Made by a program: the position numbers and the translations under genes
In this document: one piece after another, positions 1 through 58,073 of the stretch
Layout: each line of letters begins with the position of its first letter
How positions within the stretch are numbered: the first letter of the stretch is position 1
Source of the DNA: Verrucomicrobiota bacterium
GTDB taxonomy: Bacteria > Verrucomicrobiota > Verrucomicrobiia > Limisphaerales > UBA9464
Assembly: GCA_947454705.1 (NCBI GenBank)
Contig: CANGKZ010000030.1
Location: 1-58,073 of the forward strand
Reading direction: 5' to 3'
Length of the DNA: 58,073 nucleotides
Notes under the pieces: generated by a model
The model's input: the letters and a program-made list of their open reading frames with translations, nothing else
The model's database searches: none
Told to the model about the DNA's origin: nothing

Positions 1-133
1 GAGTGGGCGAGTGGGCGAGTGGGCGAGTGGGCGAGTGGGCGAGTGGGCGAGTGGGCGAGTGGGCGAGTGGGCGAGTGGGCGAGTGGGCGAGTGGGCGAGT
101 GGGCGAGTGGGCGAGTGGGCGAGTGGGCGAGTG
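1..133. repeat. 8-bp tandem repeat (GAGTGGGC)n, about 16.5 copies
   Basis: The window opens inside a perfect tandem array of GAGTGGGC that ends at about 133, so the true length is unknown. The unit is not a multiple of three, so three units (24 bases) encode a repeating octapeptide (GEWASGRV in one frame) and every forward frame stays open. No start signal or family supports translation. Such arrays are prone to slippage. Confidence 0.95.
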
Positions 134-189
134 TAGCGTTAGGGGAAAAGGCAACGGTAAATGGCGCATCCGGCGCCTGATTCACCCCG

Positions 190-233
190 CGCTCCCCCCC
201 CTTCAACGTTTCAACCCTTCAACCCTTCAACCT
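190..233. repeat. Interspersed TTCAACCC repeat, copy 1
   Basis: A pyrimidine-rich run contains TTCAACGT followed by nearly perfect TTCAACCC units with period 8. The reverse complement (GGGTTGAA units) recurs at 22691-22757 and 30765-30830, and the same orientation recurs at 30865-30903. It lies just beyond the 3' end of the minus-strand NHL gene. No coding function is seen. Confidence 0.75.
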
Positions 234-245
234 CGGTCTCTCCCC

Positions 246-1328
246 TCACTTCCCCGCCGCGGGCAGGGCCACGATCCGATGATTCTCACTGTCACCAATC
301 AGGAGAGTTCCGTCGGCGTCCACAAACACGCCGTGCGGACGGTTCAGTGCCGCGGTGGCGGCATCGGCGGTCTGGCTCAGGCCGCGTTTGCCGTTTCCAG
401 CCACGGTTTCAATCGTACCAGAATCGGAACGGTACCGGCGGATCGCGTGGTTCTCCGTGTCGGCGAGGTAGATGGATCCGTCGGGGGCGACCGCCAGGCC
501 CTTCGGTCCGTTCAAGAGCGCCGCGGTGGCCGGTCCGCCGTCGCCGGCGAATCCCTTGGCCCCGGTGCCGGCGAGGTGGTGAATGACGCCCGCGGTCCGA
601 TCGATTCGGAACAGCTGGTTGCCTTCGCGGGTGACCAGGAATAGGTCGCCGTTGGAATCAAAATCGATCGATCGCGGTCCACTCAATGGGGTGCCCTTGA
701 GCGGGGAACCGTCCGGGGTGGGACCGGGTTTCCCAGTGCCGGCGAAGGTGGAGATCTTGCCGGTCTTCACGTCGATCTTTCGCAGAACGTGATTTCCGAT
801 GTCGGCGACGAACAGGTCGCCGGCCGGATCAAATTGAATGCTGATGGGCGTGTTGAACTGGGCCTGCGTGGCCGCGCCGCCGTCGCCCGAGTAGCCTTTG
901 ATCCCGGTGCCGGCGAAGGTGGAGATGCGCCCAGTCTGGGGCCGATAGCAGCGGATGACGTGATTCTCCGTGTCAGCAATGAACAGGTCTCCCGCCTTGT
1001 TGAAGCGGATCTCGTGCGGGGTGTTGAGCTGCCCTTGCGCGGCGTTGTGTCCATCGCCGGCATAGCCCGCCGTGCCGGTGCCGACGACCGTGGTGATGGT
1101 GCCTTCGCGCGAAATCCGGCGAACCACATGGGCTTCAAAATCAGCAAACCAGAGCGATTGATCCTTCGCTCGGATGAGTCCGAACGGCTGGTTCAATCGC
1201 GCCGAACCGGCCGGTCCACCATCCCCCTCCGACCCCGTCACGCCGTTGCCCGCAATGGAAACAAGCTCAGCGGCCTCTCCCGAAAAGGTCCAAATCAGGG
1301 CGAGGGCGACGGCAAGAGGGCGGTTCAT
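246..1328 (-). CDS. Exported NHL-repeat beta-propeller protein
   Basis: This 360-residue protein starts with a signal peptide (hydrophobic stretch about residues 4-20) followed by about five or six NHL-type propeller repeats. The repeats show recurring phrases such as AGTGxxGYxGDGG, LNxPxxI and LFIADTENHVIR. NHL propellers are binding scaffolds in the periplasm or outside the cell. No catalytic residues or heme motif are visible, so no reaction can be assigned. It is transcribed divergently from the PSD1 operon, with about 170 bases between the two starts. Family assignment is firm; its ligand and role are unknown. Confidence 0.85.
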   Translation of the reverse strand: MNRPLAVALALIWTFSGEAAELVSIAGNGVTGSEGDGGPAGSARLNQPFGLIRAKDQSLWFADFEAHVVRRISREGTITTVVGTGTAGYAGDGHNAAQGQLNTPHEIRFNKAGDLFIADTENHVIRCYRPQTGRISTFAGTGIKGYSGDGGAATQAQFNTPISIQFDPAGDLFVADIGNHVLRKIDVKTGKISTFAGTGKPGPTPDGSPLKGTPLSGPRSIDFDSNGDLFLVTREGNQLFRIDRTAGVIHHLAGTGAKGFAGDGGPATAALLNGPKGLAVAPDGSIYLADTENHAIRRYRSDSGTIETVAGNGKRGLSQTADAATAALNRPHGVFVDADGTLLIGDSENHRIVALPAAGK

Positions 1329-1498
1329 GCAGCTTTTAATAAGTCCCCTCCACAGTAGGGCACTTGAAGGGCGGAGGAAGCCTGAATTCGGCTGTCAGGA
1401 TTCCCAGACCTTCCATTGAATTTATTTCCCGGCGGTTCATCCTAGTTCGGTTGCCCAACCCGTTTCCATCCCCGCTGCCGGCGGACTGTGTATCCAAA

Positions 1499-3889
1499 AT
1501 GGTACGCTTGTTCGCCTGTGCCGCCTTGGTGTTGGGTTCGTGGATGGGAGATCGTGCGGTGGCGTCCACGAATTCGGTTTCGACGTTGCCTGCGGTGCCG
1601 TCGTTCCGTCATGAGGTGGAACCAGTGCTCACGCGGCTGGGATGCAATCAAGGCGCGTGCCACGGAAAGCTCGCGGGACAGAATGGATTTCGTCTTTCGC
1701 TGCGCGCCTATGCCCCGGAATTGGATCATGGCTGGATCACCCGCGAGGTGCAGGGACGCCGGATCAATCCCGCAGATCCCGCCCGGTCGCTGCTGATCAC
1801 CAAGGCCATCGGAGCGACGCCGCATGAGGGCGGTGTCCGCATGGTGGCCGGGGACAAGTACCACCGGGTGCTAACCGATTGGATCGCCGCGCGCGCCCCA
1901 GGGCCGAAAGCACCAGGGGAGGAACCCGAGCCGCTCGTCCTGGAGCTCACGCCCGGCGAAGAGTCGATGACCGTGGGGGGAACCGTGACGCTTTCGGCGA
2001 AGGCGAAGTGGTCGGACGGCTCGGTGAAGGACGTCACCTGGCTCACGCAGTTTTTCTCCAACGACGAAACCACGGCATTGGTGACTCCGGAAGGTCGTGT
2101 GACCGCGCTGAGGTCGGGTGCGACCAGCATTCGCGCGCACTTTGATGGCATGGTTTCGGTCACTCGCATTGTGGTCCCGGCGACGAACGTGGTGGAGGAT
2201 TGGAAGTTTGCGACATCGCGTCGGCGCAATCCGATCGATGACGCAGTGTTCGCCCAGTTGGCGGCCCTGCGCATTCCGCCTTCGCCGCGTTGCGACGACG
2301 CCACCTTCCTGCGTCGGGCCATGCTCGACACCCTGGGCACTCCGCCGAGCCCTGCGGAGGTCGCCGCATTTCTTTCCGATCCGCGTCCCGATCGACGGGA
2401 GCGCCTGGTGGAGTCCCTGTTTCAAAGGCCGGAGTTCGTGGACTACTGGACGCTGCAACTCGCGGATCTGTTGCAGAATCGGAAGGAACGGGATCACGAC
2501 GTTCGTGGCACCAAGGGAGTGCGGGCGTTTCATTCCTGGTTGCGTCAGCAGGTTGCAGCCAACCGGCCGTGGGATGCGCTGGTTCGCGAGCTCCTCACCG
2601 CGCAGGGCGATGTGAGCACGCATCCCGAGGTGGGATATTTCGTCACGCTGTACGGCGAGAAAACGCCTGTAGAGTCGGAGATCACCGATGCCGTGGCGCA
2701 GGCGTTTCTCGGAACGCGAGTAGGGTGCGCGCGGTGTCACAATCATCCGTTGGAACGGTACACGCAGGATGACTTCTACCACTTCGCCGCATTCTTCTCG
2801 AAGAGCTCGCTCGAGCGGGTGGACCTCGGCACGGGACCCACATCGCTGCGCCTGGAGAGTCGCGACACGCGCGAGCAGGAAAATCGGATGACCGAGGCGA
2901 AGAAGCGTCTCGATGACGTGCAATCCCGCGCCCTGAAGACGGAGAAGGATTCCGCGCTGCGCAAGGAATTGTCCGACCGCCAACGCGAATTTGCCGAGCG
3001 GAAGCGGGAATGGATGGCTTCGCACGATCGCGAACCGAAGGCGCACCAGCCCCGGACCCATCAGGATCTTCTGGCGCGTCCGCTGGATCGACGCGCCATG
3101 GAATTCGCGCCGGGCTCGGATCCGCGCGCGGTGCTTGCCGACTGGATCACATCGCCAACCAACTCGGCCTTTTCGGGCGCGATGGTGAATCGGTTGTGGA
3201 AACACTTCTTCAGCGTGGGACTTGTTGAGCCAGTCGATGACCTGCGCGCAAGCAACCCGCCGTCGAACCCCGAGGCGTGGAATTGGCTCAGCGCGGAGTT
3301 TGTCCGGTCGGGATTCGATCTCCGTCAGGTCATGCGGAGCATTCTGAATTCCCGCACCTACCAACTCAGTTCATCGACGGTTCCGGGCAACAGCACCGAG
3401 CATCGATTCTTCAGTCATTACTACGCACGACGCCTCCCCGCGGAGGTCATGCAGGATGCCATGGCCCTGGCGACCGGCGTGCCGGATCGGTTTGAAGGGC
3501 ATCCGGTGGGTCTGCGTGCGATCCAATTGCCCGAGCCCGGTGTGGGGAGCTACTTCCTCACCTTGTTTGGCCGGAGCGATCGCGTGACCGCCTGCGCGTG
3601 TGAACGCAGCGGCGAAGTGACCCTGCCGCAGTTGCTCCATCTGCAGAACGGCGAGGAAACCCAGAAGAAGCTGCGCGACGCGAACGGGCGTCTCATGGCC
3701 CTGATGAAGGCCGAGCCTGACCACCGGCGTCGTGTGGAAACGCTGTACCTCGCCACCGTGGGACGTCGTCCGAGCCCGATGGAATGGGCGCGTCTGGAGC
3801 CCCTGCTGTCGGCAGGGAAGGATGATGAAGTCCTTCCCGACCTGTTTTGGGCGTTGCTCAACACCAAGGAGTTCGCCTTCAATCACTGA
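1499..3889 (+). CDS. DUF1549/DUF1553 (PSD1) domain protein with Ig-like domain
   Basis: This 796-residue exported protein starts at an ATG followed by a signal peptide (hydrophobic residues 4-20); the frame is open upstream but that part has no signal-like character. Near the N-terminus is a cytochrome-like motif, CNQGACH (C49, C54, H55), with four residues between the cysteines instead of two. Next come a bacterial Ig-like domain (about residues 140-225, with TVGGTVTLSAKAKWSDG), a DUF1549 domain (about 245-430, ending with a true CARCH motif at C410-C413-H414), a charged coiled linker and a DUF1553 domain (about 530-780). Such proteins are abundant in Planctomycetes and Verrucomicrobia and of unsettled function; a secreted redox or hydrolytic role is often guessed. 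It heads an operon with DUF1501, PPC and cytochrome-WD40 genes. Confidence 0.9.
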   Translation: MVRLFACAALVLGSWMGDRAVASTNSVSTLPAVPSFRHEVEPVLTRLGCNQGACHGKLAGQNGFRLSLRAYAPELDHGWITREVQGRRINPADPARSLLITKAIGATPHEGGVRMVAGDKYHRVLTDWIAARAPGPKAPGEEPEPLVLELTPGEESMTVGGTVTLSAKAKWSDGSVKDVTWLTQFFSNDETTALVTPEGRVTALRSGATSIRAHFDGMVSVTRIVVPATNVVEDWKFATSRRRNPIDDAVFAQLAALRIPPSPRCDDATFLRRAMLDTLGTPPSPAEVAAFLSDPRPDRRERLVESLFQRPEFVDYWTLQLADLLQNRKERDHDVRGTKGVRAFHSWLRQQVAANRPWDALVRELLTAQGDVSTHPEVGYFVTLYGEKTPVESEITDAVAQAFLGTRVGCARCHNHPLERYTQDDFYHFAAFFSKSSLERVDLGTGPTSLRLESRDTREQENRMTEAKKRLDDVQSRALKTEKDSALRKELSDRQREFAERKREWMASHDREPKAHQPRTHQDLLARPLDRRAMEFAPGSDPRAVLADWITSPTNSAFSGAMVNRLWKHFFSVGLVEPVDDLRASNPPSNPEAWNWLSAEFVRSGFDLRQVMRSILNSRTYQLSSSTVPGNSTEHRFFSHYYARRLPAEVMQDAMALATGVPDRFEGHPVGLRAIQLPEPGVGSYFLTLFGRSDRVTACACERSGEVTLPQLLHLQNGEETQKKLRDANGRLMALMKAEPDHRRRVETLYLATVGRRPSPMEWARLEPLLSAGKDDEVLPDLFWALLNTKEFAFNH

Positions 3890-3897
3890 GTTCTCCC

Positions 3898-5244
3898 ATG
3901 CTCAATCTCTCGCTCAATCCCGAATGGCGCCGCCGCTGCGATGGCGTGTCGCGCCGCGATTTTCTGCGGGTGGGAGCCCTCGGTCCGCTGGGGATTTCGC
4001 TCGCCGGAGCGCTCTCTTGGAAATCTTCCCTTGCGGCCCAAACGGTCGCGGAAGCTGCAGTCCGTCCGGCCCGCGCCAAGCACGTGCTGCTGGTGTACCT
4101 CGGGGGCGGGATCTCGCATCACGACACCTTTGATCCCAAGCCCGACGCCGTGTCGGAGATCCGCGGCAAGTACAAGAACATCCCGTCGGTCCTTCCCGGC
4201 ATCCACACCGGCGAGCTGATTCCGAAACTGGCCAAGTCGCTCGACAAGGTGTGTCTCGTGCGCTCGGGCACCCACGAGAACGATCATCACGAAACCGCCA
4301 CCAACTGGGTGCTGAGCGGACGCTTCGGCTCCCCGTTCGGCGATCATCCCTCGATGGGTTCGATCGTGGCGCACGAAACTGGATTCGTGGGAAAGGTTCC
4401 ACCGTACGTCGCAGTTCCGAAGAATCCTTCCTTCACCTGGGAGCTCGGAAAATCGGCATGGCTCGGCGGACGCTACGAATCGTTCAAGGCCGGGAATCCG
4501 AACGACAAGAGTTTCAAGGTCCGCGACCTGTCCTGTCCCGCGGCGGTGTCGCCCCAGATCCTCGAACGTCGCCGGACCCTGCTCGGCGCGGTGGACACGC
4601 TCCAGCGCCACATCCAGGGCAATGACCAGTTGGCGACCTACGACGAATTCGCACTCAAGGCCGCCGAAATGGTGCTCTCGCCCGAGGCCCAGCGCGCCTT
4701 CGACATCGACCGGGAGGACGTCAAAATGCGGGATCGCTACGGCCGTACCGAATTTGGGCAAAGCTGCCTGCTGGCACGCCGGTTGATCGAGGGCGGCGTG
4801 CGCTTCGTCACGGTGAACTACGGCGGATGGGATCATCACGCGAAGATCTTCGACAACCTGGACAAGAAGTTGCCCGAATTTGATACCGGCCTCTCGGCCC
4901 TGATCGGCGACATGCACGAACGCGGGCTGATGCAGGAGACGCTGCTGCTGGTGATGGGTGAATTCGGACGCACTCCGAAGATCAACAAGGACGCGGGGCG
5001 TGACCATTGGGGGCGCGCGGGTTCGTTGATTTTTGCCGGAGCCGGGGTTCGTCCTGGAACGGTGATCGGTGCGACCGATCGCAATGGCGCCTTCGTGACC
5101 GAGCGTCCGGTGCGGCCTGCGGATGTGGCATTCACGGTGTACGACGCGCTGGGCATCGATCCGCGAAAAATCCTCCGTACGCCCGAAGGCCGGCCGGTGG
5201 AGATCCTGGATCAGGGCAGTGCCGTCACCGAGTTGTACGGCTGA
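3898..5244 (+). CDS. DUF1501 family protein with Tat signal
   Basis: This 448-residue protein has a twin-arginine signal (SRRDFLRVGALG, about residues 19-30), pointing to folded export. The chosen ATG lies 8 bases after the upstream stop codon, so the pair is probably co-translated. DUF1501 proteins belong to the alkaline phosphatase/sulfatase superfamily; blocks typical of the family are visible, such as HHDTFDPKPD, NDHHETATNWVLSG, WDHHAKIFDNLDKKLPEFD and MGEFGRTPKIN. They nearly always sit beside a DUF1549/DUF1553 gene, as here. The substrate is unknown; hydrolysis of a sulfate or phosphate ester is an inference from the fold only. Confidence 0.92.
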   Translation: MLNLSLNPEWRRRCDGVSRRDFLRVGALGPLGISLAGALSWKSSLAAQTVAEAAVRPARAKHVLLVYLGGGISHHDTFDPKPDAVSEIRGKYKNIPSVLPGIHTGELIPKLAKSLDKVCLVRSGTHENDHHETATNWVLSGRFGSPFGDHPSMGSIVAHETGFVGKVPPYVAVPKNPSFTWELGKSAWLGGRYESFKAGNPNDKSFKVRDLSCPAAVSPQILERRRTLLGAVDTLQRHIQGNDQLATYDEFALKAAEMVLSPEAQRAFDIDREDVKMRDRYGRTEFGQSCLLARRLIEGGVRFVTVNYGGWDHHAKIFDNLDKKLPEFDTGLSALIGDMHERGLMQETLLLVMGEFGRTPKINKDAGRDHWGRAGSLIFAGAGVRPGTVIGATDRNGAFVTERPVRPADVAFTVYDALGIDPRKILRTPEGRPVEILDQGSAVTELYG

Positions 5245-5264
5245 GCCCCATTCCCTCATTTCGC

Positions 5265-6119
5265 GTGGATTTCATCGGAGTCTTTGAAGCGAAGGGCACG
5301 CTGCGCGGACTCGCGTTTCGCCCGGCTCGTTTTTTGGGAGCGGGTGTGGCCGTGCTTTTCGCAGGGGCGTTCGCGGTTTCCGCCGAGGACAAAAAACCCG
5401 CGCCTCCGCCCGAACCCCCGAAGCCGATTCTCACCGTTCCGCTGGGATTGATCGCGGGACGAACCAACGTGGTTCAACTCCGCGGGCTTCGATTGAAGGA
5501 TGCCGATCGCGTTTCGCTGGAGGGATTGAAAGCGTCGGTCCTGGTCACGGTCACGATTCGCAAGCGCGAGGACGTCAAACCTCCTGATGGCGTTCCCGCT
5601 CCCAAGGCCGGCGATCAGGCGTTGGAGTTGGCGGTGGTGGTTCCAGCCTTCGATCCGGCGATTGAGTTGGGGACCAACCGGCTGAGTTGGTCGGTACACA
5701 GCACCAACGGGCTTGGCTCCCTGAACGGGATCCCGGTGTTTCACTCCGACCGGCTGGTGGAATCGCGGGAACCCAACAACGGCTTTCGAGAAGCGCAGCC
5801 CTTGAAGCCCGGACAAACCGTTCGTGGCGCTTTGGAAAAATCGGGAGAAGTGGATGTTTTTCGCATCGAGGGGACGGCCGGGCAGACGTTGTCCGCCGAG
5901 GTGCTCGCCTCCAGGATGGGGTCCACGCTGGATGGAATCCTGACGTGGTACGACGAAGCCGGAACCCTGCTTGCGAGCAATGATGACGCCGTGGGAGCTG
6001 ATCCCGCCCTGACGCTGAAGCTCACCAAATCCGGCCCGGTGTTTCTGGCGTTGACCTATGCGAATGAGAAGGCGGGCAAGACCCACGGCTATTTGCTGAC
6101 GGTGGAGGCCAGACCATGA
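5265..6119 (+). CDS. Pre-peptidase C-terminal (PPC) domain protein
   Basis: This 284-residue exported protein probably starts at GTG 5265, 20 bases after the DUF1501 stop; no ATG fits before the signal peptide (hydrophobic residues about 22-40). A Pro-rich linker leads to a beta-rich middle region and a C-terminal PPC domain, recognised by EPNNGFREAQPL, GEVDVFRIEGTAGQTL, LVWYDE-like and GADPALTLKLTKSG blocks. PPC domains are carbohydrate- or protein-binding beta-sandwiches. Its last bases overlap the next ATG (ATGA), so it is a member of the PSD1/DUF1501 operon, where it may help substrate binding (inference). Start choice is the least certain part. Confidence 0.75.
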   Translation: MDFIGVFEAKGTLRGLAFRPARFLGAGVAVLFAGAFAVSAEDKKPAPPPEPPKPILTVPLGLIAGRTNVVQLRGLRLKDADRVSLEGLKASVLVTVTIRKREDVKPPDGVPAPKAGDQALELAVVVPAFDPAIELGTNRLSWSVHSTNGLGSLNGIPVFHSDRLVESREPNNGFREAQPLKPGQTVRGALEKSGEVDVFRIEGTAGQTLSAEVLASRMGSTLDGILTWYDEAGTLLASNDDAVGADPALTLKLTKSGPVFLALTYANEKAGKTHGYLLTVEARP

Positions 6120-7507
6120 GTTGGCGGCGTTGGGGGGCGGTGTGCGGTCTGACAGTCGGGATGGGCCTCGGCGTGCTGCAGGGAATGGCGGAGCCGGTTT
6201 CGTTTTCCCGCGAGGTGGCGCCCATTTTGGATCGTTCCTGCGTGGCCTGCCATCAGCCTTCCAAGCTCAAGGGGAAGCTCGATCTGAGCAGTTTCTCAGC
6301 CCTCTCGGCCGGGGGAAAGCACGGCGCGGCGGTGACCGCACGCAAGCCTGACACCAGCCGGCTTCTGACCCAGGTGCGCGGCCCCAAGCCGGAGATGCCG
6401 CCCGAGGGGAAGCCGCTGACTGAACCGGAAGTGGCGGTGATCGAGCGCTGGATTGCGGAAGGCGCGGTGGATGATTCCGCCTCCGCGACGGCCGCGAATC
6501 GAGAGCCGATCCGCTACGAGGATCGGCCGGTGATTTCCTCGCTGGCGTGGTCGCCCGATGGAACCCGGCTCGCGGTTCCGGGGAATGGTGAGGTGTTTCT
6601 CTTCGACGCCCGAACCTGGGAACTCGAACGCCGTTTGCGCGGGGAAGGGAGCCGGGTGGAGTCGGTTCAGTTTTCTCCCGATGGCAACCGCCTCGCCGTG
6701 GCGGCGGGAACGCCGAGTCGGTTTGGGGAGATCCAAATTTGGGACATCAAGTCCGGAGCGCTCGAACGGGCGGTGCGGGTGGGACCGGATTCGGTCTTTG
6801 GTCTGGCCTGGTCCCCGGACGGCATGCGCGTGGCGGTGGGCGGCGCTGACCGGACACTGCGGATGATCGAGGTGTCCTCGGGACGCGAACTCATCCGCTT
6901 CGATCAGCACACCGACTGGGTGCTGGGCGCGTGCTTCACGGGGGATGGATCAAAATTGATCTCCGCGGGCCGCGACCGCTCGATGAAGCTGATCGAATCC
7001 GGTAGCGGCCGGTTGATTGATGAGATCTGCCGTCCCAATGAGCCCCTGCTGGCGGCGCTGGTGCGTCCCGGAACGGAGCTGGTGGCGGCAGTGGGTGGGG
7101 AGTATCGAATTCGGGTCTATCGCGCGAAGCCAAGGTCGGACACTCAGGATGCCAATGCCGATCCCAACTACGTTCGCGAATACGACGGGTTTGACGGAGG
7201 CATGACTTCGGCGGCGTACAGCAGGGACGGAATGTGGATCGCCACCGCGGGCGCGAGCACGGGCGAGGTGCGCGTACACGAGGCCGAGAACGGCTCGCGC
7301 AAGGCGACACTCCGCGGGCACGACGGGGTGGTGTTCGGGCTCGCGTTCAATCCCGACGGCACGTGGCTCGCGACCGCGGGGTACGAAGGATTGGTGCGGG
7401 TGTACGATTGGAAACGGGAGGTGCTCCTGACCGTGTTATCACCGGTTCCGCCGCCGATTGCGTCGAAGGAAGGACCATCCGGCGAAGCCCGAAAACACCA
7501 GGAATGA
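6116..7507 (+). CDS. Planctomycete-type cytochrome c with WD40 propeller
   Basis: The 463-residue product has a signal peptide (about residues 1-25), then a Planctomycete cytochrome-C domain with one heme motif, SCVACH (C42, C45, H46), followed by PEMPPEGKPLT as in this family. Residues about 125-440 form a WD40-like propeller with repeated SPDGxRLAV, GGADRTLRM and FNPDGTWLATAGYEG elements. It overlaps the upstream PPC gene by four bases and completes the operon. A periplasmic electron-transfer or scaffold role alongside the PSD1 and DUF1501 proteins is inferred. Its 3' end overlaps the convergent gene ending at 7439 by 69 bases. Confidence 0.88.
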   Translation: MSWRRWGAVCGLTVGMGLGVLQGMAEPVSFSREVAPILDRSCVACHQPSKLKGKLDLSSFSALSAGGKHGAAVTARKPDTSRLLTQVRGPKPEMPPEGKPLTEPEVAVIERWIAEGAVDDSASATAANREPIRYEDRPVISSLAWSPDGTRLAVPGNGEVFLFDARTWELERRLRGEGSRVESVQFSPDGNRLAVAAGTPSRFGEIQIWDIKSGALERAVRVGPDSVFGLAWSPDGMRVAVGGADRTLRMIEVSSGRELIRFDQHTDWVLGACFTGDGSKLISAGRDRSMKLIESGSGRLIDEICRPNEPLLAALVRPGTELVAAVGGEYRIRVYRAKPRSDTQDANADPNYVREYDGFDGGMTSAAYSRDGMWIATAGASTGEVRVHEAENGSRKATLRGHDGVVFGLAFNPDGTWLATAGYEGLVRVYDWKREVLLTVLSPVPPPIASKEGPSGEARKHQE

Positions 7508-9265
7508 TCCCCCGGCGAGTGCAGCCTTGGCCTCCATGCTCCAGTCGGGGAGGATTTTTCGCGCGACATTTTTCGTCCTGATCCAGGCCAGTGCCAGCCC
7601 GTGGGGATGGCGATCCCGGATTTCCAGGAAGGTTAGAAGATCGCAAACCTCGTTGGTCGACATGCCATCCAGGAGCCCCTCGGGCATCAGGGAATTGGTC
7701 ATTCCCCGGTGTTGAAGGATTTCAGACCGTGGGATGCTGATCCGCTGGTTGCCGGACACGATGAGAGTGAGTTCGCGGGTGTCGGAGGTGAGCACGCGTC
7801 CTGTCAGCATTTCTCCGTCCTTGCGGACCACGGCTTCGGTTTCGTACCCGGACTTGATTCCCTCAGAGGGGCGTCGAATGGCGGCGAGGATTTCCTCCTC
7901 GGTCATCATGTTGCCGATCCCACCGAGATCGGGGCCGAGCATTTCCTTTTCGTCGCCAATGGCGTGGCATGAACTGCAGCCGCGGTCCCGGAACAGGCGT
8001 GCTCCTCGGTCGCGGTTTCCGGCAAAGATGGGAAAGCGCTCCTGGGGACTGGCGGGTTTCAATCCTGGTACAGGAATGAACCGGTAGTAGGCCCCGGTGG
8101 GATGATCCAGCGGGGTGTGGCCGATGGTTTCCCGTCCGAATTGGGCGACGTAGAGATCGCCGTTCGATCCGAAGATGACGGAGGATATTTTCGGCGTTTC
8201 CCGGGCGAATAGGAACTCCTTGGCGCGATAGCTTCCGTCGGATTGCCGGGTGGTGCGAACACGGATGATCGAGCCGCGCTCCCAGAGGAAATCAGGCCCC
8301 CAGCAGGCTGCGAAAAGATCCCCGGCTGTGCCACCGAACTCATTCGTGGGGGAGTTGAAGGTCATGCCGGCCATGCCGTAGCCGAACTGGACCTGGACGA
8401 GGGGAGGCGTGGTGGGCTGGTGATCGGTAAACTTGTGCGGATTCTGCCCGTAAAAATGGCCGCGCTGGGCGAAGTTGATTTCCTCGGTCGGGTTCTCACC
8501 GCCGCGGTTGTCGGTGAAGAACAAATCGCCTCTCTCATTGAACCCCATGCCGTAGGGAAAACGGAGTCCGGTGGCAAAACGTTCGATGGTCTTCCCGTCG
8601 GGTGAAATGCGCAGGATGCTTCCACGCCACCCCTCAGGATCCGGCGCCGGATTCGGATTGTAGGAGTCCGTGCAGAGGGCGAGATGCAGCCATCCGTCGG
8701 GCGCGAAACACAGTCCGAAGGTCCAGTCGAAGTTGTGTCCGGAAAATGGAATTCCCTCGATGAACGAACGGCTCCGATCGGCAATGCCGTCTCCGTTCGT
8801 GTCCTCATAGACGCGCACCTGGGAGGCGGTTCCCACAAACACTTCGTTTCCTCGAAATGCGAGGCTGGTGGGATAGCGAAGGCCTTCCTTCCGAACGTCA
8901 GCATAGAGCTGCGCCGTGTCCTCCAGTCCGTCCTTGTCGGTATCGATCAATCGGTAGATTTCACCGGTGTAATTGGCTCCGTAGATGGTGCCATCCGGAG
9001 CCCGGCCGACGGCCGTGGGATTCCACAGCGTGACTCCGTGGGTGATTGGCAGCTTAACTGCGGCGTAGCTTCCGAAGACCTGGATCGAGGTGTCGCGGTG
9101 CTTGAGAATCACGTCCCGCGATGGTCCGGCGGCCGTGGCCGAGAAAGACCAAAGCAGCATCAGGGCGGTGCCGGCCAGAGCCGCGGCTCCGGGCGCGCTG
9201 CTGGGAAACAAGCCCCGGGATGTCGGGACAGGCAAATCCGATGGGGGCCTGGAATCAGGTTTCAC
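7439..9265 (-). CDS. Membrane-bound dehydrogenase-like propeller with cytochrome c and C-terminal TM
   Basis: This 608-residue protein has a signal sequence (hydrophobic about residues 27-46), a PVC-type glucose/sorbosone dehydrogenase-like propeller (about 60-410; NPTAVGRAPDGTIYGANYTG, LRFPYGMGFNERGDLFFTDN), a heme-binding segment with CSSCH (C430, C433, H434) and a Planctomycete-type tail (SGYETEAVVRKDGEMLTGRV). The end carries a single transmembrane helix followed by basic residues. Related proteins are thought to oxidise sugars or alcohols and pass electrons to the attached heme; the substrate is unknown here. It follows the PQQ-like gene by 21 bases on the same strand, so the two are probably one transcript. 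Confidence 0.85.
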   Translation of the reverse strand: MKPDSRPPSDLPVPTSRGLFPSSAPGAAALAGTALMLLWSFSATAAGPSRDVILKHRDTSIQVFGSYAAVKLPITHGVTLWNPTAVGRAPDGTIYGANYTGEIYRLIDTDKDGLEDTAQLYADVRKEGLRYPTSLAFRGNEVFVGTASQVRVYEDTNGDGIADRSRSFIEGIPFSGHNFDWTFGLCFAPDGWLHLALCTDSYNPNPAPDPEGWRGSILRISPDGKTIERFATGLRFPYGMGFNERGDLFFTDNRGGENPTEEINFAQRGHFYGQNPHKFTDHQPTTPPLVQVQFGYGMAGMTFNSPTNEFGGTAGDLFAACWGPDFLWERGSIIRVRTTRQSDGSYRAKEFLFARETPKISSVIFGSNGDLYVAQFGRETIGHTPLDHPTGAYYRFIPVPGLKPASPQERFPIFAGNRDRGARLFRDRGCSSCHAIGDEKEMLGPDLGGIGNMMTEEEILAAIRRPSEGIKSGYETEAVVRKDGEMLTGRVLTSDTRELTLIVSGNQRISIPRSEILQHRGMTNSLMPEGLLDGMSTNEVCDLLTFLEIRDRHPHGLALAWIRTKNVARKILPDWSMEAKAALAGGSFLVFSGFAGWSFLRRNRRRNR

Positions 9266-9286
9266 TTTTGGGACAGAGGCGTGGAG

Positions 9287-10891
9287 TCATTGGATCGGCA
9301 GGCGGAAACAGGCAGCCTCTCGATCGTGTCGCACCAGGAGAAGATCACCGGCGAGGGCCGGCGGATTCCATGTTTTTCCGGTGAGCACCCGGAATCGTGT
9401 CCGCTCGCGGAGTCCTTCCGGGGAAGGATCGATGAGGACGATTTCCCCGGACTCGGTGGTGGCGAGAAGCAGGTTGCCGACCTGCAGCACCTGACCGTGT
9501 CCGTACCGGCCATCCTTCCACGCCTTGGATCCATCGCTCAACCGGATGCAGGCAAACGTGCCATCGTCAAAGCCGTAGGCATGTCCTTCGCGAAGGATGA
9601 GATTCGCGAATTTGGATTTCATTCGGATGCTTCGCCAGGTTTGGGAGGCCGACCAGACGCCCGCTGCGTTGGGTTTCACCTCCAGAAGTTCGGCACCGAA
9701 ACCGTATCCGGACGAGATCAACACATGGCTGTCGTCCACCGCCAACGGCACGGCGACATTGGGGATTTGCGCAGTCGCCCGCCACCAGAGCTGGCGTCCG
9801 TCGGAGGCGCTGTATCCGGTGATGCCGGCGTGGCTGAAGGAGAGGATTTGACGGGTCCCTCCGAGGGTAACAAGCACCGGAGAACTGTATCCGGTGACGT
9901 CGTTTCCGCTCGACCAGACGATCGCACCGGATCGCTTGTCATAGGCGGTCAGCGATTTTCCGTTCACCCCTCCGGAGGGGACAATCACCCAGTTTCCGTG
10001 GATCAAAGGGGATCCGCTGAATCCCCATTCCGGAACGGCGGCGTTGGCATCCTTCAAACAGTTGTGTTGCCAGACGACTCGCCCGTCGCGCCGGTCAGTG
10101 CAGGTGAGCATTCCGGTGGCGCCGGTGGTCCAGATGAAGTCTCCCTCAATGGAGGCGACGGTTCGCGGGCCGGTCCCTGCCGATGGATTGTCGTATCGCG
10201 CCGGATAGGCCTGCCGCCAGCGAACGTTCCCGGTGGTGAGCTCACGGCAAACGATCACTTCGTTGTCGCCGTCCTGCTCCAGGCTGACGGCGTCGGAGCC
10301 TTGCACGGCAAATCCCGACCAGCCTTCTCCGACCGGCTGCCGCCAGATCAATTCTGGTGGACGCTTTGTCCAGTCTTCAAAGAGGGCGGGTCCGGGAAGG
10401 ATTCCGTTGCGGCTGGGGCCGAGGAATTGAGGAAAGGAGGCTTCCGGTCGAACTGCCGGACTGTTGCCGACAGGGCGTGTTGCGGATTCGATTCCGTTGG
10501 GATTGGAGGACGAACCTCGCGGAACCGATGCGGCGGATGACGCGCGCGAGCTCCAGCGCCATTCGAGAATCGGGATTCGATTTCCGTCGATTCCGTGAAC
10601 CCGGACGAACAGGGAGATCAATCCTGCGACCAGTCCCAGGACCACGACCCCCTTCAGCCGCGATTGCCAACGAATCCTCGAAAACAGGAGCCACCAGATT
10701 GCCATGCCCACCACCCAATGGCGAAGGAGCCCGTGGGTGCCCTCGACCTTGAATTGAACATCGTAGTCCCGGAACAGCCAGATCTGGGTTGCGCGTGCCG
10801 CTGCGAGGAGGGTGATGAGCAGCGCGGGCCAGACCCGCAGGGGGCGGCGACGAAGGAATCGGTCGGGAGATTCGTTCGTTTGGGATGGCAT
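9287..10891 (-). CDS. Membrane-anchored PQQ-like beta-propeller protein
   Basis: The 534-residue product begins with about three transmembrane helices (within residues 18-105) and continues as a PQQ-binding-like propeller of the outer-membrane-assembly/quinoprotein type. Typical blocks are GNVRWRQAYPA, RDGRVVWQHNCL, GSPLIHGNWVIVP, GAIVWSSGNDVTGYSSPV and GSKAWKDGRYGHGQVL. It may be a quinoprotein dehydrogenase or a non-enzymatic propeller; PQQ ligands cannot be confirmed by eye. It is the first gene of a two-gene unit with the cytochrome-tailed propeller, which would be a plausible electron acceptor (inference). Confidence 0.82.
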   Translation of the reverse strand: MPSQTNESPDRFLRRRPLRVWPALLITLLAAARATQIWLFRDYDVQFKVEGTHGLLRHWVVGMAIWWLLFSRIRWQSRLKGVVVLGLVAGLISLFVRVHGIDGNRIPILEWRWSSRASSAASVPRGSSSNPNGIESATRPVGNSPAVRPEASFPQFLGPSRNGILPGPALFEDWTKRPPELIWRQPVGEGWSGFAVQGSDAVSLEQDGDNEVIVCRELTTGNVRWRQAYPARYDNPSAGTGPRTVASIEGDFIWTTGATGMLTCTDRRDGRVVWQHNCLKDANAAVPEWGFSGSPLIHGNWVIVPSGGVNGKSLTAYDKRSGAIVWSSGNDVTGYSSPVLVTLGGTRQILSFSHAGITGYSASDGRQLWWRATAQIPNVAVPLAVDDSHVLISSGYGFGAELLEVKPNAAGVWSASQTWRSIRMKSKFANLILREGHAYGFDDGTFACIRLSDGSKAWKDGRYGHGQVLQVGNLLLATTESGEIVLIDPSPEGLRERTRFRVLTGKTWNPPALAGDLLLVRHDREAACFRLPIQ

Positions 10892-11161
10892 GGGTCCGGG
10901 ATCGTGAATTCAGGGGCTCCGCTCGCCTCCACACCATGCTCCGGGAGTTTCGCGGCGATCCAGTGAAAACCGCAAATTCCTAGGGAAGACACGGAGTCTC
11001 GTTTCTGAAACGCTTCTTCCCCGTTGCGATAATCAAATTTCGTGCGCCGGAGTCGGGCTTTTGGCTACGGTCCGTCTACTTCGTAAGTTGAATCGAAGCC
11101 GTGTTTGGATCCCTGCCAGCCGCGATCCTTGAATCAGTTCCAACCTTGAAATTCGCCTGAA
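10892..11161. other. Intergenic region, divergent promoters expected
   Basis: These 270 bases separate the divergent PQQ-like and FkbM genes. The sequence is more A/T-rich than its neighbours, as expected for promoters, but no clear -35/-10 pair, operator or hairpin stands out. Confidence 0.4.
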
Positions 11162-12073
11162 ATGCCCGCGCTATTCTCCGGGCTCATGAAACCCGAGTAC
11201 CGGGTTCGTCCCTCACAATGGATCCGCCGTGTCTGGCGTGGGCTTCAAACCCCGCCGCCCACTGCATGCGTGCGGCTGCCCTGGGGGAGCGAGTTGGAGA
11301 TCATTCCCGAGGAAACCATCGGGCGTCAGATCTACCACATGGGTGTGTTCGACCTGTCGGTCTCCGAGACGCTGTGGCGTCTCACCGACCCCGGGACCAC
11401 CGCGTTCGATATCGGCGGCAATATTGGCTACACCTGCAGCATTCTGGCCCGGGCGGCCGGTCCGACCGGACGCGTCCACGCCTTCGAGCCGCATCCCGAG
11501 GTGGTGGTCAAATTGCGCAACAACGTCGCGCGATGGCCGGCCCCGCCCCATGCCGCAGTCACCGTTCATGAGATGGCCCTCGGTCGCTCGACGGGCACCA
11601 TCAAACTGTGCATGCCCGATGGCTTCGGGGACAACCACGGCCTGGCCTCCATCCACGAATCCGTCGGTGGCACGCGCACCGTTCCGGTGACCCTCCAAAC
11701 GGTGGACGCCATGCAGTCCAGCGTTGGTGCTCCTTCGATTATCAAAATTGATGTCGAAGGCGCCGAGGAAGACGTGCTGGAAGGCTCACACGCGCTGCTG
11801 TCCTCCGGACGCACCCGCGATGTGGTGTTTGAGGACAGCGGCGACATGCCCACGCCTCCGTGCAAGGTGCTGACCCGGCATGGCTACAAGGTGTTCGCCC
11901 TCCGGGTTTCGGAAGCGGGCCCGGTGGTGACGCCCGTGGGGGAACCCACCCTGCCTCTGCGTTCCTGGGACACCCCGAGCTACCTCGCCACTCTCGATGT
12001 GAAGCGGATGCGCGAGCGTTTTGCCGCACCGGGGTGGCGCTGCCTTTCCGCAAAGCCCGGTGCCGGTTGCTAG
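11162..12073 (+). CDS. FkbM family SAM-dependent methyltransferase
   Basis: This 303-residue cytosolic protein has the FkbM layout: the SAM-binding motif FDIGGNIGYTCSILAR (about residues 82-97), the acidic VHAFEPHPEVVVKL motif II, and the conserved KIDVEGAEEDVLEG block near residue 196. FkbM enzymes methylate hydroxyl groups on sugars or secondary metabolites; the acceptor cannot be read from sequence. An internal ATG at 11186 is an alternative start that would lose only eight residues. It is monocistronic as far as can be seen, followed by a hairpin at about 12112. Confidence 0.9.
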   Translation: MPALFSGLMKPEYRVRPSQWIRRVWRGLQTPPPTACVRLPWGSELEIIPEETIGRQIYHMGVFDLSVSETLWRLTDPGTTAFDIGGNIGYTCSILARAAGPTGRVHAFEPHPEVVVKLRNNVARWPAPPHAAVTVHEMALGRSTGTIKLCMPDGFGDNHGLASIHESVGGTRTVPVTLQTVDAMQSSVGAPSIIKIDVEGAEEDVLEGSHALLSSGRTRDVVFEDSGDMPTPPCKVLTRHGYKVFALRVSEAGPVVTPVGEPTLPLRSWDTPSYLATLDVKRMRERFAAPGWRCLSAKPGAGC

Positions 12074-12111
12074 CACCCTTTCGGGATTCGAAGGCGGAGC
12101 TCCCGCAGAGG

Positions 12112-12137
12112 GGCTGAGGCGAACCTCAGGCCTTTCA
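12112..12137 (+). terminator. Possible terminator after the FkbM gene
   Basis: GGCTGAGG, a CGAA loop and CCTCAGGCC form a short stem with one bulge, followed by TTTC. The T-run is weak, so this may be only a partial terminator. Confidence 0.4.
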
Positions 12138-12160
12138 ATCGAACCGGTCGCGCCGGTCTT

Positions 12161-12361
12161 CTAATGCTTTTCCCGTTGATCCGCCTCGGGATCTTTTGAA
12201 GCAGGATTGGGTTCCTGGGGCTCCAGAATCTGACGCGTTAGAACCTGCGACCTTCCGTTCTGGAGGGTGGCATCAGCAGCCACCGGTTCCGCCTGGCCAG
12301 TGAGATGGGCAAAGAGCCAACCCAGGACCGCCAGGGCTCGCATGGATCGATAACTCGGCAT
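12161..12361 (-). CDS. Small hypothetical exported protein
   Basis: This doubtful 66-residue frame has an ATG followed by a short hydrophobic stretch (about residues 8-20) that could be a signal peptide, then a polar, Glu/Gln/Pro-rich tail. The open frame continues upstream to 12547 but that part looks non-coding and would overlap the lplT start. No family is recognised. It converges on the FkbM gene. It could be spurious. Confidence 0.3.
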   Translation of the reverse strand: MPSYRSMRALAVLGWLFAHLTGQAEPVAADATLQNGRSQVLTRQILEPQEPNPASKDPEADQREKH

Positions 12362-12527
12362 GCGTGAATGGACCGCATGCTCGGGGAGGTGTTCAAAACC
12401 AGCGGGTTCTTTTTTGTCTGGAAGCGGTTCGCGAGGGAACATCGATTTTAGACCCGGGACGCGCCGGGATTTTTGATTCGGCGGAATGGGCCTCGATGTG
12501 CGATAGCTAACGCCGTCACAACCCATC

Positions 12528-13820
12528 ATGACTCCGAAAGAACGCAACTACCCGCTGCTGCTCGCCAGCCAGTTTCTCGGTGCCTTCGGCGACAATGCCA
12601 TCCTCGCCGTGATTGTCGGACAGTTGACCCTGCTTCAAAAGCTGGGGCAGATCACCTCGGAGGAGCTGCGGTCGCGGAATACGATCTACACCAGCATTCT
12701 CTTCGTGCCCTACGTGCTGCTGGCGCCGCTGGCTGGGTTTCTCAATGACCGCTACTCGAAGACGCGTTGGCTCCGCGGTGGAAATCTGATCAAGATTCTC
12801 GGCACCGCCATCTGCGCCCTGAGCATTTGGTTCGGATACTCCTGGCAGGGGCTCGGATATTTCATCGTCGGGATCGGTTCCACCCTCTACGGACCTGCGA
12901 AATATGGAATCCTTCCAGAAATCCTCCCCCGGGAAAAACTCGTCCGCGCCAACGGAGCGGTGGAACTTCTGACCCTGCTCGCGATTTTGAGCGGCGGGAT
13001 CGCCGGGGCGGTGCTCGTGGATCGACTTCCGCTCGTGGCCTGCTACGGCGTCCTGCTGGCGATCTACATCGGTTCGTTCCTGCTCAACCTCCTGATGCAG
13101 TCGACGCCGTACGATGCCTCGGTCCGTCTCTCGGTCAGTGTCCAGGAATTCACTGCCCATTTTCGGTCCATGTTGTCCGGCGTGCGACTGGGCCCAATCC
13201 TGATAGGGACCACGCTGTTCTGGGTTTGCGGCGCTGCGATGAAGATCAACTTCCAGCCCTGGGGACTCGATGTCCTCAAGCTTCCCGACAACACCCAGAT
13301 CGCGCTTCTGGGACTCTGGCTCATGGTGGGCGTGATGATCGGTAGCGTGCTCGCGGGCCGATGGTTTCAGGTGGGCGACCTCCGACGGACCCGCCGATTC
13401 GGATTCGCGCTTTCCGTGTCCCTTGCGCTGGTGTTTCTCGTGGGACCGCTCGGCATGGGGAATCTCGGCCGGTTCGATTGGACTTCAATCCACGCCGACG
13501 GAACCAAGCACGTGCTGCTCGCGGTGATTCCCGCAGTCATGATGCTCCTCATCGGCGCCGGCGTGGCGTCGGGATTGTTCCTCATTCCGCTCAATGCCGC
13601 GCTCCAGGCGGAGTCTGATCCCCAAAAGCTCGGCAAGACCATCGCGGTCCAGAACTTCTGCGACAACTGCGGCATGATTCTGTCCGGAATGCTCGTGTTC
13701 GCCTGCGTGAAGGCCGGACTCAACGCATCGGCTGTATTCCTCGTGCTCGCGCTGCTGGTGCTCGGCGTCGTGGCCTGGCTCCGCATTCCGCATCGCACGG
13801 GCAACACCGCCAACGCCTAA
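12528..13820 (+). CDS. lplT: MFS lysophospholipid transporter (LplT-like)
   Basis: This 430-residue protein has about twelve hydrophobic helices. The start (YPLLLASQFLGAFGDNAILAV) and the LLAPLAGFLNDRYSKTRWL loop match the LplT branch of the major facilitator superfamily. LplT flips lysophospholipids, mainly lyso-PE, from the periplasmic to the cytoplasmic face of the inner membrane. The call is strengthened by context: an lnt-like gene follows 40 bases downstream and an aas-like gene overlaps that. In enterobacteria lplT and aas are neighbours. It could instead be a broader lipid MFS carrier, but the operon argues for LplT. Confidence 0.82.
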   Translation: MTPKERNYPLLLASQFLGAFGDNAILAVIVGQLTLLQKLGQITSEELRSRNTIYTSILFVPYVLLAPLAGFLNDRYSKTRWLRGGNLIKILGTAICALSIWFGYSWQGLGYFIVGIGSTLYGPAKYGILPEILPREKLVRANGAVELLTLLAILSGGIAGAVLVDRLPLVACYGVLLAIYIGSFLLNLLMQSTPYDASVRLSVSVQEFTAHFRSMLSGVRLGPILIGTTLFWVCGAAMKINFQPWGLDVLKLPDNTQIALLGLWLMVGVMIGSVLAGRWFQVGDLRRTRRFGFALSVSLALVFLVGPLGMGNLGRFDWTSIHADGTKHVLLAVIPAVMMLLIGAGVASGLFLIPLNAALQAESDPQKLGKTIAVQNFCDNCGMILSGMLVFACVKAGLNASAVFLVLALLVLGVVAWLRIPHRTGNTANA

Positions 13821-13860
13821 ACATCCGCCGCCAGCCACCGCCGAGAAAGCCTCCCGCATC

Positions 13861-15402
13861 ATGAATGCTCCCTGCGCAACCGGATCGACGATCGATCCCG
13901 CGTGCCATGCGGAGGGGTTTTCATTTGGCTCCCTGCGCGCCTGCGGGTTGATGCTCGGGGCGATTGCCGCGTTTCAAATCGCCTTTGAAATCCCCGGGGC
14001 CGGCGTTCTGGTCCTGGCCTACGCGGCGGCCCTTCTGGAACTTCGACGGCTCGGATCCCCGCGGCAGGCCTTCTACGCAGGCCTCCTGACCGGGCTCGGG
14101 GTGTTCGTTCCCCAGACGCTGTTTCTCTGGACCATTTTTGGTCCGATCGCGCTGGTGCTTTGTCTCATTCTCGCCTTCTTCCACGCGGTGTTTGTGCTCG
14201 CGCTGAACAGCGTGCAGGCCCGGTGGGGAACCCGCTGGGCGCTGATGCTGGCCCCGGTGCTGTGGTGTGGAATTGAGTATTTCCGAAGCGAGGTGTGGTG
14301 GCTGCGCTTTACCTGGTTCACCGCGGCCAGCCCCTTGATCGAACACGCCGGAATCTGGGCTCACGCGGTGGGAATCTACGGCCTGGGGTTTGTCGCGTTT
14401 CTCGTCGCTGCTGTGATGGCGAGACTCGGAAATCGGCCGCCGCTTCGTCGCGGACTTCTGTTCGGGGCCGGGGTCGTGGGTTTGTTCCTGATGGGAAGCC
14501 GCATCGGTGGATTCGATTCCGCCCCGGTTCAATCCAACGGAATCCGCGTCGCCGGAATCCAGATGGAGTTTCCCGGTGTGCCCGAGGTGGTGATGGCGCT
14601 CAACCGGCTGGCTCAGACGCATCCCGATGCGGAATTGGTCATGCTGAGCGAGTACACGTTTGATGGACCTGTTCCAGATTCGGTACGTGCCTGGTGTCGG
14701 AAGCACCGCAAGTGGCTGGTCGCGGGGGGCAAGGAACCGAATCCCGCTGCCTTTGCTGCTGGTGGTGCTTTCGCCGGCGGAACCGATACCGGCCGAACCC
14801 TCGGCGTGAAGACCGGATCCGAGGACCGACACGGCTATTTCAACACTGCGTTTGTGATCAGCACGAATGGCGAGGTGGTGTTCTCGCAGGCCAAGTCGCG
14901 TCCCATTCAGTTCTTTGCCGATGGCGCCCCTGCAACGCGGCAGCGCCTTTGGAATTCTCCCTGGGGGCCGCTTGGGATCGCGATCTGTTACGACCTGAGC
15001 TACCGGCAGGTGATGGATCGCCTCGTGGAGCTTGGCGCGACCGCACTGCTGATTCCCACCATGGATGTCGAGACGTGGGGCGAACGCGAGCATCGGCTCA
15101 ATGCCCGCATGGCCCGGGTCCGTGCGGCGGAGTACGGAATCCCCATCTTTCGCGTGGCCAGCTCCGGTGTTTCCCAACTCGTGGATCCCTCGGGGCGTGA
15201 GACCGCCACCGCCCCGGTGCCCGGACCCGGAGCCGTGATCGCCGGCACGCTGTTCCCGCGCGATCTGACGCACCGTCCTGCAACCATTCCGTGGGACCGG
15301 TGGTTCGCTCCTGCCTGCTCCCTGGTGGCCGGGCTCATCCTTGCGGCACTGTGCATCCCGGGGAAACACGCACTGGCCCGGTCCTCCCATTCTCCTTCAT
15401 GA
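13861..15402 (+). CDS. lnt: Apolipoprotein N-acyltransferase (Lnt-like)
   Basis: The 513-residue product has about six N-terminal membrane helices (residues 25-225), a periplasmic nitrilase-type domain (about 230-470) and a final helix near 480-500, as in Lnt. The nitrilase triad is visible: Glu264 in LSEYTF, Lys345 in AKSRPIQFF and Cys376 in AICYDLSY, close to the Escherichia coli positions. Lnt transfers an acyl chain from phosphatidylethanolamine to the N-terminal cysteine of lipoproteins and releases lyso-PE. It lies between lplT and aas and overlaps aas by four bases (ATGA), so supply and recycling of the acyl donor may be co-expressed. Confidence 0.88.
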   Translation: MNAPCATGSTIDPACHAEGFSFGSLRACGLMLGAIAAFQIAFEIPGAGVLVLAYAAALLELRRLGSPRQAFYAGLLTGLGVFVPQTLFLWTIFGPIALVLCLILAFFHAVFVLALNSVQARWGTRWALMLAPVLWCGIEYFRSEVWWLRFTWFTAASPLIEHAGIWAHAVGIYGLGFVAFLVAAVMARLGNRPPLRRGLLFGAGVVGLFLMGSRIGGFDSAPVQSNGIRVAGIQMEFPGVPEVVMALNRLAQTHPDAELVMLSEYTFDGPVPDSVRAWCRKHRKWLVAGGKEPNPAAFAAGGAFAGGTDTGRTLGVKTGSEDRHGYFNTAFVISTNGEVVFSQAKSRPIQFFADGAPATRQRLWNSPWGPLGIAICYDLSYRQVMDRLVELGATALLIPTMDVETWGEREHRLNARMARVRAAEYGIPIFRVASSGVSQLVDPSGRETATAPVPGPGAVIAGTLFPRDLTHRPATIPWDRWFAPACSLVAGLILAALCIPGKHALARSSHSPS

Positions 15403-17567
15403 AACTCCTGCTCCAGATCCTCACACGACTCTTGTTCCGGTTTCGTGCCTACAACACGGAGGTGCTCAAGACGCCCGGGCCCGTCCTGTTGATCCCGAAT
15501 CACACCTCGTGGCTCGACTGGCTGTTTCTCGTGGTGTGCCTCGATGACGACTGGAAGTTCGTCACCTCCAGCACCACCGCCGAGACGAGCTGGATTCATC
15601 GCAAGATGATGGTGAATGACCGGACCTTTCCCGTGGACACCAACTCGCCCTACGCGGTGAAGCGCATGGCCGAGTATCTCGCCACCGGCGGCCGGTTGGT
15701 GCTCTTCGCCGAGGGGCGCATCTCGCTCACCGGATCGTTGATGAAGATCTTCGACGGCACCGGATTCCTGATTCACAAGACCGGCGCGAAGGTGATCGTG
15801 GTGTATTTGCGCAACGCGGTCCGCGTGCGCTGGGTGCGGCACAAGGGATGGACGAAGTGGTTTCCCAAAGTGTCGGCGCACTTCAGCGAGGCGCTGACCG
15901 CTCCCTCGCTCCCCGAGGGCACTCGCAACACGGTGGCGCGTCAGCGTCGAACCACCTGGCTTCGCGACACCATGGTGCGTCAGCAATTCGAAACCGAGAT
16001 GGCCTTCGGTCCCCGGACCGTGCTTGGAACGATCGCCGCAACGGCGCGGGAGATCCCCGGCAAGGTGGCTCTCGAAGATTTCACGCTCACCGAATTGTCC
16101 TACCGGCGTTTGATGGTCGGAGCCGATGTTCTCGGCAGCGAATGGGTGCGCCGATGGGGGCGTCCTGGCGCAGGGGGAGCCTCCCGCGTGGGCGTGCTGC
16201 TGCCCAACGTCAACGGCGCCCCGGTGACGCTCCTGAGCCTGTGGGCCGCAGGATATGTCCCGGCGTTGCTCAATTTCTCCACTGGCACACCCGTGATGCT
16301 CCAGTGCTGCCAGCTCGCGGGCCTGAAGCAGGTCATCACCTCCAAGGCGTTCGTGGAAAAGGCCAAGCTTCATCTCGAACCCCTCCAGGCTGCGGGCATC
16401 GAGTTCGTGTACCTGGAAGAGGTCCGGCCGAAGATCAGCACGCTGACTCGTCTCTCGGCCTTGGCGCGTCACCTGTTGAATTGCGGTACCGGATTTGGTG
16501 CAGAGGATTCCGACGGTGCGGGGGCGAGTCCCGATCCGGCCGTGGTCCTGTTCACGTCCGGATCCGAGGGCGTCCCCAAGGGCGTGGTGCTCACCCAGCG
16601 AAACCTGCTCGCCAACGTGCGGCAGTTGATCGCGACGATGGACCTCACCGATGACGACCGGTTCTTCAACGCGATGCCGCTGTTTCACAGCTTCGGCCTC
16701 ACGGGATGCACCCTGTATCCGCTCATTCGCGGGCTCTACGTGTTCCTTTATCCCTCGCCGCTGCACTACCGTGTGGTGCCGGCCGCCGTGTACGACCGCG
16801 CGTGCACCATCATGCTGGGGACGAACACGTTCCTGAATGGATACGCGCGGCGCGCGCATTCGTACGACTTCAGCTCGTTGAAGTATCTCGTGGCCGGAGC
16901 GGAAAAAGTGCAGGAAGCCACCGCGAATGTCTGGGCGCGCAAGTACGGGGTCCGCCTGCTGGAAGGCTACGGAGCCACCGAGTGCAGCCCGGCGGTGTGC
17001 ATCAATTCACGGATCGATGTGAAGTTCGGCTCCGTGGGCCGATTCCTTCCCGGGATCGAGTGGAAGTTGGAACCCGTGGAGGGCATCGCCGAGGGCGGAC
17101 GCCTGCTGGTCCGCGGCCCCAACATCATGCACGGCTACCTGAACCCGGAGCCCAACGCCAAGTTCCAGGCGCTCGGCGGATGGTATGACACCGGCGACAT
17201 GGTGCGCGTGGACGAGGAGAACTTTGTGTTCATCCTCGGACGCCTCAAACGCTTCGCCAAGATCAGCGGAGAAATGGTGAGCCTCACCGCTGTGGAAGAA
17301 GCCTTCGCCGGTGCGTTCCCGCAGTTTGGCGCCCGATGCGAGGTGGCCGTCGTAGCCATTCCCGACGAGGACAAGGGCGAGCGTCTGATCGCCGTATGCA
17401 ACGAATCCAAGCTTACCCTTGAAGACCTGCGCGGCGCGATCAAGGCGCGCGGCCTCACCAATCTCTGCGTCCCGCGCGAGCTCCGCGTGGTGCGCGAGAT
17501 TCCCAAACTCGGTACAGGCAAGGTGGACAATCGCGAATTGCTGCGGCAGATCACGACTCAATCCTGA
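15399..17567 (+). CDS. aas: Bifunctional lysophospholipid acyltransferase / acyl-ACP synthetase (Aas-like)
   Basis: This 722-residue fusion begins with a PlsC-type acyltransferase domain (about residues 1-190) that has the HX4D motif NHTSWLDW (H35, D40) and FAEGRISLTGSLMKIFDGTG, very close to E. coli Aas. The remainder is an AMP-forming acyl-activating domain with the P-loop FTSGSEGVPKG at about 385-395, EGYGATECSP and the C-terminal GKVDNRELL lysine motif. Aas activates fatty acids onto ACP and re-acylates lyso-PE. The ATG overlaps the lnt stop. Together with LplT and Lnt it would close a lysophospholipid repair cycle (inference from known functions). Confidence 0.9.
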   Translation: MKLLLQILTRLLFRFRAYNTEVLKTPGPVLLIPNHTSWLDWLFLVVCLDDDWKFVTSSTTAETSWIHRKMMVNDRTFPVDTNSPYAVKRMAEYLATGGRLVLFAEGRISLTGSLMKIFDGTGFLIHKTGAKVIVVYLRNAVRVRWVRHKGWTKWFPKVSAHFSEALTAPSLPEGTRNTVARQRRTTWLRDTMVRQQFETEMAFGPRTVLGTIAATAREIPGKVALEDFTLTELSYRRLMVGADVLGSEWVRRWGRPGAGGASRVGVLLPNVNGAPVTLLSLWAAGYVPALLNFSTGTPVMLQCCQLAGLKQVITSKAFVEKAKLHLEPLQAAGIEFVYLEEVRPKISTLTRLSALARHLLNCGTGFGAEDSDGAGASPDPAVVLFTSGSEGVPKGVVLTQRNLLANVRQLIATMDLTDDDRFFNAMPLFHSFGLTGCTLYPLIRGLYVFLYPSPLHYRVVPAAVYDRACTIMLGTNTFLNGYARRAHSYDFSSLKYLVAGAEKVQEATANVWARKYGVRLLEGYGATECSPAVCINSRIDVKFGSVGRFLPGIEWKLEPVEGIAEGGRLLVRGPNIMHGYLNPEPNAKFQALGGWYDTGDMVRVDEENFVFILGRLKRFAKISGEMVSLTAVEEAFAGAFPQFGARCEVAVVAIPDEDKGERLIAVCNESKLTLEDLRGAIKARGLTNLCVPRELRVVREIPKLGTGKVDNRELLRQITTQS

Positions 17568-17582
17568 GTCCAAGGAGGACGT

Positions 17583-18809
17583 ATGAAACATGCGGATGTG
17601 ATCCGGCTCGAGGAGCTGGGGCTGATCTCGACGGATCAGCGGGTGAAGATCATCGAGACGCTGAAACTCCGCGAGGAGGGTGGCCGTTTGCTCTGGATCC
17701 TGACGGTCATCGGCGTGCTTCTGACCCTGGCCGGAGTGGTGCTTCTGATCTCTTCGAATTGGGATGTCATTCCGCGCGGAGTGAAGCTCGCCGCGGGAAT
17801 TGGACTGATGGTTGGGGCGTGGATCGGCGGCTATCACCTGCGCGAGAACAACGGGCATTCGCCGAAGGTGGGCGAGGCCCTCTACGTGTTCGGTGCCGGC
17901 ATGTGGCTGGCTAACATCGCCCTCGTCGGACAGATCTACAACCTCTCCTCCCGGACCCCGAATGCGTTCCTTTTTTGGTTCGCTGGAATTGCCGGTCTGC
18001 CGTGGATTCTTCGCTCCAAGGCGCTGTTTACCCTGTCGCTGGTTTCGTTTGGGATTTGGATGGGCGTGGAGTACGGGTCGAATGACGGTTTCTTGGGCGG
18101 GAGCCTGAATGAAACGTCGCTCATCCTGTTCCATTTCATCGGTCTCGCCTTGTACGGATGGGGGATGTCGATGCGGGGAAGCCGTTGGAATGAGTTCGCC
18201 GGACCGGCGGAAAAGACCGGTCTGCTCACCGCGTTCTTCTCCACCTATCCGCTGTGCTGGAAGTGGGTCGGGTGGAATTGGATGGTTTGGAATCCGAAGG
18301 TCGCTGTGGCGCTCGCAGTGCTCGGTGTGCTGTCGGCAGGTTTGATCTATTTGGGTTCCCGAAACCCGGCGCTCGAACTGACACCGCAATGGCGTCGGAC
18401 CTGGTTTCTGGTTCTCGCAGCCATGGGCGCCTGGTTTGCCGCTGCATTGATGCTGAGTGAGCAGCAGGGTTCGAACTCCCACCCGCGCTATTTCTTTCGG
18501 GAGGAGGTGCACGGGTTTTCCTACGTCACGATTCTGATCATGGGTGTCGCCAGCCTGCTCATGCTCCCGGTGGGGATCGCGCTTCGGCGCAAATTCATGG
18601 TCAACCTTGGCGTGACGTTCGTCGCCCTGGTTGCCTTCGCCGCCTACATCGATCTGATGGAAAGCATGGCATTCACCGGCGGGATGTTCGTCCTGTCCGG
18701 AATCTTCCTGGTGGGCTTCGGCTACGTGCTGGAAAGGAGACGACGCACCCTCATCGCCCGCATGCAATCCGCCTCTTCCAGCGACTCCAGCACTTCCACT
18801 CTCTCCTGA
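17583..18809 (+). CDS. DUF2157 multi-pass membrane protein
   Basis: The 408-residue product has a short cytosolic helical start (LEELGLISTDQRVKI) and about nine or ten transmembrane helices, with the DUF2157 signature LLTLAGVVLLISSNWDVIPRG near residues 40-65. A good ribosome site (AAGGAGG) lies a few bases before the ATG. The function of the family is unknown. It follows aas by 15 bases and precedes a GDYXXLXY protein by 9 bases, a pairing seen in many bacteria, so the two are likely partners in a membrane complex. Confidence 0.85.
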   Translation: MKHADVIRLEELGLISTDQRVKIIETLKLREEGGRLLWILTVIGVLLTLAGVVLLISSNWDVIPRGVKLAAGIGLMVGAWIGGYHLRENNGHSPKVGEALYVFGAGMWLANIALVGQIYNLSSRTPNAFLFWFAGIAGLPWILRSKALFTLSLVSFGIWMGVEYGSNDGFLGGSLNETSLILFHFIGLALYGWGMSMRGSRWNEFAGPAEKTGLLTAFFSTYPLCWKWVGWNWMVWNPKVAVALAVLGVLSAGLIYLGSRNPALELTPQWRRTWFLVLAAMGAWFAAALMLSEQQGSNSHPRYFFREEVHGFSYVTILIMGVASLLMLPVGIALRRKFMVNLGVTFVALVAFAAYIDLMESMAFTGGMFVLSGIFLVGFGYVLERRRRTLIARMQSASSSDSSTSTLS

Positions 18810-18818
18810 TTTCGAGCC

Positions 18819-19358
18819 ATGAAACTCAAACTGCTTTCAGCTGTGGTGGCGCTTCAGGTGCTCTGGATTCTGGTCACCGCTGCCTCGCATGAACGGGTCC
18901 TTCGCGAGGCACCGACGGTGCTGCTGAGAACCGCTCCGGTGGATCCGCGCGATCTGATCCGCGGTGACTATGTGACGCTGGGCTACGACATCAGTTCCAT
19001 GTCCAAAAGCAGTTTTGTTCCCATGCTGGTCAATGCCCCGGAACCGGGAACTGAGGTCTATGTCGTGCTGGAACCGAACGGGAAGTTCCATCGACTCGCC
19101 TATGCGTCGCTCGCGCCGGTTCAGCCGGTCAATGGTCAGCGGGTCATTCGCGGAACGGTCGCGCGGAGTTGGGGAGGGGAGGCCGTGCGGATTACCTACG
19201 GGATCGAAAAATATTTTGTCCGCGAAGGAACCGGGAACCCGCAGGGCGTGGTCACCGTGGAGGTTGCGCTGCCCGCTTCAGGGGAACCGACCATCAAGGA
19301 AGTGTTTGTGAATGGACGCCCCTATCGCGAGGCCATGCGCAACGTCCGGGTTCCCTGA
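18819..19358 (+). CDS. GDYXXLXY-domain protein
   Basis: This 179-residue protein has an N-terminal membrane anchor or signal (residues about 4-22) followed by the family motif RGDYVTLGYDIS (about residues 49-60), then a beta-rich extracytoplasmic domain with VLEPNGKFHRLAYASLAP. These proteins are usually encoded directly after a DUF2157 protein, as here. No biochemical role is established; association with the upstream membrane protein is inferred from the 9-base spacing. Confidence 0.85.
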   Translation: MKLKLLSAVVALQVLWILVTAASHERVLREAPTVLLRTAPVDPRDLIRGDYVTLGYDISSMSKSSFVPMLVNAPEPGTEVYVVLEPNGKFHRLAYASLAPVQPVNGQRVIRGTVARSWGGEAVRITYGIEKYFVREGTGNPQGVVTVEVALPASGEPTIKEVFVNGRPYREAMRNVRVP

Positions 19359-19386
19359 TTCGTCCACGTTCTCTTCCTGTTGCGTC

Positions 19387-20160
19387 ATGGAATCCATGCA
19401 GATCCGCATTCAGGGCGACCCCTCACTTCCCGTGCTGATCTACCTGCCCGGGCTGCATGGCGATGGCACCCTGGTGACTTCGTTCCGCGCGGCTGTGTCA
19501 GAAAAGGTGCGCTTCGTGGAGCTGGACTATCCGCGCACCTCGTCGGCCACGCTGGAGGAATATGCCGCCGGGGTGGTGGCGCGATTGGAGGAGTCTGGAA
19601 TCGAGAGGGGATGGCTGCTCGCGGAGTCGTTCGGATCCCAGGTGGCCTGGGCAGTGTTGAAGCAGGGATTTTGTGCCGAGGGATTGATCCTCGCGGGCGG
19701 GTTTGTTCGATATCCGTTTCCGTGGGGATTGCGACGCGTGCGGTCCATCTGCGGAGGCTGCAGCACGTGGCCGCTGCGTGTGTTGCTGTGGTGCTATCCG
19801 AAGTACGCACGGCTGCGTCACCGAAATGCCCCGGAGACCCTCGCATCGATCGATCACTTCGTGCGCAACCGGATGTCCCCGGGCGACCGCGAGGCCATGA
19901 CCCATCGATTGGATCTCATCGCTGCCTCCGATCCCCGACCGGTCGCTACCACCACGCGGATTCCGGTATACTCGCTCACCGGGTTCTGGGATCCGATCGT
20001 GTTCTGGGGGCCGGTTCATCGATGGCTGAAGGCGTCCTGCCCGGGATTTCGAAGCGACCGCGTTCTCTTTCTCGCGGATCACAACGTGCTCGCCACCCAG
20101 CCGATCGATTCAGCGGGGCAGGTCCTCGCGTGGATGCGCGACGCGCGATCATCCCGGTGA
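19387..20160 (+). CDS. Alpha/beta hydrolase fold protein
   Basis: This 257-residue protein starts at ATG 19387; the open frame upstream overlaps the preceding gene and lacks hydrolase features. LPGLHGDGTL gives the oxyanion-hole region, the nucleophile elbow is LLAESFGSQ (Ser at about residue 82), and likely acid and base are Asp in TGFWDPIV and His in LADHNVLA. The elbow has Ala at the first position instead of the usual Gly. Substrate is unknown; esterase or lipid hydrolase would fit the lipid-centred neighbourhood but this is speculation. Confidence 0.78.
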   Translation: MESMQIRIQGDPSLPVLIYLPGLHGDGTLVTSFRAAVSEKVRFVELDYPRTSSATLEEYAAGVVARLEESGIERGWLLAESFGSQVAWAVLKQGFCAEGLILAGGFVRYPFPWGLRRVRSICGGCSTWPLRVLLWCYPKYARLRHRNAPETLASIDHFVRNRMSPGDREAMTHRLDLIAASDPRPVATTTRIPVYSLTGFWDPIVFWGPVHRWLKASCPGFRSDRVLFLADHNVLATQPIDSAGQVLAWMRDARSSR

Positions 20161-20235
20161 CGCTGCGGTCGGGCCTCCCAGATCCCGCTTGCTTCGGATG
20201 CGAGACAGGCGTGGGGTTTGTGAAAACTCCTCCCG

Positions 20236-20658
20236 ATGACCCCACTGATCGAACCCTATCTGTTTTTCGGCGGCCGATGCGATGAAGCGATCGAATTCTA
20301 CCAGCGCTCGATCGGGGCGACGTTGGAGATGTTGATGCGCTTCCGGGAGAATCCCCAGCCAACGCCCGAGGGTGCGAATCCTCCGGGGTGGGAATCAAAA
20401 GTGATGCATGCCTCCCTGCGCATCGGCGGATGCCGGGTGATGGTGTCGGACGGATGCGAATCCTCGACCCCGTTTTCCGGGTTCTCCCTTTCGATTTCAT
20501 TTCCCACAGCGGCCGAGGCTGAGCGGGCGTTTGCCGCCCTGGCCGATGGCGGGCGGATTACGATGCCGATCAGTCCGACCTTCTGGTCGCCATGTTTCGG
20601 AATGCTTACCGACCGATTTGGAATTGGCTGGATGGTGACCGTGGCCGCTGCGCGGTAA
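20236..20658 (+). CDS. VOC family protein (PhnB/YjdN-like)
   Basis: The 140-residue protein has the glyoxalase/vicinal-oxygen-chelate fold of the PhnB type, seen in the start PYLFFGGRCDEAIEFYQRSI, in HASLRIGGCRVMVSDG and in the end FGMLTDRFGIGWMV. Members of this branch are soluble proteins of mostly unknown role; metal-binding residues are only partly conserved in the group, so no catalytic activity is claimed. It lies 75 bases after the hydrolase gene. Confidence 0.85.
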   Translation: MTPLIEPYLFFGGRCDEAIEFYQRSIGATLEMLMRFRENPQPTPEGANPPGWESKVMHASLRIGGCRVMVSDGCESSTPFSGFSLSISFPTAAEAERAFAALADGGRITMPISPTFWSPCFGMLTDRFGIGWMVTVAAAR

Positions 20659-20704
20659 CCCGCGAGCACCACGCTCTGCATCGACCGCCTGCTGTGCCGC
20701 CGCA

Positions 20705-21649
20705 CTACAGCCGGCTGAACGGCACCAGGGCGCGGTCCTTCACCACGATGTTTCCCAGGCTTCGGATGAAATAAAACATCAGCGCCTGAAATGTGGTGGC
20801 GCTGGTGAAGTAGCCGAAGAATTCGTGGAAGGGCAGGGAGGCTCCGCGGAACGTGTAGGCGGCGGGGAAGGTGTTGGGAATGTTCCAGGCCCAGTCGTGG
20901 TTGATTCCAATGTGGAACGCCTCCCACGGCGGCAGGAATCCGATGGCCATGATCAGGAACCAGAGCCAGAAGGCGGGACACTGCGAGTACGCCCGGAAGC
21001 TCGGGCTCCTCCACCACGCGGCCCAGGTGATCACGTAGCCAAACCCCATCATCCACCACGCGTAGTCGGTGGCCCGGGGATTCGGAAAGATGAAATAGAT
21101 GGCCAGCCACACCGCGGTAATCGGCCCAAAAATCCACGGGAACAGGCGCTTCAATCGCGGATGCGCCTGCTCGAACCAGTGGTCCGGAAGCAGGTGCGAG
21201 TACAGCGCGTACAGCACCACCTGGAACATGCAGAAGGCCGGATAAAACAGGTACTCCATCACCGGCATGTCATTGCCCAGCCAGAGGTGGCGCGACCAGT
21301 GTCCCGGGCCCTGGCCCGCCTTGGTGAACCATCCCATCCAGTAGATCTTCCCCTCGGGATATCCCCACAATCCCACCTCCACCGCCTTGTTCTGCAGCCA
21401 GATGGTGGCGGGAACGATCGATGAGAACACCAGCGCGGTCATCCACCCGGTGTACCGCGCCGAGTAATACGGCCAGCCCAGCAGGGTGCCGCCCAACATG
21501 TACACCAGCACCGATCCCTCGTAGGTGTATCCTTTTCGGTACAGCACGATTCCCGTCACCACGCTCGCGGCGATCAGGATCAGGTTCAGCGGGGTGGTGC
21601 GATTCAGCCGTCCCTGCGGCCAGATCGGGCTATTGAGGGGACCGCTCAT
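20705..21649 (-). CDS. Membrane protein with two lycopene-cyclase-like (CarR-type) repeats
   Basis: This 314-residue multi-pass protein has about eight membrane helices. Two segments look like half-repeats of the bacterial/fungal membrane lycopene cyclase family: GLWGYPEGKIYW followed by DMPVMEYLFYPAF (about residues 90-140), and WAWNIPNTFPAAYTFRG followed by LPFHEFFGYFTSA (about 250-295). In true cyclases the motif is PxEExxF; here only one glutamate remains in each. Its start overlaps the end of the upstream protein by 20 bases, so the two are co-translated. No other carotenoid gene is nearby. The family call is tentative; it could be a generic membrane protein. Confidence 0.55.
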   Translation of the reverse strand: MSGPLNSPIWPQGRLNRTTPLNLILIAASVVTGIVLYRKGYTYEGSVLVYMLGGTLLGWPYYSARYTGWMTALVFSSIVPATIWLQNKAVEVGLWGYPEGKIYWMGWFTKAGQGPGHWSRHLWLGNDMPVMEYLFYPAFCMFQVVLYALYSHLLPDHWFEQAHPRLKRLFPWIFGPITAVWLAIYFIFPNPRATDYAWWMMGFGYVITWAAWWRSPSFRAYSQCPAFWLWFLIMAIGFLPPWEAFHIGINHDWAWNIPNTFPAAYTFRGASLPFHEFFGYFTSATTFQALMFYFIRSLGNIVVKDRALVPFSRL

Positions 21650-22181
21650 AAAAGGTGCGCTTGATCCACCGGGCGATGAACCCGGGCCTTCGGGTCTTGA
21701 TCACGGTTTCGTTCTCCTGTCCGCGCCGGCCCTTGAGCCGCGTCGTAATGCGCGTCGTCTCCAGGAATCCCACCCATCGCTCCTCGCGTTTGTAGAATTT
21801 CCCCTTCTCGTCGATCACGTAGATGATGTCGTGGAACAGCAGCGTGCTCCAGAGGTAGAGGTAGTAGAACAGCGGCACGACGAGGGTGATCCACAGGATT
21901 TCCTCGATCGGCACGCGATGGCCGGTGATCCAGCCGAAGATGGGAACTTTGATGTCGAACAGGTGGCGCGCCTTGTCGAACTGCCAGACGCCAAAGACAT
22001 CGGCCATCCACTCGAATCCGAGCCCCAGCACCATCAGCGCGTAGAAGGTGATGGTGAAGAAGAACCTCCAGACCGCGAACCGGAAGGTGACGCGGAAGTA
22101 CCACATCAGCACCACCAGCAGCACCCCGTAGAGCGACACGCAGAACGCATAGGACCAGTGCCCGAGCAGGGCGATGTCCAT
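21630..22181 (-). CDS. Membrane protein with lycopene-cyclase-like PxEE motif
   Basis: The 183-residue product has three or four membrane helices. A single half-repeat, FGVWQFDKARHL followed by HRVPIEEILWITLVVPLFYY (about residues 69-115), matches the W-x-F/Y-D plus PxEE pattern of the CrtYc/CrtYd and CarR lycopene cyclases. The C-terminal third is basic and soluble. ATG 22181 was chosen because GGAAG sits 5 bases before it; earlier in-frame ATGs at 22214 and 22235 are possible. It is the first gene of a pair with the protein above, suggesting a heterodimer (inference). Confidence 0.55.
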   Translation of the reverse strand: MDIALLGHWSYAFCVSLYGVLLVVLMWYFRVTFRFAVWRFFFTITFYALMVLGLGFEWMADVFGVWQFDKARHLFDIKVPIFGWITGHRVPIEEILWITLVVPLFYYLYLWSTLLFHDIIYVIDEKGKFYKREERWVGFLETTRITTRLKGRRGQENETVIKTRRPGFIARWIKRTFYERSPQ

Positions 22182-22285
22182 CGGAGCTTCCGCAGGGGTC
22201 AGGTTCGGGGTCATCCGCGAGCCGAAGCCTTCCACGACCGGCGAATCGAATGCATCAAAATTGATTCGCGAGCGCCGCCGAGGGA

Positions 22286-22615
22286 TCAGGCGACCGTCAG
22301 TGGCCCGTCGAAATGGGTGAGGCTGATCACCTCGACCCTGGCCACGTGCGGGCCGTGGCGTTCACCGCGCGGGGCAAAGAAGCAGCTTCCCGGGGGATAA
22401 GAGACCCCGTCCTCCTCCCAGAGTCCGCTCAGGACGTAGGCGGTTTCATTGGCCAGCGGATGCGTGTGGGCCGGGATGGTGGAGCCGGCGGCGAACCGCC
22501 GAAGCACGGTCACGCCGCCGGTGGCGGGATTCCGATGAAGGATCTTCAAATCCACGCCAGGGTACGGACCCGGCTGCCAGGGAAGGGAATCGGCGTTCGA
22601 GACATGAGGAAACAT
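22286..22615 (-). CDS. Cupin-domain protein (ChrR-like)
   Basis: This 109-residue single-domain cupin has the metal-binding motifs PAHTHPLANETAYVLSG (about residues 48-64) and PGSCFFAPRGERHGPHV (about 74-90), as in the ChrR C-terminal cupin and small stand-alone cupins. A bound metal through the His/Glu set is expected. The substrate or sensing role is unknown. It lies 104 bases upstream of the membrane-protein pair on the same strand. Confidence 0.8.
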   Translation of the reverse strand: MFPHVSNADSLPWQPGPYPGVDLKILHRNPATGGVTVLRRFAAGSTIPAHTHPLANETAYVLSGLWEEDGVSYPPGSCFFAPRGERHGPHVARVEVISLTHFDGPLTVA

Positions 22616-22690
22616 GGCGGGAAGCTAGAAGGCTACGTTGGGGTGTCATTGAAAAATCCGCTCAGCGTCCCTGCGAGGATCCCAAGTGCG

Positions 22691-22757
22691 GGAAGTTGAA
22701 GGGTTGAGCCTAAGAACGGCAGTTGAAGGGTTAAAAAGTTGAAGGGTTAAAGGGGAA
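22691..22757. repeat. Interspersed GTTGAAGGG repeat, copy 2
   Basis: Several GTTGAAGGG units separated by AACGGCA and AAAA lead to TTAAAGGGG. The order of units and the AACGGCAGTTGAAGGGTT core match the copy at 30765-30830, so this is a dispersed repeat rather than chance low complexity. Confidence 0.75.
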
Positions 22758-22779
22758 TTCGACGCTGCCGCGAGGGTTT

Positions 22780-22945
22780 GCTCACTCGTTTGGAGTCCCG
22801 TCTTCAGACGGTTCGGGGAGGCGCGTCTCGAGGGATGCAGCGGGTGGATTTCGAATCTTTCGATGGCCCCGCGTCCAACATCAGAGCCGCGTAAACGCGG
22901 TACCCCATACGCGTGAGGAACCCGTCGCCGAAATCCACCGCTGCG
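22780..22945. repeat. Palindrome-rich intergenic element
   Basis: Within the 421-base gap between the cupin and miaE genes there are three nested or adjacent inverted repeats: CCGTCTTCAGACGG (22798-22811), CCGCGTAAACGCGG (22887-22900), and long outer arms GCAGCGGGTGGATTTCG (22837-22853) with CGAAATCCACCGCTGC (22929-22944), which pair over 16 bases with one bulge. No protein frame of note covers it. It could be a mobile palindromic element or a structured RNA. Confidence 0.6.
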
Positions 22946-23036
22946 AGAGAAAACCCCGCGGGGCAGAGACTTTCGATGCTGGCTTGGTGTTTGTCTCCTT
23001 CCTCGCGTGCCTGGTTTTTCCTAGCCTGTCGGGGCC

Positions 23037-23609
23037 GTGCTGTTGTTCCACGAAAAGATTCCTTCCGACTGGTTGCCCAAGGTCCTCGCCAACCTCCCCG
23101 AGGTGCTGGTGGATCATGCCCACCTTGAGCGCAAGGCGGCCACCTCGGCTTTGAACCTGGAGAAGTTCCGTCCGCTGTTCGACCGGGTGCACGACCTAAA
23201 CGCGATCGCGATTGAGGAGCTGCAGCACTTTGAGCTCGTGTTGCAGTTGTTGCACAGGCGCGGAATTCCGTTCGCCGAGCCCAAGCCGAGCGCGTGGATC
23301 AAGGGACTGATGCGCGCCATCCGTCCCGGAATTCAGGGACAGGTGATCGATCATCTCATCTGCTGCGCGCTGATCGAGGGTCGCAGTTGCGAGAAGTTCC
23401 AGATTCTTGGCGAGGCGTTGCGCGAGGTGGATTCCGAGCTCGCGGAGTTCTATCGAAGCCTGGTGGAATCGGAGGGGAACCACTACGCCACGTACCTGAT
23501 CATGGCGCGGCACATCGATCTGGAGGAAACCGACCGGCGCCTGGACTGGTTCCTCGATTTGGAAGCGGAGCTCATTCGTCAGCCGAATCCCGAGGCCATC
23601 CTCCACTGA
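23037..23609 (+). CDS. miaE: tRNA-(ms2io6A)-hydroxylase MiaE
   Basis: This 190-residue protein is a ferritin-like non-heme di-iron enzyme. The iron ligands appear in the expected order: DHAHLERKAA (Glu and His), EELQHFELV, EGRSCEKF and ESEGNHYATY. MiaE hydroxylates 2-methylthio-N6-isopentenyladenosine at position 37 of tRNAs reading UNN codons. The start is GTG, preceded by GGGG; no better ATG exists upstream of the conserved FHEKIP start. The gene is short-spaced from the convergent exported protein (21 bases). Confidence 0.92.
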   Translation: MLLFHEKIPSDWLPKVLANLPEVLVDHAHLERKAATSALNLEKFRPLFDRVHDLNAIAIEELQHFELVLQLLHRRGIPFAEPKPSAWIKGLMRAIRPGIQGQVIDHLICCALIEGRSCEKFQILGEALREVDSELAEFYRSLVESEGNHYATYLIMARHIDLEETDRRLDWFLDLEAELIRQPNPEAILH

Positions 23610-23630
23610 CCGGCGGCCTGCGGTTCCGGG

Positions 23631-24104
23631 TTACCAAAGGAACGAGTTCGATTCCGCCAGGACCTTGTCGCCTTCGCGGATCGTGGCGTGCCAGGCCTGA
23701 ATGTCTCCGGCAGCCCGGTAGGCGTCGTTGTCGAGAGTCAACGGGGTCCAACCGCGGCTGCGCTTCGCGGGCAGGGGAGTTTCGAGCACGAGCACATCGG
23801 TGCCTTGGTGTTTCGATGTGCGAAGTTCCATCCGGAGCGTGGCCGGAGTGGAGGCCTTGCGGTCGGCACGCCAGTGGATGTCGAATCGCAGCCCGGAAAT
23901 CTTGCTGGGATTCTTCCGGAGCAGGGCCTGGTAGGCGTCGCGCTCGTAAAGGCTTGGCGATAGCGTGTGCCGGCCCTGGGCGTCGAGGTAATGCGGCAGG
24001 ACCTTGAGAATCCGGCTGTCCGCGGCCTGGACCTGGAGTGACGCCGGGAGAATCCCCGCGAACCAGACCAGGACGGTGGCAATCAGAAGCCGTGACAGAC
24101 GCAT
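23631..24104 (-). CDS. Hypothetical exported protein
   Basis: The 157-residue product has a signal peptide (hydrophobic about residues 6-20, likely cleaved near QVQA-A) and a beta-rich mature part (ISGLRFDIHWRADRK, TPATLRMELRT, VLVLETPLP). These features suggest a small immunoglobulin-like domain, but no family is recognised with confidence. It is followed by miaE converging on it and preceded by another exported protein on the same strand, 56 bases away. Confidence 0.7.
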   Translation of the reverse strand: MRLSRLLIATVLVWFAGILPASLQVQAADSRILKVLPHYLDAQGRHTLSPSLYERDAYQALLRKNPSKISGLRFDIHWRADRKASTPATLRMELRTSKHQGTDVLVLETPLPAKRSRGWTPLTLDNDAYRAAGDIQAWHATIREGDKVLAESNSFLW

Positions 24105-24160
24105 GCGGAATTCGGGAACGAAGGGGTCAAAAATGCAACACCAGGCTGATCAGACGGTGC

Positions 24161-25354
24161 TTAAAATCCCTTCGACGGGAATGGAAGCACTCCGGGCTGG
24201 GGTTTAACGAGTGGTGCGGATGCCTTCGCCGGAGCCGGGGTGCTGAAGGCTCCGCCACTCACACTGCCCGCGTTGCCGCCGAATCCGGTGGAATTGTTGA
24301 CCCCGCCAAAAACACCGCTGGAAGCCGGAGCTCCAAAGGCCTTGGTTGCGGAGGAGGATTTTTGCGAATCGAACAGCCCCTGCTTGGAACTCGATGCGTC
24401 GTTGCCGCCGAGGATCTCCTTAAACTGCTGGCTGTGGTTTGCCCGCGAGGCGCGCATCTCCTCCAGCAGACTGACATCGGACTTGGAAGAGGCCGGTGAA
24501 TTGGGGTTTGAAAGATACGAATCCACCCGGTCCGACTGACCGCGCTGTGGGCCGGCATCGGATCCCGACCTGGGACTCGCCTCGCCGCCAATTCCGGATC
24601 GGGACGTGGAGTCGTCCGAACTGGAGGAACGTCCTGCGGTGAAGGGATCGCTGAAAACGGCCTGTTGGAAGGGGCGGTTCTCGCGGTCCGCGGAAGTCGC
24701 GGTGGCGCGCTTGGAATCGCGATCGCGCTTGGTTCCCACCTCGAGGTCCTGGTCCGCATCCTCGCGGGTCGCGCTGGATGGATCGTCCTTCCGGCGGTTC
24801 TTGGCGTCCCGCTCCTCCTTGCTTGCACGCTCGGCCCGGGATTCGTCGTCGTCACCCGCCATGCGCTTTTCCAAAAGCGTGCGCTGACGGCTCGACTCGA
24901 ATTCCACCGGCCTGGAGTCGGAATCCTTCCGGCCTCCGGAGGTTCCAGATTTGGTACGATCCTTGGGGTTGGAGTTCGCCGCGGACTTGTCGTCGAACAT
25001 CCAGTTCTTTTTCCGATCGTACTCCTCCATGAGCTTCCGGCGCATGCGCGGATCCAGCTTCTGGTTTTGCTGGAGTCCGGAAGGGGGAGGGATGTCGATC
25101 CCCGGGACGCTGGATCCTCCACCTCCGCCGGGGAGTTGGAATGATTCGCGGACATCGGTCGCCTTGGTGGGGGCGGCGCCTGCGTCCGAACCCTGCTTGG
25201 AGCTGACCTTGGCCGGAGATGCGACGGGGGCCGAGGAAGCAGAAGCAGGTGAAGCCGGGGCGGGATCGCCGTGAACGGCCAACGTCATCGCCAGACCCGT
25301 CAGCGCGGCGGCGCGCCCGAGAACGCTGGCGGGGAAAGTCAGACCGTGATGCAT
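24161..25354 (-). CDS. Hypothetical exported, low-complexity charged protein
   Basis: This 397-residue protein begins with a signal peptide (about residues 8-28) and then is mostly disordered: an Ala/Ser/Pro stretch, a Pro/Gly-rich segment, a short helical block around LDPRMRRKLMEEYDRKKNWMF (about 102-122), a very charged Asp/Arg/Lys/Glu-rich middle (about 125-225) and a Ser/Gly-rich end. No domain is recognised. The helical block and the conserved-looking GVLPFPSKGF end may be the functional parts. It lies 51 bases downstream of the mrp stop and could share that transcript. Confidence 0.65.
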   Translation of the reverse strand: MHHGLTFPASVLGRAAALTGLAMTLAVHGDPAPASPASASSAPVASPAKVSSKQGSDAGAAPTKATDVRESFQLPGGGGGSSVPGIDIPPPSGLQQNQKLDPRMRRKLMEEYDRKKNWMFDDKSAANSNPKDRTKSGTSGGRKDSDSRPVEFESSRQRTLLEKRMAGDDDESRAERASKEERDAKNRRKDDPSSATREDADQDLEVGTKRDRDSKRATATSADRENRPFQQAVFSDPFTAGRSSSSDDSTSRSGIGGEASPRSGSDAGPQRGQSDRVDSYLSNPNSPASSKSDVSLLEEMRASRANHSQQFKEILGGNDASSSKQGLFDSQKSSSATKAFGAPASSGVFGGVNNSTGFGGNAGSVSGGAFSTPAPAKASAPLVKPQPGVLPFPSKGF

Positions 25355-25405
25355 GGTCCCTACCTAGCCGAAGCGGGAGGGGACGTCAAAGACGGATCCG
25401 GCCGA

Positions 25406-26452
25406 TCAGATGAGCCGGGCTTGAAGCTGGCGGGCGATTTCGAGGAACGCCTTCGCCGGGGCCGACGCTGGATTGCCCGCCACGATCGGAATTCCCCGGT
25501 CTCCGCCCTCGCGGATCTCGGTGAAGAGCGGCACTTCGCCCAGGAATGGTACCCCCTTGCGCGCCGCCTCGGTGCGTCCGCCGCCGTGGCCGAAGATCTC
25601 GATGCGCGATCCGTCCGGGGCGGTGAAGTAGCTCATGTTCTCCACCAGACCCAAAATCGGTACGTTCACCTTTTCGAACATGGCCACGCCCTTGCGCACG
25701 ACGCCGAGGGAGGCTTCCTGCGGGGTGGTGACGATCACGCCGCCGTCGAGCGGCACGGTCTGGCAGAGCGACAATTGCGCGTCGCCGGTGCCCGGGGGAA
25801 GGTCCACCAGCAGGAAGTCGAGCGTGCCCCAGTCCACCTGATGCACGAACTGCTGGATGGTCTTCTGGATCATCGGTCCGCGCCAGATGACCGGCTGGTC
25901 GTCCTGGATGAGGAAGCCCATGCTCATCAGCTTCACGCCGTGCGCCACGGGCGGGACCAGCTTTTCCTCCTCGTTCACGCCGGGGCGCTGGTTCAGGCCC
26001 ATCATCAGCGGAATGCTCGGCCCGTAAATGTCGCAGTCGAGCAGCCCGACCGACGCACCGAGCTGCTGGAGCGCGCAGGCGAGGTTTACCGAGCAGGTGG
26101 ACTTGCCCACGCCGCCCTTGCCGGAGGCTACGGCGACGATGCGGTTGATGCCGGGAATCTTGTTCCGGTTGGCGGCGCCGGGGACCGCGGCGGCGGCCTG
26201 CTGAGGTGAGGGAACCCGCACCTGCACGTGGGCGTCGGTCAATCCCTCGATCCGATCGCGCAGCGCGAGGCGCACGGCATCGGCGATCTGGTTGCCAAGC
26301 TCCTGATTCGGCGTGGTGAGCTCAATGAGAATGCCCGCCGCCATGCCCTCGATCTGGATGTCCTTCACCAGGCCGAAGGAAACGATGTCACGGCTGTATC
26401 CGGGATACTTGACGGTCTTGAGGACGGCGAGGATGGCGTCTTGCGAGAGCAT
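25406..26452 (-). CDS. mrp: Mrp/ApbC-type P-loop ATPase (Fe-S cluster carrier), CxxC-less
   Basis: The 348-residue product has an N-terminal MIP18/DUF59 domain (about residues 1-85) and a Mrp/NBP35 ATPase domain with the deviant Walker A SGKGGVGKST (about 109-118) and VDLPPGTGD. Mrp proteins carry and transfer Fe-S clusters. The C-terminal region reads ENMSYFTAPDGSRIEIFGHGG, so the CxxC found in many Mrp/ApbC proteins is absent; CxxC-less forms are known, but cluster binding is then less certain. It is the last gene of the isc operon, 77 bases after iscS. Confidence 0.9.
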   Translation of the reverse strand: MLSQDAILAVLKTVKYPGYSRDIVSFGLVKDIQIEGMAAGILIELTTPNQELGNQIADAVRLALRDRIEGLTDAHVQVRVPSPQQAAAAVPGAANRNKIPGINRIVAVASGKGGVGKSTCSVNLACALQQLGASVGLLDCDIYGPSIPLMMGLNQRPGVNEEEKLVPPVAHGVKLMSMGFLIQDDQPVIWRGPMIQKTIQQFVHQVDWGTLDFLLVDLPPGTGDAQLSLCQTVPLDGGVIVTTPQEASLGVVRKGVAMFEKVNVPILGLVENMSYFTAPDGSRIEIFGHGGGRTEAARKGVPFLGEVPLFTEIREGGDRGIPIVAGNPASAPAKAFLEIARQLQARLI

Positions 26453-26529
26453 GGGGGGAGGAATCTGCCACGGGAACGGTTGTGGCGTGAATCAGGATTG
26501 ATCAGGTTTGTGGGCAGTCGCGGCAGGCT

Positions 26530-27795
26530 TCAGTGGGCGGCCTTGCCCGAGACGTCGGCGGCGTGCTGGGAGAAGGATTTGCCGCGACCGGTCGGTGCGA
26601 TCACGGAATCGATGATGCCCTTCTGGAATTCGTCCCACATGGGCGACATGCCACGGAGCTTGGTCACGATCTTGGCGAAGGTCTCCACCGTGTAATCGAT
26701 GTCGGCCTCGGTGTTGTCCTTGCCGAGGCTCATGATGATGTTGCCCTGCGCGAGCGCGTGATCGAGGCCGATGGCTCCGAGCACGTGCGAGATCTTGAGC
26801 GACTTGCTCACGCAGCTCGATCCGCTGGCCACGGCGATGCCGTTCATGTCGCAGAGCAGGAGCTGTCCCTCGCCCTCGATGAATTCGGTCGAGAGATTGA
26901 GATTGGTGCAGATGCGTCCGGGTCCGGGCACGGGGCCGTTGAGCTGGATGTAGGGAATCTGGGTCTTGAGACCGTCCCAAAGCCGCTTCTGCAACGCCGC
27001 CGTGTGGGCGGACCGGGCCGGCAGTTCCTTGAGCGCGATTTCCGCGGCGACTCCGCCACCGACGATGGCCGGAACGTTTTCCGTGCCGGCGCGGCGTCCG
27101 CCTTCCTGGATGCCGCCATGGAGAATGGAAACAATGCGCGCCTTGCGATTGCGGTAGAGCACGCCGACGCCCTTGGGTCCGTAGAACCGGTGCGGCGAGA
27201 AGCTCACCAGGGCGGCGCCGAATTCCTTCACATCGATGGGCAGCCAGCCGGCGCTGGCATCGCAATCCACATACAACGGAACGCCGAGTTCGGCGCAAAT
27301 CTTCCCGGCCTCGCGCACCGGCTGGATGGTGCCGATGTCGTGGTTCACATGATGCAGGGCCACGAGCACGGTCTGCGGCGTGATGGCGGCGCGGAGGTCG
27401 GCGAGGTCGATGAAGCCTTCGCGGTCCACCTTCACGCGGGTGCAGGTCCAGCCCTGTTTTTCGAGGAATTCGACCGATTGAATCACGCTCGGGTGCTCGG
27501 TCGCGGACACGACGAGGTGCTTGCCCTTGCGTTCGTTCGCGTAGGCCACGCCCTTGATCGCGAGATTCGCGGATTCAGTGCCGTCGGAGGTGAAGAAGAT
27601 CTCCTCCTCGCTTTCCGCGTGGATCAGCGCGGCCATCTGCTGACGCGCGGTCTTGAGGGCGTCGCGAACGCGCAGGCCATGCTGGTGCAGCGAGGACGGA
27701 TTGCCGAACGCCTCGGTGAAGAACGGCTTCATGGCGTCGAACACCTCGGACAGGACGGGCGTGCTGGACTGATGATCAAGAAAGACGTGGCGCAT
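26530..27795 (-). CDS. iscS: Cysteine desulfurase homologue with altered PLP site (IscS-like)
   Basis: This 421-residue fold-type I protein aligns end to end with IscS/NifS: FFTSDGTESANLAIKG, ATEHPSVIQ (His), VDCDASAGWLPIDV, SPHRFYGPKGVGVLY and GSSCVSKSLKISHVL. The active-site Cys328 is present. However, the invariant SxHK lysine that forms the Schiff base with PLP is Arg203 (codon CGG at 27187-27189, minus strand), and the glutamine of VDxxQ that contacts PLP is replaced. Desulfurase activity is therefore doubtful. The frame is intact. ATG 27795 is chosen because the family starts there. The gene follows iscU by 161 bases. Confidence 0.85.
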   Translation of the reverse strand: MRHVFLDHQSSTPVLSEVFDAMKPFFTEAFGNPSSLHQHGLRVRDALKTARQQMAALIHAESEEEIFFTSDGTESANLAIKGVAYANERKGKHLVVSATEHPSVIQSVEFLEKQGWTCTRVKVDREGFIDLADLRAAITPQTVLVALHHVNHDIGTIQPVREAGKICAELGVPLYVDCDASAGWLPIDVKEFGAALVSFSPHRFYGPKGVGVLYRNRKARIVSILHGGIQEGGRRAGTENVPAIVGGGVAAEIALKELPARSAHTAALQKRLWDGLKTQIPYIQLNGPVPGPGRICTNLNLSTEFIEGEGQLLLCDMNGIAVASGSSCVSKSLKISHVLGAIGLDHALAQGNIIMSLGKDNTEADIDYTVETFAKIVTKLRGMSPMWDEFQKGIIDSVIAPTGRGKSFSQHAADVSGKAAH

Positions 27796-27897
27796 GGGAC
27801 AAGGAGGAACGGGCTGCTGCGGGTGAATCAAAAAAGGGGCAACCAACACGGCGGTCAAAATCGCTGGGGCGGAGGATCGTCCCCCGGGAAGAAGAAA

Positions 27898-27940
27898 CCC
27901 CGCGGCGCACGGTCATTGGGCACCGTCCGGCCGCGGGGTG
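27898..27940 (-). terminator. Hairpin between iscU and iscS
   Basis: A perfect 10-bp stem (ACCCCGCGGC at 27898-27907 with GCCGCGGGGT at 27931-27940) contains an inner 5-bp stem (27910-27914 with 27923-27927). On the minus strand it is followed by TTTCTTCTT. It lies 16 bases beyond the iscU stop and may end most iscR-iscU transcripts, giving lower expression of iscS and mrp. Confidence 0.65.
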
Positions 27941-27956
27941 ACTCGAAGCCGTGGGC

Positions 27957-28385
27957 TCAGGCCGTGACCGCCTGCTCGGCGGTTTTCTTTCCGGCAAGTT
28001 CCGGATGCTTCTTCACGTAGTCTTCCAAGGCGGCCTTCAGGGCTTCCTCGGCGAGCACGGAGCAGTGGATTTTCACCGGGGGCAGACCGCCCAGGGCGTC
28101 GACCACTTCCTGGTTCGAGAAGCTCATGGCCTCATCAATGGTGCGTCCCTTGATCAGCTCGGTCGCCATGCTGGAGCTGGCGATCGCGGATCCGCATCCG
28201 AAGGTCTTGAAGCGGGCGTCGGCAATCTTCCCGTCCTTGATCTTCAGGCTGATCTTCATGATGTCGCCGCAGGCCGCAGCCCCGACTTCACCCACGCCAT
28301 CGGCGTCCTGGATGTCGCCCATGTTGCGAGGGTTCATGAAGTGTTCCATGACCGTCGGGTTGTACAGGGTGTAGGTATCGCTCAT
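27957..28385 (-). CDS. iscU: Fe-S cluster assembly scaffold IscU
   Basis: This 142-residue protein has the three conserved cysteines of IscU in AACGD, TFGCGSAIASSS and IHCSVLAEEA, the conserved Asp after the first one, and the LPPVK chaperone-binding motif just before the last. IscU builds [2Fe-2S] and [4Fe-4S] clusters from sulfur supplied by a desulfurase. All cluster ligands look intact, in contrast to the altered desulfurase downstream. The gene lies 68 bases after iscR. No hscA, hscB or fdx gene is present in the window. Confidence 0.94.
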   Translation of the reverse strand: MSDTYTLYNPTVMEHFMNPRNMGDIQDADGVGEVGAAACGDIMKISLKIKDGKIADARFKTFGCGSAIASSSMATELIKGRTIDEAMSFSNQEVVDALGGLPPVKIHCSVLAEEALKAALEDYVKKHPELAGKKTAEQAVTA

Positions 28386-28453
28386 ATCAGTTCAAAAAGT
28401 TCAGGTTCAACTCAACTCAACTCAATCAGCTCCGTGTTCAGTAAATTCAAGGA

Positions 28454-28960
28454 TCAGGCGGCGTTCTTCTCGGTCAACGCCGCGGGCTTTGCGGCCCGTT
28501 GCGGACGGAACACAATGCGCTCGCGCTGACGCGCCTGGCGCACCATTCCGCCGGGAATGTGCCGACCCGACAACTGCGCCACCGTGGCGCTGGAAAAGAC
28601 TTCCTTCACGCGGTCCTGCGCCTCGGCAAACAAACCGCAGAGGGCGCAACCGCCCGCATGCTCGCATCCGGTATCCTCATCCAGACACCGGGTGAGGGAC
28701 ACCGGACCTTCAACGGCCTCGATGACTTCCAACGCGGTGATCGTTTCCGGCGACCGCACGAGCATGAATCCGCCGCCGGATCCGCGGGAGGATTTCACCA
28801 GCTTCCCGCGGGCCAGACTTTGAAAGATCTTGCCCAGAAAACTGACCGGAATGTCTTCCTCCCGGGCCACCACATCGAGCATCACCACCTCGCCCATCGG
28901 ACGCCGGGCCAGGGCCAGAAGGCCCAGCATGGCGTATTCGCTGGCTCGAGTGATTTGCAT
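28454..28960 (-). CDS. iscR: Rrf2 family regulator, IscR-like
   Basis: The 168-residue protein has the Rrf2 winged helix at the N-terminus (MQITRASEYAMLGLLALARR, then SFLGKIFQSLARGKLVKSSRGSGGGF) and a cysteine cluster C-x6-C-x5-C-x2-C at about residues 92-108 that could hold a [2Fe-2S] cluster as in IscR. The C-terminal 40 residues are basic and Ala-rich. It opens the isc operon, which it probably represses according to cluster supply. A promoter and an inverted repeat lie just upstream. Other Rrf2 members sense redox or nitric oxide, but the context favours IscR. Confidence 0.88.
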   Translation of the reverse strand: MQITRASEYAMLGLLALARRPMGEVVMLDVVAREEDIPVSFLGKIFQSLARGKLVKSSRGSGGGFMLVRSPETITALEVIEAVEGPVSLTRCLDEDTGCEHAGGCALCGLFAEAQDRVKEVFSSATVAQLSGRHIPGGMVRQARQRERIVFRPQRAAKPAALTEKNAA

Positions 28961-28975
28961 CGGTGTTTTGAAACA

Positions 28976-28990
28976 GGACTATTTTTGTCC
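28976..28990. promoter_or_regulatory. Candidate IscR/Rrf2 operator
   Basis: GGAC-TATTTTT-GTCC is a short inverted repeat lying between the promoter -10 and the iscR start, an ideal place for autorepression. Similarity to the GACT/GTC half-sites of IscR type 1 sites is only partial, so this is a candidate. Confidence 0.4.
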
Positions 28991-29002
28991 GGTTGCGGGT
29001 CC

Positions 29003-29030
29003 AAGTTAGTCAGAAGCGATCCTGTGTCAA
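29003..29030 (-). promoter_or_regulatory. Sigma-70-type promoter of the isc operon
   Basis: On the minus strand, TTGACA (29025-29030) is a perfect -35 box, followed after 16 bases by TAACTT (29003-29008) as the -10. The start of transcription would fall near 28996, about 35 bases before the iscR ATG. Confidence 0.6.
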
Positions 29031-29075
29031 ACCGCTTTCCTGCGGAGCGGTGTCCGGCAGAGTGGCGGGGTGTTG

Positions 29076-29573
29076 ATGACCCTTTCAGCGTTGGGATACG
29101 CCCTGTGGACCCTGTTGTCTGCGCCGTTTGGGCAGATGGAACTGATTTGGGGTGTGGTGCCCCTGTATTTCGGATGGGCGGTGAACGAGCTCACCGGATC
29201 GAAGGCGTCGTTTGGAACCGCGATGCAAACCGGCTTTGCCCTGATTTGGTCCGGACTGCACTGGATCTGGCAGTTCAAGCTGCATCCGGGGCGGGGTGGA
29301 CTTGGCCAGGCGACGGTGCAGTTGTCGGTGACCGCTGCGGTGCTTGCCCTCGGGGCGGTGTCGTTGTGGAGCGGGTTTCGCCGACGCTATCCGGCGGGGT
29401 GCAAGTTTCTGGGGCATACCCGTTTCAGCGCCTGGCTCATGATCACCTTGTTTCCCATGCAATCGGGCGTGTTGAGCTGGACCTGGGACCGGCTGTTCGC
29501 GGTGTTGATCTTTGCCGCCCCGGTGGCGCTAGCGGTGCATCTGCTGCTTGGGCCGTTCCGACGCGGGCGGTAA
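29076..29573 (+). CDS. Hypothetical membrane protein
   Basis: The 165-residue product is hydrophobic with about four or five membrane helices (for example IWGVVPLYFGWAVNEL, FALIWSGLHWIWQF, VTAAVLALGAVSLWSGF, LFAVLIFAAPVALAVHLL). GTG at 29070 is an alternative start two codons earlier. No family is recognised. It is divergent from iscR and 76 bases upstream of xylA on the same strand. Confidence 0.7.
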   Translation: MTLSALGYALWTLLSAPFGQMELIWGVVPLYFGWAVNELTGSKASFGTAMQTGFALIWSGLHWIWQFKLHPGRGGLGQATVQLSVTAAVLALGAVSLWSGFRRRYPAGCKFLGHTRFSAWLMITLFPMQSGVLSWTWDRLFAVLIFAAPVALAVHLLLGPFRRGR

Positions 29574-29606
29574 CGCGGGCGAATCCGCTTTTCCTGATTC
29601 CTTGCC

Positions 29607-29634
29607 TTGAAACCGTTGGTCGCCTCCCTAGCCT
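29607..29634 (+). promoter_or_regulatory. Weak candidate promoter of xylA
   Basis: TTGAAA (29607-29612) and TAGCCT (29629-29634) are spaced by 16 bases and end 15 bases before the ATG. The -10 is a poor match, and the leader would be very short. Confidence 0.3.
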
Positions 29635-29649
29635 GACCGGCCACTACCT

Positions 29650-30687
29650 ATGGCAAGGTCCTCTCAATATCGTTTTTGCGTCGGTCCCTGGAATTTCAGC
29701 GAGGGACGCGATCCCTACGGCCCGGAAACCCGTCCGGCCCAAACCTTCGACTGGAAGCTCGATGCGCTCAAGAAGCTGGGCTTCGACGCGATGATGTTCC
29801 ACGACGACGACGCGGTGCCCGATATTGATACCAAGTCGTCCGCCCAGATCATGAAGGAGGCGAAGGAGCTTCGCCGTCGTCTGGATGGCGAGGGCATCGT
29901 GGCCGAGATGGTCGCCCCCCGCCTGTGGTTCGCTCCGCAGACGATTGATGGCGGCTACACCAGCAATGATCCGAAGCACCGCCGCTACGCGATCGACCGC
30001 TCGAAGCAGACCATCGACATCGCCCGCGTGCTCGGCACCGATTTGATCGTGCTCTGGCTTGCCCGCGAAGGCACCTACCTGCGCGAATCGAAGTCTGGCA
30101 CCCGCTCCACCGAGCTGCTCGTGCAGGCGCTCGATGCCATGCTCGCCCACGACAAGAAGGCGCGTCTGTGCATCGAGCCGAAGCCCAACGAGCCGATGGA
30201 CCACGCGTACATCCCGACCATCGGCCACGCCCTCGCGATCGCCCAATTGACCCGCGATCCGAAGCGCGTGGGAGCGCTGATTGAATCCGCGCATTCGATC
30301 CTCGCCGGATTGGATCCCGCCGATGAAATCGATTTCGCCATGACCTTCGGCAAGCTGTGGTCCCTGCACCTCAACGACCAGAACGGCCTGAAGTTCGACC
30401 AGGACAAGCCGTTTGGTTCCTCGAACCTGCGCGTCGCCTTCAACCAGGTGCGTGCGCTCGAGCGCAATGGCTACGGACGCAAGGGCGAGTTCATCTGCTT
30501 CGACGTGCATCCGTTCCGCTCCACCAAGCCGGAGCATTACCTGAAGCACTTGGACAACTCGCGGAAGACTTTCCTGCGTCTCGTCGAGAAGGCCCGCAGC
30601 TATCCGACCAAGCAGGCCGATGCCCTGATCGCGGACCGCAACTATCAGGACCTCGACCAATTGGTCATCGAGCATCTGCTCGGCTGA
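29650..30687 (+). CDS. xylA: Xylose isomerase family TIM-barrel enzyme
   Basis: This 345-residue protein resembles the short (class I) xylose isomerases. Family blocks are VGPWNFSEGRDPYG at the start, MMFHDDD (catalytic His), CIEPKPNEPMD (metal-binding Glu and the Lys near it), LIESAHSILAGL (Glu and His), SLHLNDQNGLKFDQD (metal Asp residues) and FDVHPF (final Asp). These match the two-metal aldose-ketose isomerase site, so interconversion of xylose and xylulose is likely, though other aldoses are possible. No xylulokinase is adjacent. A strong hairpin follows the stop. Confidence 0.85.
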   Translation: MARSSQYRFCVGPWNFSEGRDPYGPETRPAQTFDWKLDALKKLGFDAMMFHDDDAVPDIDTKSSAQIMKEAKELRRRLDGEGIVAEMVAPRLWFAPQTIDGGYTSNDPKHRRYAIDRSKQTIDIARVLGTDLIVLWLAREGTYLRESKSGTRSTELLVQALDAMLAHDKKARLCIEPKPNEPMDHAYIPTIGHALAIAQLTRDPKRVGALIESAHSILAGLDPADEIDFAMTFGKLWSLHLNDQNGLKFDQDKPFGSSNLRVAFNQVRALERNGYGRKGEFICFDVHPFRSTKPEHYLKHLDNSRKTFLRLVEKARSYPTKQADALIADRNYQDLDQLVIEHLLG

Positions 30688-30707
30688 TTCATTCGTTCAA
30701 AAACGAC

Positions 30708-30748
30708 ACAGGGCGCATCCCCTCGCGGGGAATGCGCCCTGTTTGTTT
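30708..30748 (+). terminator. Intrinsic terminator after xylA
   Basis: ACAGGGCGCAT-CCCC, loop TCGC, GGGG-A-ATGCGCCCTGT forms a long stem with one unpaired A (30708-30742) followed by TTTGTTT. AAAAA lies upstream, so it could also act weakly in the other direction. Confidence 0.85.
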
Positions 30749-30764
30749 GCGCCGTGCGGCGGCG

Positions 30765-30830
30765 GTTCAAGGGTTGAACTTAGAAACGGCAGTTGAAGGG
30801 TTGAAAAGTTGAAGCGTTAAAGGGGGGAGA
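30765..30830. repeat. Interspersed GTTGAAGGG repeat, copy 3
   Basis: GGGTTGAA units, AACGGCAGTTGAAGGGTT and AAAAGTTGAAGCG lead into TTAAAGGGG. It matches the copy at 22691-22757 almost base for base. An oppositely oriented run lies at 30865-30903, so the two can form a large hairpin. Confidence 0.75.
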
Positions 30831-30864
30831 GGCAGGAAACGTGCGCGGGAGTTCGGAATGGTTG

Positions 30865-30903
30865 CCCCCTTCAACCCTTCAACCCTTCAACTTTTTTAAC
30901 CCC
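30865..30903. repeat. Inverted copy of the TTCAACCC repeat
   Basis: CCCCCTTCAACCC, two further TTCAACCC-type units and a T-run lead to AACCCC. It is the inverse of the run at 30790-30828. The region 30749-30942 otherwise holds no gene. Confidence 0.7.
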
Positions 30904-30942
30904 TGCCTTTTCCCAAATCCGTGTCTCACCAACAGGGCGTGA

Positions 30943-32145
30943 TCACACCTTCACAACCCACTTTCGATCCTCCCACACGGCGCGGATCGAGGTGAGGTTG
31001 CGGGAATCGAACACGTGTCCGGCGGCCTTGATCAGGCGACCCTTCTTGGCGGCCTGCCAGGCGTCGCTGGCGCTGATCGCAACAAACTGAAGCACGCTCG
31101 GATCGCGGTAGCAGTCGATCATGCAGCGGGTGCAGCCGTCGCGGATGAGTTTGGAATCGTCCCACTCGTACACGTTGCACATGGGGGTTTCCCAGAAATG
31201 GCAGCGGTAGAGATTCAGGTTCCAGTCGAGGTAGAAGTACTTGTGTCCGCCGAGGCAGCCGAACTTCTCCTTCTCTCCGCGGAGGTGGCGCTGCATTTCA
31301 TCCAGCGATTCCGTGGGGTTCACCACGGGGTAGCCGCTGTTGTGCTTCATCCGCTTGATCTTCTCAAACAGCTCGATGAGTTCGGCATTGGTGAAGCTCA
31401 CCAGTCCGCCCTCGCTGAAGCTCAGGTAGCTCGAGGCGAGATTCGTGAGCGGATAGCTGAAGGTGCAGCTCGTGAAGCCGAGGGATTCGAGGAACGCGGG
31501 CAGCTTCTCGAAGTCCTCGATCAGGCGGCTGGCGGTGATGCTGGCCGTGGTCTGGATGCCGACGCTCTGGAAATACTCGTTGGCCCGTTTGATCTTTCGG
31601 CAGACGTCGGGAAGACCGCGGTTCTTCTCGTGCACCGCGATGTCGTGCGCGTCGATCGACATGATCACGCTGCTCAGGCCGTCGGAGGCCAGATCCTTCA
31701 TGTTCTGCTCGGTCCACAGACCGCCGTTGGTGCAGATCATCGGCTTGATCCCGCGCTCCACGGCGTAGCGGGTCATGGCCCGGAGTTCCTTGTGCACGAG
31801 CGGCTCGCCGCCAACGAACAGGAGGTACCCGATGTGATTCTTCACCGCGATGTCGATGACATCCTGCGCCTCGCGAAGCGTCACGCTGCGGCGCTTTTTC
31901 GGGTCAAACTGGGAACGGGCGAACCCGCAGAATCCGCAGTCGGCGTTGCACAGGTTGGTGATGGCGAACTGGAGGTAGCCCGGGCCACCGTGGTCGAGGA
32001 CCTCGCCGATCAGCTTGAAGACCGATTTCTTCGGGGCCTGCAGCGGTTTGGAAAAATCGACCGGATGCGGAGGCTGGGCCACCGCGACCGGAGGGGTCGT
32101 GGCGGAGGGCGGAATCGGATCGGCTGGGTTCGTGGCGGCAGTCAT
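30943..32145 (-). CDS. Radical SAM protein with C-terminal cysteine cluster
   Basis: The 400-residue protein starts at ATG 32145; upstream in-frame sequence looks non-coding. After a Pro/Ala-rich start comes the radical SAM motif CNADCGFC (C66, C70, C73), which holds the SAM-binding [4Fe-4S] cluster. VGGEPLVHKEL and CTNGGLWTEQNM follow the usual barrel pattern. The C-terminal third has many cysteines (GCLGGHKYFYLDWNLNLYRC, TPMCNVY, DGCTRCMIDCYRD), resembling a SPASM/twitch-type auxiliary cluster domain. Such proteins modify peptides, lipids or cofactors; the substrate is unknown. It is divergent from the acetamidase gene with 217 bases between. Confidence 0.85.
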   Translation of the reverse strand: MTAATNPADPIPPSATTPPVAVAQPPHPVDFSKPLQAPKKSVFKLIGEVLDHGGPGYLQFAITNLCNADCGFCGFARSQFDPKKRRSVTLREAQDVIDIAVKNHIGYLLFVGGEPLVHKELRAMTRYAVERGIKPMICTNGGLWTEQNMKDLASDGLSSVIMSIDAHDIAVHEKNRGLPDVCRKIKRANEYFQSVGIQTTASITASRLIEDFEKLPAFLESLGFTSCTFSYPLTNLASSYLSFSEGGLVSFTNAELIELFEKIKRMKHNSGYPVVNPTESLDEMQRHLRGEKEKFGCLGGHKYFYLDWNLNLYRCHFWETPMCNVYEWDDSKLIRDGCTRCMIDCYRDPSVLQFVAISASDAWQAAKKGRLIKAAGHVFDSRNLTSIRAVWEDRKWVVKV

Positions 32146-32362
32146 TGCAACGTGCGCGGAGAATCGGCGAAAAACCCCGTGTCGCAATCCTTTCTTGTCG
32201 GTACTCCTTTGATCAGTGCGGTGGCGGCTTTTGGTCATTCCCGGCCCGGGGACGTCGAAAATGCCCGGAATCCCCGGATGGCCCCGGGTTTGCTCTGTGG
32301 TTTTGAGCAGTTGTACCAGGAATGGAAATCCCGTCTGCCATCGTCCGTTGATTGAACCGCCT

Positions 32363-33295
32363 ATGCGCCTCCACACCGTCGAAACTCACCGCACCCACGA
32401 CCGCTGGAACAGCGCGCTGCCGCCCGCGCTTGAAGTTGAATCAGGGGACGGCGTGGTGATGAACTGCCTCGATTCCAGCGGCGGGCAGATGCATCCCGGC
32501 GCGACGGTGAAGGATTTCGTGGCCATGGATCGCAGCCGCATCCACACCATCACCGGACCGGTGTTCATCCGGGGCGCGAAGCCGGGCGATGTGCTGGAAG
32601 TGGAAATTATCGACATTCAGCACTGCGGCTGGGGCTGGACCAGTTGCATCGCCGGATTGGGAACGCTGCCCGATCGGTTCCCGAATCCGCACCTGTTCAT
32701 CTGGAAGCTCGACGGCGACTTCTCGACTTCACTGGCCCCGGTGCGTCTGCCCCTTGCTCCATTTTTGGGCATCACGGGCGTTTGCCCCCCGGAGCCGGGT
32801 GAGCACCGGACGCGTCCCCCGGGTTCGTTCGGTGGCAATCTCGACGTGAGGGATCTCGTTCCGGGCACCCGCCTGTTCCTGCCGGTGTTCCAGGAGGGCG
32901 CGCTGTTTTCCGCGGGGGATGGTCATGCCGCGCAGGGCAATGGCGAGGTTTGCATCAATGGCATTGAGGCCCCGATGCGCGCCGAGTTCCGCTTCACGGT
33001 GCGCAAGGACATGAAACTCGATGAACCCTTCGCGGAACTTCCGCCGGCGCGTCCGGCCTTGGTCCCGGATGAGGGACACTGGGCCTTCATCGCGAGCGCC
33101 CCGCAGACCATGGATGCGGTGCGCAACGTGGTGAACCACGCCATCGATTTCCTCGTGGCCAAAACTGGATGGACCCCGGAGCTGGCCTACACGCTGTGTT
33201 CCGTGGCGCTCGACCTGCGATTGAGCCAGGTGGTGAACCAACCGCAGGTGACGGTCACCGGAACGCTGGCCAAGAACCTGTTCCCCAAAGCCTGA
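32363..33295 (+). CDS. Acetamidase/formamidase family protein
   Basis: This 310-residue protein starts at ATG 32363 (MRLHTVETHRTHDRW). Family signatures are EVESGDGVVMNCLDSSGG, ITGPVFIRGAKPGDVLEVEI, FLGITGVCPPEPGEHRT, GGNLDVRDLVPGTRLFLPV and GDGHAAQGNGEVCINGIEA, which include the metal-binding His/Asp positions. The family hydrolyses short-chain amides such as formamide to ammonia and acid. Its partner genes here give no pathway; it is convergent with pyrD at 31 bases. Confidence 0.9.
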   Translation: MRLHTVETHRTHDRWNSALPPALEVESGDGVVMNCLDSSGGQMHPGATVKDFVAMDRSRIHTITGPVFIRGAKPGDVLEVEIIDIQHCGWGWTSCIAGLGTLPDRFPNPHLFIWKLDGDFSTSLAPVRLPLAPFLGITGVCPPEPGEHRTRPPGSFGGNLDVRDLVPGTRLFLPVFQEGALFSAGDGHAAQGNGEVCINGIEAPMRAEFRFTVRKDMKLDEPFAELPPARPALVPDEGHWAFIASAPQTMDAVRNVVNHAIDFLVAKTGWTPELAYTLCSVALDLRLSQVVNQPQVTVTGTLAKNLFPKA

Positions 33296-33326
33296 CCGCG
33301 AATCGCGATCTCAATCTCGATCCCGA

Positions 33327-34412
33327 TCAGTGGTCGGATCCGACGGCCTGCGTCCAGCTTCCGCCGGCAAGGCGATCCTGCAGGCCTTCGACGATGTCGC
33401 GCACGATTCCCGGTCCTTCGTACACGAGGCCGGAATAGATCTGAACGAGCGAGGCTCCAGCGGTGATCTTTTGCCAGGCATCCTCGGCGGTGAAAATCCC
33501 ACCGACGCCGATGATGGGCATCGCTCCGCGGGTCTGACGGTACAGGTGGCGAATTACCTCGGTGCTGCGGGCTGCGAGGGGCGCGCCGCTCAGGCCGCCG
33601 GTCTCGCGGTAGATGCGTGCGGCCACCGGGTCGGTGGTGGCGGGACGCGTGATGGTGGTGTTGGTGGCCACGAGACCGGCGAGGTTGCGCGGGCCGACCA
33701 GTTCGAGGATTTCATCCAGCGCCTCGAACGACAGGTCCGGCGCGACCTTCACCCAGATGGGGCGCTTGGAAACGGTGTTCCGTTCCTGCAGGGCGGCGAG
33801 GATTTCATCGAGCGCGGACTTGTCCTGGAGCTGCCTCAAATTTGGGGTGTTGGGCGAACTCACGTTCACCACGAAGAAATCGGCGAGGTCGCGCAGGGCG
33901 TCGAAGGACGAGGCGTAATCCGTCGGGGCCTGATCCAGCGGGGTGATCTTGGATTTGCCGAGGTTCACGCCCACGGGATGGGCCGGCCACAATCCGCATT
34001 GCCGCCACTGGGTCAGTCGCGCGGCGAGGGCGGGGGCTCCGCCGTTGTTGAAGCCCATGCGGTTGATGAGCGCGCGATCCTCGACGGCGCGGAACATGCG
34101 CGGCTGCGGATTGCCGGGTTGACCGTGCCAGGTCACTCCACCGAGTTCGCTGAAGCCGAATCCCATGGCCTTCCACGCGGGCACGGCCACCGCCTGTTTG
34201 TCCATGCCGGCGGCGAGTCCCACGGGGTTGGGAAAGCGGAGTCCGCCGACCGTCACCGGCAGATCCGGAACATCAAACACGCCTTCCATGAGTCGACGCA
34301 GCGGCGTGATGCGGCTCGCCAGGGAAAGCCCGGCGAGGGTGCGGTTGTGGATTTGCTCGGAGTCCTGAGAAAAGAGGACCGGACGCGCCACGTGGTGGTA
34401 GAACCAGCTCAT
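33327..34412 (-). CDS. pyrD: Dihydroorotate dehydrogenase (quinone), class 2
   Basis: The 361-residue enzyme oxidises dihydroorotate to orotate in pyrimidine synthesis and passes electrons to quinone. The class 2 N-terminal helices (about residues 1-40) that reach the membrane are present. FMN and substrate contacts include NPVGLAAGMDKQAV, ELGGVTWHGQPGNPQPR, NRMGFNNGG, NVSSPNTPNLRQLQ (catalytic Ser) and IIGVGGIFTAEDAW. ATG 34412 is preferred over an in-frame TTG at 34430. Confidence 0.94.
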   Translation of the reverse strand: MSWFYHHVARPVLFSQDSEQIHNRTLAGLSLASRITPLRRLMEGVFDVPDLPVTVGGLRFPNPVGLAAGMDKQAVAVPAWKAMGFGFSELGGVTWHGQPGNPQPRMFRAVEDRALINRMGFNNGGAPALAARLTQWRQCGLWPAHPVGVNLGKSKITPLDQAPTDYASSFDALRDLADFFVVNVSSPNTPNLRQLQDKSALDEILAALQERNTVSKRPIWVKVAPDLSFEALDEILELVGPRNLAGLVATNTTITRPATTDPVAARIYRETGGLSGAPLAARSTEVIRHLYRQTRGAMPIIGVGGIFTAEDAWQKITAGASLVQIYSGLVYEGPGIVRDIVEGLQDRLAGGSWTQAVGSDH

Positions 34413-34459
34413 GCGCGGCGAGTGTGGCAAAACCGACCGGAGTGTGTCAGCTTCCTCGC

Positions 34460-34951
34460 ATGAAATCCCGCGCGCTGGTGCTTGCTGTGGTTTTTGGCGT
34501 CGTGACGGCCGGATCCGGCTGCAAGAAAAAGGAGCCCACCGAAAAGTCCGAAGCCCTGGGGGCCAACCCGGCCATGGCGCCGCTCGATTACCTCGCCGCG
34601 CAGGGAAAGGCCAAAAAGATGGCCGAGAAGACGATCAACATGGTGGAGATCCAATCGGCCATTCAGAAATTCCAGGCCATGGAGGATCGCTACCCGCGGA
34701 ATTTCGCCGAGCTGGTGCAGCAGCACTATTTGCAGGCCATGCCCGAGGCCCCGACCGGAATGCGCTTTGTTTACAACCCGGCCACCGGTCTGGCGCGTTT
34801 GGTTCCCGCATCCCAGGCTCCCGATGCAGCGCCTGCCGCAGCTGCGGCTCCGTCGGGTCCCGGCCGCCCGCCCGCGGGACCCAACACGGTTCACGCTCCC
34901 TCGGGCGCGAGGATCCGGATTCCGTCCCCGCAGCAGACCACGCCCGAGTGA
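34460..34951 (+). CDS. Small exported protein, possible lipoprotein
   Basis: This 163-residue protein begins with a signal peptide ending GSGCKKK (Cys at about residue 21), a weak lipobox because the -3 position is Gly. The mature part has a helical block (PLDYLAAQGKAKKMAEKTIN, EIQSAIQKFQAMEDRYPRNF) similar to the pseudopilin-like segments of small verrucomicrobial exported proteins, and a Pro/Ala-rich end. No family is assigned. It overlaps the convergent MOSC gene by 61 bases. Confidence 0.7.
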   Translation: MKSRALVLAVVFGVVTAGSGCKKKEPTEKSEALGANPAMAPLDYLAAQGKAKKMAEKTINMVEIQSAIQKFQAMEDRYPRNFAELVQQHYLQAMPEAPTGMRFVYNPATGLARLVPASQAPDAAPAAAAAPSGPGRPPAGPNTVHAPSGARIRIPSPQQTTPE

Positions 34952-35355
34952 ATCACGGTGGCGATCACGCCCTGTTTGTTGGGCTTCATGAGCTCGCACA
35001 ACCCGGGGGCAATGGCGTCCATTTTGTAACACGGGTCGCGCGGTGAGTGGATCTCCACGGTCGCCGCACCCAGCTGGATACGGCGGCCCACGAGGGCGAC
35101 CAGATCGATTCCCTCGGTCTCGATGTCGGAGCGGGCCTGTCCGGGATCGATCCCTGGAATTCCCAGGTGGGTGGCGTGTTCGGCGAGGACCTCGCGTTCG
35201 ATGAGGGTGACCTGCCGCCGGCTGCCGCGATTGAAGTAGCGCCGGTTCCCGACGATGCCCTTGCCGGCCTCGAGTTCGAGCATCACGGCGGACTCCATCG
35301 GGGCGCCGCCGGTGGCGGGATGCAGATGGAGGGAAGCCACGCGTCCGGTCGTCAT
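34891..35355 (-). CDS. MOSC domain protein
   Basis: The 154-residue product is a stand-alone MOSC domain: VASLHLHPATGGAP at the start, AGKGIVGNRRYFN, QVTLIEREVL, DIETEGIDLVALVGRRIQLG and the conserved cysteine in HSPRDPCYKMD. MOSC domains carry sulfur on that cysteine or deliver it, as in molybdenum cofactor sulfurases and YiiM-type proteins. The start at ATG 35355 fits the family; the longer frame to 35502 does not. It overlaps the convergent small exported protein by 61 bases. Confidence 0.88.
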   Translation of the reverse strand: MTTGRVASLHLHPATGGAPMESAVMLELEAGKGIVGNRRYFNRGSRRQVTLIEREVLAEHATHLGIPGIDPGQARSDIETEGIDLVALVGRRIQLGAATVEIHSPRDPCYKMDAIAPGLCELMKPNKQGVIATVIHSGVVCCGDGIRILAPEGA

Positions 35356-35621
35356 GGGGTGGAATCGTCCTCCGGTCCGGCCGTTTGGCAAGCGAAGGGA
35401 TCGGCGAACCGGAGGCGTGCCGGGTGATGGTTTGCAGTTGTAACACAACAACTGTGAACAACCGGCTCCCGGGTTCCCCGTCATTGCCCTCTGGCATTGC
35501 ACTTGCTAAAACACAACCCGAATTCCCCGGGGCCTCCTAATGGAGCAACTCCGTGCAGTTCGTTCATCCAAGGCAGGTTGTTTTAACCGGAAACCATGAA
35601 TCCGAATTCACAGCGCAACTC

Positions 35622-38600
35622 ATGAAAACCTACATCCCTGTTCGATGGCTTTTGCGAGTCTTGATTGGTCTGTCTCCGGCGCTTCCGGGCGCGGTGGGCA
35701 TTTGCACCGGGGCGACAACGCCGATCGTTGCGCTTTCGGTTTCCGATGCGCCACGGGGCCAGGCCGGCCCGGCGCATGGGAGTTCCGGCGGAGCGGAGTT
35801 TTCCGCCGACGGGACGAAGCTGTTGTTTCTCAGCGATGCCCCGGATCTGGTCACCACGCCGCCGATGGGATTGTTTGTGGATGTGTATGTGCAGAATCGG
35901 ACCACGCGCGCCTTGGAGGTGGTGTCGGTCGCGCCCGACGGAATCACGCGGGGCAATCACAACTCGGGGCCGGCTTCGATCTCGGCCGATGGACGGTGGG
36001 TCGCCTTCGCGAGCGACGCTTCAAACCTCGTGCCCGGGGATCGCAATGGAGTCAGCGATATTTTTCTGCGGGATCTCCAACATGGACAGACGCGTCGAAT
36101 CTCCCAGCGGCTCGGAGCGCCTGAACCGATCGGAGCGTCGTTTGATCCCATCCTTTCTGCCGATGGACGCACCGTACTCTTTTTGAGCAGGGCGTTGAAC
36201 CTCGTCGAAACGGGGCAGGATTCGGGGGGTGTTGGCGCGTTCCGTTGGAATGCGGGATCGGATTCCATCGAGCGCATCGACGTGTCGGGCGGCGGTGTTT
36301 TTGGGAATGGATCGGTGATCGGACTGCTGGCGAGTACGAATGCTTCGACGGTGGTGGTGCAGTCCAGCGCATCGAATCTGGGTGTCGCGGCAGACGGCCT
36401 GCCAACGGACCTGTACCTTCAACGCGCGGGAACCCCGGGTTTGATTCCCATTTCAATTCCTGGGAGCACGAACGAGTTCTTCACACCCATTTTGACACGA
36501 AATCAGGTGCTGAGTCCGGACGGTCGCTATTTGTCGTTTCGCGCGTCATCGCGTTCCGCGAGTGCCGGTTCCTCGGAGGTCGTTTGGTGGTGTGATCTCG
36601 TGGACGGGAGAAGGCAGCGAGTGTGGGGGCCGGTGATCACCTTTGCCGCGCAACCGGAAGATGCGACGGGTCCGGTGATGTCCAGTGATGGTCAACGGAT
36701 TGCGATGGTCGGTGGTTCGATGGCTTCGGACGGGGTGGGGATTCAGAACGAGCTTCGCATCTGGAGCCCGTCGACCGGGCTTCAAACCCTCTCGGAGGTG
36801 GTCACGACTCGTCCTCTGCCGCCCACTCCACAGGCCGCGCTGGATCCTGTTTTGAGTCCGGATGGAACACGAATCGCCTATGTCTCCGATGAAGCGCACG
36901 CGCAGGCCGGGGTGATCCAGTCCGGATCCATGCGGCTTTATCTCCGAACTCTGGAAACCGGTGCCACGCAGGTGGTCGGTCCCGCGACGATCAACGAGTC
37001 TGAGAATCCGGCGCTGACCTTCGCTCCCGACAGTCGTGGATATGTGGTTCAGCGCATTTCTGCCCGAGCGGAGCCTGGGAATTTGGATCAGCAGTTCGAT
37101 CTGTTTTCCGGAGACGTGAGTTCCGGGGACTTGGGGCTGCTGACTCGAAGTGCGGTTGTGGATCAGGTGATGGGAGACTTGGGCAGTTCCGTCGCAACTG
37201 CATTGGGTTCGCTGAGTCAGGAGGGATTGCGTGCCCTGTTTTTTTCAAACAGCTCGAACCTCATCCCGGGCGATACCAACAACGCCACTGACGCGTTTGT
37301 TCGCGACATCAACTCGGGACGAACCCTCCCGGTGGGGGGACTTGCGCCCGGAACGCTCCCGGCCGGCGGGATCAACACCGCGGTATTGAGTCGGAATGGA
37401 GGCTCGGTGGCCTTCATCTCCACCTCGATGAACCTCCAGGCCGGAGACACAAATCCGGCGGCCAAGGTGTTCGTTCATTCAATCGATCGTGGAACCATTG
37501 CACTGGCCTCGACGGTCGATGGAAAAACGGTGGGCGGCTCCGGGGTTGCGGCTAATCCTGTGATCAATGGCGATGGCGATGCCGTGATGTTTGAATCCAG
37601 CGGCCGCGATCTCGTGGGAGGAAGCATTCCAACCGTGGCGCGATTCCTCTATCTGCGACGGATCTCCACTGGGAAAACCTATCTTTTGAATCGGGACGAT
37701 GCTGCACACGGAATTCTTCCGGGAGATGTCTCGCCGGGATCTGCGACGATGAGTTCGGATGGACGTAGGGTGCTGTTTCTTGCGGGGTCGGGGGGTGTCG
37801 CGAGTCGGCTGGCTGGATATCTTTGGTCTGCGGAGACCCAGTCGCTCATGCGGGTTGGTCCACCGGCGACGAATGGAAGCACGGTGCTCGCGGGAATCAG
37901 TGCCGACGGACGCGCCGCGTTTTACCTCAGCCGAAGCGGGCTTGTTGGGCCCATGTCGCTGAATTTGGTGAATTTTGAAACCGGGGCCGACACGTTGGTG
38001 ACCAGCTCCAAGACCGCGTCCCTCACCATTCGGGAAGTGGTGCTTTCCGGCGATGGATCCACCTTGGTGTTCCAGTCGGCATTCGATCCGCTGGGAGGCT
38101 CGCTTCCGGCGGGCGTGATGGGGATCTACGCATGGATTGCGCCGGAATCCCGATTGGTGCGCGTTTCGACCACCACCTCCGGGATTCAAAGCGCGCTGAC
38201 GTCCGATTCGATCGCTGTGAGTTACGACGGACGCTGCATTGTGTTTCGCGGACGTGGAGACGATCTGGTGACCGGGGATTCCAATCAGGATTCCGACATA
38301 TTTCTTCACGAGCTGGATTTCGGGACCACCCGTCTCGTATCGCGGTCGCCGCTCACGGGGAATGCCGGGAACAGTCTTTCCGTTCGTCCGTCAATCAGTG
38401 CCGATGGGAGCCGGGTTGCCTTCATGTCGTTTGCCAGCGATCTGGTCGCGGGGGATTTGAACCAGCAATCCGACGTGTTCCTGGCCACGGTGCCACGGTG
38501 GGGACGTTTGAATGCGGAGCGGGACGTGGCGGGAGCGTCGATTGTGCTCCGCTGGTCGATGCCCACCGGCCGCAGTGCGGTGTTGGAGCGCGCTGATGCC

Positions 38601-38750
38601 CTGGGAAGTTCGACCGTCTGGACGCCGGTGGGATCTCCGACGAGTGAAGGAGGTTCCGAAATCACGGAGCTGATCGATGGGGGAGTCACCACCGTTCGAA
38701 CGGTTTCCATGTCGGGTGGAAGGTCGCTGTTCCGGTTGCGGGTTCTCTAG
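35622..38750 (+). CDS. Large exported TolB/PD40-like beta-propeller protein
   Basis: The 1042-residue protein has a signal peptide (about residues 8-30) and then some fifteen repeats of a PD40/WD40-like unit in which S-x-D-G-R-x-V-x-F-x-S alternates with D-L-V-x-G-D-x-N-x-x-S-D-I-F-L-R-D (for example ISADGRWVAFASDASNLV). This suggests two stacked propellers or a long repeat structure. The last 75 residues form a beta domain (VLRWSMPTGRSAVLERADAL) common at the end of verrucomicrobial secreted proteins, possibly a sorting or binding module. No enzyme motif is visible. ATG 35622 precedes the signal peptide; an upstream GTG at 35553 is less likely. Confidence 0.8.
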   Translation: MKTYIPVRWLLRVLIGLSPALPGAVGICTGATTPIVALSVSDAPRGQAGPAHGSSGGAEFSADGTKLLFLSDAPDLVTTPPMGLFVDVYVQNRTTRALEVVSVAPDGITRGNHNSGPASISADGRWVAFASDASNLVPGDRNGVSDIFLRDLQHGQTRRISQRLGAPEPIGASFDPILSADGRTVLFLSRALNLVETGQDSGGVGAFRWNAGSDSIERIDVSGGGVFGNGSVIGLLASTNASTVVVQSSASNLGVAADGLPTDLYLQRAGTPGLIPISIPGSTNEFFTPILTRNQVLSPDGRYLSFRASSRSASAGSSEVVWWCDLVDGRRQRVWGPVITFAAQPEDATGPVMSSDGQRIAMVGGSMASDGVGIQNELRIWSPSTGLQTLSEVVTTRPLPPTPQAALDPVLSPDGTRIAYVSDEAHAQAGVIQSGSMRLYLRTLETGATQVVGPATINESENPALTFAPDSRGYVVQRISARAEPGNLDQQFDLFSGDVSSGDLGLLTRSAVVDQVMGDLGSSVATALGSLSQEGLRALFFSNSSNLIPGDTNNATDAFVRDINSGRTLPVGGLAPGTLPAGGINTAVLSRNGGSVAFISTSMNLQAGDTNPAAKVFVHSIDRGTIALASTVDGKTVGGSGVAANPVINGDGDAVMFESSGRDLVGGSIPTVARFLYLRRISTGKTYLLNRDDAAHGILPGDVSPGSATMSSDGRRVLFLAGSGGVASRLAGYLWSAETQSLMRVGPPATNGSTVLAGISADGRAAFYLSRSGLVGPMSLNLVNFETGADTLVTSSKTASLTIREVVLSGDGSTLVFQSAFDPLGGSLPAGVMGIYAWIAPESRLVRVSTTTSGIQSALTSDSIAVSYDGRCIVFRGRGDDLVTGDSNQDSDIFLHELDFGTTRLVSRSPLTGNAGNSLSVRPSISADGSRVAFMSFASDLVAGDLNQQSDVFLATVPRWGRLNAERDVAGASIVLRWSMPTGRSAVLERADALGSSTVWTPVGSPTSEGGSEITELIDGGVTTVRTVSMSGGRSLFRLRVL

Positions 38751-38768
38751 CCGCCGACCGCCGCTCTC

Positions 38769-39149
38769 GGTGGAGGGCGTGGTTCCACCCACGCCCTAAT
38801 CAGTCGCGAACATGAGGTGAGAATGGCCGCCTGATTCCAACCATTGCCTTGGGGTGCCGAGGTTGCGCGATTCGGGGACGAATAATGGGTTCGGGTGGAA
38901 CCGAACCCTCCACGCTTGATTAGGTGGAGGGCGTGGTTCCACCCACGCCCCAATTAGTCGCGAACAGGACGTGGGAATGGCCGCCTGGTTCCAACGATTG
39001 CCTGGGGGTAGCGTTGATGCGCGGTTCGGGGACGAATAATGGGTTCGGGTGGAACCGACCCCTCCACGGTTGATGGGTGGAGGGCGTGGTTCCACCCACG
39101 CCTCAATCAGTCGCGAACAGAGGGTTGGGAATGGCACGCTGATTCCAAT
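38769..39149. repeat. REP-like (BIME-type) palindrome array, left part
   Basis: Three tandem units of about 153 bases carry a palindrome whose left arm is GGGTGGAACC-GAxCCCTCCAC and whose right arm is GTGGAGGGCGTGGTTCCACCC. Full palindromes are at 38893-38944 and 39047-39097; only the right arm is present at 38769-38791, just after the propeller gene stop. Between palindromes are about 100 bases of shared spacer including TGATTCCAA and TTCGGGGACGAATA. The third spacer is broken at 39149 by the RAYT segment. Confidence 0.9.
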
Positions 39150-39781
39150 TGGACTGGCCGCCCAATTTCAATAGGCGACGCCATTTTTCAAAATCGAAGT
39201 GGATTCAGCATCCCTTTGAACGGCCATTCCTCCGCGTTCTCCACCAGACCCGCGCGCACCGGATTGAAACTCACGTATTCCCACTTGGCCGCGTAGCTCT
39301 CGTCGCTCCGAAGGTGCGTGTCCCAGAAATTGGTCTGCCACTTCCAGGGCATGTGTAGGTTTTTGCGTCGAAATGTACTTTTCCAGAACGACACCCAACG
39401 CGCGATTGAAACGGTAGGATTCCGCGGCGCGCAGAAGAGGTGCAGGTGGTCGGGCATCAGCAGATAGTGCCCGACAATCCACGAATCGGCTTGTTCCCAC
39501 GCGTTGACCAGATCGAGCTGAGCTTCGGAGTTGGCAAGCCATCGAGTTCGATCCCGTGCGCAGACCGTCAAGAACACGATGTTTTGGCATACAAAGGAGT
39601 GACGAAATCCGTGGGCAGGAGCGCGTCGCCCTGGGATTCCATCGCCAGAAGGCTTGTCCATCACCCATGCTTTTACTGAATTCGGATCATCGAGAAAGTG
39701 TGCCCTGTGAGCTCAGTGTGCTTTTGGGTGCGAATAACATCGGATCCAACTCTGAGGGGATGCCAAAGGAGTGATTCCAAT
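39140..39781. mobile_element. RAYT segment with 10-bp direct repeats
   Basis: The RAYT gene lies in a segment bounded by TGATTCCAAT at 39140-39149 and again at 39772-39781. The repeat unit stops at the first copy and resumes, in register, at the second. The distance between neighbouring palindromes here is 786 bases against 153-154 elsewhere, which leaves an extra 632-633 bases, equal to the segment plus one 10-base copy. This is what an insertion with target-site duplication would give. No terminal inverted repeats were seen. Confidence 0.65.
39188..39661 (-). CDS. REP-associated tyrosine transposase (RAYT, Y1 family)
   Basis: This 157-residue protein is a Y1/HUH single-strand transposase of the RAYT group. 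The metal-binding HxH lies in LMPDHLHLF (H72, H74), and the likely catalytic tyrosine is Tyr129 in EYVSFNPVRAGLVENAEEWP, a block typical of RAYTs. NIVFLTVCARDRTRWL and SFWKSTFRRK also fit. RAYTs bind and cut REP hairpins and are thought to spread them. Length is normal and the frame is intact, so it may be active. It is embedded in matching palindromes on both sides. Confidence 0.92.
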   Translation of the reverse strand: MDKPSGDGIPGRRAPAHGFRHSFVCQNIVFLTVCARDRTRWLANSEAQLDLVNAWEQADSWIVGHYLLMPDHLHLFCAPRNPTVSIARWVSFWKSTFRRKNLHMPWKWQTNFWDTHLRSDESYAAKWEYVSFNPVRAGLVENAEEWPFKGMLNPLRF

Positions 39782-39832
39782 CGTTCCCTTGGTGGGCCGT
39801 GGTTGCGCTGTTCGGGGACGAATATGGGGTTC

Positions 39833-40571
39833 GGGTGGAACCGACCCCTCCACGGTTGATGGGTGGAGGGCGTGGTTCCACCCACGCCCTATCTTGGTTT
39901 TTGGACAACGTATGAACTTCGCGTGCGAGGGGATTGGAATCCGGTTCGGGGGATGAACCATCGATTCGCGGTCGATGCGTTTGAGCGGGATGCGTTTGAG
40001 CGGGATGCGTTGCGATGGGGCGACTCGTTCTGATGCATGGCGCGCGATTGAATGGGGCGCGGGTGGAACCGCGCCCTCCACATGGGTGTGGTTTCATGGG
40101 TGCCCCGATCGCGGGATTCGCGGTGGAGGGCGTGGTTCCACCCACGCCCTATCTTGGTTTTTGGGCAACGTGTGAACGTCGCGTGCGAGGGGATTGGAAT
40201 CCGGTTCGGGGGATGAACCATCGATTTGCGGTCAGTGCAGTTGAGTGGGATGCGTTGCGATGGGGCGATTCGTTCTGATGCGGGGCGCGCGATTGAATGG
40301 GGCGCGGGTGGAACCGCGCCCTCCACATGGGTGTGGTTTCGTGGCTGCCTTGATTGCGAGACTCGCGGTGGAGGGCGTGGTTCCACCCACGCCCTATCTT
40401 GGTTTTCGGGCAACGTGTGAACGTCGCGCGCGTGAGGTTTGGAATCCGGTTCGGGGGATGAACCATCGATTCGCGGTCAGTGCGTTTGAGCGGGATGCGT
40501 TGCGATGGGGCGACTGGTTCTGATGCGGGGCGCGCGATTGAATGGGGCGCGGGTGGAACCGCGCCCTCCAC
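39833..40571. repeat. REP-like palindrome array, right part
   Basis: One unit of the 153-base type (palindrome 39833-39883) is followed by a second unit type of 245-260 bases. Its arms GGGTGGAACCGCGCCCTCCAC and GTGGAGGGCGTGGTTCCACCC pair over 21 bases with one mismatch and are separated by about 40 bases (40061-40143 and 40306-40388). The array ends with a lone left arm at 40551-40571. Spacers share GGTTCGGGGGATGAACCATCGAT; the first has an extra copy of a 12- to 15-base GCGGGATGCGTTTGA unit. No credible gene lies in 39662-40622. Confidence 0.9.
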
Positions 40572-40622
40572 GGCGATTTGGTTCCCCGACTTCGGGAGGT
40601 CGAACGAGGGCCGTGCAGCCGC

Positions 40623-41948
40623 TCAGCTGTATTGGCGAAGGGCGGCGATGAGGAAATACAGCCCCCCGGCGGCGACCAGCATCGATCCGATGGAGAGCGA
40701 GCGTTTGGCAAACGATTCGCCGAACTCGGCTCGGCCGGCGCGAAGCAGGCTCCAGAACGGAACCCCCACCAACAAATGACCGAGCTCCACGCCCAGGCAA
40801 AAGGCGAGGATCGCCCACGCCAGCGCAGAGCCGCCGACTCCGCCGATGGCTTCGTTCAATCCACCGGCAAATCCTAGTCCGTGCACGAGTCCGAATCCAA
40901 AGGCGAGTAGCAGTCGTCCCCGCGTGCCCGCGCGCGCCGGGGCGAGAACATTCTCCACGGCCACGAACACGATGCTCGCCGCGATGAAGGGTTCCACGAA
41001 CCACGGAGGAAGGCGCACCCAGTTCATCGCTGACGCCGTGACGGTGATCGAATGCGCCGCGGTGAACGTCGCGATCAGTTTCAGAAAATCCCCCGCGCGC
41101 CGGGCCGCCAGCGCAAGCGCGGCGAGAAACAGCAGGTGATCGTATCCCGTGAGAATGTGGTGAACGCCGAGTCGCAGATAGGCCGAGAAGGGAACCGGGG
41201 TGGGATTCGATGAAAGGGCGTCGGCAGGAAATCCGCTGCGGCTTCCGGACTTCGTCGGCTTTTGTGAGGGGTCCGTAGCCGCAAGTTTGAGCGTGAACGG
41301 CAGGTCGGTGCGGACGATGCCGGCGGCCATGTCCTTGCGATCGGCATCCTTCACCGAGAGTGCGTAGGTGACGTCCCACGCCATGCCGGGGGCGTAGTTG
41401 AATTCCTTCAACGTGGCCTGACCAAAGGTGATTTCGTGCGGTTGGCGTCCGCCGGGGAATTTGAATTCGAGATCAAACGCCGCATGGGTTTGATCCAGAT
41501 ACACGGCGGGATCGGTGGAGGGATTCGTGGTGGTGCCGGAGCTGGTGGACGCGGCCGGGGCGCCGTCGGTGACCAGTTGCCAGTCGAGCACCTCACCGGC
41601 GAGGGGTTGTCCCTCGGCTTTGAGTTGAAGCGATTTCAGCAGGTACGCGCCATGGCGCTCCAGGGCTTGCTGGAAGCGTTCGAGACGCGGCGTGCCGTTG
41701 GTGGCCTCGGCGCCGAGGTTTTGGGCGATGGCCACCTCGCGCAGGGTCGCGCTCACGCGCATGACCAGGCGGTTGGTCTCCACCAGCACCCACCACGAGT
41801 CCTGCAGAAACGGATGCGCGTTCGCCGACGGGAGCGCGGTCAACAGGAACACGCACGCGATCAGCCACGCGGGCGCGCGCCACGATGAGCGACAAAAAAA
41901 CGGACAGGCCCGGGGCCTGTCCGTTTTTGATGGTTTGGACGGGTTCAA
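40623..41948 (-). CDS. HupE/UreJ-like membrane protein
   Basis: The 441-residue frame encodes a signal sequence (WLIACVFLLTALPSANA-HP), a beta-rich extracytoplasmic domain (to about residue 245) and a HupE/UreJ_2 domain of six or seven helices with GVHHILTGYDHLLFLAALAL, FTAAHSITV and FGLVHGLGFAGGL, whose histidines could bind metal. Relatives are nickel or cobalt permease-like or of unknown role. The start is unsettled: the TTG at 41948 overlaps the upstream stop (TTGA), but the frame then runs through a strong hairpin at 41896-41928. The only later start-type codon, GTG 41852, leaves a very short signal. No ATG fits. Confidence 0.8.
   Translation of the reverse strand: MNPSKPSKTDRPRACPFFCRSSWRAPAWLIACVFLLTALPSANAHPFLQDSWWVLVETNRLVMRVSATLREVAIAQNLGAEATNGTPRLERFQQALERHGAYLLKSLQLKAEGQPLAGEVLDWQLVTDGAPAASTSSGTTTNPSTDPAVYLDQTHAAFDLEFKFPGGRQPHEITFGQATLKEFNYAPGMAWDVTYALSVKDADRKDMAAGIVRTDLPFTLKLAATDPSQKPTKSGSRSGFPADALSSNPTPVPFSAYLRLGVHHILTGYDHLLFLAALALAARRAGDFLKLIATFTAAHSITVTASAMNWVRLPPWFVEPFIAASIVFVAVENVLAPARAGTRGRLLLAFGFGLVHGLGFAGGLNEAIGGVGGSALAWAILAFCLGVELGHLLVGVPFWSLLRAGRAEFGESFAKRSLSIGSMLVAAGGLYFLIAALRQYS
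41896..41928 (-). terminator. Strong bidirectional-looking terminator hairpin
   Basis: AAAAACGGACAGGCC and GGCCTGTCCGTTTTT form a perfect 15-bp stem with a CGG loop and A/T runs on both sides. It lies 17 bases past the Gfo/Idh stop and inside the longest reading frame of the HupE-like gene, so it may end or attenuate transcription between them. Confidence 0.85.
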
Positions 41949-43405
41949 ACTTTGTCCGACACAATGTACGGGAACCGGTAATCGCGACGCAGCAACCGAT
42001 TCGCGTCCTCGTTGTTGGTAAACCGTTCGGTCGCGGGATTGAGTTCGAGCCAGGCGCCGAAGGTGAGGCGCTGACGCTGCAGGTCCGCTCCGTTGGCTTC
42101 GAGGTGATCGACCATGCGGCCAAACACTTCGCGGCCCGGCGCATTGTAGGCGAGGCGCTCGCGGATCTCACCGGGCGAGAGCTTCTGGCCGAGCTGATAG
42201 CTGATGTTGGCGGTGTGGCAGAGCGCGCTGCTGATGTGGCCCTGGGCGATGTCGGCATTGAGCTGTCCGGCATTCCGGCTGCGAACGGCGGCCACGAAGT
42301 TGGCGTAGTGATCGGCTCCGCCCTTGAACTGGCGAACCACGTTGCCCTTTTCGTCGTACGCAATCGCGCTGTCGTAGGAGGGGATCACCATGGTGCCGGC
42401 GGCGCACTTCACCACTACGCCGATCTGCGCGCCGCGGAAGTCGGGCATGTTCTTGTTCCACAACGCCGGAGTCTGGAACTGCTTCGACTTGGGCAATCCG
42501 CGGACTTCGAAGATGAGCGGGGCTTCGGGATAATCATGCAGCACGACCTGGGTGTTGGGCGTGTTGCCGTCATCCGCGTATCCGAGGCGGCCACCGACGC
42601 TGACGGTGCGGGGGGCGAGGGCGTCCTGACGCAGCACCCAGCGGGCGATGTCCATCTGGTGGATGCCCTGGTTGCCGAGATCGCCGCAGCCGGTGTCGAA
42701 GACCCAGTGCCAGTCGTAGTGCAGGTTCGATCGGCGGAGCTCCTTCTTGGGAGCGGGTCCGCACCAGAGATCGTAATCGACGGAATCCGGAATGACCTGC
42801 GGGCCGCTGGTGAGGCCGATGCTCTGGCGGGGCTTGTAGCAGAGGCCGTGGACCACCTGGATGTCGCCGAGTCCGCCGGCGTGCAGCCAGGCGATGGCTT
42901 CGCGGAGGCCCGGATTGGAACGGCTCTGGGTGCCGGTCTGAACGATGCGGCGGTACTTGCGCGCGGCGTTCACGATCTGGCGTCCCTCGAAGACGTTGTG
43001 GGAAACCGGCTTTTCGACATACACGTCCTTGCCGTGCTGGCAGGCCCAGATGGCCATCAGCGCGTGCCAGTGATTCGGCGTGGCGATCGACACGGCATCA
43101 ATGTCCTTGCTCTCGAGCAGGCGGCGGACATCGACGAATTTCTCCACCGGATTGTCGGCGTCGGCGAGGCGGGTGGCTTCCTTCTCCAGCACCTTGCGAT
43201 CGACATCGCACAACGCCACCACGCGAACGCCCTTGAGCTTGCGGAAGCCCTCGATGTGGTCCTTGCCCCGGCCGTTGAAGCCGATGACCGCCACACGGAG
43301 GTCGCCATTGGCACCATCCACCCGGGCCCAGGAACTGGCGGGCATGGCGAGTGCGCCGGCCGCGAACGCGGACGACTTCAAAAACGAACGACGAGATGTA
43401 TTCAT
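41945..43405 (-). CDS. Gfo/Idh/MocA family oxidoreductase with Tat signal
   Basis: The 486-residue protein has a twin-arginine signal (TSRRSFLKSSAFAAGALA), then an NAD(P)-binding Rossmann domain (RVAVIGFNGRGKDHIEGF, VVALCDVD) with the catalytic lysine in DVYVEKPVSHN, and a GFO/IDH/MocA C-terminal domain (GCGDLGNQGIHQMDIARWVL). Exported members of this kind are abundant in PVC bacteria and act on sugars or sugar derivatives; the substrate is unknown. It follows the DUF6807 gene by 7 bases. Confidence 0.92.
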   Translation of the reverse strand: MNTSRRSFLKSSAFAAGALAMPASSWARVDGANGDLRVAVIGFNGRGKDHIEGFRKLKGVRVVALCDVDRKVLEKEATRLADADNPVEKFVDVRRLLESKDIDAVSIATPNHWHALMAIWACQHGKDVYVEKPVSHNVFEGRQIVNAARKYRRIVQTGTQSRSNPGLREAIAWLHAGGLGDIQVVHGLCYKPRQSIGLTSGPQVIPDSVDYDLWCGPAPKKELRRSNLHYDWHWVFDTGCGDLGNQGIHQMDIARWVLRQDALAPRTVSVGGRLGYADDGNTPNTQVVLHDYPEAPLIFEVRGLPKSKQFQTPALWNKNMPDFRGAQIGVVVKCAAGTMVIPSYDSAIAYDEKGNVVRQFKGGADHYANFVAAVRSRNAGQLNADIAQGHISSALCHTANISYQLGQKLSPGEIRERLAYNAPGREVFGRMVDHLEANGADLQRQRLTFGAWLELNPATERFTNNEDANRLLRRDYRFPYIVSDKV

Positions 43406-43412
43406 GGGGAGA

Positions 43413-44441
43413 CTAGCGTTGGGATGCGGATGAAGCAGAAGAGACGGGGGAGGTTTTTTGAAATTCGACGGCAGATTCAGCGACGCGTGCCGCCTTGGCT
43501 TCTCCGTCGTGGAACAGGAACCGGTACCGGAAGGTCACGTGCGTGCCCGCCGGGATCTTGAAGTCGCCTGCGCCTTTTTCGGCCTTGGTGAAATCGTGAA
43601 GACCAAACGGGTTGGCCGCAAAGAGTCCGTAGTCGCGCACGTGCCACCAGGTCGGAAAGCGCGGATTGGAGGGGTGATCGAAGATGGCCACGCCGAGGGT
43701 GCGCCCTTCCACCGGGCCGGTGTAGTCCACCCAGGCAGCCCGCTTGCCCCAGGTGTTGCCATCGCGAACGCCTTCCGAATTCAGGATGTGGCCGAGCCCG
43801 GGTTTCTTGGCCGGTTGGGCGAGGCGCATCGATTCCGCGAGGCGGATGGCCATGGTGCCCTCCTTGGTGTCGCCCAGTACCAGGTCGCCCTGGGTGGCGG
43901 TGACGGTCACGGAGAAATCCACGATGCGGCTGCCGTTGTCGCCCTTGCGGAATTGCATCGTCCGCTCGTCGTCGGCGATGACCTTTCCGTCCTTCGCGAT
44001 CCAGCGATTGCGGCTGGTCAGAGTGCCCACGCGGGAGCCGGATTCCATCGCGGCAAACGACTGGTGCACCGTGCGGCCGGCGTTCTTTTCCTCGCTCCAA
44101 AAATCCACCCCGTTGGCGCTTCCATGCCCCCACCAGAGGGCGTGGTGGTGCGGGTGATCGTGTTCCTCATTGGGAACCGTCTCCTGCGGCCAACGACGGG
44201 TGAAATGCTCCCCGCGGGGGCTCAGGATCGGATACAGGAAGGGACGCGAGACGTCCCGAAAATGGTACTCGGTGAACCGTTCGCCATCGAGGTCCACCCG
44301 GATGACGTTGTTGGTCTCGTACAGATGGACTCCGCGGGTGGCGTACTTCGACCCGGAAGTGGCGCAGCCGGACAGAAACGCGAGGGCGCTGCCGGCAAGC
44401 AAGGCCACGAGGACGGACGCGCGCGACTGCGGGGGAATCAT
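43413..44441 (-). CDS. DUF6807 (PmoA-like) lipoprotein
   Basis: This 342-residue protein carries a lipoprotein signal (LAFLSGCATSG, Cys at about residue 26). The mature part matches the DUF6807/PmoA family: RPFLYPILSPRGEHFTRRWP, EEHDHPHHHALWWGHGSANG, SRNRWIAKDGKVI, DYTGPVEGRTLGVAIFDHPSNPR and WWHVRDYGLFAANPFG. The function is not established; in PVC bacteria the family often sits with Gfo/Idh oxidoreductases, as here, suggesting carbohydrate catabolism in the envelope. It starts 72 bases after the last bat gene, so the bat transcript might continue into it. Confidence 0.88.
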   Translation of the reverse strand: MIPPQSRASVLVALLAGSALAFLSGCATSGSKYATRGVHLYETNNVIRVDLDGERFTEYHFRDVSRPFLYPILSPRGEHFTRRWPQETVPNEEHDHPHHHALWWGHGSANGVDFWSEEKNAGRTVHQSFAAMESGSRVGTLTSRNRWIAKDGKVIADDERTMQFRKGDNGSRIVDFSVTVTATQGDLVLGDTKEGTMAIRLAESMRLAQPAKKPGLGHILNSEGVRDGNTWGKRAAWVDYTGPVEGRTLGVAIFDHPSNPRFPTWWHVRDYGLFAANPFGLHDFTKAEKGAGDFKIPAGTHVTFRYRFLFHDGEAKAARVAESAVEFQKTSPVSSASSASQR

Positions 44442-44513
44442 TGGCCAACGAGATAACGAGACCGGCGGAATTCGGGCAAGGAATTAGTCCGAAGCGGCGG
44501 CCTGAAATCCGGG

Positions 44514-45296
44514 TCAAGGAACCACGTATCCAAGTTGTTGCTGCGGGACCCAGCCGAATCGACCCGACCCCGGATCCTCCCCCATCACCCACCCGGGCCG
44601 GGTGTCGCGAACGCGCAATTCGGCCGACGCCGGGGCGGTGAACGAAGGACGCGACTCGTCGAGCGGGCTCTGACGCAGCACGGTGTCGGACTTCAGAACG
44701 ATGGCGTTGGGGAGCGATTGGAAATCATACCACGCCAGAATCGCCAGCAGGGTGGACAGCGTGGCCGCGGCCCCGGTGACGGCGAAGCTGGTTCCAAGAT
44801 TGGTACGCAGATCCGGTCGAAGCTTCAGCGTGATTCCGAGGCCGCACCATCCCCAGACGCCCGCGAGAGCGAGCCAGCCCCACTCGTTCACGCTGAGCCA
44901 GCGGATCCAGCTCCGGTCATCGGTTTCGGCTCCCGAGCGGACGCCGAGTTTGAGTCGGAGCACTTTCAGGTCGGCAAACACATCGGCATCGCGCGGAGCC
45001 AGCACGGCGGCGCGTCGCAGGTGGAGCAGGGCGAGGGCGGGCTGGCCGGCCTGCTGACACGCCTGAGCCCAATTGCGCTCAATCGCGGCCGAAGTCTGGC
45101 CGTCGCGCGTGAGTTGTTCATACGCCTTCGACGCTTCGTCGTATTTGCCGGCGGCGAGGAGGTGATTGGCGGAATCAAACGTGATTCCGCTCTCGGCGCG
45201 CAGACCGGTGCTGACGCAGGACAAACTCAGGAGCGTCCACACGGTCAGAATCCAGGCGCGGAGACGCATCATCGTGGAGCAGGGAAGCGAGGTCAT
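44514..45296 (-). CDS. batE: BatE-like TPR and SH3 domain protein
   Basis: The 260-residue product begins with a signal or anchor (MRLRAWILTVWTLLSLSCVS, cysteine near the end), then TPR-like repeats (FDSANHLLAAGKYDEASKAYEQL, AQACQQAGQPALALLHLRRA), two membrane helices (about residues 125-190) and a C-terminal SH3-like domain (SAELRVRDTRPGWVMGEDPG). BatE proteins with this make-up close the Bat (Bacteroides aerotolerance) operon. ATG 45296 overlaps the BatD stop by four bases; the frame upstream is the shadow of batD. Confidence 0.85.
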   Translation of the reverse strand: MTSLPCSTMMRLRAWILTVWTLLSLSCVSTGLRAESGITFDSANHLLAAGKYDEASKAYEQLTRDGQTSAAIERNWAQACQQAGQPALALLHLRRAAVLAPRDADVFADLKVLRLKLGVRSGAETDDRSWIRWLSVNEWGWLALAGVWGWCGLGITLKLRPDLRTNLGTSFAVTGAAATLSTLLAILAWYDFQSLPNAIVLKSDTVLRQSPLDESRPSFTAPASAELRVRDTRPGWVMGEDPGSGRFGWVPQQQLGYVVP

Positions 45297-47104
45297 CGGC
45301 TGGGCCTCCAAGTTTTCAGCACGGCTTCGATCGCCTCGGCGTCGGCCTGAAGTGATTCGATGCGCGCGGCGCTGGCATCGACGGAATAGCGCGCCTGGTC
45401 GAGGGCGAGGAACAGGCGGTGAAGCTGCTCGGCGGTGGCATCGGGCAGGCCGAGGCGTCGGAGGCGGGAATCCACGACCTCGCTGGTGAAGGCGCCGGCC
45501 GAGCCATCCACCACCAGCGCGAGACGGAGCTGCAGCCAGTGGTTCAGCGAACGGAAAAACGCGGCGGAATCGCCGTTGCGGGCGGATTGGATTACCGACT
45601 GGTATTCGCGGTCGGCCTCGGCGGTGCGGGTTTCGCGGGCGAGGCGTGCGGTGTCGCGCGGACGCGAGTTCCACCGGATCACTCCGGCGAGCACGGCCCA
45701 TGCGACGCCGGGAAGCAGGAGCAGTCCGAGGAACCAGGGTTGGGTCACGTGCGGGGCGCGAATGATTTGGCGGGTGCCCTCACGAAGCGTCGGCGGACGG
45801 AATTCCGTCGATTGAACCACGGGCGCCGCCTGGGCCGCGCCGCCTGCGGGGATTTGTCCGGCGGGTGCCGCCTGGGCTCCCGCCGTGCCGTGGACCTGCA
45901 GCGGGAGCGGGTTCGGCTTGAGCGTTTCGTATCGGCGCGTCTCGGGATCCCAGAAGGAGAACGGAGGCCATTGAATCGACTTCAAATCGCCGCGCTCGGG
46001 GACGAGCACTTGTTCGAAGGATTTGGTTCCGGTCAGGCCGAGGTCATCGGCCGGTTCGAAGGAATTGGTGCCGGCGTACACTTGGAACCCATTGCCGGTG
46101 GGGAAGTCGGGCAGCTTGAGGGAATCGAAGGCGCCGCGGCCGGAAATTTTTCCGCGCACCGTGACCGGGTCTCCGACGTTGACCTGCGAAGGAGTGGCGG
46201 TGAGTTCGATGTTGAAGCGTCCCACCGCGCCGTTGAAGCCCGCGGGACGTCCCTCCATGGGCGGGGCGATGACGTGCAACACGTTGGTTTCACTTGTAAA
46301 CGTCAACTTCCGACGCTCGCCGCCGCCGAACATGCGTTCGAAGAAGGGATCATCGAAGGGGCCGCGGCGGCGTCCGCGCGATTGAAAATTGTAGATCGTC
46401 TCCAGCTCGGCCGGGCCCGCGCTGAGGTCGCCGGTTTTCACCGCCGTGAGGGCCATGCGCCACGAGACCACGCTGTAGAGTTCGTTGCCGATGCGTTCGT
46501 TGCCGTTCTGGCGTTCGCCCTGCCGGTTGATGATGAAGCCATCGAGCTTGAGCGTGGGGACCGATTGAAGTTCCGCCGGCGTGGTTTTGAAATAGAACCG
46601 AACCTCCGCCGGGAAGGTCTCGCCGAGGTAGGCGGTGGTTTTGGGCAGGACGACCTTGAGGAACCCGACTTCCGATTGATCGAATCCCTTGCCGACTGTG
46701 AGCTTCAGCGGCTGCGAGGTGAGTTTTTGTCCATCGATCTCGATCGTGTACCCGGGAATCTCCACCACACCCGAGGTGGACGGCTGGATGGTGTAGGAGT
46801 GGATGACGGCGCGGAAGGTGCCTTCGCTGCCGACGACAAATTGATCCGCTGCGCCGGCGTATTGGAGCGCGCAACCGGGAATGGGCGGGAGCTGTGGGGC
46901 TGCGACGCGTCCGCAGTCCTTGAAAATGAGCTGAAGCGTGGCGGTGTCGCCCGCGGCGATGGACTCCGGTTCGAGCCGTGCGACGAGTGATCCGGCGAGC
47001 AGCTGGAGGCAGCCCGCGAGAAGCAGACTGAATCCGGCGAGCAGGTTCCGGAAGACTCCGGTCCGCCGCATCCGCATGGAAATCGTGGGCATCGATGCGT
47101 GCAT
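45293..47104 (-). CDS. batD: BatD-like oxygen-tolerance protein
   Basis: The 603-residue protein has an N-terminal signal (hydrophobic about residues 20-40), a series of Ig-like beta domains (LEPESIAAGDTATLQLIF; SGVVEIPGYTIEIDGQKLTS; IELTATPSQVNVGDPVTV), one membrane helix near residue 480 (FLGLLLLPGVAWAVLAGVI) and a cytosolic helical tail. This is the BatD layout. Its exact role is unknown; with the VWA proteins it forms an envelope complex linked to stress or aerotolerance in Bacteroides. ATG 47104 shares its A with the upstream TGA (TGATG). Confidence 0.9.
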   Translation of the reverse strand: MHASMPTISMRMRRTGVFRNLLAGFSLLLAGCLQLLAGSLVARLEPESIAAGDTATLQLIFKDCGRVAAPQLPPIPGCALQYAGAADQFVVGSEGTFRAVIHSYTIQPSTSGVVEIPGYTIEIDGQKLTSQPLKLTVGKGFDQSEVGFLKVVLPKTTAYLGETFPAEVRFYFKTTPAELQSVPTLKLDGFIINRQGERQNGNERIGNELYSVVSWRMALTAVKTGDLSAGPAELETIYNFQSRGRRRGPFDDPFFERMFGGGERRKLTFTSETNVLHVIAPPMEGRPAGFNGAVGRFNIELTATPSQVNVGDPVTVRGKISGRGAFDSLKLPDFPTGNGFQVYAGTNSFEPADDLGLTGTKSFEQVLVPERGDLKSIQWPPFSFWDPETRRYETLKPNPLPLQVHGTAGAQAAPAGQIPAGGAAQAAPVVQSTEFRPPTLREGTRQIIRAPHVTQPWFLGLLLLPGVAWAVLAGVIRWNSRPRDTARLARETRTAEADREYQSVIQSARNGDSAAFFRSLNHWLQLRLALVVDGSAGAFTSEVVDSRLRRLGLPDATAEQLHRLFLALDQARYSVDASAARIESLQADAEAIEAVLKTWRPSR

Positions 47105-48171
47105 CACCAGGTCTTTCGGCTTCGCTTCGCTGGATCGGTGGGGCGCTTGCCCTGGCCGGGTTGGAAGACCAGCGCCTTCTCATCGCCCTTCTGTTCATCG
47201 AGCAACCGCGCGGCCTGCGCCGGGCTCATTTCGCCCGCCTTGCCTTCTTCCATTCCCACGGCCTGGCCCTTGCCGTTCTTTTCGTCGCCCGGTTTTCCGG
47301 ACTGCGATCCCTGGTCCTTCGCGGCGTTCTGATCTTTGTCTTTGTCCTTCTCCTTGCCCTGCTTGGGATCGTCCTTGGCGACTTCGTCTTTTTTGTCCTT
47401 GGGATCCTGCGAGTCCTTGCCGGCCTGGGAATCCTGACCGTCCTGCTGCTGGTCCTTGTTCTTGTCCTGGGAGTTTTTCCCGGACTGATCCTTGGAATTC
47501 TTCGGCTTCGAGGCCTGGTCCTGGTTGGAGTCCTGCTGTTGCTGCTGCTGATCCTTGTCCTGGTCCTTATCCTTGTCTTTGTCCTGATCCTGATTCTGCT
47601 GTCGGTTCTTCGGGGGAGGAGGCTGCTGGCGCATCAATTCCTCCACCTTTGCCTTCACGAACTGGAGGTTGGAGGAGGCGTTGGTGTCGGACGGATTGAG
47701 CTTCAGCGCGGAATTGTAATTGGTCAGGGCCTGCTGCCAGGTCTGGATCTTGGCCTTGGGGTCCTGCTCCCGGAATCCCATTTGGTACAGGGTGTTTCCC
47801 AGGTTGTAGTAGGCCTTCTGCTGCAAACCGAGATCCCGCGCCCCGCGCGCCGCCTCGAAATAGGCCGCGGCGTTGGTGAAGTTCGACATCTTGTACGCCG
47901 CAGCCCCGGCGTTGAACTGATACCGCGGATCCTCCGGCGTGCTCTTGGCCAGGGTGTCGTATTCCTTCTGCGCGGTCCGGTAGTCGCCCTTGTGGTAGGC
48001 GCGCTCTGCGGTGTCGGGGGAAACGGCATGGACCAAAAATGATCCAACCCAAAACGCCGCAGCGATTCCTGCGAGCCGGATTGCGCGGGAGGAATGGAGA
48101 CGGGCATCCGACCGGTCAGCGCGATCGGCGGGGAGCGTCGATGGACGGGATGGGATGTCGTGTCGTGGCAT
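47104..48171 (-). CDS. batC: BatC-like TPR protein with Gln/Asp/Lys-rich tail
   Basis: This 355-residue product has an N-terminal anchor (about residues 30-48), three TPR units (AERAYHKGDYRTAQKEYDTL; YQFNAGAAAYKMSNFTNAAAYFE; KAYYNLGNTLYQMG; ALTNYNSALKLNPSDTNASS) and then a long low-complexity region (about 185-320) made almost only of Gln, Asp, Lys, Ser and Pro. BatC proteins elsewhere have a similar TPR core followed by a charged Gln-rich part. The gene begins 6 bases after batB. Confidence 0.85.
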   Translation of the reverse strand: MPRHDIPSRPSTLPADRADRSDARLHSSRAIRLAGIAAAFWVGSFLVHAVSPDTAERAYHKGDYRTAQKEYDTLAKSTPEDPRYQFNAGAAAYKMSNFTNAAAYFEAARGARDLGLQQKAYYNLGNTLYQMGFREQDPKAKIQTWQQALTNYNSALKLNPSDTNASSNLQFVKAKVEELMRQQPPPPKNRQQNQDQDKDKDKDQDKDQQQQQQDSNQDQASKPKNSKDQSGKNSQDKNKDQQQDGQDSQAGKDSQDPKDKKDEVAKDDPKQGKEKDKDKDQNAAKDQGSQSGKPGDEKNGKGQAVGMEEGKAGEMSPAQAARLLDEQKGDEKALVFQPGQGKRPTDPAKRSRKTW

Positions 48172-48177
48172 CGGAGT

Positions 48178-49218
48178 TCAGGCGGTTGCCCCGGCCGATT
48201 CGCCCGGACGGCGGGTCCGGGGAGCGAACTGTTCCGGGATCACAAGTTCGAGCATGAGAAGCAGGATCGCAACCCCCAGCGGCCACTGGAAGCGTTCGAT
48301 CCATTCACGGCTGCGGCCGGCTTTGAAATCCGTCTTGGGCAACGGTGCGAGGCCGCGGTCGTAGAGCGTCTGCATCGTGCGCCGTCCCTGCAGCGGGAGG
48401 TAGAATCCGCCGCCGGCCTCGGCGAGGGCCTTGAGCGCGGGTTCGTTGAGACGCGACTTCACGGCGTTGCCGTCGGAGTCCTTGATGAACACCGGATTCC
48501 CGTACGGATCGGGCGCCTGAAGCAGGGCTCCCTGCGCGGTGCCGACGCCGAGGGTGAAGATTTTCACGCCGTCCTTGGCGGCTTGTTTTGCGGCTTCGAT
48601 GGCACCTTCCTCGTGGTCTTCGCCGTCGGTGAGAATGACCACTGCTCGGGCCCCGGTGCTGTCCTTGCCGAAGGCGGTCACGGCCTCGCGGATGGCATCG
48701 GCCAGCGCGGTGCCGGGTTCCGGAATGACCTCGGTGTCGAGGGCGCGGACGCTTTGCAGGAACGCTTCGTTGTCCAGCGCCAACGGCACTTGCAGGAAGG
48801 CGGTTCCGGCGAAGGGCACGAGGCTGAGACGATCCGTCTTGGCAATCGCCGCGAGGTCGTACGCGGCAAGTTTCGCGCGGGCGAGACGGCTGGGGGCGAC
48901 GTCGGTGCCGAGCATGGAGCGCGACACATCGAAGCACACCGCGATGTCGAGCCCGCTGGCGCGCGCCTCCTCTTCGGTGAAGCCCCACTGCGGGCGGGCG
49001 AGGGAGAGGACGGTGAGGATCAGTCCGAGGGCGATGAGGATTCGCTTGAGGATCTGGCGTCGGGTCGAGACGCCGACAGTGAGTTGGGCCCAGAGTCGGC
49101 TCCGGACGAATTGCGCCGCCGCGCGCTGCTTGCGCTTCCAAGTCCACACGAGGAACACGGTGAGCAGCGGCGCGAAAAAGATCGCGAGCCAGATGCATTG
49201 GGGCGTGGCGAAGTTCAC
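48178..49218 (-). CDS. batB: BatB-like von Willebrand factor A domain protein
   Basis: The 346-residue protein has N-terminal membrane helices (about residues 10-28 and 57-75), a VWA domain with the MIDAS motif DVSRS (in DIAVCFDVSRSM) and VILTDGEDHEEGAI, and a C-terminal helix (WPLGVAILLLMLELVI). GTG 49218 overlaps the batA stop (GTGA); the longer frame upstream is the shadow of batA. BatB and BatA are paired membrane VWA proteins, presumably assembled or remodelled by the MoxR ATPase. Confidence 0.9.
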   Translation of the reverse strand: MNFATPQCIWLAIFFAPLLTVFLVWTWKRKQRAAAQFVRSRLWAQLTVGVSTRRQILKRILIALGLILTVLSLARPQWGFTEEEARASGLDIAVCFDVSRSMLGTDVAPSRLARAKLAAYDLAAIAKTDRLSLVPFAGTAFLQVPLALDNEAFLQSVRALDTEVIPEPGTALADAIREAVTAFGKDSTGARAVVILTDGEDHEEGAIEAAKQAAKDGVKIFTLGVGTAQGALLQAPDPYGNPVFIKDSDGNAVKSRLNEPALKALAEAGGGFYLPLQGRRTMQTLYDRGLAPLPKTDFKAGRSREWIERFQWPLGVAILLLMLELVIPEQFAPRTRRPGESAGATA

Positions 49219-50231
49219 GGCAGCTTCCTCCACACGGTCTGGCTCAGCAGCAGCTCGAGCACCAGCAGCGCCAATCCGGGGCCGACGAACAACGCCATCC
49301 ACTCGTCGTAGTAGGCGTGTCGTTTGGTCTCCATCTCGGTTTTCTCCAGGCGATCAATCTCGGAGTAAATCTTGCGGAGCGTCTCGGTGCTGTCGGCGCG
49401 GAAGTATTTCCCGCCGGTTTTGTCGGCGATTTTCTTGAGGGTGTCCTCATCGATGTCCACCGGTTGCTTCACGTACACCTTGCGACCAAAGGCGTCGCGC
49501 GCCGGCATGGGGGCGAAGCCGTGGGTGCCCACGCCGATGGTGTACACCTTCACTCCGAGCGCCTGGGCCGCTTCGGCGGCGGTGAGTGGGGGAACCTTGC
49601 CGGCGTTGTTTTGTCCGTCGGTCATCAGAATCACGATGCGCGACTTCGACTTCAACTCCCGCAGCCGGTTCACCGAGGCGCTCAATGCGGAACCGATCGC
49701 GGTCTGGTTGCCATCAATGGTTCCCAATTCGAGGCGGTTCAGCACGCGGTGGATGAAATCGTGATCCAACGTGGGCGGGGCCGCGATGAAGGCCTGGGTG
49801 GCAAAGGCGACCAGGCCGATGCGGTCGGCCGGGCGGTTGTCGATGAAAGTCCGCAACACGTCCCGGAGCATGGTGAGCCGGTTGACGCGCTCGCCGCGCA
49901 GTTCGAAATCCTCCGCGGCCATCGATCCGGAAAGGTCCACGGCCACGGCGATGTCGATGCCGCTGGCCTTGATCGGGGCCAGTCCGCCGCCCACGCGCGG
50001 ACGCGCCATGCCGAGGATCAGCAGGACGAGTCCGATCCAGCGCAGGTTGTTCAACACGGTTCCCGCGCGGCTGCGCGAGAGTTCCGTGATGCCCTTCATC
50101 AGGTTGAGGCTGGAGTAGATGAAGGCGCCCTCGCGTCCGATGCGATTGCGCGTCCACGCCAGCACCGGAAGCAGGAGCAATCCGAGCAGCCACCAGGGGG
50201 CACCAAAACTGAAACCCAGATTCCAGTTCAT
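49215..50231 (-). CDS. batA: BatA-like von Willebrand factor A domain protein
   Basis: The 338-residue product has two N-terminal membrane helices (WWLLGLLLLPVLAW; LRWIGLVLLILGMARP), a VWA domain with an intact MIDAS (DLSGS in VAVDLSGSMAAEDF, VILMTDGQNNAG) and a C-terminal helix (FVGPGLALLVLELLLSQTVW), the same layout as BatB. ATG 50231 overlaps the upstream stop by four bases. It is the first of the two VWA genes. Confidence 0.92.
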   Translation of the reverse strand: MNWNLGFSFGAPWWLLGLLLLPVLAWTRNRIGREGAFIYSSLNLMKGITELSRSRAGTVLNNLRWIGLVLLILGMARPRVGGGLAPIKASGIDIAVAVDLSGSMAAEDFELRGERVNRLTMLRDVLRTFIDNRPADRIGLVAFATQAFIAAPPTLDHDFIHRVLNRLELGTIDGNQTAIGSALSASVNRLRELKSKSRIVILMTDGQNNAGKVPPLTAAEAAQALGVKVYTIGVGTHGFAPMPARDAFGRKVYVKQPVDIDEDTLKKIADKTGGKYFRADSTETLRKIYSEIDRLEKTEMETKRHAYYDEWMALFVGPGLALLVLELLLSQTVWRKLP

Positions 50232-50923
50232 GACTGCGGTCCCCCGGGAATCACCGGCGGAATGGACGCCGACAACGGCTTGGGCACGGTGTCCTCCACG
50301 AGCCGCACCGCCACGCCGTGCAGGTCGAGCAGTTCCGATCGATCGGGTTGCGCCCGCGCGAACTTCACCAGATCGCACCGGGTGAGGAAGTCGCCGAGGG
50401 ACGTCTTGTGCGCGACGTCGAGGCTGCTGCTGGAGCGGAGTTCGATGAGGAATTCCTCAGTGGTTCGCTCCGGTGCGCGGAGGCGGAAGCGTTCCTCGAG
50501 ATAAGTGCGGAGGATTTCAGAGACCACGGTGCAGAAGCGCTCCGGCTGATCGATCCATTGCAGGGAATCGGCCAGACGTTTCCGGGCGCGTTCCTCCGGG
50601 GGCGGGGGCGGCGGGGCCACGGGCTGGGGACGGTTTTTCCGCCAGCGATTCCAAGCCCACCAGAGCAGCCATCCGAGCAGGATCACCGCGATGCCGCGTC
50701 CGATCCACGCCCCGAGCGTTTGGATCGAAACGGGATGCTGAATGTCGTGCAGGAAAATCGGCGTGGAGTTGGTTCCGCCGACGCCATGCGACTGGGGTTG
50801 CGGAATGGGCGGGGCAGGGCGGTTGGTGACGGTCAACGCCGTCGCCGGAAGCGTCAGAGCGCAGGTGGTCCAGACCAGGGCCGCCGCACGGGCTGCATCA
50901 AATTTGGAACGAAGCGGGTTCAT
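50228..50923 (-). CDS. DUF4381-type membrane protein of the bat operon
   Basis: The 231-residue protein has a signal (ALVWTTCALTLPATALT), a Pro-rich external segment, one membrane helix (about residues 80-100, GRGIAVILLGWLLWWAWNRW) and a cytosolic helical domain that contains RLADSLQWIDQPERFCTVVSEILRTYLEERF, as in DUF4381-like proteins found between DUF58 and VWA genes in MoxR operons. Start and stop both overlap the neighbouring genes by four bases. Its biochemical role is unknown. Confidence 0.82.
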   Translation of the reverse strand: MNPLRSKFDAARAAALVWTTCALTLPATALTVTNRPAPPIPQPQSHGVGGTNSTPIFLHDIQHPVSIQTLGAWIGRGIAVILLGWLLWWAWNRWRKNRPQPVAPPPPPPEERARKRLADSLQWIDQPERFCTVVSEILRTYLEERFRLRAPERTTEEFLIELRSSSSLDVAHKTSLGDFLTRCDLVKFARAQPDRSELLDLHGVAVRLVEDTVPKPLSASIPPVIPGGPQS

Positions 50924-51876
50924 CCGTGGCGCCTCCGTCGTTCCCGGGTGTCGAAGAATTGCGTCAGGGCGCGGTCGTAGGGTTCCTCGGTTCGGATCTG
51001 GATGGCGTCCACGCCGGCCGACCGGAACAGGCGGTCGAGATCCTCCTGGTTCTTCACCTGCCGACGCGCGAAGGCGCTGCGACGGCGGTCGTCGGAGGTG
51101 TTGATCTCGACCCGCTCGCCGGTCTCGGCGTCCTGAAGAACGATGCGGCCGAGGCCGGGAAGGATGCGCTCGTACGGGTCGATGATCTGCACGGCGACGA
51201 GGTCGTGCTTGCGGCTCGTTTGTCGGAGCGCGGTGGCAGGGGTGCGGCCGAGCGATTCGCTCTGGATCGCGTGTCCGCGCAAGTTGGCCATCATGCCGGC
51301 GCGGGTGGGACGCGTCTCGCCGAGAAAATCCGACACGACCACCACCACCGACCGGTGCGGCAGGATGCGATTGACGAATTCCAGGGCCGATCCGAGGGCC
51401 GTTCCGCGGGAGCGGGGCTGGTAGTAAAGAATGTCGCGAATCACGCGCAGCACGTGACGGCGTCCCTTGCGCGGGGGAATGAATTTCTCGATTTCCTCCG
51501 AGAACAGCACGAGCCCCACCTTGTCCTGATTGCGGATGGCGGAGAAGGCGAGCACCGATGCGATCTCGGCGGCGAGTTCGCGTTTGGACTGATCGGTGGA
51601 TCCGAACAGGCCCGATGCGCTGAGGTCCACCACGAGCATCACCGTGAGTTCGCGTTCCTCGCGGAACTTCTTCACGAACGGATGGTTCATGCGCGCGGTG
51701 ACGTTCCAATCGATGGAACGCACTTCGTCGCCGGGCTGGTATTCGCGGACTTCGTCGAAGTCCATGCCCTGGCCCTTGAACGCGGAATGGTACTGGCCCG
51801 CGAGGGATTCGCTCACGAGCCGCTTGGTGCGGATCTCGATCTGGCGGATCTTCTTGAGCAGTTCCTTCGGGATCAT
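50920..51876 (-). CDS. DUF58 domain protein of the MoxR/bat operon
   Basis: The 318-residue protein shows the DUF58 signature GMDFDEVREYQPGDEVRSIDW-NVTAR (about residues 37-62) followed by a VWA-like fold (LMLVVDLSASG... with DLSAS in place of a full MIDAS). It lies 108 bases after moxR and overlaps the next gene by four bases. DUF58 proteins are regular partners of MoxR ATPases. Residues about 200-230 form an insertion-like polar loop (SLGRTPATALRQTSRKHD). Confidence 0.9.
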   Translation of the reverse strand: MIPKELLKKIRQIEIRTKRLVSESLAGQYHSAFKGQGMDFDEVREYQPGDEVRSIDWNVTARMNHPFVKKFREERELTVMLVVDLSASGLFGSTDQSKRELAAEIASVLAFSAIRNQDKVGLVLFSEEIEKFIPPRKGRRHVLRVIRDILYYQPRSRGTALGSALEFVNRILPHRSVVVVVSDFLGETRPTRAGMMANLRGHAIQSESLGRTPATALRQTSRKHDLVAVQIIDPYERILPGLGRIVLQDAETGERVEINTSDDRRRSAFARRQVKNQEDLDRLFRSAGVDAIQIRTEEPYDRALTQFFDTRERRRRHG

Positions 51877-51984
51877 CGTTTCGTGCGATGCGTTCGACGC
51901 TGGGTGGGCGGGCTTTTGGAGTTGAATTCCGCCGATGCCGGGAACGGCGTCGGACCGGGTTCAACCGTTGAAGCGGTCCTGAAA

Positions 51985-52971
51985 TCAGGGCACCGGGAGC
52001 TCGTCGAAAATCTTCTGCACCACGTCCTCGGCCGTCTTGTCCTCGGCATCGGCCTCGTAGGTGAGGGTGATGCGGTGGCGGAGGACGTCCATGCCGATGC
52101 TCTTCACATCCTGCGGGGTCACGTAGCCGCGCCCGCGCAGGAACGCGTGGGCCTTGGCGGCGAGCGTGAGACCGATGGTCGCACGCGGGCTCGCGCCGAG
52201 CTGGATGTAGTCCTTCACCTTGATCTTGTAGGCGTCCGGATCGCGCGTGGCGCAGACCACATCGACAATGTAGTCCTTCACCTTGTCGTCGATGTAGAGG
52301 TCGTTGATCACCTCGCGGGCGCGCAGGATTTCCTGGGCGGTCACCACCGGGGAGGCCGAGGGTTGGCCGGAGGTGCGGGCCATCAGGTCGAGGATCTGGC
52401 GTTCCTCCTCGCGGCTGGGATAGCCGATCTTGAGCTTGAGGAGGAAGCGGTCCACCTGCGCCTCGGGCAGGACGTAGGTGCCTTCCTGTTCCACCGGGTT
52501 CTGCGTGGCGAGGACCAAAAAGGGTTCAGGCAGGGGGAAGGTCTGGTCGCCGATGGTGACCTGGCGTTCCTGCATGGCTTCGAGCAGGGCCGATTGCACC
52601 TTGGCGGGGGCACGATTGATTTCATCGGCCAGGACCAGGTTGGCGAACACCGGGCCACGGCGGATCGAAAATGAACCGGCCGCGGGGTTGAACACCTGGG
52701 TGCCCACGACGTCGGCCGGGAGCATGTCGGGCGTGAACTGGATGCGGCTGAACTTGACGTGGAGCGCGGTGGCGAGGGTTTTGACCGAGAGCGTCTTGGC
52801 CAGACCGGGCACGCCCTCGAGGAGCACGTGACCGTTGGCCAGCATGCCCACGATGAGGCGTTCCACCAGGTACTTCTGGCCGACGACACACCGGTTGATC
52901 TCGGTGGTCAGCGGGTTGATGAAGGCCCCGGCTTCCTGGACGGCGGCGGTGAGCGCGGTGACAGAGTTCAT
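51985..52971 (-). CDS. MoxR family AAA+ ATPase
   Basis: This 328-residue ATPase has Walker A GVPGLAKT (about residues 53-60), Walker B LADEINRAP, sensor 1 ATQNPVEQEGTY and the C-terminal lid with GASPRATIGLTLAAKAHA. MoxR proteins act as chaperones for VWA-domain partners; all the expected partners follow in the operon. ATG 52971 is the first that fits; 51 bases more of open frame upstream lack similarity. A divergent rdgB starts 104 bases away. Confidence 0.94.
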   Translation of the reverse strand: MNSVTALTAAVQEAGAFINPLTTEINRCVVGQKYLVERLIVGMLANGHVLLEGVPGLAKTLSVKTLATALHVKFSRIQFTPDMLPADVVGTQVFNPAAGSFSIRRGPVFANLVLADEINRAPAKVQSALLEAMQERQVTIGDQTFPLPEPFLVLATQNPVEQEGTYVLPEAQVDRFLLKLKIGYPSREEERQILDLMARTSGQPSASPVVTAQEILRAREVINDLYIDDKVKDYIVDVVCATRDPDAYKIKVKDYIQLGASPRATIGLTLAAKAHAFLRGRGYVTPQDVKSIGMDVLRHRITLTYEADAEDKTAEDVVQKIFDELPVP

Positions 52972-53075
52972 GTTGCGAGTGCGTGTATGCCGCACCGACA
53001 GCCCAGACCGCAAGGTGTTCAAAAAGGAAATCCGCGATGGATTCCGTTCCTTTGACCCGGTTTTCTTGTCGCCGC

Positions 53076-53726
53076 ATGCGCACCGTGTTCCTGGCCACCG
53101 GCAATTCCCACAAGATCGGCGAGATCCGATCCCTGTTGGGTCCCGACTACTCGATTGTCTCCCAGCGGGACACCTCGGCGGCGTTGAATCCCGAGGAAAC
53201 CGGCACCACGTTCGCCGAAAACGCCCGGATCAAGGCGGTCACCTGGGCGGCCTTTCTCGGGATCGAAGTCTGCGACCTCGGGGCCCAATGGGTGCTGGCC
53301 GACGATTCCGGGCTGGAGGTGGATGTGTTGAAGGGCGCCCCCGGGGTGCACTCGGCGCGGTTTGCCGCGCTGGACGACGGTCGGCCGGGAAACTCTCCCG
53401 ATGCGGAAAACACAGCCAAACTCATGCGCCTGCTGGCCGCGGTCCCGGCCGAGCAGCGGACCGCGCGGTTCCGTTGCACCCTCGCGTTGACCCCGGTTCG
53501 GCCGGGTTCCTCCCCCGACGAACTGGCCCAGGAAACGCGGTTTTTCGACGGCACCTGCGAGGGGCGTATCGCGCTCGAGGCCGCGGGATCCGGCGGATTC
53601 GGCTACGACCCGGTGTTTATTCCGGCGGGATATGAAGTCTCCTTCGCCGAACTAGGCGAAACGGTAAAGAACCAACTCAGCCACCGCGCCAAGGCCCTGG
53701 AGCGTCTGAAGAACGAGTGGAGGTGA
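53076..53726 (+). CDS. rdgB: dITP/XTP pyrophosphatase (RdgB/HAM1 family)
   Basis: The 216-residue enzyme removes non-canonical purine nucleoside triphosphates by hydrolysis to the monophosphates. Signatures are FLATGNSHKIGEIRSLL at the start, TTFAENARIKA, ADDSGLEVDVLKGAPGVHSARF (catalytic Asp), GSGGFGYDPVF and SHRAKAL at the end. ATG 53076 is chosen because the family begins with the ATGN motif. It stands alone on the plus strand, divergent from moxR. Confidence 0.94.
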   Translation: MRTVFLATGNSHKIGEIRSLLGPDYSIVSQRDTSAALNPEETGTTFAENARIKAVTWAAFLGIEVCDLGAQWVLADDSGLEVDVLKGAPGVHSARFAALDDGRPGNSPDAENTAKLMRLLAAVPAEQRTARFRCTLALTPVRPGSSPDELAQETRFFDGTCEGRIALEAAGSGGFGYDPVFIPAGYEVSFAELGETVKNQLSHRAKALERLKNEWR

Positions 53727-53738
53727 GGGGGCGGACGC

Positions 53739-53765
53739 GGGAGATGGGAGATGGGAGATGGGGAG
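53739..53765. repeat. 7-bp tandem repeat (GGGAGAT), about 3.7 copies
   Basis: A short tandem run lies 12 bases after the rdgB stop. The rest of the gap to the FKBP gene (to 53943) shows no gene or clear promoter. Confidence 0.75.
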
Positions 53766-53943
53766 GCTGAACGATTCTGGATGCTGGATCTTGTGTTCTG
53801 AGGCTCTTCCCACTTTTGCCATTTTCCTTTTGCCTTTGAACTTGGTCCCGCCACTGGACTTCCTCTGGATCTGCTGCTAGGAACTCGCCGTTTCCGCAGT
53901 CTGGATCTCCCGGTTGGGAGGGGTTGCGGGACCATTTTTCACC

Positions 53944-54867
53944 ATGAACTACACGAAGTTTCTGATCGCAGCGGGTCTGGTTTCGGTGGCGGCTCTCGCC
54001 GAAGACGCCAAGCCGGCGGCCGGCGCTGGTGCCGCCCCGGTGGCCCTCGCCACTCCCGCCCCTTCCAAATTCAAGACGGCCAAGGAAGAGCGTTCCTATG
54101 CTGTCGGTGTCGTGCTGGCGAACGACATGAAGCGGAATCTCTCCCGCGCAGGATTCGAGGTCTCCGACGACATCGTCGCCAAGGCGTTCTTCGAATCCTT
54201 CACCAGCACCAACACGGTGCTCAATTTTGAGGAAGCCCGCAAAGTGGTGACCGCCTACTCCGGCGAGATCCGCGCCAAGGCGGAGCAGAAGCGCAAGGAA
54301 GAGGCCGACAAGAACAAGAAGGCCGGCGAAGATTTCCTCGCCGCCAACAAGTCGAAGCCCGACGTGGTCACCCTCCCGAGCGGGCTCCAGTACAAGATCG
54401 TCAAGGCGGGCGATGGTCCCAAGCCCAAGGCCACCGACGTCGTGCTCACCCAGTACAAGGGCACTTTGATCGACGGCACCGAATTCGACAGTTCCTACTC
54501 CCGCGGCGAGCCGGCGAAGTTTGCTGCGAACCGCGTGATCAAGGGCTGGACCGAGGCGCTTCAGCTGATGCCGGTGGGTTCCAAGTGGCAGTTGTTCATC
54601 CCCTCCGAGCTCGCTTACGGCCCCGCCGGGTCGCCTCCGAAGATCGGACCGAACTCCACGCTGATTTTCGACATCGAACTCGTTTCCATCCAGGAACCGC
54701 CCAAGAACACCCCTCCGCCGACCCCTGCGGTCACCAGCGACATCATCAAGGTGCCCAGCGCCGATGAGCTGAAGAAGGGCGCCAAGATCGAGGTGTTGAA
54801 GCCGGCCGATCTGGAAAAGCTCCAGAAGGAAGAGGCCGAGAAGGCCAAGGCCGCCGGCAAGAAGTAA
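53944..54867 (+). CDS. Exported FKBP-type peptidyl-prolyl isomerase (FkpA/Mip-like)
   Basis: This 307-residue protein has a signal peptide (about residues 4-19), an FKBP_N-type helical dimerisation domain (SYAVGVVLANDMKRNLSRAG to KNKKAGEDFLAANK, about 55-135) and an FKBP isomerase domain (about 145-250; VVTLPSGLQYKIVKAG, YKGTLIDGTEFDSSYSRGEP, IKGWTEALQLMPVGSKWQLF, PSELAYGP). It should help fold periplasmic proteins. The Lys/Ala/Glu-rich tail after residue 255 is beyond the usual family end. A strong terminator follows. Confidence 0.92.
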   Translation: MNYTKFLIAAGLVSVAALAEDAKPAAGAGAAPVALATPAPSKFKTAKEERSYAVGVVLANDMKRNLSRAGFEVSDDIVAKAFFESFTSTNTVLNFEEARKVVTAYSGEIRAKAEQKRKEEADKNKKAGEDFLAANKSKPDVVTLPSGLQYKIVKAGDGPKPKATDVVLTQYKGTLIDGTEFDSSYSRGEPAKFAANRVIKGWTEALQLMPVGSKWQLFIPSELAYGPAGSPPKIGPNSTLIFDIELVSIQEPPKNTPPPTPAVTSDIIKVPSADELKKGAKIEVLKPADLEKLQKEEAEKAKAAGKK

Positions 54868-54923
54868 GCCAGCGCGACTTCCTGCGTCAGTCATCGAACG
54901 GAGTCCCCTCCGTCGCGAATTTG

Positions 54924-54955
54924 GGCCGGCCTCGGATCTCCGTGGCCGGCCTTTT
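54924..54955 (+). terminator. Intrinsic terminator after the FKBP gene
   Basis: GGCCGGCC-T-CGGA, loop TC, TCCG-T-GGCCGGCC forms a 13-position stem with one T-T mismatch, then TTTT (54952-54955) and CGTTGTTT. Confidence 0.88.
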
Positions 54956-55050
54956 CGTTGTTTAAGAGGGCGCTCGATGCCCCAACCTGAATCAACCAGC
55001 GGTGGACGAAATCCGGATTCGGTCCACAATCGCTCCCGAACGCTTCATTC

Positions 55051-55785
55051 ATGTCTGCCTACGATTCCTTTGTTTCCGTGGCCCGTTCCCAGTTCGACCA
55101 GGTGGCCACCACGCAACGCCCCGCCATCGAACAGGCCGCCCGTTGGGTGGCGGAAGCCCTCACCGGCGACCGATTCCTGTTCGCCTTCGGCACGGGGCAT
55201 TCCCACATGATCGCGGAGGAAATCTTCTACCGGGCCGGTGGACTCGCCCGGGGCATTCCCATGCTGGAAGAGCCTCTGATGCTTCACGAAAACGCCATTG
55301 AGGCCACCTACAAGGAACGCGAACCCGGCTATGCCGCGCGGATCTTGAATTCATATCCGGTGACCGCGGGCGACGTGCTGGTGGTGGCTTCCAATGGGGG
55401 ACGCAATGCGGTTCCCATCGAACTCGTGCTCGAAGCGAAGGCGAGGGGAGTGAAAACCGTCGCCATCACCAACCGGACCCAAAGCTTCCGTTGGGCCTCC
55501 CGCCATGCCTCCGGCAAGCGCCTGGCCGAGGTGGCGGACGTGGTCATCGACAACTGCGGGGTGGATGGCGATGCTGCGGTTGATCTGCCCGGATTCCCGC
55601 ATCGGTTGGGCCCGCCTTCCAGCATCACCGGCATGCTGATCATCAACCTGATCATCATCCAGGCGGTGGAATATGCGGTCCAAAACGGGGTTCAGCCCGA
55701 GGTGTTCATCAGCAGCAACACGTCGGGAGACGACCACAACGACCTCCTTTTGCAGAAATACCGCAGCCAGAATCGGCATCTTTGA
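55051..55785 (+). CDS. SIS-domain phosphosugar-binding protein (UPF0309-like)
   Basis: The 244-residue protein has a sugar isomerase (SIS) fold: FAFGTGHSHMIAEEIFYRAGGLA near residue 45, the second strand motif VLVVASNGGRNAVPIELVLEAK, and VKTVAITNRTQS. It resembles the UPF0309 group, thought to bind or isomerise phosphorylated sugars such as N-acetylmuramate- or glucosamine-derived compounds; substrate unproven. It stands alone between the FKBP terminator and the rpoD promoter. Confidence 0.88.
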   Translation: MSAYDSFVSVARSQFDQVATTQRPAIEQAARWVAEALTGDRFLFAFGTGHSHMIAEEIFYRAGGLARGIPMLEEPLMLHENAIEATYKEREPGYAARILNSYPVTAGDVLVVASNGGRNAVPIELVLEAKARGVKTVAITNRTQSFRWASRHASGKRLAEVADVVIDNCGVDGDAAVDLPGFPHRLGPPSSITGMLIINLIIIQAVEYAVQNGVQPEVFISSNTSGDDHNDLLLQKYRSQNRHL

Positions 55786-55907
55786 TGGCACCCCTTGAGC
55801 TCGGAATCATGGTAAAACCCGTTTGAAACCCTCAAACCGCCCTCGATTTGTCCCGATTTCTATCGAAAGCGGCGGATGCCCGTTCCAAGGTACCCTCACA
55901 CCGTTCC

Positions 55908-55936
55908 TTGACTTGACCCTCCAACATTTCGATAGT
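55908..55936 (+). promoter_or_regulatory. Sigma-70-type promoter of rpoD
   Basis: TTGACT (55908-55913), a 17-base spacer and GATAGT (55931-55936) give a good housekeeping promoter ending 40 bases before the rpoD ATG. Confidence 0.55.
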
Positions 55937-55976
55937 GCCCCGCTCGTGCCCGGTCCGGGAAATCCGGCCCCTCCCT

Positions 55977-58037
<2,061 letters not shown>

Positions 58038-58073
58038 TTCCTCACGAAGGAATCGATTCCCAACTTCAAATCA

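Follow-up and report, generated by a model that had tools for sequence, protein, structure and literature searches.

A family of IscS/NifS-fold proteins without the PLP lysine in Verrucomicrobiota and its association with IscU-type scaffolds

Introduction

In the textbook machinery for iron-sulfur (Fe-S) cluster assembly, a PLP-dependent cysteine desulfurase hands sulfur to a scaffold protein. A 58,073-nt stretch of verrucomicrobial DNA (the window) encodes, next to an IscU/NifU-type scaffold, a protein of the IscS/NifS fold in which the PLP lysine and three further pocket residues are replaced. The protein and its family are referred to here as IscS*. The preferred reading, which we regard as an even call, is that IscS*, without being a desulfurase itself, docks to IscU as a partner that contributes a cysteine ligand, with sulfur being provided by other desulfurases or by sulfide. 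A literature search, conducted mostly at title level, found no published description of a lysine-less IscS in Verrucomicrobiota.

Catalytic residues and predicted structure

The IscS* gene is an intact frame of 421 codons for amino acids, with its ATG at 27795 and its stop at 26532-26530. A sequence-only reading of the window had placed the gene at 26530-27795; this extent is confirmed, and the gene proves to run along the minus strand. The Pfam Aminotran_5 match (E 5.6e-64) assigns the product to the aminotransferase class V fold of IscS/NifS. The best NCBIfam models are NifS (413.4 bits, cut-off 530.75) and IscS (361.8 bits, cut-off 643.2), both scoring under their equivalog cut-offs. Window IscS* and Escherichia coli IscS are 42% identical and share the same fold. 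In their alignment, the Schiff-base site of IscS* reads SPHRFYGPKG and places Arg203 (CGG) at Lys206, while Ala180 stands at Gln183, which bears out the earlier claims that the PLP lysine and the VDxxQ glutamine are changed. The frame, Cys328 and the active-site histidine had been described as intact, and they are: Thr73, His101, Asp177, His202 and Cys328 are retained, corresponding to Thr76, His104, Asp180, His205 and Cys328 of E. coli IscS. Two losses come in addition to those noticed before, namely His152 for Asn155 and Ile354 for Arg354 (Table 1). A substitute PLP lysine was sought and rejected, as none aligns to this column and Lys208 of the GPKG motif is also found in E. coli IscS.

Table 1. 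Features of the IscS* operon in the window
Feature	Position	Strand	Basis
Rrf2 family regulator (IscR-like)	28454..28960	-	Pfam
IscU/NifU-type scaffold, 142 aa	27957..28385	-	Pfam NifU_N, motifs, NCBIfam
IscS*, IscS/NifS fold without PLP lysine, 421 aa	26530..27795	-	translation, Pfam Aminotran_5, residue alignment, model
His152 where E. coli IscS has Asn155	27340..27342	-	alignment
Asp177 (E. coli Asp180), unchanged in 78/78 family rows	27265..27267	-	alignment
Ala180 where E. coli IscS has Gln183	27256..27258	-	alignment
Arg203, codon CGG, in place of the Schiff-base lysine (E. coli IscS Lys206)	27187..27189	-	alignment
Cys328, mobile loop, codon TGC, unchanged in 78/78 family rows	26812..26814	-	alignment, model
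Ile354 where E. coli IscS has substrate-pocket Arg354	26734..26736	-	alignment
C-terminal helix and tail, residues 384-421	26533..26646	-	alignment
Mrp/NBP35-type P-loop NTPase, N-terminal FeS_assembly_P domain, without CxxC pair	25406..26452	-	Pfam, motif

The consequences of such replacements have been reported for E. coli IscS, whose pocket includes His104, Asn155 and Arg354 (PMC9978102). In that study, His104, Asp180, Gln183, Lys206 and Cys328 are termed indispensable, and desulfurase activity is absent from the variants H104Q, Q183E and K206A; R354K is fully active, and the window protein has isoleucine at this position (PMC9978102).

The AlphaFold2 model of IscS* (43 rows) has a pLDDT of 91.9 and a pTM of 0.90. 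Its pLDDT falls below 50 in a single segment, the loop 327-332 that carries Cys328, and confidence is low at the last residues as well. The first 23 Foldseek rows consist of Nfs1, E. coli IscS and Archaeoglobus fulgidus IscS with TM 0.86-0.90 by query length, and the comparison with A. fulgidus IscS from the IscS-IscU complex yields TM 0.87 (by query length). VIA-align Z values range from 53.4 to 55.2 in the first 16 rows, which comprise the same three groups and mostly lie within 1 of their neighbours. The best PDB match by sequence, 9wep, is a cysteine desulfurase with the lysine. The fold likeness of IscS* is uninformative on activity.

Conservation across the family

Close orthologs were gathered from 39 genomes (the window's own and relatives), which provided 28 loci, window included, that are 71-100% identical over their full length. 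The Schiff-base site is arginine in 27 and lysine in one (L037) of these loci; the H-R change for which a search in relatives had been proposed is thus found in 26 of 27 close relatives. Between the window gene and four congeners, dN/dS amounts to 0.06-0.12 (Nei-Gojobori), rough values given a dS of 0.66-1.0, and IscS* is under purifying selection.

A family alignment of 78 rows comprises the window and matches in relatives and in the class, with the loci of G108 and G130 absent. Here, the Schiff-base site is arginine in 69 rows, lysine in four, glycine in four and histidine in one. The residues of E. coli IscS that are replaced include Gln183 and Asn155 in every row, Arg354 in 76 and Lys206 in 74; Asp180 and Cys328 are retained throughout, Thr76 in 74 rows, His104 in 72 and His205 in 67. 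Among 22 paralog rows (two from the window genome and 20 picked from relatives of the order), Asn155, Asp180, Gln183, His205, Lys206, Arg354 and Cys328 are all present in 22/22. This comparison lends good support to the proposal that the protein is probably not a normal desulfurase, since four PLP or substrate-pocket residues are replaced in 74-78 of the 78 rows and the E. coli variants Q183E and K206A are reported as inactive (PMC9978102).

The four lysine-bearing orthologs are L037, L043 and L045, which belong to family f11, are IscU-linked and are otherwise typical IscS*, and L040. Their interpretation as restored enzymes was rejected, as all four still lack Gln183 and Arg354. In a quick tree, f11 is nested among arginine rows, and an 84-row tree requires a minimum of five changes between lysine and non-lysine states. 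Of 73 pattern matches, which count the window gene twice and include no glycine-type rows, 72 encode the arginine as CGN; the lysine codon is AAR, more than one base away from CGN. The four glycine rows (L082, L085, L086 and L089) come from one genus (g80 of f38) with genomes of 2.3-2.4 Mb; their PLP site has decayed further (HFRGCGG), with His104 and His205 gone and Cys328 still in place.

Operon and gene neighbourhood

The gene order on the minus strand of the window is Rrf2 regulator, IscU/NifU-type scaffold, IscS* and Mrp. The scaffold contains all of the motifs ACGD, GCGSAIA and LPPVKIHC; it scores above the NCBIfam cut-off for NifU_clost (TIGR03419, 195.7 against 187.9 bits) and below that for iscU (TIGR01999, 159.9 against 192.4 bits). 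A Pfam search of twelve chosen window ORFs in and around the operon identified Rrf2, NifU_N, Aminotran_5, Mrp, MiaE, cupin, TIM barrel and radical SAM families, left four ORFs without a match and returned no hscB, hscA or fdx. The MiaE protein, a tRNA-(ms2io6A) hydroxylase (23037-23609, plus strand), and the radical SAM protein (30943-32376, minus strand) are encoded near the operon, and a Ser/Asp/Gly-rich ORF of 397 aa without Pfam match (24161-25354, minus strand) lies downstream of Mrp.

A scaffold gene is located on the IscS* strand in 45 of the 78 family loci, upstream in 44 and downstream in L034. Within the examined flanks, most of which span only 1.5 kb, Mrp follows IscS* in 23 of these 45 loci and the full order Rrf2-IscU-IscS*-Mrp is contained in 18. 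Where the flank contains no IscU (33 loci), Mrp was found downstream in 11 (L015, L059, L060, L065, L068, L069, L071, L077, L080, L081 and L090) and not within the examined flank in 22. Genes whose examined flank lacks both IscU and Mrp include L061, L064, L066, L067, L070 and L072, as well as L073, L075, L083, L087 and L088. Mrp is also the downstream neighbour of IscS* in L126. Among the neighbours examined, no common partner of such orphan IscS* genes other than Mrp was seen. The CxxC pair is missing from the Mrp protein of the operon (NMSYFTAPDGSR). The pair is likewise absent from 25 of 26 distinct Mrp sequences at IscS* loci, a count that covers only loci whose Mrp matched the motif pattern; L090 has CxxC.

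The presence of IscU in the flank is mirrored in the C-terminus of IscS*. Where IscU lies in the flank, 43 of 45 rows carry the tail motif, compared with 1 of the 33 other rows, and this single row (L015) stems from a contig that ends there, with the IscU gene of the genome on another contig. In E. coli, IscU is reported to dock on IscS residues 379-391, the helix that matches the C-terminal helix of IscS* (PMC2854127).

Fe-S inventory and distribution

The window's own genome is 95.7% complete, and the absences given here refer to six-frame searches of draft genomes. The SufB/SufD core (SUFBD_core, PF01458) gave no match in this genome and was detected in 14/14 controls. NifU_N matches one protein, the scaffold of the operon, and A-type carrier matches number two. 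The NifU C-terminal domain had no match in the genome, for a family that was detected in only 5 of 14 controls. The genome was also suggested as the place to search for a second desulfurase, and it encodes two further IscS/NifS-like proteins whose residue set is complete, at C2:176262-177404 and C2:139137-140273. The former has a sulfite reductase-type gene as its neighbour and a PAPS reductase-family gene in the vicinity. A less closely related homolog, in which the lysine is present, is located at C23:40126-41232. The idea that sulfur comes from elsewhere gains two candidate sources from these full-residue proteins and is, as judged from their sequences, plausible.

IscS* matches at E <= 1e-90 were obtained in 62 of 286 sampled genomes of the class. 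A search across the phylum at E 1e-90, in which only four candidates per genome were scored, retrieved 5 of 387 genomes, namely the window's own and four of the same class. A close IscU was defined as a NifU_N match with E below 1e-40, which is followed by a gap to the next match at 5.5e-33. SufBD is missing from 30 of the 62 IscS* genomes and present in 32, and a close IscU was found in 29/30 SUF-less versus 1/32 SUF-bearing genomes (Fisher p 3e-15, kinship ignored). The exceptions to this split are G288 (82% complete) and G122. Conversely, IscS* is present in all 30 class genomes with a close IscU, and 9 of 39 SUF-less genomes have no IscS* match. Half of the IscS* genomes (31/62) have SUF and no close IscU; IscU is therefore not the only context of IscS*. 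The persistence of IscS* in these genomes points to a second partner, and Mrp is the best candidate found, though it is absent beside most of those genes.

Phylogeny and known systems compared

In a quick tree, all IscS* rows, including those with lysine, form one clade (70 of 102 rows, SH-aLRT 100) apart from canonical IscS, the paralogs and A. fulgidus IscS. The latter groups with Asp-type proteins of Nitrospinota and Thaumarchaeota bins (98), and this group sits inside mainly archaeal rows (97), with several distant rows being long-branched. In an AU test on 84 rows with 17 pocket columns removed, a joint clade uniting IscS* with L133, L140, L142 and A. fulgidus IscS was not rejected (p 0.284). 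A wider survey covered at least 80 named loci (90 rows) with search patterns that favour the IscS* family. Five of the matches listed there lack the lysine, two from Verrucomicrobiota (Arg) and one each from Nitrospinota (Asp), Thaumarchaeota (Asp) and Dehalococcoidia (Gln). Those outside Verrucomicrobiota are L133:3953-5167 and L142:646-1917 (Asp; Nitrospinota and Thaumarchaeota) and L140:3992-5173 (Gln; Dehalococcoidia). NifU_N and an A-type carrier are encoded near the thaumarchaeal gene.

A precedent from A. fulgidus had been named in the sequence-only reading and it is real: a lysine-less IscS that works with IscU. This IscS is described as inactive, with aspartate for the catalytic lysine, and as supplying a cysteine ligand to the [2Fe-2S] cluster of IscU (PMC7585200). 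Structures are available (PDB 4eb5, 4eb7 and 4hvk, and 4r5f for the D199K mutant), and in the 4eb5 sequence the counterparts of Gln183, His-Lys and Arg354 are Ala, Asn-Asp and Leu. IscS* and A. fulgidus IscS share the fold, the replacement of the Lys, Gln183 and Arg354 positions and the presence of the active cysteine. The window IscS* gene adjoins an IscU gene, an arrangement which we take to hold for A. fulgidus iscS as well. The two proteins differ in the substitutions themselves, as A. fulgidus IscS has Lys to Asp and His205 to Asn with Asn155 retained, whereas IscS* has Lys to Arg and Asn155 to His with His205 retained. They are about 40% identical, and the A. fulgidus protein groups with mainly archaeal rows, the joint clade being unrejected.

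IscS1 of Methanosarcina acetivorans is also reported to lack the lysine and to be encoded with an IscU, and is one of three IscS proteins, with IscS2 being an active desulfurase (PMC7585200). IscS* resembles IscS1 in being a lysine-less IscS encoded with an IscU and differs in that it adjoins the sole NifU_N of a genome without SufB/SufD matches. With E. coli IscS it has in common the fold, the active-site cysteine loop and the IscU-docking C-terminal helix, but not Lys206, Gln183, Asn155 and Arg354; unlike the E. coli isc operon, that of the window contains Mrp, with no hscB, hscA or fdx found. The minimal ISC system, MIS, is described as a cysteine desulfurase and a scaffold with no carrier, and SMS of Methanocaldococcus jannaschii as having no desulfurase and being able to use sulfide (PMC12192291). 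The operon shares the two-part IscS/IscU-type core of MIS, but its IscS* subunit has lost the residues for catalysis, and the genome encodes Mrp and A-type carriers in addition.

Discussion

The reading of IscS* as an IscU partner, in line with the scaffold or cluster-holding role first suggested for it and likewise an inference, is based on the residue losses, the invariant Cys328, the low dN/dS, the gene order and the lack of a SufB/SufD match, together with the single NifU_N protein, the IscU/SUF split, the link between tail and IscU and the A. fulgidus precedent. IscS* would be a desulfurase fold whose PLP chemistry has been lost and which acts as docking and ligand subunit of the scaffold. 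The IscS* dimer would bind IscU through its C-terminal helix and tail, and the flexible loop would swing Cys328 into the IscU site, where its thiolate may complete or protect the nascent [2Fe-2S] cluster. The sulfur source would be either sulfide or a distinct desulfurase in the cell, for which the proteins at C2:176262-177404 and C2:139137-140273 are candidates, and the cluster would then be passed to Mrp or to A-type carriers. Several observations count against this reading. Asp180, Thr76, His104 and His205 are mostly retained, as if a PLP-like ligand were bound. The lysine in 4 of 78 rows, three of them from IscU-linked f11 genomes, is a further such observation, and those rows are without Gln183 and Arg354. 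A pure IscU partner also fails to explain IscS* in the 31 SUF genomes without close IscU.

Alternatively, IscS* may serve as a sulfur relay, making no persulfide of its own and, similar to SufE, receiving one on Cys328 from a complete desulfurase for transfer to IscU. The invariance of Cys328 would fit this role, as would the paralogs with the full catalytic set, which are encoded by this genome and by relatives within the order; one such paralog has the sulfite reductase-type and PAPS reductase-family genes in its vicinity. However, the L001-type paralog is also encoded where IscS* has no match, namely in G030, a genome with SUF, and in G036 and G025. It is therefore not specific to IscS*, and a relay appears unlikely, if worth keeping in view.

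The retained Asp180 (78/78) and Thr76 (74/78) could also indicate that IscS* is still a PLP enzyme, in which Arg203 together with Asp177, His101 and Thr73 holds PLP non-covalently for slow desulfuration or another PLP reaction. The lysine in f11 genomes is in line with this, and E. coli IscS K206A is reported to retain some PLP, which led its authors to speculate on a partial reaction at a very low rate (PMC9978102). Yet Gln183, Asn155 and Arg354 are lost as well, the glycine-type rows have additionally given up His104 and His205, and the lysine-bearing members lack Gln183 and Arg354, which makes lasting PLP chemistry decidedly unlikely.

The loci without IscU leave room for a broader role, in which the IscS fold would now serve as an adaptor that donates a cysteine and has in Mrp, rather than in IscU, perhaps its most lasting partner, with Cys328 providing cluster ligands for both IscU and the CxxC-less Mrp. 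This suggestion is speculative and we consider it very doubtful. If it is true, both the desulfurase and the carrier of this bacterial assembly line would have departed from their textbook chemistry.

It is still more improbable that IscS* is a stabiliser by docking only, which maintains the fold or the proper state of IscU while Cys328 has no direct role. The tail motif tracks IscU, as such a role would predict, and M. acetivorans IscS1 is reported to form inclusion bodies in E. coli, for which the authors suggest that co-expression of IscU1 may be needed (PMC7585200). An idle cysteine, however, would hardly stay in all 78 rows, including those without IscU alongside. Finally, a sequencing error is ruled out by the same residue in close relatives and a decaying pseudogene by the dN/dS values, leaving either with practically no chance of being correct.

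The published exceptions to desulfurase-driven cluster assembly that were found are archaeal, namely A. fulgidus IscS and M. acetivorans IscS1 (PMC7585200) and the SMS system of M. jannaschii (PMC12192291). The same kind of loss is now seen in a bacterial family with members in 62 of the 286 genomes sampled from one class, and an IscU/NifU-type scaffold coexists with the lysine-less IscS* in 29 of the 30 IscS* genomes without SUF. These findings raise the questions of which role an IscS takes on after it has ceased to be an enzyme and from where the sulfur of these clusters originates.
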